DNA of 41,934 nt from a virus. A model generated the notes under the pieces. That model was not told the origin of the DNA. It was given only the letters and a program-made list of their open reading frames with translations, and did not search any database. The translations under genes and the position numbers were made by a program. Positions 1 through 41,934 of the stretch are shown here, piece by piece (the stretch's first letter is position 1; each line of letters begins with the position of its first letter). The stretch lies in the IMG/VR virus record IMGVR_UViG_3300047440_000056, positions 1 to 41,934 of that record. One strand, written 5' to 3'.

Positions 1-127
1 CCAGCCCAACATGTAGCGTTAGTTGTGTTGTTATATGTCCATCCAGCATTTCCAGTTCCACTAAACCCACCAATGTTACCGCTTCCTAAGCCTATATCCA
101 CGGACATACATGGGCCTGGGCTACAGG
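1..127. repeat. Terminal direct repeat, left copy (assembly overlap of a circular genome)
   Basis: Bases 1-127 match 41808-41934 exactly. Its length equals a common assembler k-mer, and an open frame continues through it when the ends are joined. The repeat is best read as the overlap of a circular or circularly permuted molecule, not as a packaged terminal repeat. Confidence 0.95.
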
Positions 128-797
128 AATCAACGCTTACGGAACCAGCCGCGAAAGGGCCGCTTGCCATCGTAACGCCAGGGAAACCGAAGACATTAGG
201 GCTAACCTGAATGAATTGGCCACTTGGCCCGGTCACATTCAGTCCATTCGTAACCGGGTCCCACGTAAATGGGCTTCCGCACGTCAGCGTGTTGTTCGTC
301 CCGTTCTCGTAGGCTACGCCGCCTGTGGTGGTGCAGGAGACGATGGAGCCTCCGCCACCGCCCCCACCACTGCCCCCGCGTGCTGAGGCAGTGGAGAGAT
401 TGATTGCTCCGGCTACGGTGCCGCTTCCATAAGTGGACACCCGTATCCGAATGCGCTTGTACGCTGCTACGTTTACCTGCCAAACTCCTGCCGATGTAGC
501 CGAGGTTGCCGTTGTCGTGCTATTCGATGGTGTGGCGCTGATGGCTACCCAGTTCGCGCTTGCCAAAGGAACGGTAAGCGGATCGGCGGAAGCTTCGAAC
601 TGAACTGTCGCGCTGAATGTGCCCGACAATTTGATGGTTGCTCCGCCCATCTGTTGCAGAATGTCGAGTTCAAGGCACGAATTCGATACAAGGCAAGTTG
701 TGGTAGCCGCAGTCAGATTTCCGACCACGCCGTTCTGAGCCGGAAGTCTGGCCGAAAGCATCAAAAGCGCGAATCCGAGAATGAGAAATTTCTTCAA
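1..797 (-). CDS. Tail spike / beta-helix adhesin, N-terminal part (gene crosses the circle junction)
   Basis: This is the 5' part of a gene of about 1009 codons that continues at 41807 down to 39575. The start is TTG at 797, 15 bases after the stop of the upstream gene and behind a GGAAAGGAG ribosome site. The first residues (LKKFLILGFALLMLSARLPAQ) form a Sec-like signal peptide. A beta-rich domain of about 115 residues follows, then a Gly/Ser linker with seven consecutive glycines near residue 145, and then the head of the beta-helical domain. The frame from 797 to 108 is exactly 230 codons and joins in frame to the long open frame in the copy at the right end. A signal peptide on a virion adhesin is unusual. 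Confidence 0.8.
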   Translation of the reverse strand, partial: MKKFLILGFALLMLSARLPAQNGVVGNLTAATTTCLVSNSCLELDILQQMGGATIKLSGTFSATVQFEASADPLTVPLASANWVAISATPSNSTTTATSATSAGVWQVNVAAYKRIRIRVSTYGSGTVAGAINLSTASARGGSGGGGGGGSIVSCTTTGGVAYENGTNNTLTCGSPFTWDPVTNGLNVTGPSGQFIQVSPNVFGFPGVTMASGPFAAGSVSVDSCSPGPCMSVDIGLGSGNIGGFSGTGNAGWTYNNTTNATCWA

Positions 798-812
798 GTG
801 AGAACTCCTTTC

Positions 813-2252
813 CTACTGCAAAGTGAACAACATCATTGGAACGAAACCAGATGCATTGCTGATCTTGGCGCTCGACGCGCTGCCCCCATTCATCTTGTAT
901 TGCAGCGTGATCGTGTGAGAAGCGCCGTCCCCGGCAATGACCCAAGTCAGGCTGAACGGGTTCTGGCTTGGCGTTCCGCCCGTATCGACCGATGCTACTT
1001 GAGGCCCGCTGATTGCCGTACCGCCATCGGCCAGCGCCACAAACATGCCCGAGGCCCCGCCCGTATCGAGCGTCATGCTTCCACTAACTTGAATGACAAG
1101 GTTCGAGCCGCTCGGGATCGTTACGATATCCTTGAGGTTCGTATTGTCCACATCGACATAGCTCGTTGAGGAAGTGGAATAGTCTCCCCCATTGGTTCCC
1201 TTTTTGAGCACTGGAGCGATGATTTCGGTGCAACTCCATGTCGAGGCTGTGAACGTCAGCGCATAGCCTTTCTTTGTGGACGGACAATCGACAGCGCCGG
1301 GAGTCGCCGTCCCGCAGCTCCATACGTTTGTCGCTTGCGTGAAGAGAAGCGTGTCTCCGACTGCGCCGCAATCCGGCACGACTTTGTAGCTCACCACATT
1401 CGCGGCGGTTGCCACCGGAACGGAATGCAAGGCTGGGCTGGCCGGGTAAGCTACGCCGTTGATGACTTCGACGTTCAGGTTCGGGACTACGGTTGTGCTC
1501 GTTACTACGAGGGGAGGCGTTCCGGTCGCTACGGTCAGTTGAAGCTGAGAAACGGAAAGGGAGCCGGAAAAAGTGACCGTCCCGCTGAAGGTCGGATTTC
1601 CGGCGAAGGTCCCGTTGAACGTGCCGCCGTTGGTGATCGTTACTGCGCCGTTGAAGGTCGAGGTTCCGTTGAACGTGTTGTTGCCCGAGAATGTCGTGTT
1701 TCCCGCTGCAAACACGCCGACCGAGAAATTGTCCACGGTCCATTGCAGATTCGATGGTGAGGCGCAAGTGCCGCCGCCCGCAAGGACCACCTTATAAGCA
1801 GGACTTTGCCACCAGATGTTAGCTCGGCCCCCGGCATCCAATACCGTAGGATTCGCGTTCATTACCGAGCCAGTCGAGTCGGTGTACGTCGCAAACGGCG
1901 TGCTCGTCCCGGCCTGATAAGTGCAAACGATCCCGAAGGCTAAGGGTGCTCCGCTCATGTCGAGGAATTGGGTCTGAGGCTCGGGACCGACCTGCACCGG
2001 AACTTGCCCGAAAGCAGGTAAAGCTAGTAGAATCAACGCTAAGGTATAGCCAAAGGTACTATTTACTTGGAATATCGAGCGATGTACACTTGGCCCATAT
2101 GAGCAACCATCCGATGTACCCCGAGCACCCGATAACCGACGCCGAGATCGTCCGAGAAGCCAAGAAAGCCCGAGATGCGTATCGAGAACATGCTTTTCGA
2201 ACGCCGAAAGGATCGAACTAAATGTTGAAACGCGCATGGTTTTTGCTGTCAT
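813..2252 (-). CDS. Fibre-like protein with signal peptide and NTFNG repeats; start uncertain
   Basis: The well-supported part begins near 2060 with a hydrophobic signal-like stretch (YTLALILLALPAFGQ) and runs about 400 residues. It contains a repeated TFNG/TFSG motif (for example NTTFSGNNTFNGTSTFNG), expected to fold as a beta-solenoid, and a C-terminal beta-rich domain that could be a receptor-binding head. The open frame reaches an ATG at 2252, but the first 60-odd codons lie antisense to two likely plus-strand genes and read poorly. No ATG, GTG or good TTG lies just before the signal segment; TTG at 2036 would remove most of it. The stop at 813 is 15 bases before the TTG of the spike gene. 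It may be an accessory fibre or a surface protein exported by the host. Confidence 0.6.
   Translation of the reverse strand: MTAKTMRVSTFSSILSAFEKHVLDTHLGLSWLLGRSRRRLSGARGTSDGCSYGPSVHRSIFQVNSTFGYTLALILLALPAFGQVPVQVGPEPQTQFLDMSGAPLAFGIVCTYQAGTSTPFATYTDSTGSVMNANPTVLDAGGRANIWWQSPAYKVVLAGGGTCASPSNLQWTVDNFSVGVFAAGNTTFSGNNTFNGTSTFNGAVTITNGGTFNGTFAGNPTFSGTVTFSGSLSVSQLQLTVATGTPPLVVTSTTVVPNLNVEVINGVAYPASPALHSVPVATAANVVSYKVVPDCGAVGDTLLFTQATNVWSCGTATPGAVDCPSTKKGYALTFTASTWSCTEIIAPVLKKGTNGGDYSTSSTSYVDVDNTNLKDIVTIPSGSNLVIQVSGSMTLDTGGASGMFVALADGGTAISGPQVASVDTGGTPSQNPFSLTWVIAGDGASHTITLQYKMNGGSASSAKISNASGFVPMMLFTLQ
2099..2221 (+). CDS. Small 40-residue protein, plus strand in the late region
   Basis: I do not recognise this gene. 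It is a short charged protein with a helical middle (DAEIVREAKKARDAYREHAF), coded against the surrounding late genes. Its TAA is followed at once by the ATG of the next plus-strand gene (TAAATG), which suggests a two-gene cassette. The ribosome site is weak. The opposite strand is also open here as the doubtful 5' extension of the fibre gene, so only one of the two readings is likely to be used. Confidence 0.4.
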   Translation: MSNHPMYPEHPITDAEIVREAKKARDAYREHAFRTPKGSN

Positions 2253-2401
2253 TATGCTGGACTCTCTTGATCGGCTTTCTTATTTACGATGACAAGTCCG
2301 CCAATCTTGGACCGGCTGTGTTTTTCATCGTTCTTCCGTGGCTCATGTTTCCGGTTGCGAGTTTCATTCGTCACGGCTTGACTCCCAAATCTCTCAAGTA
2401 A
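2222..2401 (+). CDS. Small membrane protein, two TM segments (moron-like)
   Basis: A 59-residue protein with a basic N-terminus (MLKRAW), a first hydrophobic helix (FLLSLCWTLLIGFLIY), a short polar loop containing DDKS, and a second helix (AVFFIVLPWLMFPVASFI) ending in RHG. The topology is that of small phage or host inner-membrane proteins of unknown role. It starts directly after the preceding plus-strand gene. It overlaps the tail of the minus-strand ejection gene by 31 bases, end to end. Its position between two late genes on the other strand fits a moron, perhaps acting in superinfection exclusion or host modulation (inference). Confidence 0.55.
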   Translation: MLKRAWFLLSLCWTLLIGFLIYDDKSANLGPAVFFIVLPWLMFPVASFIRHGLTPKSLK

Positions 2402-4107
2402 GTTAGGGCCGATTTCGGCATAGATCGGACCCTCGCTACCTGTGCCGCTGCTGCTGTTACCGGATGCACGACCTGCCCAGCCCCTAGGATTACCTTCCCT
2501 GAGCCGGAAGGATTGTAGTTTTCGGCCAATCGCCGCGCTATATCGCCCTTCATATAAAGTTCCTTCGTTTCTTCAGGTCCTAGCAGCGAGCGCAAAAATG
2601 TGTCAGGATAACCGCCCAACCCTCCCTGCGTAACGCGATAACCGCCGTTCTTGATGTCCTCTACTGCCTGCCGCGCGAGTGGCCCAAGATCGAAGTTCTC
2701 ACCTTTCAAGGCTTCAATCTCTTGGACGGAGGAACGATTGAGAATCCCATTGGTAACTGCCGCTGGATCGCTTGTATTGAGAATCCGGTAAAGGGGAGAG
2801 CCTTTTGTGTTGTAAAGCTGTTGAAGTTTAGCGTTCTGCTGTCCGGCATCTCGAAAGGTCTGCTCAAATGGAGTTCCTTGCGCGGCCTCCATGATCGCAT
2901 CATCCACTTTGCCAGCCGCGAGCTTATAGATACGCTGGCCAGAATCAGAAAGAGCATTCGCTCCATAATCGTTTCCCTTTTCGAGAAGCGTGGTCCTTAA
3001 ATTCCGTAGAGATTGAATGGATTGTCGGCCTTGCATGGCAGGATCGCCCAGCATATCCTGAATATCCTTGACTGCTGATTTTGCGGCGGTCGTTTGAAAG
3101 ACAGGTTGCTCGACGGCAGCCCCAGGTTGGCGAACAAAAGTCTCATCATGGATCAACTGATTTAGCTTTCCCGTCACATCGCCCGCAAGATTGGCTTGCT
3201 GCGCTTTCACGTCTGCATATGCTTGGTTGACATTATCTTTCAGCGCCGACCGCGCAATTTCTGCTGAGTTTTGCAGGTGTTCGCCAGCCGCCTCTGTGGA
3301 CAATCCAACCCTCTGCGGATCGAGTTTGTCTTGGAAAGCGTCTACGGCATCGGAAAGTTTTTGCTTTGACTGGGCCACAGCCTCTTTAACTCTACTGCCT
3401 GTTAAGAGAGCTTCTTCGCCGAGCGTCTGTTCAGACTTTGCAGCCGAGGTTTGAAGTGCTTGGGCAGGAGTAAGCGGGATTCCTTCCTGCGCTGCATGTT
3501 GGAGCACTTCGGAATTCGTGATCTTCGTTACAGCGCCGCCAGTGGTAGCCGCTCCGCGAGTCATAGCGATAGGCGCATTCGCTACTTCAGGGGCCAATGT
3601 TTGAGTGACAGCCCTTCCCGCTTCGCTCGCCGCTGCCGATCGGAATGGAGACGCGACGGCCCTCGCCGCTCGCCCTGCCATGCCGGTCCCAGCCTCAGCA
3701 ATGTTTGCGGCTGTATCAATAGCTTCACCCGGTCCAGTTGCAAGCGCAGCAGTTACAGGATTGGTAGCGAAGCCAGTTTTCATCTGCAATCCGCCGCCAG
3801 TTCCCCCGACAATCATCTGCTTTAGACGATCTGCAAATTGGCCCGCAGCCGCCTGAATGGGATGTTGTTCTTTTCCTTCCTGCGTCATTCCGGCCCATTC
3901 TCTGAGCTTGTCAGCAATATCTAGGGCTTGTTTTGCACCCGGAACTTGCGACATGATTTGTGATTCGAGATAGCTTCCCGCCTGATGTCCTGAAGGCTGA
4001 GGCCCAACCGTGGGGCCTTGCACTGGAGTTCCACCGATAGAGGAAAAGTCTATGGTTTGTGCAGGCTTTCCTCCGATGCTCGAAAAATCAATCGGTGTCG
4101 TACTCAC
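2371..4107 (-). CDS. Ejection (internal virion) protein, P22 gp16-like position
   Basis: A 578-residue protein that begins with two repeats of an IDFSSIGG peptide (residues 6-27), a Gly/Ala-rich hydrophobic middle and long amphipathic helices. It is the third of three consecutive proteins upstream of the fibre genes. In P22-like phages that place is held by the ejection proteins gp7, gp20 and gp16, which leave the capsid with the DNA and build a channel across the envelope. The assignment rests on gene order and composition, not on a motif. The start overlaps the previous stop as ATGA. The tail overlaps a convergent small plus-strand gene. Confidence 0.6.
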   Translation of the reverse strand: MSTTPIDFSSIGGKPAQTIDFSSIGGTPVQGPTVGPQPSGHQAGSYLESQIMSQVPGAKQALDIADKLREWAGMTQEGKEQHPIQAAAGQFADRLKQMIVGGTGGGLQMKTGFATNPVTAALATGPGEAIDTAANIAEAGTGMAGRAARAVASPFRSAAASEAGRAVTQTLAPEVANAPIAMTRGAATTGGAVTKITNSEVLQHAAQEGIPLTPAQALQTSAAKSEQTLGEEALLTGSRVKEAVAQSKQKLSDAVDAFQDKLDPQRVGLSTEAAGEHLQNSAEIARSALKDNVNQAYADVKAQQANLAGDVTGKLNQLIHDETFVRQPGAAVEQPVFQTTAAKSAVKDIQDMLGDPAMQGRQSIQSLRNLRTTLLEKGNDYGANALSDSGQRIYKLAAGKVDDAIMEAAQGTPFEQTFRDAGQQNAKLQQLYNTKGSPLYRILNTSDPAAVTNGILNRSSVQEIEALKGENFDLGPLARQAVEDIKNGGYRVTQGGLGGYPDTFLRSLLGPEETKELYMKGDIARRLAENYNPSGSGKVILGAGQVVHPVTAAAAQVARVRSMPKSALTYLRDLGVKP

Positions 4108-5708
4108 TGAATCACCTGCAATTTCGGATCAATCTGCCGCGCCTTGTCTAGATTGGCTGTCGGAATGTCATGCATTGAACCATCCGAGGCCCTGATTCTT
4201 GTAGTGGAAGGAGCGCCGGACTGCGTTTGACCACCTCCTTGCGCTCCCCCTAGCCTCTTTTTGATGTCTCCGATCTGCTGCTGGTACGAGTCGTGCCGAT
4301 TCGCCATGTCTTGTTTGAGAATAGTTGCAGCCGATTCCACCTGTTTCAATGAGGAATTCGGTCCAATCAAGCCGCTTACCTCGGCGCGAGCTGAATCTGA
4401 GAGCACACCAGAAGCATTTGAGCTATTTAGAACTTTGGCGATTTCCGTCAGTGCTGTAGTACGTGCCGTGTTGTAGGCCGCAAGGTCTGGATTACCGGCA
4501 AGACCAGATTGCACGTCTCGCCACGGCTTATTGAGCCAAGGACTGCCAGAATCGTCTAGTTTCTTCGCTGTGTTCAAGAAAATATCGAGGTTCTTTCCGG
4601 CTGTGTTCTCGAAAGCCGTAACCATGTCGAAGTTCTTCTGCAATCCGGTAAGTGAGGATTGATTCGCCTTATACTCCGCTGAATTAGCAGCAAGATTTTG
4701 CCCTGCCCCGCGTTCCGCCGCTCGATTCATCACAGATTTGCGCGTAGCCGCGCCAGCCGCTCCCATGCCCATTGATGGCAGCACGCCGGTAGCGCCATAT
4801 CGATCCGCTGCTTGGTTCAATGCCTCTTCGCTCAGCCCGCCCTGATCGCCGCCCTGCGCTGCTATCTGCGCTTTCGGAGCCAGCGAAGCCTTGTATGCAA
4901 GGAAATCGGATGCCCCTTTGCCAGGATTCTTGGCCAGCCAGTCCTGCATCTCGGCTTTATCCGGCGAAGCAAGCGCCCCGCCAGGCATTTCGGCCTGAAG
5001 TCGATCAGCAGAAGTTTGCGCTGCCGTTGCTCTTGCTTTTGCGCTCTCTTCGGCAGCCGTAGTCTCTCGATTCTTCTGTTCCTGATTGAATTGCTCCGTT
5101 TGGGATTGCAAACCCTTTTCATAGATTCCGAGATGGCTTCGCAAGTCTGCCGGATTAGGAAATTGCTGAACCAAACTCTGAACTTCCTGCGCGTGTTGCG
5201 GGTCGAGATATCCGTCTTTAATTGCCTGCTGCGTGGCATCCATGATGCTTTGAGGCAGTTGTTCGTCGGGGACGCTCTTATCGGTAGCTGCCTGTAATTT
5301 TCCCAATAAATAGTCGTTCTTCGTTTTCGCCGCATTCAACTGAGCCGTGTTTAGGTTCATCACGGCTTGCTGGCTTTCAATTACCGATTTTCTTGCTTTC
5401 AGGACCGCATCTAAAGAACCGCCGTTTTTCTGAATTAAATCCGGCAATTCGTTTTGATCTTTTCCGCTCCATTGCTGCATCGCTTTCATGCCAGCTTCGC
5501 GGTCCTGCTCGGCATACTTGCCTTGTTGAATCGCCTGTTGTCCAAGCTGAAGTTGTTGTTGCTGTTGCTGAACCTGCCCCGGAGCAAGTGCCGCCTGTTG
5601 CTGAGTCTGCTGCCCGAGCGCACGAAGCTGCATCAATCGGCCCTGATTCGCAATCGGGTCTTGATACGGCTGCGGTCGGACTGAAAGTGCTACGAGAGGA
5701 ATTCCCAT
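4104..5708 (-). CDS. Ejection (internal virion) protein, Gln-rich coiled coil, P22 gp20-like position
   Basis: A 534-residue, strongly helical protein rich in Q and A. Residues 25-65 are a Gln tract (QVQQQQQQLQLGQQ), followed by long heptad-like segments and few aromatic residues. Composition and place between two other ejection candidates fit the P22 gp20 slot. It starts directly after the stop of the 265-residue protein and ends with an ATGA overlap with the 578-residue protein, so the three are probably made in fixed ratio. Function is inferred from context only. Confidence 0.6.
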   Translation of the reverse strand: MGIPLVALSVRPQPYQDPIANQGRLMQLRALGQQTQQQAALAPGQVQQQQQQLQLGQQAIQQGKYAEQDREAGMKAMQQWSGKDQNELPDLIQKNGGSLDAVLKARKSVIESQQAVMNLNTAQLNAAKTKNDYLLGKLQAATDKSVPDEQLPQSIMDATQQAIKDGYLDPQHAQEVQSLVQQFPNPADLRSHLGIYEKGLQSQTEQFNQEQKNRETTAAEESAKARATAAQTSADRLQAEMPGGALASPDKAEMQDWLAKNPGKGASDFLAYKASLAPKAQIAAQGGDQGGLSEEALNQAADRYGATGVLPSMGMGAAGAATRKSVMNRAAERGAGQNLAANSAEYKANQSSLTGLQKNFDMVTAFENTAGKNLDIFLNTAKKLDDSGSPWLNKPWRDVQSGLAGNPDLAAYNTARTTALTEIAKVLNSSNASGVLSDSARAEVSGLIGPNSSLKQVESAATILKQDMANRHDSYQQQIGDIKKRLGGAQGGGQTQSGAPSTTRIRASDGSMHDIPTANLDKARQIDPKLQVIQ

Positions 5709-6506
5709 TTAGGCGCTCCCCCCAGGATTTGGATTGCCGTACCCGTACCAGTTTAGGCCGCCGCTGCCTGATACTTGATCTGGCTGATTACCGTTTCGAT
5801 TCTGATTCCATTGATCGTAAGCATTTCCCGCAAGATTGCCGATTCCCATGACTGCATTGCCGAGAATATTCCCTTGCGCCGCATAGCCGCTGGCTCGCGC
5901 TGCGCCCGCGTTCTGAAGTGCCGCTGCCTGCTGATTTGCAGAGTTTTCGAGGATGCCCGACTGAGCGCCCGCTGCCTGCTGCCCGAGGCTGCTCAGATTC
6001 GTCGCTGCCCCGAGTCCTTGACCTGCAAGCGCGTATTGATTCCCGAAATTCGTCTGATAGGTCTGCAATGCCCGGTTGTAGGTGTTCCCGTAATTCGATG
6101 CCGCCTGCCCCTGAGCATAATCGTTGATCGCTTTCGACGTGCCGCCCGAAAGAAGTCCTCCCCGCGCTGCTGCTGAATTCTGCAAGGCTTTAAGACCCTG
6201 TGTAAGCTGGAATTGATAGCCGGGAGTGGCCGCCGCTTGCTCCGCGGTCGGTGCATTGAAAGGCTGCATGGCTCCCAATTTGCCGAGCGCCATCGTGCCG
6301 GATTGCATGTACGGGCTAAGATTCTGCTGCGATTGGCCGTAAGCCCCGCTTTCGAGGCCAAGTGCCCGTTCCGCATTGTCCCGTTCAAGTTGCTGTGCTT
6401 TATTCGCGGCATCGGCCTGCGCGGAGGCTGCCTTGCCGGCGGCATTGCTGCCGATTACGTCCCCGACGAGAGAACTCACGCCGCCGATGATTTCGCCGAT
6501 TGGCAT
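5709..6506 (-). CDS. Ejection / DNA-transfer protein, Ala-Gly-Gln-rich
   Basis: A 265-residue protein with an N-terminal glycine-rich hydrophobic segment (IGEIIGGVSSLVGDVIGSN) followed by Ala/Gln helices and many Asn/Gly turns. The composition is that of the first internal virion protein in podoviruses (P22 gp7/gp14 region, often annotated DNA transfer protein). It directly adjoins the next ejection gene (stop 5709, start 5708) and follows the acetyltransferase-like gene without a gap. No enzymatic motif is seen. Confidence 0.6.
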   Translation of the reverse strand: MPIGEIIGGVSSLVGDVIGSNAAGKAASAQADAANKAQQLERDNAERALGLESGAYGQSQQNLSPYMQSGTMALGKLGAMQPFNAPTAEQAAATPGYQFQLTQGLKALQNSAAARGGLLSGGTSKAINDYAQGQAASNYGNTYNRALQTYQTNFGNQYALAGQGLGAATNLSSLGQQAAGAQSGILENSANQQAAALQNAGAARASGYAAQGNILGNAVMGIGNLAGNAYDQWNQNRNGNQPDQVSGSGGLNWYGYGNPNPGGSA

Positions 6507-6857
6507 CTACAGTTCCTTCCTGAAGACTCGAAGTGGAGACCGCTCATATCCGAGCCTCTGAATGTAATCGTCCATGTCGTGAGTCTCCGAGTATACGAAT
6601 ACCGTCTTGATGCCTGCCGCTCGTGCCTGGTCTTCGATCTCTTTGGTCATGCGCTCCAGAATCGACCCGCACCGGAAACGCTTGTTGATCCATGCGCCTT
6701 CGACATGCTTCAGACCTATCAGCATCATGCGTCCGATAATCTGCTCATCGAACTTTGCCACCACAACGATGCTGGCTTTCGGGTCAGGGACGTAGCCCTC
6801 TTCGATGCTCAGCAGCGAGTCGTATTCATCATTCGGCAATCGCTCGACTGTAATCAT
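6507..6857 (-). CDS. GNAT-like N-acetyltransferase fold protein
   Basis: A 116-residue protein. The pattern fits a short GNAT fold: a strand (SIVVVAKFDEQIIGRMMLIGL), then a basic turn (RFRCGSILERMTKEIEDQA) in the place of the acetyl-CoA pyrophosphate-binding loop, a strand (IKTVFVYSET), and a final LGYER...RKEL. Similar small acetyltransferase-like proteins occur among podovirus tail and ejection genes; their substrate is unknown. ATGA overlap with the gene upstream and direct contact with the ejection gene downstream place it in the virion operon. Confidence 0.6.
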   Translation of the reverse strand: MITVERLPNDEYDSLLSIEEGYVPDPKASIVVVAKFDEQIIGRMMLIGLKHVEGAWINKRFRCGSILERMTKEIEDQARAAGIKTVFVYSETHDMDDYIQRLGYERSPLRVFRKEL

Positions 6858-7087
6858 GGCGTTGTGCTGTCCTTGATGTACCCCTGACTGTCAAGAGATT
6901 GTAAAAGATTCGTCAAGGCCACGTTTCCGCCCCGCGATCCAGTGATGACTGGGGGTGTGCCGAAAAGCAGATTGAATTTGTCGGTGATCGCTTGAAACCA
7001 TTGAATCCACGGACGCGAAAACAGAGTCGGCGCTTGGGCTTGCGGGAAAGCTGTCCTTACCGGAGGCGCTTGAAAAATGTTCGGCAC
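6854..7087 (-). CDS. Small tail/neck-associated protein
   Basis: A 77-residue protein starting at a GTG that shares one base with the TAG of the hub gene (TAGTG), behind GGGAGG. It is Pro/Phe/Trp-rich in the first half (FSRPWIQWFQAITDKFN) and Gly/Asn-rich afterwards. Small proteins with an RPW.QWF motif are common between the tail hub and the ejection proteins of podoviruses. It could be a needle or plug component, but no function can be shown here. Confidence 0.6.
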   Translation of the reverse strand: MPNIFQAPPVRTAFPQAQAPTLFSRPWIQWFQAITDKFNLLFGTPPVITGSRGGNVALTNLLQSLDSQGYIKDSTTP

Positions 7088-9060
7088 TATGCACCCTCCC
7101 CGGCGCTCACGTCGAGATATGCCCCGATGAGCCGATACGGCACAGGGTCGGAGGCACTGACTTCCCACACTCTCGCACGACCACGCCCAAGCCTTCGGAA
7201 CATGATGCGCTGTCCGTAAGTTCCGGCCTGCCCGATTCCTGCTGAAAGCTCGTTCGACCAGACGTGCCCGCCATCATTCGACCACCGAAGGTTAATCATC
7301 GGATCGCGCGGCTGTCCCGCTCCGTCGAGCAAGGGAGGCATAGGCCCGACGCCTGTTTCGGCATAAATCTGCAAGGTCTTGAAGAAAACGAAGCTCTGAT
7401 CCGAGGAAGCGTGCCGGGTACGTCTCACTCGCCGGATGACGTTTTCCCCGTCAGTGAACAGCGAGATCGACATATTGTAGATTTTGCCGCTCGACCAATC
7501 GCCGACCAGATGCTTTCCGAAGTTGAACGTGTGGTTCTGACTGTGATGCGCTTCGAACTTTCCCGCTGCTGCGTTCCAGAAACCTCGCTGATGCCACATT
7601 CCGGTCGCTACGTCGTACACCCAGGTCGCATTCGCTGTCGGGAATCGCAGAACATAGAAGCCATGCCCCTGATCCTGGTAGGAATAGCCGATTGCATCCG
7701 ATAGTCCGACCGCCCCGAAGGTGGTCAGATAGCCTTGCAAGGCGAATTCAATGGCATGGTTCGATACCCTGTTCGGAGTGTAGCCGTTCGCACGCCAGAT
7801 GACCCCGCCGCCGCGTTCGTCGCCGCCAAGCCAGAAGATCGAGTTGTCGAGACGTACCGGGCTGTTCGGCGCGAAGATTCCCGCCTCCATGAAGCCGCCC
7901 GGAATCGGGTCGAACGTATTGATTGATCCGGTCAAGGAGTAAGGCTGAGTCTGCCGCTCGCCCCAGAACCACAATTCATTGTGATCCGCGAACATCGAAA
8001 GCACGTTCCCGGCAAAGACGGAGACTTTGTTTGTATCCAGAGGGTCCCAAGTCGTCGCATCGAGAGGCGCGGACCATTGAAACTGATTCGAATTCGAAAG
8101 AAGCGCCACAAAAAAGCCTTCCACATAGGCCACAAAGGAAACTGGCCCGAGAAGCATGCCGTTCGGCAGAGGCGTAAATGTATTCGTGGTTCCAACCGTC
8201 AGAATATCCACAGTGAAACCGAAGCCGATGCCCGGTTGAGCACCGCCGGTGGCCGTCATTACGTTGGTCGATGGAGTGTACTGCATTCCGCCATCGGTGA
8301 GCGTGAATGCGGTCACGTTTCCGCTTGCGTCAATGGTTGTGACAATGTATGTGGCCGAGGGCGTAACCCCATTGATCGTGCCGGTATCGTTCACCGCATA
8401 GGCGCCGCCAGTCGTGAGGACATTGATAGTGAGGCCAGTCCCGGCGCCCGGCTGTGCCCCGCTTTGAATTGTCGGCGAGCCGACCGATGCGGCATAGTTC
8501 GATCCCACACTCGTAATGTGGTAGGTCAGAACAACTCCAGCCCCGACTGTATCCACGATTCCTGTTGCGTTCATGTCTCCGGCTGAGACTGTGAACGTGT
8601 CTCCGGCAACATAGCCTGTACCACCGGAATTCAGCGAACTGGTCAGAATACCGTTGTTTCCTCCCTGATTCACTGAAGCTGTGAGGATGTGGCCTGTTGA
8701 GAAGTCGAAAACGTAGAGTTGGCCACCGCTCTCCACGAGAAGCTGCGTTGCCCCGCCTGCCATCGACACCGGCTTGCCATCGTTAATGATGTTTCCGTAC
8801 AGGTGGAAGGTTCCATCCGAAAAAACCTCATAGAAATGCGCGCCGGCAGCCACGAATGTCCGGTCATTGACGGTAATCTCGCCTCGAATCGGCGTGTCGG
8901 TTAGATCGCAGAACACTTCAGTCCCTGGAGTCGGATACAGCGCAGCCGGAGATTGGCCTTCGCCTTCCGATGACTCGACATACCAGTTCATCGTGAACTG
9001 ATCGGCGAGATTCGGCGATTGGCTGGTATAGCTTGGCCCTACCAGATCAAATGGTTGCAA
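7087..9060 (-). CDS. Tail hub / packaged-DNA stabilisation protein, P22 gp10-like, with inserted repeat domain
   Basis: A 657-residue protein. The N-terminus (PSYTSQSPNLADQFTMNWYVE) and the body with FVAYVEGFFVALL, WSAPLDATTWDPLD and ELWFWGERQTQPY are characteristic of the gp10 / DNA-stabilisation family, which folds as a beta-propeller and closes the portal after packaging. Residues of about 130-300 are an insertion rich in Gly, Thr and Val with at least two copies of a unit ending GGAQPGxGxGxTVDIL. P22 gp10 is about 470 residues, so the insertion largely accounts for the extra length. It follows the neck protein after three bases. Confidence 0.8.
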   Translation of the reverse strand: MQPFDLVGPSYTSQSPNLADQFTMNWYVESSEGEGQSPAALYPTPGTEVFCDLTDTPIRGEITVNDRTFVAAGAHFYEVFSDGTFHLYGNIINDGKPVSMAGGATQLLVESGGQLYVFDFSTGHILTASVNQGGNNGILTSSLNSGGTGYVAGDTFTVSAGDMNATGIVDTVGAGVVLTYHITSVGSNYAASVGSPTIQSGAQPGAGTGLTINVLTTGGAYAVNDTGTINGVTPSATYIVTTIDASGNVTAFTLTDGGMQYTPSTNVMTATGGAQPGIGFGFTVDILTVGTTNTFTPLPNGMLLGPVSFVAYVEGFFVALLSNSNQFQWSAPLDATTWDPLDTNKVSVFAGNVLSMFADHNELWFWGERQTQPYSLTGSINTFDPIPGGFMEAGIFAPNSPVRLDNSIFWLGGDERGGGVIWRANGYTPNRVSNHAIEFALQGYLTTFGAVGLSDAIGYSYQDQGHGFYVLRFPTANATWVYDVATGMWHQRGFWNAAAGKFEAHHSQNHTFNFGKHLVGDWSSGKIYNMSISLFTDGENVIRRVRRTRHASSDQSFVFFKTLQIYAETGVGPMPPLLDGAGQPRDPMINLRWSNDGGHVWSNELSAGIGQAGTYGQRIMFRRLGRGRARVWEVSASDPVPYRLIGAYLDVSAGEGA

Positions 9061-9063
9061 GGT

Positions 9064-9813
9064 TTACCACCTCGACCCTTGACCGCCTACCGGAGTGTCG
9101 GAATAATAGTTGTACCGCACGCTCTTGGCTGTCAGCGCCGCATCGCACCAAGCCTCGATCAGCGGCAAATTCATGCTCTTTACCCGAGCGAGGGATTCCA
9201 CAGCCAACGGAGCCGTGGTTGCCGACATGACTGGATCGAAGCCGCCTGGAAACTCAGCCATCAGACGCACAGCAAGGTTATAGCGCAATGCTTCCACATA
9301 GCCGGGAGGATAGTTGTTGTCAGTCGTTAGATTCGTGTACTCCGTGAGCTGCGACCACCGATAGATTCTGGTATTGACCACGACGGTCGGGATCGGCCAG
9401 AAGCTCAGATTACGAAGCGGGAAAGCCTGATCGTCATAAACCGCCTGCGGCAGCGTGGTTTGGATGTTCTTCACCGGAACTTGCTGCCAGTCGGCTTGCG
9501 TGTAATAGTCAATCGGCAATTCAAGCGGCTGTGTCGGATTCGTGAGCGAAACGATGCTGATTCTGTCGATTCTCGGAGGACGCGCGGCATTGAAATTGCC
9601 TCCCGCGCCGTACGTGTACACCTGCTGACTCGGCACAAGCGCGAATTCGTCAATCGCCACGGTAAAAACCATCAACCGCTCGGCTGCCCAGGAGTCGAGC
9701 ATCTGATTCAGAACCAAAAGGGCATCGGAGGCTTCAGCGCCGGTCGGTGTTTCTCCCGATGCCAAAGCCCCGATCAGGCGCATCGAGCTTGAAATGAGGT
9801 CAAGAGCCTTCAT
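9064..9813 (-). CDS. Head-tail connector / neck protein, P22 gp4-like
   Basis: A 249-residue protein. The N-terminal helical pattern (LISSSMRLIGALASGETPTG, then ALLVLNQMLDSWAAE) is the hallmark of the gp4/gp11-type adaptor that binds the portal ring. The middle has PPRIDRI and LPIDYYTQADWQ. The C-terminus has YPPGYVEALRYNLAVRLMAE, also typical of the family. It sits directly upstream of the gp10-like hub, as in P22. It overlaps the preceding small gene by 14 bases. Confidence 0.8.
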   Translation of the reverse strand: MKALDLISSSMRLIGALASGETPTGAEASDALLVLNQMLDSWAAERLMVFTVAIDEFALVPSQQVYTYGAGGNFNAARPPRIDRISIVSLTNPTQPLELPIDYYTQADWQQVPVKNIQTTLPQAVYDDQAFPLRNLSFWPIPTVVVNTRIYRWSQLTEYTNLTTDNNYPPGYVEALRYNLAVRLMAEFPGGFDPVMSATTAPLAVESLARVKSMNLPLIEAWCDAALTAKSVRYNYYSDTPVGGQGSRW

Positions 9814-9991
9814 TCACGACCGCCTTTTGCCTTCCGCGCACTTTCTCTGGAACCGGAACGGGTGATAAGTCAAGCTGAGGGGCCTTGTTATCGACCCATT
9901 CCGGCCCAAGAGCCTTCTCCTGTTCGGGCGAAGTCACGACAATATGACCGCCGCCGCGAACGTGATACTTGAACTTCGGGAAACCTTCCAT
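9800..9991 (-). CDS. Small hypothetical virion-operon protein (63 aa)
   Basis: A basic protein with an N-terminal FPKFKYHVRGGGHIVVTSPE segment and an EWVDNKAP motif, then a Pro/Val-rich tail. Short proteins with the HVRGG..V.SPEEE..LG..W pattern are common between capsid and tail genes of many phages and have no known activity. The start is 9 bases after the stop of the beta-helical protein. The end overlaps the neck gene. Confidence 0.6.
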   Translation of the reverse strand: MEGFPKFKYHVRGGGHIVVTSPEQEKALGPEWVDNKAPQLDLSPVPVPEKVRGRQKAVVNEGS

Positions 9992-10000
9992 CTGTCCCCT

Positions 10001-10981
10001 TTATGCCGGGTTGACGCCGATGCCCATCGAGGAACTGACTGCCGGCCCGATGACGTAGGCTGCTGTCTTGGTCGTTCCTTCGTTGGCTGTGATTCCCACC
10101 ATGCCGCAATCTCGGTAAACGAGCATTCCAGCAGGGCTGGTTTGCGCCGTAATTGCACCGAAGGCGGTCATTGCGGTAGCGCCCGATTTAATCGCATTGA
10201 TGAACAGGCACTTGTCGAAAAGTTGGAAGCGGTCCATCCCCGCTGCTGGAACGATGATCCCCAAGCTATTGCCGTCACCGGAATAGAATGGAAACACACA
10301 GTTACGGAATTCATTGCGTGCCGTGCCGGCTGCAAGCCCGATGGAAGCATTGGCGTTCGTGCGGGCGATTGTGTCGCTTCCGATGGTGCAATTTACGAAC
10401 TGATTCTCGCCTGTGCCGCTGATCTTTACGTGTCGGCTCCCGGCGTCAGCCGCACTGGCAGCATCGGCCATTCCGGTGATATGTGAGTTATAGAAGAGAT
10501 TTCTTCCACCTGTCACTGTGAGGGCAATCGCCGCTGTAGTTCCGGTCGTGAATCCGGCGAATAGTTCAATGTTGCTGAAGAGGCAGCCGGAACCGCTCAC
10601 TGTCAGGAAGTTGGCAAACGCTGTAGCCGAAGTCGATGGAGCAATTCTGGCACGATTCGAGAGGTTGACCCCGCAGGACACCCCGACCAGATGCAGCGCA
10701 TTCTTGGCCCATGTGAAAGCCGTATTGACGCGCGCCGTCGAGGTCGTGAGACCGTTCGAGATGAGCGCGATTACGTCATTCTTGCCTTCGCGTCCGATGC
10801 CGTAAGCTCGCGTGAAAGTGTTCACGGGGGCCGTGATGCCGTCGTTCGTGTCAACGCCCGCGAAAGGATCGAGCATGATGATGTTCCCATTCAGAAATGC
10901 TAATCCAGCCGCATTGATGTTCGCATTGATCTGATCCGCAATCTGTTTCGTGAAGCTGCCGTACTGTGTGATCGGTGCCAT
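10001..10981 (-). CDS. Beta-helix-like structural (decoration) protein
   Basis: A 326-residue protein, rich in A, T, G and N, with the rung pattern of a right-handed parallel beta-helix (CLFSNIELFAGF, NLFYNSHITGM, NQFVNCTIGS, NEFRNCVFPF, LFDKCLFINAI, each an aromatic-Asn-Cys turn). It lies between coat and neck genes and has no signal peptide. A head decoration role is plausible; glycan binding is an alternative. Its ribosome site (GCGAGGTC before ATG) stands clear of the two hairpins upstream. Confidence 0.65.
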   Translation of the reverse strand: MAPITQYGSFTKQIADQINANINAAGLAFLNGNIIMLDPFAGVDTNDGITAPVNTFTRAYGIGREGKNDVIALISNGLTTSTARVNTAFTWAKNALHLVGVSCGVNLSNRARIAPSTSATAFANFLTVSGSGCLFSNIELFAGFTTGTTAAIALTVTGGRNLFYNSHITGMADAASAADAGSRHVKISGTGENQFVNCTIGSDTIARTNANASIGLAAGTARNEFRNCVFPFYSGDGNSLGIIVPAAGMDRFQLFDKCLFINAIKSGATAMTAFGAITAQTSPAGMLVYRDCGMVGITANEGTTKTAAYVIGPAVSSSMGIGVNPA

Positions 10982-11014
10982 GATCTGACCTCGCCAGATG
11001 CTAGTCTAAGGATG

Positions 11015-11064
11015 CCTCCCAACGGGAGGGGATTGTGTGGGGCGGGGTACCAAGCCGCCGCCCC
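11015..11064 (-). promoter_or_regulatory. Tandem hairpins between two structural genes
   Basis: The 99-base gap between the 221- and 326-residue genes has two perfect hairpins. One pairs 11039-11045 with 11058-11064 (GGGGCGG/CCGCCCC, 7 bp). The other pairs 11015-11020 with 11024-11029 (CCTCCC, 3-base loop, GGGAGG). Neither is followed by a T run on the minus strand, so an mRNA processing or stability element, or a partial attenuator after the abundant coat and decoration genes, is more likely than a full terminator. Confidence 0.55.
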
Positions 11065-11080
11065 TCGGGTTTGTAAAATC

Positions 11081-11746
11081 CTAAGTCCAGACCACAGGTC
11101 CAGAGTTCGTACCCGTGCCGCCCGTCCCGACAACCGTATAAAGCAGGTTCGTAACGCGAAGTTTGATGCCTGCCCCGATCTGCGCCGGGAAAGTGCAAAT
11201 GGTCCGAAGGCCGCTCGCGCTTGCGACCGCAAAGCAAGCCGAAGCTGCTGTGACCGTGTGTGCCTGGGCCGTTGCGCTCCAAATTTCAATGATGTTGCCT
11301 TCGTCGCCGGCCACCGGAGTCGGAAGCGTAATCGCGTCCGCGCTGGCAGTCATAACGACATTGAAACTCGGCACGCTGGAAAGCACGGCGTCAGCCGACC
11401 CGAAGAGCTTGACCGCATTCTGGGTCACTCCTTCCTGGGTCTGCTGGCTGGTCATCAGGTTGCCGAAGATTTGAACGAAAGCCGTAAAATCTGTCGGCAG
11501 TCCGATGAAAACCAGTGCGCTGTTTGCATGTGCTACCTGTTGCGTTCCGCCTTGACCGCGCAAAACGGGAATGAATGTCCCGTTCGGAGCGGCAATGCAG
11601 ACCATCTTTTCCTGCTCGATAATTAGGACCGTGATCCCCGAGCCGGTCTGGAAGTTGGGAGCGGTAATGCCGGTCGCGCTCGCAACGTGAATCGAAGTGT
11701 CGGTTGCCGAACAAGCTGAAGTGAGAGTCGTAGTGGTGATCGACAT
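11081..11746 (-). CDS. Structural protein, possible head decoration
   Basis: A 221-residue, acidic, T/A/S-rich beta protein directly downstream of the coat gene. Residues 1-90 contain VASATGITAP and IEQEKMVCIAAPNGTFIPVLRGQGGT; the VLRGxxGT pattern is common in small structural proteins of tailed phages. The second half has repeated strands (AGDEGNIIEIWSATAQAHTV). Position and composition suggest a decoration or capsid accessory protein. I cannot tie it to a named family. Confidence 0.6.
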   Translation of the reverse strand: MSITTTTLTSACSATDTSIHVASATGITAPNFQTGSGITVLIIEQEKMVCIAAPNGTFIPVLRGQGGTQQVAHANSALVFIGLPTDFTAFVQIFGNLMTSQQTQEGVTQNAVKLFGSADAVLSSVPSFNVVMTASADAITLPTPVAGDEGNIIEIWSATAQAHTVTAASACFAVASASGLRTICTFPAQIGAGIKLRVTNLLYTVVGTGGTGTNSGPVVWT

Positions 11747-11793
11747 TGATTTCCTCTTTGATTTACTTTCCGGCTCCGTAGAGCCTTAATTTG

Positions 11794-13011
11794 TTACGAA
11801 GCGATACGCACGGCAAGTTGGGGGTACAACGTCGCCCATCCGCCGAGTAAATCCATTCTCAAGGGTGCTCGGTCAAGATTGATGTCGTAGTCCCGAATGA
11901 CGCGCATCGACATCTTGAGGTCTTGATCGTCGGCAATCCGGTCGGCCATGTCGAGGCCGCCATAAAGCGGCAAATCGGCAGAGGCAAACGTGAAAGCGTC
12001 GGGATGGAAGGCGAGGCCGCGCTGAGACTTGGTTGCAGCAGCGCCGTTGATGGTGATGGCCGAATTGTCGGCAATCGCTATGGATACGTTCTGGTAAGGT
12101 CCGACGAGCACCGCCCCGGCTCCGTTGATTTGCACCGGAATCGTTGCAGCGCCGCCGCCATCCGAGGAAACATCAGCCGTTACCACGAAGTTCGCCAGCG
12201 TCCCGAAAGTCTGTAGACTTTGCGGGTTGACGGCAAACACGTTGGCAAATTGGATGACATCGCCCCGATTGAGGATCGCCGTCGAAGCGGTCCAGCCATC
12301 GGTGATGATGCTCGAACCTAGCTGTGCCACGCCGTTTGAAAGCGGCGTGCCGCCGCCAAGCCCGACCGTGTGCTGGTTGCAGTTCTGATCCATGTACCAG
12401 TCGAATCCGACCGTCTCTTCCGACATCATGCCCTTCATCCAGCGTTCGCTGACTGTTTTCTGAGGATTGAAAAGCCCGGTCAAGGCACCGACAATCGTGC
12501 CGTTCATGGCCGGACTGATGACGAGGCACCGATCTTCGAGAGGAGCTGCTTCGTTCGACAGCAGCGTACCCGCATCGAGGTAGGTCTGGATGGTGTTTGG
12601 AACCGTTCCGGGGGTGCCGACTTCATTGTTCACGGTCTTGTAAAGCGCAAGGCCGTCCTGGTCGATCTGGTTTGCCATGCTCTTCATGGCCTTTTCGATG
12701 AATCGCTTTCGGAAATCGTCCACCGAAAGTGCAAGGTCCGAGGAAGTAATGGCAAACGACCGCTGATACTGCACGTTCAAAACAACCGGCACCGAGCTTT
12801 CGGTCAAGTCCTGAAGCACAAGACCTTGGCCCTGGGAATATTGGAAGCGCACCGGCAAGCGCACGTTGAGCACGTTGCCGATCTTGGCTCCAGCCTTTGC
12901 AAACTGCGAATCGTAGCTTCGGTTGATCTGCCGCGTGAAGGTCAATTCGTTTTCGAGCACACGAAGAGTCTCACGGGTAATCATCCCGATGGTTAAAAGG
13001 GTGTTACTCAA
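11794..13011 (-). CDS. Major capsid protein, P22 coat-like
   Basis: A 405-residue protein. The N-terminal arm (MITRETLRVLENELTFTRQI), the SYDSQFAKAGAKIGNVLNVRLP segment and the strand-helix stretch SSVPVVLNVQYQRSFAITSSDL match the plan of the P22 coat family: arm, E-loop, then DxxxR helices (DDFRKRFIEKAMKSMANQID). About 80 residues near 220-330 are beta-rich and occupy the place of the P22 insertion domain. The length is close to P22 coat (430). It has the strongest ribosome site of the arm (AAAAGGAGGAAATCCA before ATG), as expected for the most abundant protein, and a structured leader. Confidence 0.85.
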   Translation of the reverse strand: MSNTLLTIGMITRETLRVLENELTFTRQINRSYDSQFAKAGAKIGNVLNVRLPVRFQYSQGQGLVLQDLTESSVPVVLNVQYQRSFAITSSDLALSVDDFRKRFIEKAMKSMANQIDQDGLALYKTVNNEVGTPGTVPNTIQTYLDAGTLLSNEAAPLEDRCLVISPAMNGTIVGALTGLFNPQKTVSERWMKGMMSEETVGFDWYMDQNCNQHTVGLGGGTPLSNGVAQLGSSIITDGWTASTAILNRGDVIQFANVFAVNPQSLQTFGTLANFVVTADVSSDGGGAATIPVQINGAGAVLVGPYQNVSIAIADNSAITINGAAATKSQRGLAFHPDAFTFASADLPLYGGLDMADRIADDQDLKMSMRVIRDYDINLDRAPLRMDLLGGWATLYPQLAVRIAS

Positions 13012-13159
13012 TTGGATTTCCTCCTTTTCCTAGAAATAGAAACGCTATCTGAGCCGTTCCTGTTTCCGAGTCAGGAGAGTTAGAGGCGAGACTTCCGCCA
13101 ACGGAGGTTGTCGGACCTGAACCGACAAGTTTACAGCGATGAACGCCGACAGGTAAGTT
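13012..13159 (-). promoter_or_regulatory. Leader of the coat gene with a perfect hairpin
   Basis: This 148-base gap lies upstream of the coat gene. It holds a 7-bp perfect hairpin (TTGTCGG/CCGACAA, 13108-13128, 7-base loop), a smaller TCCG/CGGA hairpin beside it, and then the GGAGG ribosome site. It may stabilise or insulate the coat message from the nuclease cassette upstream. I see no convincing -35/-10 pair. Confidence 0.45.
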
Positions 13160-13594
13160 CTACTGAATCGTTGCGCCTGAGCTAAGCGCTTTTACTTGCT
13201 CTTGCAGAGCCGCTTTCTCCTTAATCAGTCTATCTATGCGCTGCTGAAATGGGACATGGCCTGCGGTCCAACCTGTATATTTGATGATGTCTTTTTCCAG
13301 ATTGGAAAACTTGCTGATTATTGGGGATTGCATTTCGTACATTTCTGCGATTAAAGAATTGAGTTGGTTGTGGCTAAAAGAAAACCATTCTCCGTTTATT
13401 CTTTGTTTGGAATGGCTTTCGTGCAATGAATGCTCTAGTTCGTGGTGATTGGGGGACTTCCAGATCGCAATGATCTCAATTCGGAACGGTAACAGTATTC
13501 CCAATTCGCTAACTCGAATGGAAGGGCGCGAAGATTTTCCAATCTTGTACCAGCCGAACTTACGCGAACCGATTAGATAAACGTAACCGTTCAT
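13160..13594 (-). CDS. GIY-YIG-like (T5orf172/MUG113-type) nuclease domain protein with scaffold-like tail
   Basis: A 144-residue protein. Residues 3-40 (GYVYLIGSRKFGWYKIGKSS...RVSELG) carry the strand-turn pattern of the GIY-YIG superfamily branch seen in T5orf172 and MUG113 proteins. HELEHSLHESHSKQRINGEWF supplies the conserved His and Glu region. The last 35 residues differ: FQQRIDRLIKEKAALQEQVKAL is a short coiled coil very like FQARIDRLIKQQAS in the scaffold encoded just upstream. It sits between scaffold and coat genes, a typical site for free-standing homing-type nucleases. Coupled to the 56-residue gene by GGGAG seven bases before its ATG. Confidence 0.65.
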   Translation of the reverse strand: MNGYVYLIGSRKFGWYKIGKSSRPSIRVSELGILLPFRIEIIAIWKSPNHHELEHSLHESHSKQRINGEWFSFSHNQLNSLIAEMYEMQSPIISKFSNLEKDIIKYTGWTAGHVPFQQRIDRLIKEKAALQEQVKALSSGATIQ

Positions 13595-13601
13595 AGTCTC
13601 C

Positions 13602-13772
13602 CTAATTCGTGCGATTGAACAAATCCGACCACCGATTGTCGTGCATTCTTAAATCCTGAACGTCGGTGGTTTCAATCGTAAATCCGAGCCAATCAAATCC
13701 TACAATCTTTCCGCTGCCACATTCCCAAATAAATCTCGGCAGCAGTTCAAAGGCGTACCTTTTGATTCTCAC
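13602..13772 (-). CDS. Small 56-residue protein coupled to the scaffold gene
   Basis: It starts at a GTG that overlaps the scaffold stop (GTGA) and ends 7 bases before the nuclease gene. The sequence is rich in aromatic residues (YAFELLPRFIWECGSGKIVG, then GFDWLGFTIETTD) with a C-terminal MHDNRWSDLFNRTN. It reads as a real folded protein, but I do not recognise the family. It may travel with the nuclease gene as one cassette inserted between scaffold and coat. Confidence 0.55.
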   Translation of the reverse strand: MRIKRYAFELLPRFIWECGSGKIVGFDWLGFTIETTDVQDLRMHDNRWSDLFNRTN

Positions 13773-14674
13773 TGCACTCGGCCTTGCGACCTGAGTTTCT
13801 TGTACGCCTGATAATCTGTTTTGTCTAGCGGAATCGTCGAACGGCTTGATCCGCCTGACACTGGCTTAATTGGAAGTGGCGGACGTTTCCTTATTTCCGC
13901 CGCTTTGATGGCCTTTTCTTGCTCTTCGGCTTCGGCTGCTTCTTTCTCGGCTTTTTCTTCATCGGTTTCCTCCGTTTTGCCTTCCGCCAGCTTCTCGGAA
14001 ATCTTCCAAACCTCGGCAATCGCCCGAGATGCCGACATTTCCGTCAATTCCTTGCAAATATCGGGATTCTGAGCGAGGAAAATTGCCACTTCCGGCCCAT
14101 TCTCCATCTCCAGCGTGATCGGGCCTTCAATCGCCGCCGGCACTGAGATGGATTGACTCATCAGTTCCTTGTATTCCTCGTTTTCGGCCTGCAAAGCGAT
14201 CATCCGGGCGTTGTAGGCGCTTCGAGCTTCCTTGACCGATTCCTCGAAAGCTGCTTTTTGCTCGGCTTCACGCTCGGCCTTCACTTCCTGCCGCACTTCC
14301 CATCGAGTCAGAGCGCGGACATACTCTGCATCGGTCTGGAAATCGTCGCGCTTCGGCTCGCCATTCGCTTGTTCCGCTTTCGGAGCACCGTCGCCCTTCA
14401 GCTTGGCTTCAAGTTCAGCAGCTTTCTTCTCGGCAGCCGCAGCGCGTTCCTCGGTAGAGGCTTGCTGCTTAATTAGACGGTCGATGCGGGCCTGAAAGCC
14501 GCCTTTGACCTTTGGCTTCTGCTCTTTTACTTCTTCGGTTTCTTCGGTCTTGGCCGTGATCGTCTCTCGCGTGGCCGTTTCCTTGCCATCCTTGACGGCT
14601 TTCTTGTACTCAGCCATTGACGCTTCGCCAAGCGGGACTTCCTGTGTTTCGACAACTACTTCATTTTCAGCCAT
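13769..14674 (-). CDS. Scaffolding protein
   Basis: A 301-residue, highly charged helical protein rich in E, K and A, between portal and coat genes, the usual scaffold position. It has a Glu-rich N-terminus, a GGFQARIDRLIKQQAS helix near residue 58 that many phage scaffolds carry, a long coiled coil (about 70-165) and a second Glu/Lys coiled coil (about 230-265). A basic end (AYKKLRSQGRVQ) could be the coat-binding tail, as in P22 gp8. It should line the procapsid during assembly and then leave. It overlaps the genes on both sides. Confidence 0.8.
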   Translation of the reverse strand: MAENEVVVETQEVPLGEASMAEYKKAVKDGKETATRETITAKTEETEEVKEQKPKVKGGFQARIDRLIKQQASTEERAAAAEKKAAELEAKLKGDGAPKAEQANGEPKRDDFQTDAEYVRALTRWEVRQEVKAEREAEQKAAFEESVKEARSAYNARMIALQAENEEYKELMSQSISVPAAIEGPITLEMENGPEVAIFLAQNPDICKELTEMSASRAIAEVWKISEKLAEGKTEETDEEKAEKEAAEAEEQEKAIKAAEIRKRPPLPIKPVSGGSSRSTIPLDKTDYQAYKKLRSQGRVQ

Positions 14675-14858
14675 TCTTTTGCGCCTTTCCTAAGGATTCC
14701 AAATCTTGATTGTGTTGTCCAAGTTGCCCTGATGGAATTGCTTGCTGCCCCTGCAATAATTGACCTTGAAAACTCATCTTCCAGCGAATTTGAGTGCATT
14801 CGTGACATTCGCATTTTGGACGTTGGAAGTCTTGATTTGAAATTGCTAGTGGCATCAT
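14667..14858 (-). CDS. Small Gln-rich protein with a CECHEC motif
   Basis: A 63-residue protein between portal and scaffold, with overlaps at both ends. Residues 15-27 are KCECHECTQIRWK, a compact Cys/His cluster able to bind a metal; the remainder is Gln/Gly-rich. The motif recurs in the early protein at 23302-23490, where 20 bases of DNA are identical. It could be a virion or assembly factor. The function is unknown. Confidence 0.6.
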   Translation of the reverse strand: MMPLAISNQDFQRPKCECHECTQIRWKMSFQGQLLQGQQAIPSGQLGQHNQDLESLGKAQKNG

Positions 14859-16993
14859 TGCGCCCCTGTCGGTTGTGGCTCTTGCTGTGCGGGCGGCGTT
14901 TGCTGTTGCGCTTGCGCCGCCATCGTTTGATCGTGCGCCTGATCCGCTGCCTGCGATTGCTGGGCTGCCGCTTGCTGTTGCTGCGCGAGAGCCTGTTGAT
15001 GCTCTTGCTGGTCTTTCTGCAAGGCGATGTCGTGAGCCGCGTTATGCAAAAGATCGTACTTAGCAATCTCCTGCTCGGCAATGGTCTGATTCGCGTCTTT
15101 CGAGGCATTGATCTGAGCCACGGCCAGCTTGGTCGCTTCCTGCATCCGAACGATGTTTTCCTTTGTCGCTTGCTCCATCTGCGCGATCTGCGTCTTGCCC
15201 TGCTGCTCGACTTGCTTGGTCTGAATCACCTGCTGCGCTTCCTGCAATGCTTTGGTCATCAAATCATGCTGCTGGCTGAATTGCTGAAGCTGTGCCTGCG
15301 CCTGTTGAAGCTGAACCTTCGGGTCGCCCTGGTCACCTTCCACGATGTTCGGGGGAAGTGTTTTCTTGATCCGGTCGGCCATCTCGTTCGCTTGTGGGAT
15401 GTCCATGTTCCGAACGATCAGGTCCACAAGAATTTGGCCGGTCTGTGGAGGCAATACCTTGAGCAAATCCATTTGAGTCGAGACCGCCTCTTGGCGCTTC
15501 GATTGGTAGGTCGGCCCGACCGAAATAATCACGTCGTACCGGCCTGTGCCGATGTCATAGATGTTCTTGATGTCTTCTTTCAAGGCTAGGGCTTGCGCGT
15601 CTTCCTGCTGGTCTTCGCCGTTGTGGATTACCACATGCTTTACGGTGCTGTCGGGATTGATGATCCGCTGCACCCGAGGCTCGCTGTAAATGACCTTGAT
15701 CCATTCAAGCAAAGACTTTCCGAGACGCTTCATCATCCGGCTCATGTTATCGGAATAATTCAGCGTGGCGATGTTGCCCTGCTGCTGCAATCTCTCAATA
15801 GCCTTGCCGGATTCGTCACCGCGCCGTTGCCCGAGAGAAGGATCGTAAAGGCCAAGAGAGGCTTTCAGGTCGTTCGATGCCTGCCCGATCATCTGTGCAA
15901 AGCCCTGAATCGGCGCTTCGGCAGTCTGCCGCTGCGGTGGCGGGGCCGGCTTGCCCATAATGTCCACTTGCTTGTATTGCAAGACTGCGAAGTTTCGGAG
16001 ATTCGCTTGCTCCCATTGCACTTCCCGGCCTGCAAGCTGACCCTCGACGGCTATGTACGGGGACTTAGGAATGAGGGCGACTGTTTCGGTGGCTCCGCTG
16101 ACCATGTAATTGTACTGCCGTTGCGGTCCCTTAGCGTTTCGAACGAGACCTGCAACGTACCGTTTGCCATCAACGTCGATATCGTCGCCGTAAGCAGTGA
16201 AGACAGGTATGCTGGTTCCGGGGAGTTCTCTTTCATCGAGCACCTCATAGGCCGTCATCTTGCGCCACATAACTTTTTTGCCGGGACGCTTGCCCTTGCC
16301 TCGGTCAACGTCTTCGACTTCAAAGTATTCAGCGACTCGGATGTACTCTTTGTTGATCCACTCGGCAGGTTGGTTTCCGGTCGAGGTCCAGTCGCTCGAA
16401 GTAGCAAGGTCGGAATCAGGGTACTCGGCCTTGTACGTGTCTCTCGGCAAATCTGCGATGATGAAGTTCCATCGAGCCTTTGTTTGCGGCACTCCCGGCT
16501 GCCAGTAAACCGAGAAGGCATTCGGAATCCACTCGATGACGATTTCCTGCTCGTCCGAATCATCATCCACGTAATCCGTCAGTATTCGGCAGCTATGGAA
16601 GCCTGTCCGAACCATGCCTTCATGCGTTTTTTCGTAGGTGACTTGAGCATCGCAGTTGGTTTCGATGTGCCTGATGACTCCTTGAAGAATATCCGCCGTT
16701 TCCACGTCTGCGCCGTCACCGACCGGGCTGATGGTGATGGATGGAGGCTGCTGTCGATACTGATTGCAGACTAGCCGGATCGACTGTTGAATCTGATCCA
16801 TGACGAGGCAGGGTCGCCCGTCTTTTTCGCGGATTGTTTCGATAGTCAGAGGCCACTGATTGCCGATGGAGAAGTCTAGATCATCGAGACACTTCTGCCG
16901 CCATTCGTTGTCGGCTTCCGCAGCAAGACGGAACCTCTCTAAAGCTGTCTCAATGACTGGATCGGTCTCTTTGTTAACTTGCGTTACGGCCAT
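14855..16993 (-). CDS. Portal protein, P22 gp1-like
   Basis: A 712-residue protein; P22 portal is 725. Recognisable parts: ERFRLAAEADNEWRQKCLDD and FSIGNQWP near the start, GRPCLVMDQIQQSIRLVCNQ (clip and stem region), YRQQPPSITISPVG, DPSLGQRRGDESGKAIERLQ, and a C-terminal Gln-rich coiled coil of about 150 residues that resembles the barrel region of P22 portal. The protein forms the dodecameric ring through which DNA is packaged and ejected. ATG at 16993 is preferred over an in-frame TTG six bases upstream. It overlaps the GroES-like gene. Confidence 0.85.
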   Translation of the reverse strand: MAVTQVNKETDPVIETALERFRLAAEADNEWRQKCLDDLDFSIGNQWPLTIETIREKDGRPCLVMDQIQQSIRLVCNQYRQQPPSITISPVGDGADVETADILQGVIRHIETNCDAQVTYEKTHEGMVRTGFHSCRILTDYVDDDSDEQEIVIEWIPNAFSVYWQPGVPQTKARWNFIIADLPRDTYKAEYPDSDLATSSDWTSTGNQPAEWINKEYIRVAEYFEVEDVDRGKGKRPGKKVMWRKMTAYEVLDERELPGTSIPVFTAYGDDIDVDGKRYVAGLVRNAKGPQRQYNYMVSGATETVALIPKSPYIAVEGQLAGREVQWEQANLRNFAVLQYKQVDIMGKPAPPPQRQTAEAPIQGFAQMIGQASNDLKASLGLYDPSLGQRRGDESGKAIERLQQQGNIATLNYSDNMSRMMKRLGKSLLEWIKVIYSEPRVQRIINPDSTVKHVVIHNGEDQQEDAQALALKEDIKNIYDIGTGRYDVIISVGPTYQSKRQEAVSTQMDLLKVLPPQTGQILVDLIVRNMDIPQANEMADRIKKTLPPNIVEGDQGDPKVQLQQAQAQLQQFSQQHDLMTKALQEAQQVIQTKQVEQQGKTQIAQMEQATKENIVRMQEATKLAVAQINASKDANQTIAEQEIAKYDLLHNAAHDIALQKDQQEHQQALAQQQQAAAQQSQAADQAHDQTMAAQAQQQTPPAQQEPQPTGAQ

Positions 16994-17306
16994 GTCCAAC
17001 CTTCAGGAAGATGTCAGCTTCGAATACAAGGTGCAGCCGATCATCGAAAGCAATCTGGTCCTCGGCGTAATGACTGCCGGCGAACTCCGACCATTTCGAG
17101 TTGAAATACACGATGTCCCCGATATTCACCTCGGGCGTCTTTCGCACCCAGCCGCCATTGATGCCCTCAATCAGCTTTCCCGGCCCGACTGCCAGCACCC
17201 TGCCGAGGATGCTCTTCTCCTGGGCAATGTCGGGCACGATGATATTGCCGACAGGAGGGACTTCTAGGCGTTCGATGAGCACAAGATCGTTGCGGGGAAG
17301 GATCAT
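16974..17306 (-). CDS. GroES-like co-chaperonin
   Basis: A 110-residue protein starting at ATG 17306 (TAATG overlap). ILPRNDLVLIERLEVPPVGN, then IIVPDIAQEKSILGRVLAVG, then VNIGDIVYFN and a final EADIF follow the Cpn10 pattern from end to end. The hydrophobic tripeptide of the mobile loop, which docks on GroEL, is present as IIV. Phage co-chaperonins such as T4 gp31 replace host GroES for folding coat protein. Position next to portal, scaffold and coat suggests the same job here (inference). Confidence 0.75.
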   Translation of the reverse strand: MILPRNDLVLIERLEVPPVGNIIVPDIAQEKSILGRVLAVGPGKLIEGINGGWVRKTPEVNIGDIVYFNSKWSEFAGSHYAEDQIAFDDRLHLVFEADIFLKVGHGRNAS

Positions 17307-17539
17307 TAACCTACCGTCCCTCCTCGAATCGGTTCTGCATCTCGTAGTGCTTTCCATAATCGGCTATGCTGCTCACTTTTCCCGGCTTCAAACGCTATTT
17401 GAAGAAGTGTTTTTACTTCGACTGCTTGTTCGGCAGTCAATCCCTTCACTGAAGGCTGGGGCCAATAAATATCCGCTTCCGCGTGTCCAAAACTTACGGA
17501 ACAAGTCTTATCATCGCCCACTTCGATTTTTGCAATCAC
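17306..17539 (-). CDS. Hypothetical protein, 77 aa
   Basis: It starts at a GTG overlapping the stop of the LARA-tagged gene upstream (GTGA), with the GAGGG inside that tag acting as ribosome site. A short beta region (MIAKIEVGDDKTCSVSFGHA) is followed by helices (LTAEQAVEVKTLLQIAFEAG). It has no LARA tag itself. Family not recognised. Confidence 0.55.
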   Translation of the reverse strand: MIAKIEVGDDKTCSVSFGHAEADIYWPQPSVKGLTAEQAVEVKTLLQIAFEAGKSEQHSRLWKALRDAEPIRGGTVG

Positions 17540-17757
17540 TTCGCCCTCGCCAGTGCCGAAATCTTGATGTCCGGGTACTTCCGATGTACCGCTGCTCGAA
17601 CCTTGCCTGCCACAGCCTTGCCCGAGGATCGAGCCAGTGCATTCTTGGCATGACTTTTATCGGGAATCGGGAAACTACCCGACTTCGGCGCCTTGCTCGG
17701 GACCGCGAAACTTGACTTCGGGATTGCTCGCCGCTTTGCTGCTGTGAGTTTAGCCAT
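17536..17757 (-). CDS. Small basic protein with C-terminal LARA tag (DUF6582-like)
   Basis: A 73-residue protein starting at ATG 17757 behind GAGGG. Residues 27-50 (SFPIPDKSHAKNALARSSG) resemble a common phage motif (lPDxxHarnALar). The protein is strongly basic. It ends IKISALARAK, one of four neighbouring C-termini of the form K-hydrophobic-S-x-L-A-R-A. I picked this start because the upstream in-frame residues lie inside the preceding gene. Function unknown. Confidence 0.6.
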   Translation of the reverse strand: MAKLTAAKRRAIPKSSFAVPSKAPKSGSFPIPDKSHAKNALARSSGKAVAGKVRAAVHRKYPDIKISALARAK

Positions 17758-18049
17758 TTGCCCTCGCAAGCTGTGAAATCCTGGTACTTGGCCCTTTCGC
17801 GGTCTCGAACCAGTCGCTGCAATAGCTGTCAATCTGGCCGGGAATCACGTTCGATCCGTTCCACTTGATGAAATAGCTGTTGCCGCATATCCGTTTCGCC
17901 GCGTCCTTCAGATATTCGCACTTCGCACAATTCGAGCCGCCTTTCGGCACGCGCATCCCCGGCTTATGGTCGGGAGGATAGGTCGGCTTTCGGCGAATAC
18001 TATTGAAGAATGCCTCATCATTTTTCCGAATCTGATCAAGCTCGCTCAT
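17750..18049 (-). CDS. Four-cysteine protein with C-terminal LARA tag
   Basis: A 99-residue protein. A GGSNCAKCEYL pair and two later cysteines (RICGNSYFIKW and DSYCSDWFE) look like a small metal or iron-sulphur site, with the conserved aromatic pattern FIKWNGSNVIPG between them. Small proteins of this kind are frequent in environmental phages. The C-terminus RISQLARANG belongs to the shared tag. It starts directly after the TAG of the 65-residue gene and overlaps the next gene by 8 bases. Confidence 0.65.
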   Translation of the reverse strand: MSELDQIRKNDEAFFNSIRRKPTYPPDHKPGMRVPKGGSNCAKCEYLKDAAKRICGNSYFIKWNGSNVIPGQIDSYCSDWFETAKGPSTRISQLARANG

Positions 18050-18247
18050 CTAGGCACGCGCCAGCTTCGATAGCTTCATTGTCGAGCCTTTCTTCTTATG
18101 ACCCATCGCCGGATTCGCGTGCAGCTCTCCGACCATCTTGGATTTCTGCCCTTTTGAGAGCGGCGAAACCTTTGACAGCAAATACTTAACTTGCTTTCGA
18201 GTCCAGGGAATGACCCACCTCGATTTCTTTCCCGATAATTTCAGCAT
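18050..18247 (-). CDS. Small basic protein with C-terminal LARA tag; start uncertain
   Basis: About 65 residues from ATG 18247. The conserved core is WTRKQVKYLLSKVSPLSKGQ followed by KSKMVGELHANPAMGHKKKG, a pattern I associate with small phage proteins of unknown role. The end is TMKLSKLARA. Other in-frame ATGs at 18259 and 18277 are possible; all overlap the upstream gene by 60-90 bases, more than usual here, so the true start may be a non-standard codon further in. Confidence 0.5.
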   Translation of the reverse strand: MLKLSGKKSRWVIPWTRKQVKYLLSKVSPLSKGQKSKMVGELHANPAMGHKKKGSTMKLSKLARA

Positions 18248-18404
18248 CGAGAAGCGCATGGATAATGGAGTAGTCATAATTACGAGATAATTCTTTTCGT
18301 CGTTCTTTCACTGCGGACTCTGCCAATTCAAAAGAACTGTAAACTCCGATAACTTCGGCCCCGCCATCCCAATGGTCACGCATGGCGATAAAAATATTCA
18401 CCAT
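18186..18404 (-). CDS. Hypothetical protein, 72 aa
   Basis: It starts at ATG 18404, overlapping the phosphatase stop by 7 bases. An N-terminal strand (MVNIFIAMRDHWDGGAEVIG) then VYSSFELAESAVKERRK and an acidic end resemble small phage proteins that record a short beta-alpha fold (DUF7336-like in appearance). It lacks the LARA tag although the genes on both sides carry it. Confidence 0.55.
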   Translation of the reverse strand: MVNIFIAMRDHWDGGAEVIGVYSSFELAESAVKERRKELSRNYDYSIIHALLDAEIIGKEIEVGHSLDSKAS

Positions 18405-19018
18405 GCCCTCGCTAACTGACTGAGTTTCATTGCCGGTGCTGCTGGATTCGAGTTCACAACCTTCGGCGATTTCATTTGCTTTGGCTTTCCGTCTTTTCCG
18501 ACCTGAAACACGCAACATCCGAGCTTTGGCACATTCTTCTCTTTGAGAGAATCGGTTGTAAAGCCATGCACAGCCGACGATACAGGTCTGCCATGCGTGA
18601 CGAGCGCGATATTCTCATGTTTCGACTGCTGAAGATAGTCTTTGTACGTGGCTTTCCATTTCGGGAGCCAGGCGTTGACCGATTCGCCGCCCGGTATCTT
18701 GCGCTCGGGATGGTCGATGTACTTGCTGTCGAATTCCTTGTCCGCTGCCGGAGTTGCTTTCTTGCCGCTGTACTCGCCGATGTCGAGAGTCTTGAGCCGA
18801 GCATCTGTTTCGACTGGCTTGCCGCCTGAGATGATCTTTGCTGTCTCCTGCGTTCGCTTTGGGGAGTCGGCAACAATGCGGTCGAACTTACCTGCGAGCA
18901 TCCGGCCTGTCGATGCTGCGTCTTGGCGACCTTTCGGGGATAGCGGCGGATCGTCGGTGCCTCGATTTCGGCCTGCGGCGTTGAGCGGAGTTTCTTCATG
19001 GCGGATCAAGTACAGCAT
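18398..19018 (-). CDS. Histidine phosphatase (phosphoglycerate-mutase-like) with C-terminal LARA tag
   Basis: A 206-residue protein. It shows the superfamily's catalytic set: YLIRHEETPLN with the phospho-accepting His (RHE in place of the usual RHG), ADSPKRTQETA with the Arg, LDIGEYSG, and the second His in ALVTHGRPVSS. The substrate could be a phosphorylated nucleotide or sugar. After the domain a Lys/Asn/Pro linker leads to AMKLSQLARAW, the first of four tagged C-termini in this block. ATG at 19018 shares a base with the preceding TAA. Confidence 0.75.
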   Translation of the reverse strand: MLYLIRHEETPLNAAGRNRGTDDPPLSPKGRQDAASTGRMLAGKFDRIVADSPKRTQETAKIISGGKPVETDARLKTLDIGEYSGKKATPAADKEFDSKYIDHPERKIPGGESVNAWLPKWKATYKDYLQQSKHENIALVTHGRPVSSAVHGFTTDSLKEKNVPKLGCCVFQVGKDGKPKQMKSPKVVNSNPAAPAMKLSQLARAW

Positions 19019-19296
19019 TAACAACCGACCCCGTAAGAATCTACTCGAACGGGAGTGTCCTGCTTTGCGTTCAACGATTCAATCAAAAGGTCTCGCGCTA
19101 GTCTCGGTCGTTCATTGCTCCATTCAACAATGCGATGCGGCGGTTCGGGAATAGATTGCCCCAGTCCATTACTATATTCCGGCTTTGATACATCGAACCA
19201 CACTCCAAGTTTGCCGAACCAAGGAGCAATAAGGACACTCCTCTTTGATTCGCCGTCACAACACCAATCAAACTCGCTCATGATGAATGTTTCCAT
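19018..19296 (-). CDS. Hypothetical protein, 92 aa
   Basis: A protein of up to 92 residues; an internal ATG at 19281 (MSEFDWCCDG) is an equally good start. It is rich in W, P and R (VLIAPWFGKLGVWFDVS, then RIVEWSNERPRLARDLLIES). The composition is that of a compact beta protein, but I recognise no family. It lies in the short gap after the large terminase and couples to the phosphatase. Confidence 0.5.
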   Translation of the reverse strand: METFIMSEFDWCCDGESKRSVLIAPWFGKLGVWFDVSKPEYSNGLGQSIPEPPHRIVEWSNERPRLARDLLIESLNAKQDTPVRVDSYGVGC

Positions 19297-19300
19297 AATT

Positions 19301-20773
19301 TCACATCCCCATCCAGTTCAATGCTCGCTCGCCGGGATAGCGCATCTCGACTTCGGGCTTCGGCGGCGGCGGCGCTACTTTCACACCGAACGTCATGGCC
19401 AGCATGTCTCCGCAATCCGGCGAACTGAGGCCGCGTTTCTTCATGTCTTCCTTGCGTTCGAGCTGAATCTGGCTTTTGCTGCTAAACCCATATTCCGGGC
19501 TAGTAAGATCAGATTCGAGTTCAGGATCGTCCGGTATCTCGGCCCCAGCGTTAAGCCAATCGCGGAGTAGTCCCCAGCACTCAGCCCGCTTATTAAAGTA
19601 TGCGGCTGCGTCAGAAGCAGGAAATCCTCCACGAAACTCGAAGAGACGGTCTCCGAAGCCTCGGAACTTGATGTGATCGACAACTCCTGCGCCAAGCCCG
19701 TCGCCGTCGATGATGGTTGCATCCGGCTTTTCCTTCTCCATGAATTCGATGATGCGCTCGGCTACTTGAACCGTGTCCATGCCTCGATACTTTGCCAGGA
19801 TTACAGCCTTGCGTCCCTGTCTCGATCCGATGACCGTCTGGTCATCACCAAATCGCGCGACATCGCAAGACAGAATCTTAGGTAGCCCGGAGAAACCCTC
19901 TGCTTTATAGCGTCGAGCTGCCGCCACAACATCGCTGCCAATAAACTGCGACGATCCTGCTCTTGGGAATTCTCCACGGACACGGACTCGCACAAAGTCG
20001 GAATCTTCGCCGTAATCCTCGATCCACTTCGCAATCTGTTCTTTGTTGGTTCCTTCGACGGTCCTGCTGTCGATCTGGTAGGTCTTCCAGCGATGCTTGA
20101 GCTTGCCGAAGCACTCTCGGAATCGGCCTGTGTTCTTGGTCGGGTTGCCGAACGCGAGCCAGATGATAATCGTTTCTTCATCGGTCAGTGCGCCCTCGGA
20201 AACGTCCCATACGGGGTCTTCAATAGCACTTGCTTCGTCGTAAATCAAGAGAATTAGCTTCAGCTTGTTGTGCAGGCCGGCGAAAGCATCCGTGTTGTGT
20301 GCGCTCCAGGTTACAAAGTCGATGCGCCAGGAGAGTTCATGCTGCTTGTCGAGGCTGCGAATTGAGGTAGCCCGAACGTCGAACCAATCGCCGTTATAAC
20401 TCAGCTTGAACCATTTGCTGATCTCGGGGACTGTCTTGGTCGAGAGCTGCGTGCCGGTGCCAGCAGTTACCACGCCCTTGCAATCCTCGCAGACCGACAT
20501 GGCCCAGTTACAAACCATGCCCATGAATGCCGACTTGCCGATCCCGTGGCCCGAAGACACAGCTATCTTGCAAGGTGTGTACCGGGTCGCTGGATTCGAG
20601 ATGTGATCCCGAAGATAGCCGAGAATTTCAGATTGCCAGACTCTCGGACCGGTCGAGCCTTCGAGTGAACCTTCGCCCCAGGGATAGAAGCGCTCGGCAT
20701 AAGCAAGCGGGTCGAGGATGACTTCGCCGATCTCTTCGAGCATCTCATCGAGAAGATTGGGCTTGGCACTCAA
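19301..20773 (-). CDS. Terminase large subunit
   Basis: A 490-residue protein. N-terminal ATPase: Walker A SSGHGIGKSA near residue 74, Walker B LLIYDEAS near 174, and a coupling motif in LAFGNPTKNTG. C-terminal RNase H-like nuclease: CDVARFGDDQT, IIDGDGLGAGVVD and SPDCGDMLAM carry the metal-binding Asp residues. It pumps DNA through the portal and cuts it. It starts at a TTG that overlaps the methyltransferase stop (TTGA). Confidence 0.9.
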   Translation of the reverse strand: MSAKPNLLDEMLEEIGEVILDPLAYAERFYPWGEGSLEGSTGPRVWQSEILGYLRDHISNPATRYTPCKIAVSSGHGIGKSAFMGMVCNWAMSVCEDCKGVVTAGTGTQLSTKTVPEISKWFKLSYNGDWFDVRATSIRSLDKQHELSWRIDFVTWSAHNTDAFAGLHNKLKLILLIYDEASAIEDPVWDVSEGALTDEETIIIWLAFGNPTKNTGRFRECFGKLKHRWKTYQIDSRTVEGTNKEQIAKWIEDYGEDSDFVRVRVRGEFPRAGSSQFIGSDVVAAARRYKAEGFSGLPKILSCDVARFGDDQTVIGSRQGRKAVILAKYRGMDTVQVAERIIEFMEKEKPDATIIDGDGLGAGVVDHIKFRGFGDRLFEFRGGFPASDAAAYFNKRAECWGLLRDWLNAGAEIPDDPELESDLTSPEYGFSSKSQIQLERKEDMKKRGLSSPDCGDMLAMTFGVKVAPPPPKPEVEMRYPGERALNWMGM

Positions 20774-21372
20774 AACTGGAATACCTTCTGACTTAGGCGT
20801 TTTGCCGCGATCTCGCAGTACTTTTCTTCGATCTCGATGCCGATGGCGCGACGGCCCAGGTCCTTTGCCGCCCGTAGGGTCGTGCCGCTGCCCATGAAGG
20901 GGTCGAGAACGAGCATCCCTTCGTCCGATAATTGCTTCATCGCAAATTGGAACAAGCGGAGCGGTTTAGGACACGGATGATCTGAGGCTTCGTCGCTTGC
21001 ATGGTTCACACAATCGGGAAGATGCACGTAATCCGTCATAATCTTACGGTCTGTGTAAACGAGCAATGGTTCCCAGCTATTAAAGCCTCCCGTGTCGTTG
21101 CGCCGAGTCGAACCTGGCTTTGCCCAGCACATGACCCACGTAGGCTTGGGATACGTCCAGATGTTCCGAATTCCCGGAGTAAAAGCAACATTTGAAAAAG
21201 TCTGCAGGGTATCAATCCACCAATCAATATCAAACGTCGCCTCAAAAGCATCAAAACCAACATTGTAAGGAGGGTCGGTTAGTAGTAAGCCGACCGGCTC
21301 AAGGCTCGGCAATACATCCCTGCAATCTCCGTGGTAGATCGTGATGCCGTCTTCCTCGAAATAAGGCGTCAT
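20770..21372 (-). CDS. DNA methyltransferase, N6-adenine or N4-cytosine type
   Basis: A 200-residue protein. DPPY at residues 33-36 (motif IV) comes before DPFMGSGTTLRAA (motif I, the AdoMet site) and IGIEIEEKYCEIAAKRL (motif II), the beta-class order. DPPY is more usual for N6-adenine. The central region with the target-recognition role is short. It is inserted between the terminase subunits, so it probably modifies packaged DNA and protects it from restriction (inference). Overlaps TerL by 4 bases. Confidence 0.85.
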   Translation of the reverse strand: MTPYFEEDGITIYHGDCRDVLPSLEPVGLLLTDPPYNVGFDAFEATFDIDWWIDTLQTFSNVAFTPGIRNIWTYPKPTWVMCWAKPGSTRRNDTGGFNSWEPLLVYTDRKIMTDYVHLPDCVNHASDEASDHPCPKPLRLFQFAMKQLSDEGMLVLDPFMGSGTTLRAAKDLGRRAIGIEIEEKYCEIAAKRLSQKVFQF

Positions 21373-21400
21373 TTTATGCAGTCATTTCACAATCGGAACG

Positions 21401-21565
21401 TCAAAGATGCTTCTGATTGGTTCTCCGCTCGTCAATTCGCTTAATTATTTTATCAGCTTCCATCGCTGCGCCTTCTTGAAAGGCACGTTTCAATTCCTCC
21501 ACAATTTCTGTTTCGCTGTAGGCATAGTATAATCTTTTAGCCACTTCTTCGAAGTCATAGCTCAT
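21401..21565 (-). CDS. Small helical protein, 54 aa
   Basis: ATG 21565 follows a very G-rich ribosome site (nine G residues, then AGGA). The product is charged and helical (FEEVAKRLYYAYSETEIVEE, LKRAFQEGAAMEADKIIKRI). Nothing else is encoded between the zinc-ribbon gene and the methyltransferase. Family not recognised. The homopolymer before the start could slip during replication and change translation. Confidence 0.6.
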   Translation of the reverse strand: MSYDFEEVAKRLYYAYSETEIVEELKRAFQEGAAMEADKIIKRIDERRTNQKHL

Positions 21566-21586
21566 TCCTCCCCCCCCCTTTTTTGG

Positions 21587-21612
21587 TCAGGTTGTGTCCG
21601 AACGCTTCATGG
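21587..21612 (-). repeat. 26-base copy of the 5' end of the zinc-ribbon gene at 30371
   Basis: Read on the minus strand, this matches 30369-30394 exactly over 26 bases, including ATG and six more codons (MKRSDTT). Here the next codon is TGA where the intact gene has TGC, so it looks like a broken remnant of a duplicated gene start. It overlaps the end of the 60-residue zinc-ribbon gene. Confidence 0.75.
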
Positions 21613-21789
21613 CTGGGATTCCACCATATATCCGCCGCAATCCTCGACTGGACAGCCGAAGCCTGTCCCTTCGCTGCCGTCTGGGGCCTTGCATGGTTCG
21701 CAATCTCCCAAGCGAAAAGTCGAGCCGCAGCTTGTACAAACCATTGGCACATCCAGAATGCTAGTCAATCCCGCATACCTGTCAGCCAT
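21607..21789 (-). CDS. Zinc-ribbon miniprotein, 60 aa
   Basis: Two Cys pairs, CTSCG at residues 18-22 and a later C..C in GCPVEDCGG, with a third cysteine pair CEPC between, form a likely zinc ribbon. It overlaps the small terminase stop by 8 bases. Possible roles are DNA or RNA binding or adaptor to a host enzyme. No family name can be given. Confidence 0.6.
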   Translation of the reverse strand: MADRYAGLTSILDVPMVCTSCGSTFRLGDCEPCKAPDGSEGTGFGCPVEDCGGYMVESQP

Positions 21790-22321
21790 TCTTCCGCGTC
21801 CTGATTCGATTGAGCTTGTCGGCCAGACCGTCGAGGCCGCTAACTTTGAGATTGTCTTGCAATAGCCCGAGGCGTCGATATAAAAGCTCTAGATTCTTGG
21901 TCTTATCGGTGAGCTTGAGCGTGGTTCGGAGAATCTGCTTCCTCTCGCCGTCGCCAGTTCCGCCGGTCGTGTCTTCCCGAATCTCATGCACCGCAGCCCA
22001 TTGATCGCGTGTGATGTTTTCGAGGTTGATTCCGCTAGGTTTACCGTCCTCATCGACATGCACATAATCGCCCATGTTCGCAAAGGCGAGGCGAGCTGTT
22101 TCTTCATCGAGCTTCTCGGCGGTCAATTCAAGTTTGGTTGCTCGACGTGATAGCTCTTTGTCTATAAGTCGTTGAATCTTAGTCTTTTTAAGGTGTTTCG
22201 ATGCAAAGACATGCGCCCATGACTCGCTGATTCCACAAGCTATAGCTGCTCTGGTGCCGTTTCGGTCGATGCACCACTCTTTTACGAATAATTCGTCCCG
22301 AAAGTCGGCCTTTTTCGACAC
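21782..22321 (-). CDS. Terminase small subunit
   Basis: About 179 residues from GTG 22321 (SKKADFRDELFVKEWCID). An N-terminal helix-turn-helix-like segment (NGTRAAIACGISESWAHVFA) is followed by LIDKELSRRATKLELTAEKL, typical of the Terminase_2 family, and a C-terminal helical oligomerisation part. It recognises the packaging site and delivers DNA to TerL, two genes downstream. An alternative TTG start at 22360 adds 13 residues. First gene of the late arm. Confidence 0.75.
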   Translation of the reverse strand: MSKKADFRDELFVKEWCIDRNGTRAAIACGISESWAHVFASKHLKKTKIQRLIDKELSRRATKLELTAEKLDEETARLAFANMGDYVHVDEDGKPSGINLENITRDQWAAVHEIREDTTGGTGDGERKQILRTTLKLTDKTKNLELLYRRLGLLQDNLKVSGLDGLADKLNRIRTRKNG

Positions 22322-22381
22322 TTTGGCATGGCTTGTACATCCGAATGGCCGAGAAAGCAAGAAAAAAGTGTGTCGAGGGCC

Positions 22382-22410
22382 TTGACAAGCATCCTTTAGT
22401 ATGGCATCAT
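22382..22410 (+). promoter_or_regulatory. Early promoter, sigma70-like
   Basis: TTGACA at 22382-22387, 17 bases, then CATCAT at 22405-22410 (four of six matches to TATAAT). It lies in the 147-base divergent gap between the two arms and points into the plus-strand gene array. I found no equally good promoter for the minus strand in the gap. Confidence 0.6.
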
Positions 22411-22468
22411 GATGTAGTAGTTAGGCCGACACAGCCCGATACCATCGGGAACAAGAGGAGAAAACGAA

Positions 22469-22720
22469 ATGACAAACGAACAGCAAACGTATCAAAATGC
22501 AGAAGTTTCGGCTTTCGAGTCGAGGTTATTTTCGGCTCAACGTTGGGCGCGAAATGTTGCCAATAATAACCCGCATCAAAGCGGCAGTTTTGTGTTGCGC
22601 ATTGCCACAGCGTTCCTGAACGCCGACCCCGACAATCAACGCATACTCGAACCTGCGCTAACTTCCCTGCGACACAAGTACCCAACCTGGGACATTGCGG
22701 AGGCCGACCATGAGCGATAA
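22469..22720 (+). CDS. Hypothetical early protein, 83 aa
   Basis: First gene behind the early promoter, with GAGGAG 9 bases upstream of ATG. The protein is polar, with helical segments (AFESRLFSAQRWARNVANNN and FVLRIATAFLNADPD). Not recognised. It overlaps the next gene by 11 bases. Confidence 0.65.
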   Translation: MTNEQQTYQNAEVSAFESRLFSAQRWARNVANNNPHQSGSFVLRIATAFLNADPDNQRILEPALTSLRHKYPTWDIAEADHER

Positions 22721-22907
22721 AACGATTACCGACAAAGACATAGAACTACTCTCCGACGTTCAAGACTCGGTCGGAGATGGCGCATATCTTCTCGGGTGTA
22801 CCGTTTATGATCGAAATGGCAATTACGTGGCTACTCTTTCCGAATGTTCGAAATGCGGTAATCCGATAATCGTTGGCGAGGAGTGCTCCAAATGTCAGAT
22901 GAAATGA
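22710..22907 (+). CDS. Zinc-finger miniprotein, 65 aa
   Basis: Starts MSDKTITDKDIELLSD and ends with a zinc finger (CSKCGNPIIVGEECSKC, two CxxC pairs). The ATG at 22710 follows GGAGGCC. Its first codons (DNA GATAAAACGATT after the start) recur at the start of the next gene. Role unknown; probably nucleic-acid or protein binding. Confidence 0.65.
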   Translation: MSDKTITDKDIELLSDVQDSVGDGAYLLGCTVYDRNGNYVATLSECSKCGNPIIVGEECSKCQMK

Positions 22908-22969
22908 AAGATAACCGATGGAAAGTTCCTCTTCTTGGTGATTTAGGAGTCAATTTCGGAGGCGAGCGA

Positions 22970-23188
22970 ATGTCGGATAAAACGATTGATAGACTCACCG
23001 AACGGGCCGACACAATCCAAGAATTAGTAAGCGCATGCAAGGCCCTGTTGCGGTGCATCGATGATGGATTGCTTGTTCGCAATATCGCAAAGGACCATGA
23101 ATCTGGCTGGGCAATGAAGCAAATCCCACTTGTCCAAGCAATACAGAGCACGTTGGATGCGATCGCCAAAGCCGAAGGCCGACACTGA
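22970..23188 (+). CDS. Hypothetical protein, 72 aa
   Basis: ATG 22970 has GGAGG eight bases upstream. The frame is open back to 22883 (or 22892), which would add up to 29 residues. The product (RADTIQELVSACKALLRCID) is helical. It resembles many small phage proteins of the type L..A...lL..ID. Its start repeats that of the preceding gene (MSDKTI). Confidence 0.55.
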   Translation: MSDKTIDRLTERADTIQELVSACKALLRCIDDGLLVRNIAKDHESGWAMKQIPLVQAIQSTLDAIAKAEGRH

Positions 23189-23244
23189 GACATCCCGGTA
23201 GGGCGCCTTTTCTTTGTTTTCCCGTCCTATCGGCATCCTTGCAG

Positions 23245-23281
23245 TTGGTAACTGCTCACGAAGCACTAGGGAAGGTGCTTC
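23245..23281 (+). ncRNA. Structured leader element, copy 1 (box plus hairpin)
   Basis: A 15-base box TTGGTAACTGCTCAC (23245-23259) is followed at once by a perfect 7-bp hairpin, GAAGCAC (23260-23266), loop TAGGGAAG, GTGCTTC (23275-23281), and 8 bases later by the GGAGG of the 23302 gene. Copy 2 at 23492 keeps box and loop but has a different paired stem, which is evidence for a selected RNA structure. The stretch 23189-23244 before it holds no gene I can see. Confidence 0.7.
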
Positions 23282-23301
23282 AATTCAAAGGAGGTCGAGA
23301 A

Positions 23302-23490
23302 GTGGCCCACGAAAAATGTGAATGTCACGAATGCACTCAGGCGAGATGGAAGTCTGGAATTCAATCCGCCTTAGGATCACCATCTGCCAATGTACCCACT
23401 TGCAAAAACAATTTTGGCGATAAGGTCTGTGTCTTGGGTCAAGGTCATAGAGGGGCGCATCGAAGTGCCGACAATTCAATGTGGCAATAA
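23302..23490 (+). CDS. Cys/His-rich miniprotein with CECHEC motif, 62 aa
   Basis: GTG 23302 behind GGAGG. Near the start KCECHECTQARWK forms a Cys/His cluster; a second site is CKNNFGDKVCVLGQGHRGAH with two Cys and two His, a pattern common in short phage proteins. The first motif is shared with the late protein at 14667-14858. Probably metal binding; function unknown. Confidence 0.65.
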   Translation: MAHEKCECHECTQARWKSGIQSALGSPSANVPTCKNNFGDKVCVLGQGHRGAHRSADNSMWQ

Positions 23491-23491
23491 A

Positions 23492-23529
23492 TTGGTAATT
23501 GCTCACAGGCCGGGTAGGCAAGCTCGGCC
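23492..23529 (+). ncRNA. Structured leader element, copy 2 (box plus hairpin)
   Basis: Box TTGGTAATTGCTCAC (23492-23506), one base, then GGCCGGG (23508-23514), loop TAGGCAAG, CTCGGCC (23523-23529). The stem pairs over seven positions with one G-U. Compared with copy 1 the box differs at one base and the loop at one, but almost every stem base has changed with its partner. It begins directly after the preceding stop; GGAGG and ATG 23547 follow. Confidence 0.7.
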
Positions 23530-23546
23530 AGAACTTTGGAGGACGA

Positions 23547-23807
23547 ATGCAAATCAAAGCTGGGCTCTATTCTGCCGCAGGACAGCCCGATATAATCGTG
23601 ATCTATGACGGACATTTGCATCAACAAGTCAGTATTCCTCCTGATGTTAGGGGACCTTGGATTCAATGGCGATTCCCCTGGGATGCGGAAAGTCAATATC
23701 AAACTAATCTAATCTTTGATTTCGAGGCCATGCTTGCAGCCGGTGGATATACGCTAAAAGAGGAACGAACGTCGGAAGAAATGAGGTTCGATGAAACTCG
23801 ACTGTAA
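23547..23807 (+). CDS. Hypothetical protein, 86 aa
   Basis: ATG behind TGGAGGACGA. The protein (MQIKAGLYSAAGQPDIIVIY, WIQWRFPWD) is beta-rich with several Trp. Not recognised. The end overlaps the next gene by 17 bases. Confidence 0.6.
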   Translation: MQIKAGLYSAAGQPDIIVIYDGHLHQQVSIPPDVRGPWIQWRFPWDAESQYQTNLIFDFEAMLAAGGYTLKEERTSEEMRFDETRL

Positions 23808-23907
23808 ACGCTGTAAGCATGAATGGCTGGGCCGACTCGACAAGCCGCCGCTCAGATGCCCAAATTGCGGTAGCAAGCTCTGGAGAGAGGAGCCGAAGAA
23901 ACCATGA
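23791..23907 (+). CDS. Zinc-ribbon miniprotein, 38 aa
   Basis: MKLDCKRCKHEWLGRLDKPP then RCPNCGSKLW: two CxxC knuckles of a minimal zinc ribbon, ending in a basic tail. It is bracketed by overlaps with both neighbours (ATGA at its end). Such ribbons may bind nucleic acid or a host polymerase. Confidence 0.65.
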   Translation: MKLDCKRCKHEWLGRLDKPPLRCPNCGSKLWREEPKKP

Positions 23908-24185
23908 GCATCGACCATTCGCCGATCCCCTGGATTGATAATCTCGACAACGGGGGAGAAATTCTGAGTCCAGAAGGCCACAAAATCCTCCATGTCACTT
24001 ACAAGCGCGATGTGCCATTTGTTCTCGCAGCCGTCAACAATTTCGACGCGCTGCTCGAAGCGTGCCGAATGGTCGAAAAACGCGGCTGTTTGTGTCACTC
24101 GACTGAAGAGAAAGATTGGCATGGGAGCATGTGCCCAATACCGAAAATTCGAGCTGTAATCCGAGAAGCCGAGGAGAAACCATGA
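23904..24185 (+). CDS. Hypothetical protein, 93 aa
   Basis: Begins SIDHSPIPWIDNLDNGGEIL and contains VLAAVNNFDALLEACR, a pattern seen in many phage proteins of unknown function (short beta strands, then a helix with aa.n....LlealR). One CLCH cluster follows. ATGA overlaps on both sides. Confidence 0.65.
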   Translation: MSIDHSPIPWIDNLDNGGEILSPEGHKILHVTYKRDVPFVLAAVNNFDALLEACRMVEKRGCLCHSTEEKDWHGSMCPIPKIRAVIREAEEKP

Positions 24186-24430
24186 CACAATTCGAGGATG
24201 AACTTCGAGAACAAGAAAAGAAAGCCGAGATCGAAAGCTGGGAGCGCATGGCCCGCGCTGACGCTATCTGGCATCCATCCGATGAAGAGTATGACCGGAT
24301 TATCGACCAGTGGACCTACAAGCCTACCGTTTCCCGACCTGTGCAAGTCTGGTGCGCTGTTGTCGGCGGTGTGCTGTTTCTCGGCAGTCTGTTTTGGATT
24401 CTATATTTACTGAATGGAGGGCTGTTGTGA
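24182..24430 (+). CDS. Small protein with C-terminal TM anchor, 82 aa
   Basis: A charged helical N-terminal half (FEDELREQEKKAEIESWERM) is followed by one transmembrane helix (CAVVGGVLFLGSLFWILYLL) at the C-terminus, so the soluble part should face the cytoplasm. Not recognised. ATGA and GTGA overlaps. Confidence 0.6.
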   Translation: MTQFEDELREQEKKAEIESWERMARADAIWHPSDEEYDRIIDQWTYKPTVSRPVQVWCAVVGGVLFLGSLFWILYLLNGGLL

Positions 24431-24669
24431 CTTCCGAGGAAATCAAGAAGGTGCCACTCGTCGCTCAAGCAAGCAATATCGAAGAGCAAACAATCGAAGC
24501 TCTGAAAATATCGGGAATTCTAGAACATGGCATCTGGCTCAAGGAAATCGCCTACCAGCTTGCCGTGATGAATGAACGGGCCGAGCAACCAAGAAGCACA
24601 TGGGCATGGAGCGGCTCAATAATGCCTCCTGAATCATTTCCTGACGCTCAGAAAGGGCAAAATAAATGA
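24427..24669 (+). CDS. Hypothetical protein, 80 aa
   Basis: GTG start in a GTGA overlap. Helical (EIKKVPLVAQASNIEEQTIE, WLKEIAYQLAVMNE) with a Pro/Ser-rich end. No family recognised. Confidence 0.55.
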   Translation: MTSEEIKKVPLVAQASNIEEQTIEALKISGILEHGIWLKEIAYQLAVMNERAEQPRSTWAWSGSIMPPESFPDAQKGQNK

Positions 24670-24854
24670 GCATCGAAAGTGACGCTTACAAGTTGTTCCA
24701 CCTCGTCCACAAGCGCACCTCACCTTGTTGCCTAGCGCCGAGCATTGAGATTGTCAGTATCGAGCATCCTGTCGGGCCGACCGGCATATTCAAGTGCCTT
24801 GTTTGTGACGCTGTTTTTGATCCTACCTGGAGGCAAGCCGATGCTATCGAATGA
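24666..24854 (+). CDS. Cys-containing miniprotein, 62 aa
   Basis: It contains SPCCLAPSIEIV and FKCLVCDAVF, two Cys pairs about 35 residues apart that suggest a zinc ribbon. The stretch GPTGIFKCLVCDAVFDPTW looks like the second knuckle with its usual aromatic. Overlaps both neighbours. Confidence 0.6.
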   Translation: MSIESDAYKLFHLVHKRTSPCCLAPSIEIVSIEHPVGPTGIFKCLVCDAVFDPTWRQADAIE

Positions 24855-25032
24855 AGAGGAATTGCAGGAACGCTCCGGCACGAGTGTCGAGGATCGGCCT
24901 TGCCGGAATTGTGGCGAACCATTCGATTGGCACATGACCAAGATAAACCTTTGCCGGGGCGCAACAGGAAAAATGTACGAAGCTATGGATGCCTCGGATA
25001 TTCTGAGCGCCGAGCACCCGGAGGAAATATGA
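24841..25032 (+). CDS. Hypothetical protein with CxxC knuckle, 63 aa
   Basis: Starts MLSNEEELQERSGTS. Contains RPCRNCGEPFDWHM and a later INLCRGATG, a possible Cys3-His site. ATG 24841 is chosen because upstream in-frame sequence lies inside the previous gene. ATGA overlap downstream. Confidence 0.55.
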   Translation: MLSNEEELQERSGTSVEDRPCRNCGEPFDWHMTKINLCRGATGKMYEAMDASDILSAEHPEEI

Positions 25033-25235
25033 ATGTCTGGGCCGAGAATCCTGAATGGTTCGATGAGTGGGTGGAACAACGCGCTCTAGAGGGTAAGTTC
25101 GGCGCTGAAATAAAGCGGGGTGTCGAAAATGGCACAATCGTAGGTTCGGAACTGTGGTCGAGGGCCGGATTCGATCCGAAGGGCGATTTCGGAAGCCAAG
25201 CACTACAAGACTTCTATGAGAGGTATGTCGAATGA
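25029..25235 (+). CDS. Hypothetical acidic protein, 68 aa
   Basis: MNVWAENPEWFDEWVEQRAL begins a Trp- and Glu-rich protein with a GVENGTIVGSELWSRAGFDP middle. No motif I can name. ATGA overlaps at both ends place it in the early array. Confidence 0.55.
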   Translation: MNVWAENPEWFDEWVEQRALEGKFGAEIKRGVENGTIVGSELWSRAGFDPKGDFGSQALQDFYERYVE

Positions 25236-25477
25236 CCAACACGGTTCCTTTAGAAAAATACCTTGAAATGATTAAATTCAACAAATCAAAGGTCCACACA
25301 TTTCGATCATCTCCGGGAGTCTTGATCGGTGCCGATTGGTCAAAGCAAAAGCTACTCAAAGCCATTAAGAAATTCGGAATTGCGGAAAGCGGCCCTTCGG
25401 CTGTAGCAATGGGACATGGACTTGTTCTGATTGACGAACATGGACCGCTATTCATTGAAACTAGGAGCGAAAAATGA
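25232..25477 (+). CDS. Hypothetical protein, 81 aa
   Basis: Mixed alpha/beta protein (KYLEMIKFNKSKVHTFRSSP, KLLKAIKKFGIAESGPSAVA, HGLVLIDEHGPLFIE). Not recognised. ATGA overlaps. Confidence 0.55.
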   Translation: MTNTVPLEKYLEMIKFNKSKVHTFRSSPGVLIGADWSKQKLLKAIKKFGIAESGPSAVAMGHGLVLIDEHGPLFIETRSEK

Positions 25478-25533
25478 GCACTCCCGAACCTGCTTTGAAA
25501 GAACAGGCCGAAGCGCCGAAAGGATGGTTATGA
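25474..25533 (+). CDS. Possible leader peptide, 19 aa
   Basis: MSTPEPALKEQAEAPKGWL: ATG overlaps the preceding stop (ATGA) and its own stop overlaps the next start (ATGA), so it keeps ribosomes moving through the gap. It may serve translational coupling rather than make a stable product. Confidence 0.35.
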   Translation: MSTPEPALKEQAEAPKGWL

Positions 25534-26291
25534 GCGAATCAGCAATCGTGGTAAAGGAAGTCGAAGCTGGACTGGCATTGCTCCGAAGTCGAGCGCAAGC
25601 CATCATTGTCCGTAACGCGGACGAGTACACGCAAGCCTGCCAAGTCGCACTTGATTGTCGGGCATACGTCAAGGATGTGGGATTCAAGCTCGATCCTGGC
25701 ATAAATTCAGCGAAGACACACCTTGATTTCCTGCGAAATGAAAAGAGCAAGTACACCGAACCTGCGAAGCAAATTGCTGAGATTGCCGCGCAGAAGGCTG
25801 AAGCATGGAAGGCCGAGGAACGGCGCAAGGCTCAAGCGGAACAAGACCGCATCAATGAAGAGAATCGCGTAACGGCACAACGCAAAGCTGATGAGGAACG
25901 TAAGGCGGCTGAAACGCAAGCTAGGATAGAACGAGAACGCCGCGAAAAGGAATTGGAAGAGGCCCGCAAAGCTGGAGACATCAACAAACGTGAGGCGAAT
26001 CGCCTTGCCAAGCAAGCTGCCGAAGACGAAGCCCGACAACGCGAAATGGCAGCTAAACAGGCCGCTGAAACTGCCGCGAATGTGCAAGAGGTCAAGGTTG
26101 CTGCTGCTGTGCCGAAAGTGGCTGGAATCAAGGCTCGGGTGAACTGGAAGTTCCGAATCGTGGACGTGAAGAAGATTCCCCGCAAGTATCTCATGCCCGA
26201 TGAGGTTCAGATCGGTTCGTTCGTGCGAAACAACAAACAATCGGGCGAAGTGATTCCTGGAGTCGAAGCCTATTCGGAGGATGGAATATGA
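25530..26291 (+). CDS. Coiled-coil protein paired with the RecT-like annealing protein
   Basis: A 253-residue protein. N-terminal helical domain (residues 1-80), then about 110 residues of uninterrupted charged coiled coil (EERRKAQAEQDRINEEN, RKADEERKAAETQARIERER), and a C-terminal beta domain with VNWKFRIVDVKKIPRKYLMP and PGVEAYSEDG. Proteins with this C-terminus commonly lie beside RecT/Bet genes in phages and are thought to assist recombination or inhibit host nuclease; the exact role is not established. ATG 25530 overlaps the peptide upstream; ATG 25524 is also possible. Confidence 0.65.
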   Translation: MSESAIVVKEVEAGLALLRSRAQAIIVRNADEYTQACQVALDCRAYVKDVGFKLDPGINSAKTHLDFLRNEKSKYTEPAKQIAEIAAQKAEAWKAEERRKAQAEQDRINEENRVTAQRKADEERKAAETQARIERERREKELEEARKAGDINKREANRLAKQAAEDEARQREMAAKQAAETAANVQEVKVAAAVPKVAGIKARVNWKFRIVDVKKIPRKYLMPDEVQIGSFVRNNKQSGEVIPGVEAYSEDGI

Positions 26292-26572
26292 TTCAAACGA
26301 AGCTAACTTGTGACAATACGAAAAATTACGTTCACCGATATTCAAAAGAAGAGTGCGAAGTTTCTACAGCCATCGCAGCGCATTGGTGGCAGATAGAAAC
26401 GCATCCAGGTACTTTGGTTATTTCTCAGCCAGTGGTAATGGATCAAATTAAATCCGAAGCAAAACACGCTTGCTCCGCCGACTGCGCCAAAAGCATCGTT
26501 GATGGGTGGGCAAATGAGAACATTTTGGATGTGATAGAGGAGGCCAAGAGTGAGGAGAACATCCCGTCCTAA
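26288..26572 (+). CDS. Hypothetical protein, 94 aa
   Basis: It lies between the coiled-coil and RecT-like genes and overlaps both. Contains KLTCDNTKNYVHRYSKEEC, HWWQIETHPG and HACSADCAKSIVDGWAN with four Cys in all. The CxxxC-type cluster may bind metal. Role in the recombination module is only suggested by position. Confidence 0.6.
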   Translation: MIQTKLTCDNTKNYVHRYSKEECEVSTAIAAHWWQIETHPGTLVISQPVVMDQIKSEAKHACSADCAKSIVDGWANENILDVIEEAKSEENIPS

Positions 26573-27500
26573 AAAAGCAAAAACAACAGCAATCGTTAAG
26601 GTTGCGCCGGCATCTCCGACGCCGTGGCTCCTCAACTCCGAGGAAATAACCCTCATCAAGAACAACGTCGCCAAAGGTGCGACTGATGAAGAATTGAAGT
26701 TCCTGCTTACTGTGGCTCGACGCTATCGACTCGATCCGTTCAAGCAGCAAATCTGGTTTGTGAAGCGATGGGACAAGAATGCCGATAATGGGCAAGGTGG
26801 TACAGGTGCGTTTGTCTGGACTCCCCAAGTTGGGATCAATGGATTGCTGTTCGCTGCTGGCCGGGATCACAAAGGCGATCTTGGCTCTATCGGCAAGCCT
26901 GAGTTTGGCCCGATCACAAAGGGAATCCCGGAATGGGCCAGCGTCAAGGTCTGGAAGAAAGGCGCTACGCAACCCACTGAGGCCGAAGCATGGTGGGACG
27001 AGTACGCGCCTAGCGATCTATCGAAGGCTCCGTTCTGGCGTAAGATGCCGCGCCGGATGCTCGCCAAGTGCGCTACGGCTCTTGCAATTCGACAAGCCTA
27101 TCCTGATCTTGGAGGGCTTTACATTCCCGAGGAAATGGAACGCATGGGGGAAGAGTTCACGCCGAACGGTCGGCAGATAGCCGCACCTGAGCCTGTTAAG
27201 GTCTTAACTGAAGCTGACATCCAAGAACACGACAAGGCTATCTCGCAGGTTCAGATCGTGCCTTGGAAGGAAGGGCGCGTAGCACTGTCTGGGCCGGGAT
27301 TGCAGATTGCAAAAGGCGAGATGACGCCCGAGTTGTGGGCCGAACTGGACATCCGACTAAATGCAAAAGAAAAAGTGGTCCACATGCCAGTAGCAAAGGT
27401 GTTTGAGTTCACTGACCGGGCTAAGAAGTGCGGCGTCGAAGCAACATTGATTGAACCTGTCGGCCAGCAGAAACAGCCTGAACAGGGTAGTTTGCTTTGA
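26550..27500 (+). CDS. RecT/Bet-family single-strand annealing protein
   Basis: A 316-residue protein; GTG start behind GAGGAGG. The conserved core runs from about residue 30: ELKFLLTVARRYRLDPFKQQ, IWFVKRW, AFVWTPQVGINGLLFAAGR, SVKVWKKG, and FWRKMPRRMLAKCATALAIR with QAYPDLGGLYIPEEM. This is the Red-beta/RecT fold that pairs complementary single strands. A Lys-rich N-terminal extension and a Gln-rich tail (GQQKQPEQ) could contact host SSB or partners. No RecE- or Exo-like 5'-3' exonuclease is encoded nearby. Confidence 0.85.
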   Translation: MRRTSRPKKAKTTAIVKVAPASPTPWLLNSEEITLIKNNVAKGATDEELKFLLTVARRYRLDPFKQQIWFVKRWDKNADNGQGGTGAFVWTPQVGINGLLFAAGRDHKGDLGSIGKPEFGPITKGIPEWASVKVWKKGATQPTEAEAWWDEYAPSDLSKAPFWRKMPRRMLAKCATALAIRQAYPDLGGLYIPEEMERMGEEFTPNGRQIAAPEPVKVLTEADIQEHDKAISQVQIVPWKEGRVALSGPGLQIAKGEMTPELWAELDIRLNAKEKVVHMPVAKVFEFTDRAKKCGVEATLIEPVGQQKQPEQGSLL

Positions 27501-27521
27501 GTTTGCCGGATGCAAGCCACT

Positions 27522-27589
27522 CTCCGAAAGGAGTCTGGTTTCGCCCGGTGAAGGCCGAGGGTCGGCGCTAGACAGGGGACCGGCCCTCG
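27522..27589 (+). promoter_or_regulatory. Structured leader of the 27609 gene
   Basis: The 108-base gap after the RecT-like gene has CTCC-GAAA-GGAG (27522-27533, GNRA-type tetraloop). It also has a strong 10-bp stem CGAGGGTCGG (27556-27565) with CCGGCCCTCG (27580-27589), one G-U and a 14-base loop. AAAGGGG and ATG 27609 follow. No T run follows the stem, so a translation-control or processing element is more likely than a terminator. Confidence 0.5.
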
Positions 27590-27608
27590 ATACTGAAAGG
27601 GGCACGCA

Positions 27609-27881
27609 ATGGACGAACAAGGATGGCAGCCGGTCCGACTTATCCATCAATGCAAGGGGCATTTAGTCGGATTCGTCGAACGCCGAAGCCCGAAAAAAGA
27701 AAATGTCAAATATGTCGGAGCGATAGTTCGAGTGCGCTCAGTTGAGCCGAAAGGCGAGGTTATCTGTGGTGGTCGAACACTGCAAGTACATCCAGATGAC
27801 GTTCGGCGATTCCTCGACATTATACCCGAAGAGGAAGATCGTATTTTCGTATTGTGCGAGCACCAGATTCTAGCCGACTAG
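27609..27881 (+). CDS. Hypothetical protein, 90 aa
   Basis: A beta-rich protein (VRLIHQCKGHLVGFVERRSP, YVGAIVRVRSVEPKGEVICG, RIFVLCEHQIL) with an acidic DIIPEEED near the end. Not recognised. It stands alone between two hairpin-bearing gaps, so it may be controlled separately from its neighbours. Confidence 0.55.
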   Translation: MDEQGWQPVRLIHQCKGHLVGFVERRSPKKENVKYVGAIVRVRSVEPKGEVICGGRTLQVHPDDVRRFLDIIPEEEDRIFVLCEHQILAD

Positions 27882-27909
27882 CCCGGAGGCGGAACGAGCG
27901 TGAGGCGAA

Positions 27910-27928
27910 TTTCGGGGCCGCACCGAAA
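27910..27928 (+). promoter_or_regulatory. Leader hairpin before the cytosine methyltransferase
   Basis: TTTCGG (27910-27915), loop GGCCGCA, CCGAAA (27923-27928): a perfect 6-bp hairpin followed by AGGGGAG. It lies about 20 bases ahead of ATG 27949, in a gap that also carries the GGCGGAACGAGCGTG sequence found again at 28770. Confidence 0.4.
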
Positions 27929-27948
27929 AGGGGAGATGAATTGAGAGT

Positions 27949-28830
27949 ATGAAGCATGGATCATTATTTTCGGGAATTGGAGGATTCGATTTAGGTTTCG
28001 AGCGCGCAGGGATTGAAACGATTTGGCAGGTTGAGATTGATGATTATTGCCGAAAAGTCCTTGCCCAACACTTCCCAAATGCGAAAAGATATGAGGATGT
28101 CCGAACAGTCGGAAAACACAATCTTACAAAAGTTGACATCATCAGCGGCGGATTCCCCTGTCAGGACATCTCAAGCGCCGGAGAAAGAGCAGGGATTGAC
28201 GGAGAGCGAAGCGGACTTTGGAGAGAGTATGCCCGAATCATTGGCGAACTACGACCGCGATTCGTCGTTGTGGAAAACGTCGCAGCGCTCCTTGTTCGGG
28301 GGATGGAGCGAGTTCTCGGAGACTTGGCCGCGCTCGGGTATGACGCGGAATGGCAAGTTATATCCGCTGAGGATGTTGGAGCGCCCCATGAAAGAGAAAG
28401 AATTTGGGTGGTGGCCTACTCCACGCGAAGGAATGTGGCACGGCGGGGACATTCTAAGTCAGATCAATCAGACCGACAGTTCGAGGAAACGATTCCCAAA
28501 GGGATTCTCGACACCGACAGCAACGGATTGGAAACGTGTTCCTTTGAGTCAGTATTATGCGAACAAGCCTTTGGATTTTGGAACCTTCGACACTTTAGGA
28601 CAGCAAGTAGCGCGAGAATGTGGGAGCAACCAATGCCGCCTAAATCCACCTTTTGTGGAGTGGCTGATGGGCTACCCGATCGAGTGGACCGCCTTAAAGC
28701 CCTCGGAAACGCCGTTGTCCCTCAAATCACCGAATGGATCGGGCGAAGAATCGTAGAGGCTGAAACTCGGGCGGAACGAGCGTGGGGGACGAAGGGCAAG
28801 GATCGCAAGGAGGAAAAATATGAAAGATAG
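27949..28830 (+). CDS. DNA C5-cytosine methyltransferase
   Basis: A 293-residue protein. Motif I GSLFSGIGGFDLGFERAG, motif IV GGFPCQDIS with the catalytic Cys, motif VI VVVENVAALL, motif VIII GAPHERERIWVVA, motifs IX-X KALGNAVVPQ. All catalytic elements are present; the target-recognition region (about 165-235) is short and poorly conserved. Probably protects phage DNA from restriction. A second, out-of-frame reading with its own family-like motifs runs inside this gene. The last 30 codons overlap the next gene by 11 bases. Confidence 0.85.
   Translation: MKHGSLFSGIGGFDLGFERAGIETIWQVEIDDYCRKVLAQHFPNAKRYEDVRTVGKHNLTKVDIISGGFPCQDISSAGERAGIDGERSGLWREYARIIGELRPRFVVVENVAALLVRGMERVLGDLAALGYDAEWQVISAEDVGAPHERERIWVVAYSTRRNVARRGHSKSDQSDRQFEETIPKGILDTDSNGLETCSFESVLCEQAFGFWNLRHFRTASSARMWEQPMPPKSTFCGVADGLPDRVDRLKALGNAVVPQITEWIGRRIVEAETRAERAWGTKGKDRKEEKYER
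28097..28756 (+). CDS. Overlapping out-of-frame protein inside the cytosine methyltransferase gene
   Basis: An open frame shifted by one base inside the methyltransferase; it is open from 28013, and ATG 28097 gives 219 residues. It contains SSAADSPVRTSQAPEK, LANYDRDSSLWKTSQRSLF, FSETWPRSGMTRNGKLYPL, WWPTPREGM and PFVEWLMGYPIEWTALKPSE. I recall proteins with these motifs annotated beside phage cytosine methyltransferases. Here they coincide base for base with methyltransferase motifs IV (PCQDIS) and IX-X (GNAVVPQ). Dual coding is the straightforward reading, but an evolutionary shadow cannot be excluded without alignments. Confidence 0.5.
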   Translation: MSEQSENTILQKLTSSAADSPVRTSQAPEKEQGLTESEADFGESMPESLANYDRDSSLWKTSQRSLFGGWSEFSETWPRSGMTRNGKLYPLRMLERPMKEKEFGWWPTPREGMWHGGDILSQINQTDSSRKRFPKGFSTPTATDWKRVPLSQYYANKPLDFGTFDTLGQQVARECGSNQCRLNPPFVEWLMGYPIEWTALKPSETPLSLKSPNGSGEES

Positions 28831-29092
28831 TCCAATGATCCAGTCGGCAGAGCAAGCGAATCGTAAACAGAAAAAACTTCAGGGCCGCTGGTCAGGAGAG
28901 AGTGAGTTATCCCAATCAATCCTGATCTACTGTGCGTCGCTGCTAGAACGGATTGCAGAGCGCCTTCCACAGAAGAAAAAACGGCCTCGAACGGCATGGC
29001 AAGAATTCTTATCGGCGCAAATGCGTAAAGGCGTTTCGGTGCAAGAGGCTTCAAGGCTGTGGCATGAGCAGAAGTTGAAGCGCATAGCATAG
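28820..29092 (+). CDS. Small basic protein, HMG-like helical core
   Basis: A 90-residue protein; ATG behind AAGGAGG. The second half KKRPRTAWQEFLSAQMRKGV then SVQEASRLWHEQKLKR has the Pro-Arg-hydrophobic-Trp-x-x-Phe pattern and spacing of an HMG-box-type DNA-binding helix set, seen in some phage proteins. The first half is a helix (ELSQSILIYCASLLERIAER). DNA binding is plausible, not shown. Confidence 0.55.
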   Translation: MKDSPMIQSAEQANRKQKKLQGRWSGESELSQSILIYCASLLERIAERLPQKKKRPRTAWQEFLSAQMRKGVSVQEASRLWHEQKLKRIA

Positions 29093-29137
29093 ATGGGCGG
29101 CACGTGGGGCAAGGATCACGGAGAGGCCTAAAAACTC

Positions 29138-29166
29138 TTGACTCCTAACGAGACTCGCGGTAGATT
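29138..29166 (+). promoter_or_regulatory. Internal promoter, sigma70-like
   Basis: TTGACT (29138-29143, five of six), 17 bases, TAGATT (29161-29166, four of six). It lies in a gap of about 200 bases after the HMG-like gene and just ahead of the paired hairpins. Confidence 0.5.
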
Positions 29167-29204
29167 GCGCGCTGACGTTCGACATGGCGTAGTTCCTCCG
29201 AGGG

Positions 29205-29248
29205 GCCAGTGCCACGAACACTGGCTCTCTCAACTCTTTCGTGGAGAG
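29205..29248 (+). ncRNA. Two hairpins with complementary loops (possible kissing-loop leader)
   Basis: Hairpin 1: GCCAGTG (29205-29211), loop CCACGAA, CACTGGC (29219-29225), seven perfect pairs. Hairpin 2: CTCTC (29227-29231) with GAGAG (29244-29248). The loop of hairpin 2 contains TTCGTG (29238-29243) and, with the next base, TTCGTGG is the exact reverse complement of the first loop. The region follows a promoter and precedes two small membrane-protein genes. The long open frame across it has a TTG inside the -35 box and is probably not used. Confidence 0.5.
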
Positions 29249-29294
29249 TGTCTTGTTAAACCCACAGACGGTCCTGACGACATCATCGCCGAAA

Positions 29295-29450
29295 ATGAAG
29301 GTCGAAGTTCGACAGTATCTCCAAACGAAACAGGCGCTCCCTTTATGGGTTCGTCCAGGCAACGAGCCGGTAGTCGATCCGGCAGGCCGACTTTGGCCTT
29401 ACCTCTGCGTCCTGGTCCTAATCGCATCTTTTCAAAGCTGCCTGGTATAA
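29295..29450 (+). CDS. Small membrane-anchored protein, 51 aa
   Basis: MKVEVRQYLQTKQALPLWVR is followed by a C-terminal hydrophobic helix (LWPYLCVLVLIASFQSCLV). The ribosome site is poor. It is the most protein-like frame in the segment, but the open frame continues upstream to 29241. Tentative. Confidence 0.4.
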   Translation: MKVEVRQYLQTKQALPLWVRPGNEPVVDPAGRLWPYLCVLVLIASFQSCLV

Positions 29451-29498
29451 GTGTGGTCGGAGTGCTGCACACACATGATGCGAAGGGAAGAGGTTTCG

Positions 29499-29630
29499 AT
29501 GCTCGATAATCTCACGAGAGGATACTTGGCGCTTTTGGGCGAAGGATTTGTGATCTTTCTCATTGGACTGTGGCTGCAAAAGAAAGAACGAAGGGCGCGG
29601 ATAGATAAAAACCATCCGCCAAACACATGA
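29499..29630 (+). CDS. Small TM protein, 43 aa
   Basis: MLDNLTRGYLALLGEGFVIF starts a single transmembrane helix (to LIGLWLQ) followed by a very basic tail (KKERRARIDKNHPPN). ATG behind GGGAAGAGG. ATGA overlap with the replication-like gene. Unknown role. Confidence 0.5.
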   Translation: MLDNLTRGYLALLGEGFVIFLIGLWLQKKERRARIDKNHPPNT

Positions 29631-29908
29631 TCGAACTTCCGAAGTGGATCGACAAAGAAATCTGGAACGGCTGGGAAGAGTCGCGCAAGAAGATGCGGAA
29701 GCCGCTCACCGACTATGCCCGAAAGCTGGCTGTGAAGAAGCTGCTGGAGATTTATCGGGCGACAGGCGACCATCCGGCAGACGTGCTTGAGCAGTCGATC
29801 CTTTGCGGGTATCAAGGATTATTCCCGGTGCACCAGGGCCGAAGCGGACAAAGGGATGACGAACTTCGGAAGGAACTGCGGACAGGGCAAGGGCCGGTGA
29901 CGCACTGA
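29627..29908 (+). CDS. Replication-protein-like C-terminal domain, 93 aa
   Basis: The pattern LPKWIDKEIWNGWEESRKKM, RKPLTDYARKLAVKKLLEIY, then HPADVLEQSILCGYQGLFPV is the small helical domain found at the C-terminus of many phage replication and helicase-loader proteins and also as a free-standing gene (lp.Wi....W..y...R.k..kplt...a..l...L....G....vl..si..gw.glf.). It probably binds a replication partner. No N-terminal DNA-binding half is present. Confidence 0.65.
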   Translation: MIELPKWIDKEIWNGWEESRKKMRKPLTDYARKLAVKKLLEIYRATGDHPADVLEQSILCGYQGLFPVHQGRSGQRDDELRKELRTGQGPVTH

Positions 29909-29927
29909 GCGGTCGGAGGGAACACTA

Positions 29928-30101
29928 ATGGTGGCTGTAATTAGAGATGGATGGATTGTGGAAAAATATTTCGATGATCGAATCGAAGCGAAGAAGTACC
30001 GCGAATACTGCGCGAGAAACTTTCTTGGATCATTCACTATTCGGTGGGTTTCGGATGATTACCCCCGAAGATATGATCGGGCCATTCTCGCAACATTTTG
30101 A
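29928..30101 (+). CDS. Hypothetical protein, 57 aa
   Basis: ATG behind GGAGGGAA. Beta-alpha protein (MVAVIRDGWIVEKYFDDRIE, AKKYREYCARNFLGSFTIRW). Looks like a compact domain. Not recognised. Confidence 0.5.
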   Translation: MVAVIRDGWIVEKYFDDRIEAKKYREYCARNFLGSFTIRWVSDDYPRRYDRAILATF

Positions 30102-30155
30102 CGCAGTTCCTGTGCGTCGATGGCAAGGGCCGAGGGCGAACTGAGGAGCGAGTCG

Positions 30156-30374
30156 ATGATCGAGCGAATCAAAAAATGGCGAGCAAGACGAAGGCAACAA
30201 ACCTTCTGCTATTGCCAGAACTGCAAGAACGAGTTATGCGCCGATCCCGATACTCTCTGCTATGACGCTGGAAGCGAAGTGCATTACATCTGCGGCAAAT
30301 GCCAATGGCAGAATGACTTCCTTTTCGATGCGCCTGTGCCCATATTTCTAAGGAAGGTCGGGCCTCGGCCATGA
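30156..30374 (+). CDS. Zinc-ribbon protein, 72 aa
   Basis: A basic start (MIERIKKWRARRRQQ) then CYCQNCKNELC and YICGKCQWQNDF: two CxxC knuckles about 30 residues apart. ATG 30156 follows GAGGAG; an ATG at 30120 is in frame but poorer. ATGA overlap with the next zinc-ribbon gene. Confidence 0.6.
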   Translation: MIERIKKWRARRRQQTFCYCQNCKNELCADPDTLCYDAGSEVHYICGKCQWQNDFLFDAPVPIFLRKVGPRP

Positions 30375-30544
30375 AGCGTTCGGACACAACCTGCCCGAAG
30401 TGCGGCAAGCGGAAGGTAAACCCACGTGCAAAACTATGCTGGAATTGCCGCTATGGGGTCGTCGATTACCAGGACCGACCTATTACGGCGTTTCGCGTGT
30501 GGCTCGATGAGTTCGTGGCGCGATGCCGGGGAGAAATATCGTGA
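30371..30544 (+). CDS. Zinc-ribbon miniprotein, 57 aa (intact copy of the 21587 remnant)
   Basis: MKRSDTTCPKCGKRKVNPRA then LCWNCRYGVVDY gives a complete zinc ribbon; the rest (DRPITAFRVWLDEFVARCRG) is helical. Its first 24 bases, with two upstream, recur in inverted orientation at 21587-21612, where a stop follows. Overlaps the next start as GTGA. Confidence 0.65.
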   Translation: MKRSDTTCPKCGKRKVNPRAKLCWNCRYGVVDYQDRPITAFRVWLDEFVARCRGEIS

Positions 30545-30708
30545 GCTTCATGCAAAGACGCAGACCTCCCGATCCAGCAGAAACCAAGCGCATCGTCGAA
30601 CGTGCGAAATATGGCGTTCCCTACCGGCAACTGGCTCGAATGCACCGGATCGACGTGGGCACGATCAAAAAAATGGTGAGCCGCGCGAAAAAAACGATTA
30701 AGGCTTGA
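30541..30708 (+). CDS. Helix-turn-helix protein, 55 aa
   Basis: GTG 30541 behind GGGGAG, overlapping the previous stop. RIVERAKYGVPYRQLARMHR then IDVGTIKKMVSRAKKTIK is a resolvase- or sigma-like helix-turn-helix. ATG 30523 is an alternative start. It immediately precedes the promoter at 30705, so it could act on it (inference). Confidence 0.6.
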   Translation: MSFMQRRRPPDPAETKRIVERAKYGVPYRQLARMHRIDVGTIKKMVSRAKKTIKA

Positions 30709-30733
30709 CACACCTTGTTAGAAAGCGTATACA
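30705..30733 (+). promoter_or_regulatory. Strong promoter with near-consensus boxes
   Basis: TTGACA (30705-30710), 17 bases, TATACA (30728-30733, five of six). The predicted start of transcription, about seven bases on, falls at the ATG (30740) of the ribbon-helix-helix gene. GCGTA is repeated at 30725 and 30734, around the -10 box, and GTATAC is a palindrome there; both could be operator parts. Confidence 0.7.
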
Positions 30734-30739
30734 GCGTAC

Positions 30740-30946
30740 ATGCCATCCAAGAAAGCTGATCTGTACGTCACCGCGAGAGTGACCATCGAAGAGAAGCTAG
30801 CTTTGGCCGGGGTTGCCGACTCGGAGCGCCGGACCATTTCTCAGATTGCACGTTTTGCGATTCAGGAGTTCCTGGCCAAGCGCCGGGCACAGGCCGAAAA
30901 GTGGGAGCGGTCGGTCGGACTCAGGCCGAAAGGGAAGAAAGCATGA
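30740..30946 (+). CDS. Ribbon-helix-helix regulator, 68 aa
   Basis: An Arc/CopG-type pattern: DLYVTARVTIEEKLALAGVA (strand, then helix A), turn, then TISQIARFAIQEFLAKRRAQ (helix B). It has a basic tail. No Shine-Dalgarno sequence precedes the ATG, and the promoter starts at or next to it, so translation is probably from a leaderless message, as for lambda cI from its maintenance promoter. Likely a repressor of this or the early promoters (inference). Confidence 0.65.
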   Translation: MPSKKADLYVTARVTIEEKLALAGVADSERRTISQIARFAIQEFLAKRRAQAEKWERSVGLRPKGKKA

Positions 30947-31212
30947 AGGGCCGAAAAGAAGAGGCCGAGGTCATTGTCCGGCTGGATCAGCTTACCGGAG
31001 AGTGCCATATCTGCGTCTCTAGCTGGCCATCAATGGCTCGCAAGATGTTGAAACTGTACGGCAAACCGCTTCCCAAGTCAGGATTGCAGGCCCATTATTG
31101 GTCTGTGCCGATCAAAGTGGTCAGTTTTAGGCGCTTAGACAGTATAGGGAAGCCACGCAATAGGGGTACTTTGCCTCTCAAACGCCGTACGGGAGGCCAG
31201 TTTGGAGAATGA
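30943..31212 (+). CDS. Hypothetical basic protein, 89 aa
   Basis: Starts MKGRKEEAEVIVRLDQLTGE with strands ECHICVSSWPSMARKMLKLY, then GLQAHYWSVPIKVVSFRR. ATGA overlap with the regulator, so probably co-expressed with it. Not recognised. Confidence 0.55.
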   Translation: MKGRKEEAEVIVRLDQLTGECHICVSSWPSMARKMLKLYGKPLPKSGLQAHYWSVPIKVVSFRRLDSIGKPRNRGTLPLKRRTGGQFGE

Positions 31213-31420
31213 TACCGAATGGCGGGTATTATGGCGCAACATCGCTCTCCCGGTCTATGAAGGCTGGACCGAGATCGAGCGAGAAGTGGCGGCTAAAAAG
31301 GGTATCACGATTCCCGAGGATAAGCGGTCCTCGGCAGCCTGCGCCAGTTACACGGCCCTGTATGAGTGCATGTTGCAGCATTTCAGGCAAATGACCGACC
31401 AGGAATGGAAAAACTTTTAG
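31202..31420 (+). CDS. Hypothetical protein, 72 aa
   Basis: TTG start behind GGGAGG, overlapping the preceding stop by 11 bases. TEWRVLWRNIALPVYEGWTE and ACASYTALYECMLQHFRQMT suggest a helical protein with several Trp. Not recognised. Confidence 0.5.
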   Translation: MENDTEWRVLWRNIALPVYEGWTEIEREVAAKKGITIPEDKRSSAACASYTALYECMLQHFRQMTDQEWKNF

Positions 31421-31428
31421 GAGGTCGA

Positions 31429-31770
31429 ATGTCCGACTATATTTCTCTAGAAGAACTGAAGAAGCTCGATCCGAAAGCTGTCGATGATCGGTGGTGGAAT
31501 CGCTTATTTCCTTTCGATATGGCGACTTGTAGGAACTGTGTAACGATGCACGCTAAATGTAATGGCTTCACAAATTGCGAGCATACGGATTTCATCAATA
31601 GTGCCTCCATTTTAGGGCCGCACGCAAGCCTCGATATCGACAGGCAACTCGAAACCATCTACTCCCTTCGACTGTTCTACAAAGACCTGTACGCATCGAA
31701 TCCGCCTGAAATCGAAAGTGAGGTTCCGAGTGTTCAACAAACCGAAAGCGCCACCGCCAATCGTCGCTAA
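31429..31770 (+). CDS. Hypothetical Cys-rich protein, 113 aa
   Basis: ATG behind GGAGG. LEELKKLDPKAVDDRWWNRL precedes a cluster CRNCVTMHAKCNGFTNC followed by EHTDF, with four Cys and two His spaced like a zinc site. The remainder is helical. Not recognised. Its 3' end overlaps the next gene by 41 bases. Confidence 0.55.
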   Translation: MSDYISLEELKKLDPKAVDDRWWNRLFPFDMATCRNCVTMHAKCNGFTNCEHTDFINSASILGPHASLDIDRQLETIYSLRLFYKDLYASNPPEIESEVPSVQQTESATANRR

Positions 31771-31987
31771 AGTAGCCGAACAGTTGAGCGCCATGAACAT
31801 GCCGCAGATGGCGATTACTCCGAGGCCGTTTCTCGACGCCATCCGAAAAGATAGAATCGAGAAACAAATCGAGATGAACCGCCTCGAAAGGGAAATCAGC
31901 AAACTATGGGAGTTAGAGCGCTTTGCCGACTCGCATGAGACTGCCGATGCGCTGGTGAGGTACTTCCTTGACAAGAAAGGCGCATAA
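31730..31987 (+). CDS. Coiled-coil protein, 85 aa
   Basis: GTG 31730 behind GAGG (an upstream GTG at 31718 is possible). A Pro-rich start (FNKPKAPPPIVAKVAEQL) is followed by RKDRIEKQIEMNRLEREISK, a short coiled coil. Unknown role. Confidence 0.5.
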   Translation: MFNKPKAPPPIVAKVAEQLSAMNMPQMAITPRPFLDAIRKDRIEKQIEMNRLEREISKLWELERFADSHETADALVRYFLDKKGA

Positions 31988-32291
31988 CGTCGATAGGCAG
32001 CGCACCGAAGAGGCGCACTTCCTCGACAAACGGAGCTATTGGACCAATGCGGGGCACGTCTATTTGTTTGGATCGGATGCTTCGTTTCGGAGAACAGACA
32101 TTTACAACCGCGATAAAGGGATGAGTGTGGGATGTGATGAGCCGCATTTCATCGGATGGGATGGTGAAATGGACCACATCGAAGGCGGCAATACGGATGC
32201 CCGATGCTGGTGTCCGCACAATCTCAGGTGGGTCTGCCCAGAGTTTCATCGGCTAAAGCACGTTCGCGTCTTATCGGGGAAGGTTGGATGA
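31968..32291 (+). CDS. HNH-like nuclease-fold protein, 107 aa
   Basis: TTG start overlapping the previous gene. The C-terminal part WDGEMDHIEGGNTDARCWCP, HNLRWVCPEFHRLKHVR gives the DH...N...H order of an HNH metal-dependent finger (first His in MDHI, Asn in HNLRW, last His in EFHRLKH). It lies directly ahead of a VRR-NUC gene. Could act in replication, recombination or packaging; the active site looks complete. Confidence 0.6.
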   Translation: MTRKAHNVDRQRTEEAHFLDKRSYWTNAGHVYLFGSDASFRRTDIYNRDKGMSVGCDEPHFIGWDGEMDHIEGGNTDARCWCPHNLRWVCPEFHRLKHVRVLSGKVG

Positions 32292-32635
32292 CCACACACG
32301 GCGGACGCGGACCGAAAGAGCGGGAAGTTCAGTCCGCAATTACCGACTGGCTGACGCATAAGCACTATTTCTGGTGGCGCAACAACACTGGCAGCTTTCT
32401 CGGAGAATATAAAGGCAAGAAGCGTTTCGTCCGCTTTGGCAAGAAAGGATCGCCGGATATTTTCGTTCTCATCAAGGGCCGACTCATCGGCATCGAGGTC
32501 AAGGGGGATGGAGGCTTTCAATCCCAGGTACAGAAGGAGTTCGAGGTCGAGTTCACGCGGGCCGGGGGAGTGTACCTCTTGTGCTTTTCGCTGGAGGATG
32601 CGATGCAGGGAATTGCAGGAGTCTCGCATGGCTAA
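32288..32635 (+). CDS. VRR-NUC (PD-D/ExK) nuclease, 115 aa
   Basis: ATG in an ATGA overlap. Catalytic set: E in PKEREVQSAITDWL, D in KKGSPDIFVLIKG, and the ExK pair in RLIGIEVKGDG; QSQVQKEFEVEFTRAGGVYL follows as in VRR-NUC proteins. Members cut branched or Holliday-type DNA. It is the main nuclease candidate to work with the RecT-like annealing protein, since no exonuclease is present (inference). Confidence 0.8.
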   Translation: MTTHGGRGPKEREVQSAITDWLTHKHYFWWRNNTGSFLGEYKGKKRFVRFGKKGSPDIFVLIKGRLIGIEVKGDGGFQSQVQKEFEVEFTRAGGVYLLCFSLEDAMQGIAGVSHG

Positions 32636-32825
32636 GATAACGGTTACTGGCCCGAAGGAATACATCCTCAAGGTAGCAAATTTCGCGGCCATCGAACTTG
32701 AAAAAATTGAGGGATTCGAGAAGTACGGTGCGGGATTCGACATTAGCGGAGTAAGCAAACAAGAAGCTCTTGACATGATTCCCGACACTTCGGAATTCCT
32801 AACAGTTCGGAGACTGACGCCATGA
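32628..32825 (+). CDS. Hypothetical protein, 65 aa
   Basis: MAKITVTGPKEYILKVANFA begins a small alpha/beta protein with acidic middle (AIELEKIEGFEKYG). Overlaps both neighbours. Not recognised. Confidence 0.5.
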   Translation: MAKITVTGPKEYILKVANFAAIELEKIEGFEKYGAGFDISGVSKQEALDMIPDTSEFLTVRRLTP

Positions 32826-33049
32826 ACGACGGCACGGTCGAAAAATGCAAGCGGAACGGCTGGAAGGCCGGGACACGGCTCGTCGGGAATGAGGGTTACG
32901 GCCCCACAGTGATTCGCATTACAGCAGTCGGAGAGGAATCAATCCTGGCCAGGCAAGTTTCTCACAACGGCAAGCCAACCGAGGATGCTTGGGAAGGCAC
33001 CTGGACTTTGATGGCAAGAAAATGGCGGCGCATTCGCCGGGGAGACTGA
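32822..33049 (+). CDS. Hypothetical SH3-like protein, 75 aa
   Basis: A pattern of short strands (WKAGTRLVGNEGYGPTVIRI, TAVGEESILARQV, TWTLMARKWRRI) resembles a family of small phage proteins with W..G..L......iItaiGe..vLa...........W...W....... No known activity. ATGA overlap upstream. Confidence 0.55.
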   Translation: MNDGTVEKCKRNGWKAGTRLVGNEGYGPTVIRITAVGEESILARQVSHNGKPTEDAWEGTWTLMARKWRRIRRGD

Positions 33050-33053
33050 CGCC

Positions 33054-33425
33054 ATGACCGAGAAACCGCGCATTCAAATTAAAATAACCGAACTGAAGAA
33101 GCAATATCCGCGTCCGGTCAGGGCGGCACTTTGGATGACAGGAGATTACTGCGTCGGCGGAGCCTTTTGCCTTGCAGTCCATGCGAGATTAGATTCTGTA
33201 GATCATATGCATTTCCCGTCTGGCTATGAGCTATTTCGCGCCGTATTGGAAGCCCGTGGAATTGAGCGCGACCTTTTGCCGGACGAAGATTACGACAAAA
33301 TGATAAACCTCGCGCACGGTGTTACGAAGGCAAACGATGTTGGCAGTTTCGGGATTGCATGGAAGTTGTTAGGGCGCTTATTGAATACTAAGGCGCGACA
33401 GCAAATGCCGCCAGAGGAAAGCTGA
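33054..33425 (+). CDS. Hypothetical protein, 123 aa
   Basis: Starts MTEKPRIQIKITEL. Its first 19 bases (ATGACCGAGAAACCGCGCA) recur at the start of the next gene. The middle (ALWMTGDYCVGGAFCLAVHA) and EARGIERDLLPDEDYDKMIN fit a compact helical fold. Not recognised. Confidence 0.55.
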   Translation: MTEKPRIQIKITELKKQYPRPVRAALWMTGDYCVGGAFCLAVHARLDSVDHMHFPSGYELFRAVLEARGIERDLLPDEDYDKMINLAHGVTKANDVGSFGIAWKLLGRLLNTKARQQMPPEES

Positions 33426-33426
33426 G

Positions 33427-33879
33427 ATGACCGAGAAACCGCGCACGTTCGGGAATAAAGTTGAACAAATCAGGCAATCACCTAAAGACTTAATTGAGGC
33501 TATGCAAATGTCAAATGGAGGGCCTGGGGAGTTTACGCCAAGCGAACGGAATACACTTCGCAATGAGGGCAGCACGCATTGGGAAGATTGCTGGAGAGTC
33601 CACATCCAATGCGCCGAAAAAAAGATTATCGCCCGCGACGAAGAGGTAGCCGCCCTGCAAGCGCAGATCGACGGGGTGAGGGTGCTGGCTGAGAAAATTA
33701 CTAGTGGGCCTCTAAGTCATAATTGCGACTTTTGTCACAAGACAGATTATTTTCAAGTGGGTCGTCCTGGGATAAAAGTGGAAAACCATAACGAAAAGTG
33801 TTCTGTGCGAATCGCCAATGAAATTATCATCGCCCTGGGCGAGCCTGCCGCCACGCCGGAAAGGGAGCAAAAGCGATGA
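33427..33879 (+). CDS. Hypothetical protein, 150 aa
   Basis: Starts with the repeated module MTEKPR. Middle is a helical stretch with IQCAEKKIIARDEEVAALQA, then HNCDFCHKTDYFQVG with a CxxC pair and His residues, a possible zinc site. Ends Pro/Ala-rich, and overlaps the next gene by 4 bases. Confidence 0.55.
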   Translation: MTEKPRTFGNKVEQIRQSPKDLIEAMQMSNGGPGEFTPSERNTLRNEGSTHWEDCWRVHIQCAEKKIIARDEEVAALQAQIDGVRVLAEKITSGPLSHNCDFCHKTDYFQVGRPGIKVENHNEKCSVRIANEIIIALGEPAATPEREQKR

Positions 33880-34268
33880 GCGAACGGCCCAAAATAATCT
33901 GCTTATGTGGCTCTACGCGTTTCACCCGCGAGATGCTGATTAAACAGTGGGAACTGACAAAACAGGGAATTATTGTGGTTTCTTGGTGTGCTCTACCGGA
34001 CGATTACCGCGTCGATGCCTTGAACGGTGAGGTTGACCATATCGGGGACAGAGAAGGCGTCAAAGAAACCGTGGATGAACTCCACAAGCGGAAGATTGAC
34101 CTAGCTGACGAAGTGTTCGTCTTGAACGTCGGACAATATATTGGCGATTCAACACGTTCTGAGATTAACTATGCTGGGAAGCATGGGAAGAAAATTGATT
34201 ACTTGGAGACGCCGAACCACTGCCCTCATTGTGGCTATAGGCATCCTCCAGATGGGATGTGCATATGA
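33876..34268 (+). CDS. Nucleoside deoxyribosyltransferase-like protein (DUF4406-like)
   Basis: A 130-residue protein. PKIICLCGSTRFTREMLIKQ opens a Rossmann-like half; ADEVFVLNVGQYIGDSTRSE then INYAGKHGKKI is the family's core with the likely catalytic Glu in SE. A zinc knuckle (HCPHCGYRHPPDGMC) is added at the C-terminus. Family members cleave or transfer nucleoside sugars, or sense nucleotides. It may adjust nucleotide pools or DNA base modification (inference). Confidence 0.65.
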   Translation: MSERPKIICLCGSTRFTREMLIKQWELTKQGIIVVSWCALPDDYRVDALNGEVDHIGDREGVKETVDELHKRKIDLADEVFVLNVGQYIGDSTRSEINYAGKHGKKIDYLETPNHCPHCGYRHPPDGMCI

Positions 34269-34723
34269 GTGAGCGCACCTTCACCTCCGCCGAACTGGCG
34301 CTGAATCAGGCCGCGATTGTGCGGGAGGCTCTTGTCGTATCACTGAAATATCGACATGGACCGATCAACGGGATCGACTTGGAAACAGCGTTACTTGCCA
34401 TTCCCACCGACCAACCCGCGCTGGACAGGTACATGGCCGAGCGCGTGCGGGAAGCGGTGAGGGACGAGCAGGATAGACTGATTCAGGTATTCAAAGCCGA
34501 TCCTCGATTCAATGACATGGGAAGGTACTTAGAAAAGTTTGTAACAGAAGGTCGTAAACGTCGCGCCGCTGCCAGCCCTGTCTGCGAGCAAGCCGGAGCG
34601 CCACGTCAGCCGACTCTCACTTTTGGTGACGGAGATTACTCCTGTGCTAGTTGCGGATTGGGAATGAAAGAGCCGTGCGAGCACTGGAAGGAACTGCTAT
34701 CGCAGGCCGGAGCGCCGGAATGA
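34265..34723 (+). CDS. Hypothetical protein, 152 aa
   Basis: Starts MSERTFTSAELALNQAAIVR; helical centre (RYMAERVREAVRDEQDRLIQ, FKADPRFNDMGRYLEKFVTE). C-terminus YSCASCGLGMKEPCEHWKEL is a Cys3-His knuckle, then SQAGAPE. The last 20 bases before its end form a direct repeat that recurs at 34901. Confidence 0.55.
   Translation: MSERTFTSAELALNQAAIVREALVVSLKYRHGPINGIDLETALLAIPTDQPALDRYMAERVREAVRDEQDRLIQVFKADPRFNDMGRYLEKFVTEGRKRRAAASPVCEQAGAPRQPTLTFGDGDYSCASCGLGMKEPCEHWKELLSQAGAPE
34700..34719 (+). repeat. 20-base direct repeat, copy 1
   Basis: TCGCAGGCCGGAGCGCCGGA, identical at 34901-34920. It codes the SQAGAPE end of the upstream gene. Copies flank the 57-residue gene at 34720-34893 exactly. 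Confidence 0.8.
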
Positions 34724-34893
34724 AAAGGATGTGTGCAAGGATTCTTTCTCAGCTTCGCACAAGAGGCTTATTCGGAAAGATTCATGCCCTAGTTTGCCAT
34801 GATCATTTTTGTTCTATGTCATGTCGCTGCTGGTGTCACGAAAAGCCGTCTTATATAGAAAGAAAAGGCAGAGGACCTCTGCGATTAGATTAG
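34720..34893 (+). CDS. Cys/His-rich miniprotein, 57 aa, on a repeat-bounded cassette
   Basis: MKRMCARILSQLRTRGLFGK precedes ALVCHDHFCSMSCRCWCHEK, with six Cys and three His in 20 residues. Very basic. It lies between two 20-base direct repeats, as if gained by a duplication or insertion. ATGA overlap upstream. Not recognised. Confidence 0.5.
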   Translation: MKRMCARILSQLRTRGLFGKIHALVCHDHFCSMSCRCWCHEKPSYIERKGRGPLRLD

Positions 34894-34900
34894 TTTCAAG

Positions 34901-34920
34901 TCGCAGGCCGGAGCGCCGGA
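34901..34920 (+). repeat. 20-base direct repeat, copy 2
   Basis: Same sequence as 34700-34719, here in the 41-base gap before the 34935 gene, where it precedes GGAGGGGGAG and ATG. Confidence 0.8.
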
Positions 34921-34934
34921 GGAGGGGGAGACGA

Positions 34935-35150
34935 ATGAATGACACTGGGAAACTATGGGCAGTAGAATATCGAGTGTCCGGTGAAACGCGCTGGCGAAAA
35001 TCGGTGGAGTGTTGCATTTCTCGCTATCAGGCGCACAAGAGAATCGCATTTCTAAACTCAGGACTCAATCCGCATCGAGAATACAGATTGATTGAGTATC
35101 AATGCGTCAGCCCGTGCCCGCGAGTCAGGCGGAAAGGAGCGCGTCGATGA
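34935..35150 (+). CDS. Hypothetical basic protein, 71 aa
   Basis: ATG behind GGAGGAGGGGGAG. LWAVEYRVSGETRWRKSVEC then CISRYQAHKRIAFLNSG is a beta-hairpin-and-helix pattern common in small phage proteins; the end is very basic (RVRRKGARR). Not recognised. ATGA overlap with the next gene. Confidence 0.55.
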   Translation: MNDTGKLWAVEYRVSGETRWRKSVECCISRYQAHKRIAFLNSGLNPHREYRLIEYQCVSPCPRVRRKGARR

Positions 35151-35593
35151 AACTCCTCCTGCTCGTCTTGCTGTCGGCCCTTCCCGCTTCGGCTGGCCCG
35201 AAGAAGCTGCTCACGAATCTCGGCCATGAGGTGAAGCAGACAGGGATCGACTTCATAACTTTTCGCCATCCCGCCTGGAACTTAATGGCCCTTGCCGAGA
35301 TTGGAGCCGACTTCGCCGATGCCACGACCACGGCAAACTGCCAGCGACTCCCGAACTGCAATGAGGCGAACTCGTTTCTCTACGGTCGGCATCCCGACTA
35401 TCACAAGGTACTGCTGATCGACCTCGGGAGTTCGTGGACGCTGATTACGATGGATCACTGGCTACACACGCATCGACCCGATCCCTACATCAAAACGGCA
35501 AACTACTGGTGGATTGCTCCGGGCGCTGTGGATATAATCTCGACTTCAAAGGCGGCATATATCAACTCGAAAGTGAAACTGGAGGTTAAATGA
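35147..35593 (+). CDS. Exported or membrane protein, 148 aa
   Basis: A Sec signal peptide (MKLLLLVLLSALPASAG) and a helical body. NLMALAEIGADFADATTTAN, NEANSFLYGRHPDYHKVLLI and WWIAPGAVDIIST are reminiscent of DUF5658-like membrane proteins that occur widely in Acidobacteria (impression only). It is the first of four overlapping membrane-related genes ending the arm. Confidence 0.6.
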   Translation: MKLLLLVLLSALPASAGPKKLLTNLGHEVKQTGIDFITFRHPAWNLMALAEIGADFADATTTANCQRLPNCNEANSFLYGRHPDYHKVLLIDLGSSWTLITMDHWLHTHRPDPYIKTANYWWIAPGAVDIISTSKAAYINSKVKLEVK

Positions 35594-35961
35594 AGCGAAT
35601 CGTTCTGGCAATGGTTCTGGCTGTTTCGATGATCGGGTGCTCATCGGCAAACTACAAGCCGCATCCCGGCGCAATCAATCTGCTCGACTCGCAGGCTTAT
35701 GACGTTCTGATTTCGACTCATGCAGTGATCGAACAGACGAAAGCCGATCTTGCAGGTGGGGTCTGGTCGGCAAGCATAGCCTCGAAAGTCAAGACAGTGC
35801 TGAATACGGGCGTAGTCCCGGCCTATAACGTCCTCGACACGACCTACCAGGCGTACCACAATGCGAATAACCCGACCGATCCGGGGACAGCAGTTCAGAC
35901 AGCAGTTACGAACGTCACAAATCAAACAGCCGTGCTCGCAGCGGCGAAAGTAGGCAGGTAA
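35590..35961 (+). CDS. Lipoprotein, 123 aa
   Basis: MKRIVLAMVLAVSMIGCSS: signal sequence with lipobox SMIGC, cysteine at residue 17 to be lipidated. The mature part is Ala/Thr/Asn-rich and helical. It could be an outer-membrane spanin partner or a superinfection-exclusion lipoprotein; Pro content is low for a typical o-spanin. ATGA and TAATG overlaps tie it to its neighbours. Confidence 0.65.
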   Translation: MKRIVLAMVLAVSMIGCSSANYKPHPGAINLLDSQAYDVLISTHAVIEQTKADLAGGVWSASIASKVKTVLNTGVVPAYNVLDTTYQAYHNANNPTDPGTAVQTAVTNVTNQTAVLAAAKVGR

Positions 35962-36188
35962 TGGGCAATCCTCCAGTACAACCGCAAATCTCGAAGACTT
36001 CCCTGATTCTGACGATTCTCAATGCCGCCCTGACAGGCCTAAGCGCGGTGAATCCGGCCATCGGCGGGGCTGCTTTGGCTGTCGAACAGTTCGTGAAGAT
36101 CATCGGGGCGGGCGTGCAGGCGTACCACTTAGAGACAGGCCAACCGATAGATTTGCTTAAGATTCCACTTGAGACTCCAGCGCCATGA
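35961..36188 (+). CDS. Small hydrophobic protein, holin-like, 75 aa
   Basis: One long hydrophobic stretch (SLILTILNAALTGLSAVNPA, IGGAALAVEQFVKIIGAGVQ) and a polar C-terminus with Pro. No charged residue occurs in the first 40 except one Lys. It is holin-like in size and composition, but it stands in the early-strand array. Confidence 0.55.
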   Translation: MGNPPVQPQISKTSLILTILNAALTGLSAVNPAIGGAALAVEQFVKIIGAGVQAYHLETGQPIDLLKIPLETPAP

Positions 36189-36421
36189 TTTTGCTTCTCA
36201 TAACGCTGGCCTATGTGAGCTTCGGCCTATACGTGGGAGCATGGTCCGACGAGCGCGAGATGAGCAAGCCTGTCCCGTACGGCGAATTTCCGAGCATCGT
36301 GCCGCTGCGCGAGTGGCGATTGCTTTCCTACACGGTCTTTCTGTTCGGAGGCGTGCCCATCGTGATCTGTGGCATAATCGAGGGAATGATCGAGCGCAGA
36401 GCTAATGGTTTTTTCCAGTAA
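36185..36421 (+). CDS. Two-TM membrane protein, 78 aa
   Basis: Helices at MILLLITLAYVSFGLYVGAW and LLSYTVFLFGGVPIVICGII with a charged loop of about 25 residues (DEREMSKPVPYGEFPS). ATGA overlap upstream. Perhaps an exclusion or lysis accessory; unknown. Confidence 0.55.
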   Translation: MILLLITLAYVSFGLYVGAWSDEREMSKPVPYGEFPSIVPLREWRLLSYTVFLFGGVPIVICGIIEGMIERRANGFFQ

Positions 36422-36427
36422 GGATTC

Positions 36428-36492
36428 CCGTGGCTCGGTACTCCTTGCCGAGGGGGAACTCGACGCCGTGGCGAGGCCACCGGAAACCACGG
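36428..36492 (+). ncRNA. Three-way-junction leader RNA before the 36521 gene
   Basis: P1: CCGTGG 36428-36433 with CCACGG 36487-36492. P2: CTCGG 36434-36438 with CCGAG 36448-36452. P3: GTGGC 36468-36472 with GCCAC 36476-36480 (3-base loop). A second CCGTGG at 36466-36471 can compete for CCACGG, so two folds are possible. AAGGAG and ATG 36521 follow, outside the fold. Confidence 0.55.
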
Positions 36493-36520
36493 CACAAGTC
36501 TATCTAGGAAGGAGAATTGA

Positions 36521-36847
36521 ATGGCACAATATGCACAGCAACCAATGATGAGTACGCCAGCAGGACTTGCACAGCTTGGAGCACAGAATTCAGCTAGATT
36601 GTCGGAGGTTCAGGCGCAAGTTGAAAGAAGTTCAAATGTCATCGGTCGCCTCGGTGATCGAATGAAATTGCTCAATGAGCGCCTCGGCCCTGTTTTGAGA
36701 AACACATCCAGTTTGGCAAAAGGTAGCGAAACTTCTCCTCCTCATCCCACTTTGGTCGGTCATGCTACGGCGTTGTCAAATCAAAACGATCAACTCGATC
36801 TGATTGATGAAGCATTGAATGACATTCTCGACCGATTGGAGTTGTAG
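36521..36847 (+). CDS. Helical protein, 108 aa
   Basis: Gln/Ser-rich start (MAQYAQQPMMSTPAGLAQLG), then a coiled coil (LSEVQAQVERSSNVIGRLGD, RMKLLNERLGPVLRN) and a second helix at the end (QLDLIDEALNDILDRLEL). Last gene of the plus arm, behind a structured leader. Unknown. Confidence 0.55.
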   Translation: MAQYAQQPMMSTPAGLAQLGAQNSARLSEVQAQVERSSNVIGRLGDRMKLLNERLGPVLRNTSSLAKGSETSPPHPTLVGHATALSNQNDQLDLIDEALNDILDRLEL

Positions 36848-37125
36848 GCTGTCGTCCCGAAAGGAAGGGCGGATTCTTCGTCAGGGAGTCCGCCCAGAAA
36901 GTTATGCATTATAGCGTCGTGCATTCGACTGAAAGTCAATTATTATTTATACAGAAGTTCGATGATAATAGGATAAGGAACATGATATTCAAGAGCCCTT
37001 TTTACCAAACTGAGACACTACCAGCGTCTTCCATTCGCTATCCTCAGACCGCAATTATATAGCTTTGAATATAATATGCAAGCGTGCGCCCATGATAGAT
37101 TTACGCGCGCTATACATCCACAGAG
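36848..37125. other. AT-rich convergent intergenic region
   Basis: This 278-base gap between converging arms has no gene I can support. A 7-bp hairpin GGGCGGA (36867-36873) with TCCGCCC (36889-36895) may end the plus-strand transcripts; on the minus strand it is followed by TTCCTTT. A TTGCAT (37076-37081), 16 bases, TATAAT (37054-37059) pair reads on the minus strand. It could start a short RNA ending at the hairpin. Confidence 0.4.
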
Positions 37126-37512
37126 TCACGTGGTGGTAGGAAGTTCGCGGACTACTTGGAGCCGGTGATCGCCACCGTTCCAGATGGCTTCTCGGGCAAA
37201 TCGTGGCATGATAATGCAGCCCTCACTTGCACTCCCAGAGCGTTCAATGCTATCGCCGTGGATAAGGAAGGCTGATCGTCCGAACATCCGATTACCAACG
37301 TCGGGAAGGAGCCTAAGTGCATAGGGTCCGTGGGTGGGACTATTTTCAGGAGATTCAATGTCATACCAGCCTTCAGGTATTGGTCCGACATTTTGCACGT
37401 TCTCCTCGGTAGGATTGTTCTTGCCTGATCCGGCCCCGCTATAGCCTGTAGCCATCAAACCGCCCATCGGAGTAAGAAGCCGTCCTGTCACTTGTTCGTA
37501 GGTCCAAGGCAT
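37126..37512 (-). CDS. Tlde1/DUF2778-type peptidoglycan enzyme (lysin candidate), 128 aa
   Basis: ATG 37512 shares bases with the stop of the upstream gene. The pattern GYSGAGSGKNNP near residue 25, GPIPEGWYDIESP, then FGRSAFLIHGDSIERSGSAS with EGCIIM supplies the His and Cys of an L,D-transpeptidase-like domain (IHGD...S.GCI). Tlde1 relatives cut or exchange peptide cross-links. As the last gene of the late arm, behind holin-like genes, it is the best endolysin candidate. Confidence 0.7.
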   Translation of the reverse strand: MPWTYEQVTGRLLTPMGGLMATGYSGAGSGKNNPTEENVQNVGPIPEGWYDIESPENSPTHGPYALRLLPDVGNRMFGRSAFLIHGDSIERSGSASEGCIIMPRFAREAIWNGGDHRLQVVRELPTTT

Positions 37513-37775
37513 TAGTTTCTCCGGCTTTGATCTCGAACAGCGTCCCGAATTTCTCCGAGTAGCTTCACCTGTTCCTTGAGGGTCGGCTCCAGCATATCGA
37601 CAACGTGATCCCCGATCTCGATATTTCGGAGCTTCGCGCTGTCGGCATTGGAGAGCACGCATAGCCTACCGTTGACGACGCTTCCATTCTTCGGCTTGAC
37701 GTACTCATAGACCGTTTTGGCAAGATAGGCCACGGCTACGGATACGGCGGCTATTGGCGTAACAGGGTCACTCAT
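37512..37775 (-). CDS. Small membrane protein, spanin- or holin-like, 87 aa
   Basis: N-terminal TM helix (VTPIAAVSVAVAYLAKTVYE) and a C-terminal charged helix (EPTLKEQVKLLGEIRDAVRD). This could be an inner-membrane spanin or a holin partner. ATGA overlaps with the holin candidate upstream and the lysin downstream place it in the lysis cassette. Confidence 0.55.
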   Translation of the reverse strand: MSDPVTPIAAVSVAVAYLAKTVYEYVKPKNGSVVNGRLCVLSNADSAKLRNIEIGDHVVDMLEPTLKEQVKLLGEIRDAVRDQSRRN

Positions 37776-38251
37776 GGTTTGGTAGGCTCCGGTGGAGGCG
37801 GAATGGTCGAGACTGTCTCTGTAGTTGTTTTCGCTTGCGTCACCCCCGGTGGAATGGATGGAGGCGTTTCGGTCTGACTCGGATTCATGGTCTTCAAGAG
37901 AGCGCCGAAAGCCCCGCCGAAGGCCGAGCCTGTGAAGAATCCAAGCCCCGAGGTGATGACTGCCTGTGCTTTATCAATGGGTCCAGCTTGATCGGCCATA
38001 GCCATGACGTGATAGATAAAGAGCGCTGCCGACCGGAAGAAAATCCACACGAAGAATCCGAGTAGCAGGATGTTGCCGCCGCGTGTGTTGATAATCTCGA
38101 CGAACTCCCGAATAGTTCCAATCGACGGCACTCTGTCCGAGAAAATGAGCAAGAGCAGAATGACGCTCAACAGACAAAAGCCGATGAGGTCCCACTTGTT
38201 CGCCAGGTACAGACTCTCGCCCTCATGTACCTGGAGCATGGCGGCAATCAT
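37772..38251 (-). CDS. Holin candidate, three TM segments, 159 aa
   Basis: Hydrophobic helices at LIGFCLLSVILLLLIFSD, ILLLGFFVWIFFRSAALFIY and a Gly/Ala-rich third (ITSGLGFFTGSAFGGAFGAL), then a Pro/Thr-rich tail of about 40 residues (TETVSTIPPPPEP). This architecture and its place upstream of the lysin fit a class I holin, longer than most because of the tail. Confidence 0.6.
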   Translation of the reverse strand: MIAAMLQVHEGESLYLANKWDLIGFCLLSVILLLLIFSDRVPSIGTIREFVEIINTRGGNILLLGFFVWIFFRSAALFIYHVMAMADQAGPIDKAQAVITSGLGFFTGSAFGGAFGALLKTMNPSQTETPPSIPPGVTQAKTTTETVSTIPPPPEPTKP

Positions 38252-38260
38252 GTTGCCTCC

Positions 38261-38806
38261 CTAGACGGCTGCGTGCGGAGCCGATTCGGTGAACTGGATC
38301 GTCGCGGCGACCGGAGGCGGTGGAGGCGGAGGCACTGTGAATGTAAAGTGCGACTGCACCGTGATACCCACCACGGGATCGGTGATCGTGATGAAGCCCG
38401 CCGAACTCGCCGTCTGTGCTGCGTTTGCCACGAATGTTCCGCTCTTGCCGTCCGCGTTGACCGTGAAAATACCAAGCGTCGGATCGCTGACTGCGAAGCC
38501 GAAGGCGATTGTCGGCAACGGGACTGGTTGTGGCGGAGTCGAGTTGTCGAGTTCACCTGTCACAACGATGTCATATGCCGATAGTGCTGGAGTCAATGGA
38601 ACCATTGTGTTTCCTCCTAAGATTTGACCTTTGAACTTGACCTGGAACTGAATGCTTGCTGCCTTGGGCCGAAGTAACGCCAAAAGATCGTCAAGCTGTT
38701 CTTCGATGAAGTCGAGTCGAGCGATAACCTGCTCAATCGGAGTTTCCGTCGGCTTGCCGTGATGTCTGTCATCGCCCATTTGTCGTTTCCAGTGAAGCCC
38801 GAACAT
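38261..38806 (-). CDS. Ig-like virion or surface protein, 181 aa
   Basis: N-terminal acidic helix (IEQVIARLDFIEEQLDDLLA), then a beta-sandwich part (YDIVVTGELDNSTPPQPVPL, NADGKSGTFVANAAQ) and a Pro-rich stretch of seven prolines before the last strands. A bacterial Ig-like domain is likely. ATG 38806 is weakly supported; 38779 is possible. Near the fibre genes, so possibly a virion attachment protein. Confidence 0.5.
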   Translation of the reverse strand: MFGLHWKRQMGDDRHHGKPTETPIEQVIARLDFIEEQLDDLLALLRPKAASIQFQVKFKGQILGGNTMVPLTPALSAYDIVVTGELDNSTPPQPVPLPTIAFGFAVSDPTLGIFTVNADGKSGTFVANAAQTASSAGFITITDPVVGITVQSHFTFTVPPPPPPPVAATIQFTESAPHAAV

Positions 38807-38807
38807 C

Positions 38808-39377
38808 TCATATCCCGGTGAACGCTTGGCTCACGCAACCCTTGGAATCGCAGACCGAGAACACACCGCTCTGCACGGGAACCAGAATCGCAAACGAATA
38901 TACACCGTTCGCTGTAGTCTGACTGCCTTGTTTTAAGACCTGTCCATTCCCTCCGAAGATCGTGAAGGCCGTAGGCGCTCCGTTGGTATCAGTCCAGTCG
39001 GCTTGCAATCGGTCCTGAGTGCCTTGCCGGAGAATCGCAACGCTGCTGATCGTAAGGCCGGTAGGAGGCGCTACCGGAACTGTGGCTGAAACGCAATTCG
39101 ACGGCACGCTTTCCAGGCTATTCAGAAAGGCCGTGACGTAGTACGCGTAGGTCGTTCCCGCATTCACCGCCGAATCCGTATAGGTCGCATTCGTAACCGG
39201 GGAAGCGGTGAGCTTCGTAAATCCGGCCAGCGGCGTCGGGCATGGGCCGGTCAGCCGATAGACGAATGTGTTATTCGTGTCAGGAGAGTTCTGCCAAGTC
39301 AGCGTTGTCTTGTGCTGGGCCATTGCCGGTGAAACAAGGAATAGAAGTCCTAACAGAATAGCCAATAAGTTTCTCAT
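38808..39377 (-). CDS. Secreted fibronectin-III-like protein, 189 aa
   Basis: Sec signal peptide MRNLLAILLGLLFLVSPAMA then Q. Two beta-sandwich repeats: SPVTNATYTDSAVNAGTTYA with YYVTAFLNSLESVPSN is the typical end of a fibronectin type III domain (GTTYAYYVTA...S..S). It lies between the spike and the lysis cassette. ATG 39377 is chosen for the signal peptide; its 5' end overlaps the Cys-rich gene upstream by 98 bases in another frame. Confidence 0.6.
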   Translation of the reverse strand: MRNLLAILLGLLFLVSPAMAQHKTTLTWQNSPDTNNTFVYRLTGPCPTPLAGFTKLTASPVTNATYTDSAVNAGTTYAYYVTAFLNSLESVPSNCVSATVPVAPPTGLTISSVAILRQGTQDRLQADWTDTNGAPTAFTIFGGNGQVLKQGSQTTANGVYSFAILVPVQSGVFSVCDSKGCVSQAFTGI

Positions 39378-39537
39378 TGTTTTTACTCTCCCAAAGATCG
39401 AACATAAATTCCCGGTTTGCAAGCACCTGTTTCCAGTGCCGTTCGCAATACTTCCTTCCAAACTCGGTCTTTTTATACATTTCCTCTCCACATCCGACCC
39501 GCTTGTAATGTGGATATTCGCATAGTTCCTGATTCAT
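39280..39537 (-). CDS. Cys-rich zinc-finger-like protein, 85 aa
   Basis: Starts MNQELCEYPHYKRVGCGEEM with YKKTEFGRKYCERHW, a C-x7-9-C...C..H site like small phage zinc fingers, then a helix (VLANREFMFDLWESKNNEKL). The last third overlaps, out of frame, the signal peptide of the next gene, so it may be shorter in vivo. Role unknown. Confidence 0.5.
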   Translation of the reverse strand: MNQELCEYPHYKRVGCGEEMYKKTEFGRKYCERHWKQVLANREFMFDLWESKNNEKLIGYSVRTSIPCFTGNGPAQDNADLAELS

Positions 39538-39574
39538 CGTTCGCTCACCCACTGCAACCTCGACCAGGGATTCA

Positions 39575-41934
39575 TCATCGCGCCAAATTGAATGCACGGA
39601 ATTTCCAGAAATCAATCGTGGCCGCTTTAGTCGCCGTTGTGCCGGTTGCAATGTTCATCGCCGGAATCAGGACATTCGTGCTGGAAGTTTCCGTGACCGT
39701 GCAGCCGGAAGTGCAAAATGTGACCTCTGGGACGGTCACAGCCCCCGTGTTGTCGTAAAGTGTAAAGCCAATTTCGCGGGTTGAAGTCGAAAGGTTTCTA
39801 ATCCGCACTTTGACGTAGTTGGTGCCGTCTGGAGCAACAGAAGTGACAAAAGGTATTTCCACAGAAGCACTGCTCGGGCTGGCAACAAACGTCCAAAAAG
39901 CATCTGGACCCGATCCTGTGGCTCCAAGTGTCGGAGATACGGTCGCCGTTCCGCTGCATGTTGCCGTCCCACTTGATAAGGTGGCTTGTGTCGGCGCTGT
40001 CGTTGAATTATAGCCAACCCCCATTGTATCTATGACAAAGGCTGAACCGCCAGCAATCACATTTGTACCGGTTAAAAGAATGTGAGCTGTAGCAGTTCCT
40101 CCGATGAAAGTCGCATTGCAGGTTTGCCCTACGGTTCCGGTGGTAGTCCCGCCGCTTGTGTAAGTGGAAGCTGTTATATCCTTCAGCGTTGTGTCATACC
40201 GTAGATAAAATCCAGTGCCGGGGAGCGCCGCTGTAATCCCATTCGGCATGTAGCCCAACCGGAATTGGACGTTCGCTGCACTGCCTAGCAATGCACGAAA
40301 ATAAGAATCCCACAGATAGAGCGTGGACATATTACCAAGGGTTCCACTGCCATTCGTATTCAGAATTCCGCCCTGCCCGCTCGTACCCGACGTGGTGATC
40401 GTTTCCGAGCCGATGTTCAATGCTCCTGCTGCCGATGGTCCAGTCGCACATGATGCAGTAGGCGCTCCCCCAATCGTAATTAACGACCAATTATAAGCAC
40501 CTATCGTCAGGGTCGCCGTACCAGCACAAAGAAACTCTTCATTAAAAAGAACTGTGCTCGCATCCAGCACATCGTCCACTTGAAACACTTGAGCTGAAGA
40601 TTGCGCGAGAGGATTGTCGGGTTGAAGATAACTTGGGCGGAAGTTTGGCGCTGTAATCGTTCCAGCGGCTGTAACAGTTCCGTCCACCCTAAATTGAGTT
40701 ACTGTCGAATCGGTATTTATACCAATCTTTCCAGAATAACCGGGTTCCAGACCAATATCCGAATTCGTTAAACTACCTCCTGTTATCCCTTGTAAAAATA
40801 TTCCATTAGTTGGGACACTGTTTCTTTCCGTAATATTTTGCAAGGTGAGATCACGCACAACATGACCTGAAGTTGTGAAGGAAATGTTGACGATATATGC
40901 GCCAGCAGTGCTACTGGTTTCATAACGAACACTTGATAGCGTTATATCATGGGGATTTGCGGTCGATGTCGTATCGATGTAATGGAACCCATCTGTTCCA
41001 CCAGAAAAGTCCACGTTTTGCAACGTGAAGTTGGTAAGTTGAACTCCAGAATCTACGACAATGGCAGGATGACTTCCACCTGCATTGAATCCTGCGTTCT
41101 GAACGAGGCAAAAGTCGCAATCTTCAATCGTGGCTACATTTGGATTTTTAGAAATCTGCCACGGTATATCGGCTGTAAATCCACCACCTAAAATCCTAAG
41201 TCCCTGTCGTCCTTTGGTAAGTAATCCAATACTGGCATTAGTAGAATCGTGCCAGGAACTCCCAGTTCCAGATGTAGCCATATCTTCAAGTGCAATGTCC
41301 GTTGTGTCTTGTAATTCAATGGCAACGCTGCCCGCCTCATCGGTCCCGAGAATCAAAAGCATTCGTTTCATTCCGCCTTGCTGATAAGTCGCTGATGCGT
41401 TTCCAGAATTGAAGAAAAAAAGGACTTTTCCTGTCGTCGTCGGATTGAATGTGATGGCAGCACAATTCTTCGATGGAGCGTCCCAATATTGGCCTCGATT
41501 AACAAGTAGAAGTCCCGTTATGACCGCATAGGCCCCGCAATTAACGTGCATGTAGGCTCCATTTGCCGGAACCTGCGCCTCGGCCCATGCGAATGAGCCT
41601 ACCGTTGCTGCGTTGCCCTCGTCAGTGACGGTCGGATCGGGGTAGAAATCGAATCCCACAATATTTCCAGCGGAATCTTTATGCGTAACAGCCCTAAGTA
41701 CGCCACCTACTACAGATTGCACATCATTGGGAGTCGATATTGGAGAGTCGGAATTGAGTTGCCCTCCGGTCGCTGGAGTGGACAAACATGCCGTGCCGCT
41801 TGTGGACCCAGCCCAACATGTAGCGTTAGTTGTGTTGTTATATGTCCATCCAGCATTTCCAGTTCCACTAAACCCACCAATGTTACCGCTTCCTAAGCCT
41901 ATATCCACGGACATACATGGGCCTGGGCTACAGG
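39575..41934 (-). CDS. Tail spike / beta-helix adhesin, C-terminal part (continues at 797)
   Basis: Bases 41934 to 41808 repeat 127-1. The frame from the TTG at 797 enters here, so the first ATG in this copy (41914) is internal. About 780 residues: a pectate-lyase-like parallel beta-helix with N-ladder rungs (GLRILGGGF, FCLVQNAGFNAGG, NFTLQNVDFSGG, RDLTLQNITERN), a short coiled part, and a C-terminal jelly-roll-like domain with Cys pairs (FCTSGCTV). Host glycan binding or depolymerisation is likely. A catalytic site cannot be assigned from this. Confidence 0.75.
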   Translation of the reverse strand, partial: CSPGPCMSVDIGLGSGNIGGFSGTGNAGWTYNNTTNATCWAGSTSGTACLSTPATGGQLNSDSPISTPNDVQSVVGGVLRAVTHKDSAGNIVGFDFYPDPTVTDEGNAATVGSFAWAEAQVPANGAYMHVNCGAYAVITGLLLVNRGQYWDAPSKNCAAITFNPTTTGKVLFFFNSGNASATYQQGGMKRMLLILGTDEAGSVAIELQDTTDIALEDMATSGTGSSWHDSTNASIGLLTKGRQGLRILGGGFTADIPWQISKNPNVATIEDCDFCLVQNAGFNAGGSHPAIVVDSGVQLTNFTLQNVDFSGGTDGFHYIDTTSTANPHDITLSSVRYETSSTAGAYIVNISFTTSGHVVRDLTLQNITERNSVPTNGIFLQGITGGSLTNSDIGLEPGYSGKIGINTDSTVTQFRVDGTVTAAGTITAPNFRPSYLQPDNPLAQSSAQVFQVDDVLDASTVLFNEEFLCAGTATLTIGAYNWSLITIGGAPTASCATGPSAAGALNIGSETITTSGTSGQGGILNTNGSGTLGNMSTLYLWDSYFRALLGSAANVQFRLGYMPNGITAALPGTGFYLRYDTTLKDITASTYTSGGTTTGTVGQTCNATFIGGTATAHILLTGTNVIAGGSAFVIDTMGVGYNSTTAPTQATLSSGTATCSGTATVSPTLGATGSGPDAFWTFVASPSSASVEIPFVTSVAPDGTNYVKVRIRNLSTSTREIGFTLYDNTGAVTVPEVTFCTSGCTVTETSSTNVLIPAMNIATGTTATKAATIDFWKFRAFNLAR
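41808..41934. repeat. Terminal direct repeat, right copy
   Basis: Identical to bases 1-127; see the left copy. Confidence 0.95.

Follow-up and report, generated by a model that had tools for sequence, protein, structure and literature searches.

Two successive small genes in the early region of the phage genome analysed here are preceded by the same arrangement of short sequence elements, raising the question of what such a repeated leader does and how it came to stand at two gene starts. The window (G000), the whole 41,934-nt stretch of DNA analysed, is a complete circular-type phage record with ends identical over 127 bp, in which minus-strand structural genes run to ~22.3 kb and are followed by a dense plus-strand run of small genes. 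Both leaders lie within this early run, where genes mostly abut or overlap, and occupy gaps of 113 nt before gene 1 and 56 nt before gene 2. Direct reading of the sequence bears out the shared arrangement that a sequence-only reading had reported: each copy consists, in order, of a 15-nt box, 0 or 1 nt, a 7-bp stem enclosing the loop UAGGNAAG, 8 nt and GGAGG. The features of the locus are listed below, with P0, P1 and P2 denoting the hairpins from upstream to downstream and G001 the sole other phage in which the element was found.

23195..23233, plus strand: P0, a hairpin of 11 bp predicted by folding (CCGGUAGGGCG / CGUCCUAUCGG), its 17-nt loop rich in pyrimidines; precedes copy 1 but not copy 2
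23241..23255, plus strand: P1 of copy 1, GCAGUU-GGU-AACUGC, predicted by folding to pair the first half of the box; identical in G001
23245..23259, plus strand: box of copy 1, TTGGTAACTGCTCAC, from the sequence
23260..23281, plus strand: P2 hairpin of copy 1, GAAGCAC-UAGGGAAG-GUGCUUC, 8 bp with the U-G closing pair, loop AGGGAA; in the sequence, GAAGCAC at 23260-23266, TAGGGAAG at 23267-23274 and GTGCTTC at 23275-23281
23290..23294, plus strand: Shine-Dalgarno sequence of copy 1, GGAGG, 8 nt past P2, from the sequence
23302..23490, plus strand: gene 1, 62 aa, GTG start at 23302
23484..23502, plus strand: P1 of copy 2, GCAAU / AUUGC, predicted by folding, weak, overlapping the gene 1 stop codon
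23492..23506, plus strand: box of copy 2, TTGGTAATTGCTCAC, from the sequence
23507, plus strand: extra A between box and stem, in the sequence of copy 2 only
23508..23529, plus strand: P2 hairpin of copy 2, GGCCGGG-UAGGCAAG-CUCGGCC, 8 bp with the U-G closing pair, loop AGGCAA; in the sequence, GGCCGGG at 23508-23514, TAGGCAAG at 23515-23522 and CTCGGCC at 23523-23529
23538..23542, plus strand: Shine-Dalgarno sequence of copy 2, GGAGG, 8 nt past P2, from the sequence
23547..23807, plus strand: gene 2, 86 aa, ATG start at 23547
23260..23506, plus strand: 247-bp cassette (hairpin 1, gene 1 and the second box), missing at the same locus of G001

Between the two copies, box and loop were said to differ by one base each and the stems at nearly all positions while still pairing fully, and so they do: the box is 14/15 identical, and the stems have been rewritten yet remain fully paired, with five of the seven pairs differing on both sides, one on one side (G-U / A-U) and one unchanged. 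An eighth pair, U-G, is contributed by the bases at the ends of the loop and leaves an inner loop AGGNAA. Stem and GGAGG are separated by 8 nt in each window copy, the start codons follow 7 nt (gene 1) and 4 nt (gene 2) after GGAGG, and the 3' end of the hairpin lies 17-20 nt before the start.

This conjunction of elements is hard to obtain by chance. In dinucleotide shuffles of the window, 1.4 box matches are expected even with 3 mismatches allowed, compared with two exact matches observed. The loop together with the stem is a stronger test than the box alone: a stem of at least 5 bp around the loop occurs in none of the 53 unrelated chance matches to TGCTCAC...TAGGNAAG...GGAG(G), a pattern of box end, loop and Shine-Dalgarno sequence at the right distances sought in viral and genome collections, as against 7 bp here. 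Ranked by their upstream hairpins, the gene 1 and gene 2 sites come 2nd and 3rd among 75 Shine-Dalgarno-bearing starts from the early regions of the window phage and G001; the fold z-scores are modest (-1.2 to -1.6).

G001 (IMGVR_UViG_3300049440_000066, 55,303 bp, likewise with 127-bp identical ends) carries a single leader copy with 8 nt from stem to AGAGG. The possibility that related phages keep the box but lose the pairing does not materialize in this relative, whose copy is fully paired. When copy 1, copy 2 and the G001 copy are aligned, with an N filling the one-base gap of copy 1, eight pairs are formed in all three (24/24 cells paired), five of them changed on both sides and one on one side, and sliding the partner column by 1-3 reduces pairing to 17-58%. 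Because the G001 stem is identical to that of copy 2, the alignment contains only one independent covariation comparison; the claim of direct covariation evidence for a selected RNA fold thus stands as regards pairing kept through stem change, but in a weaker form than proposed. Within the loop a single base varies (G in copy 1, C in copy 2, U in the AGGUAA loop of G001, giving inner runs GGAA, GCAA and GUAA), while the other loop bases and the U-G closing pair are constant.

A stem kept through sequence change around a fixed loop argues, as far as sequence comparison goes, for an RNA or single-stranded hairpin and not a DNA dyad. It bears directly on the idea that a repressor or activator binds the element as double-stranded DNA, a role proposed for the ESAS repeats of Cluster K mycobacteriophages, since a protein that binds a dyad would keep the arms constant and let the spacer vary, whereas here the arms vary and the loop is fixed. 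The resemblance in position is real: like SAS/ESAS, the leader repeats lie just upstream of non-structural phage gene starts belonging to various families and combine an inverted repeat with an adjoining Shine-Dalgarno-like core; several SAS/ESAS occur per genome (PMC3203893). However, the paired 17-bp ESAS repeats are conserved in sequence, with conserved arms and no support for RNA pairing (PMC3203893), whereas the arms here change compensatorily. The SAS consensus GGGATAGGAGCCC is found neither at 23290-23302 nor at 23538-23547, and we regard a DNA site as very unlikely.

Not all of the leader is as the sequence-only reading described it. Box and loop had both been taken as single-stranded, and this needs revising for the box, which in the folding models is probably not single-stranded: its first half is predicted to pair with bases just upstream, as GCAGUU-GGU-AACUGC in copy 1 and G001 and as the weaker GCAAU/AUUGC in copy 2. 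Folding is suggestive at most of P1 as a selected structure, with one pair changed across the copies (G-C to A-U) and a larger loop needed in copy 2. A coding explanation for the conserved sequence was rejected: the leader has no stop in frame with gene 1, nor from the box onward in frame with gene 2, but in G001 the loop is not in frame with the downstream start and its own frame soon closes.

The covariance-model search that had been suggested for finding more copies recovered one more, in G001, and no others in 1.04 Mb of related phage DNA; the model was built from the same three copies that it recovers, and its E-values are rough. It returned no copy in four bacterial genomes. Box and loop patterns gave no further copies beyond G001 in IMG/VR, GTDB genome contigs or named phages, the remaining hits being rejected as chance-like, without a matching stem and in many cases apparently within coding sequence. 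A distant blastn search against phages and plasmids retrieved G001 only, and the loci reached through relatives of the neighbouring proteins are either that of G001 or lack the leader. As copies beyond G001 were not found, the element is rare and lineage-specific. Rfam 15 has no family at gathering score in the window, the best weak match at the locus being serC on the opposite strand (14.2 bits versus 35), and a tRNA-like D-arm resemblance of GCAGUUGGUAACUGC was set aside, no tRNA having been found.

Comparison with G001 also shows how the two window copies are related. From the preceding stop codon to the end of the box (window 23186-23259), 74 nt that include P0 are 100% identical in the two phages, and in G001 the copy-2 hairpin then follows. 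The window locus therefore reads as the G001 locus plus 247 bp (23260-23506) at the box, through either gain in the window or loss in G001. The 74 nt are kept although, around the G001 leader, the preceding gene has diverged (34% aa) and genes 1 and 2 are absent. The box is the exact junction of a cassette that the window has and G001 lacks, and its conservation therefore has a second sufficient cause.

Such junctions are not confined to the leader. Blocks of 25-50 nt with 92-100% identity recur at gene junctions between the two phages amid diverged or different genes. Short direct repeats number 4 in the early region of the window and 10 overlapping pairs in that of G001, against 0.2-0.3 expected from Markov controls, and most of them lie at gene starts; the structural regions have 0-1. 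In G001, the Zn-ribbon gene start (TGAAACTSACCTGTAAACGCTGT), single in the window, stands on both sides of a small gene, and this duplication is the same cassette pattern with a different joint:

45103-44933 of G001 (L001 7490-7320), minus strand: 36-codon gene (MNEQFVWAVVG...) between two Zn-ribbon gene starts

Given the cassette junction at the box and the general occurrence of gene-start repeats in both early regions, the box thus also serves as a recombination joint. It may be nothing else, with box and loop acting as a linker and the hairpins being incidental or protecting mRNA ends with no specific reader. The exact coincidence of box and cassette junction favours this account, as does the lack of any similar covarying hairpin at the other gene-start repeats of these regions. 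Against it, a plain linker would keep the stem as well, whereas the stem is rewritten with its pairing intact while box and loop are kept, and the spacing to the Shine-Dalgarno sequence is fixed. We consider a joint without further function unlikely.

Several other repeats were observed in these genomes. Neighbouring genes with different bodies share their first codons at the DNA level, ATGACCGAGAAACCGCGCA being exact over 19 nt at window 33054-33072 and 33427-33445 and the gene start ATG(AGC/TCG)GATAAAACGATT being common to 22710-22727 and 22970-22987; the starts at these pairs look as if reused as joints. The intergenic repeat GGCAAGGSCCGGTGACGCACTGA, found before different genes, has one copy in the window (29884-29908) and four, one of them partial, on the minus strand of G001 near 40098, 39721, 39314 and 38914. 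The block CCATGAAGCGTTCGGACACAACCTG is shared by the structural genes (window 21610, minus strand) and the early genes (30371, plus strand).

The genes behind the two leaders offer little functional guidance. Gene 1 encodes a Cys/His-rich protein with a KCECHECTQARW motif and has no Pfam family; gene 2 matches nothing in Pfam, PHROGs or named phages. The N-terminal motif of gene 1 has relatives in two other phages, at other genome places and without the leader, so the leader is not tied to one gene family. The motif is common to otherwise different small phage proteins (window 23302-23360; L085 8051-8095; L168 3001-3054).

In lambda-type nut sites, boxA is followed by a boxB hairpin with a GNRA-like loop, which work with the N protein, and boxA starts with YGCTCTT. 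An antitermination element of the nut or put type, whose box and hairpin(s) would modify RNA polymerase in the transcript so that a long early operon is read through, would account for the box-then-hairpin order, the resemblance of TGCTCAC to the start of boxA, the predicted P1-P2 tandem, the location of both copies in a long same-strand gene run and the GNAA run (GGAA, GCAA, GUAA) of the loop, which we take to be somewhat boxB-like. The placement is not that of nut or put sites, however: the copies are 247 bp apart, 17-20 nt before starts and after at least three genes. No N-like family was recognised among the proteins scanned, N proteins being hard to recognise, and terminator-like sites in the region (23 versus 16.9, sd 3.7) are not clearly above chance. 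HK022 putRNA shares with the leader a tandem-hairpin form, early transcripts and two similar copies per genome, but it is ~70 nt long with long specific stems and a triplex, binds RNA polymerase and is made in two separate early transcripts (PMC9378689), while the leader stem is much shorter and each copy stands before a gene start. We give antitermination a small probability.

Tandem small hairpins and a hexanucleotide loop starting with A also recall ANTAR RNA, a motif of two hexaloop hairpins with A at position 1 and G at position 4 (PMC3369931). Here, G is at loop position 4 in copy 1 only (C and U elsewhere), and the P1 loop does not have six bases. No terminator follows the leader, no ANTAR protein was seen, and neither a promoter nor a terminator consensus site is present at the leader. 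CsrA/RsmA targets present GGA in a hairpin loop, which among our copies is true of copy 1 only.

Whether the leader could act by itself, as a riboswitch or attenuator, depends on its upstream part. In this scheme, P1 and P2 would form a three-way junction, an upstream arm would close it and hide the Shine-Dalgarno sequence, and P0 would be the competing hairpin. The conserved arm UAUCGGCAUCCUU, present in copy 1 and G001, can indeed pair with either AAGGA.GUCGA or GAGGGUUCGAUG, and P0 draws on part of this arm. Yet pairing with the arm is equally strong at 21-27% of 107 other gene starts, the pairing in longer contexts holds for copy 1 and not for G001, and copy 2 lacks both the arm and P0. 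Hiding of the Shine-Dalgarno sequence by the upstream arm, attractive in the folds, is no stronger than at other starts and was rejected, leaving a riboswitch or attenuator with a very low probability.

We tentatively favour, at a little below even probability, an mRNA leader that acts in cis where translation of small early genes begins and that has been spread by cassette exchange. The hairpin with its fixed loop, 8 nt before the Shine-Dalgarno sequence, would stand where the initiating ribosome has its upstream edge; an RNA-binding protein of phage or host origin would most likely read the loop and either repress or help initiation, placing genes 1 and 2 under common control. The leader would travel on exchangeable gene cassettes by recombination at the 15-nt box, the hairpin-gene-box unit having been gained by the window phage or lost by G001. 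A fixed loop on a free stem beside a Shine-Dalgarno sequence is the pattern expected of a loop-reading protein that acts on initiation. In the folds, the Shine-Dalgarno sequence of copy 2 is largely open beside the hairpin, so direct blocking by the hairpin is not obvious. We infer that the leader functions as RNA, that it has a protein partner, in which direction it regulates and by what route recombination took place; as regards the last, a gene of this phage at 26550-27500 codes for a RecT-like annealing protein (RecT family match). An RNA-binding protein candidate was not recognised among the small early proteins scanned. In G001, the first open frame past the leader has 14 codons and is a fragmentary copy of the Zn-ribbon gene start, which counts against a translation leader at that locus.

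The closest worked example is the T4 / RB69 gene 43 operator, a phage mRNA hairpin upstream of the ribosome-binding site with a conserved top and loop, which DNA polymerase reads and which controls initiation; hairpin length differs between the relatives while loop and top are kept (PMC3014915). The leader described here has the same conserved loop on a paired stem near a ribosome-binding site. It differs in having two copies before two unrelated small genes and a reader that is only postulated, and in ending 17-20 nt before the start codon, compared with ~40 bases for the T4 operator (PMC3014915).

A broader proposal, in which incoming genes on cassettes bring their own start-associated RNA leader with a common loop and the box is structure and recombination joint at once, strikes us as distinctly unlikely; if true, new genes would automatically come under a single post-transcriptional regulator of the phage. 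Small, exchangeable genes crowd the early regions of phages, and the control of newcomers is poorly understood. A fixed loop and a changeable stem at a recombination joint make a testable case of a putative control element that is also an exchange site. The evidence comes from two phages.

Two further conserved sites were observed outside the leader. A likely sigma-70 promoter, TTGACT-17-TAGATT, is identical amid diverged sequence in the window (29138-29166) and G001 (41507, minus strand). Another leader hairpin, CCCGAT-ACC-ATCGGG, lies directly before the Shine-Dalgarno sequence of the first early gene in three phages:

22425-22463 of the window: CCCGAT-ACC-ATCGGG hairpin
46341-46302 of G001: the same hairpin
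727-670 of L085: the same hairpin
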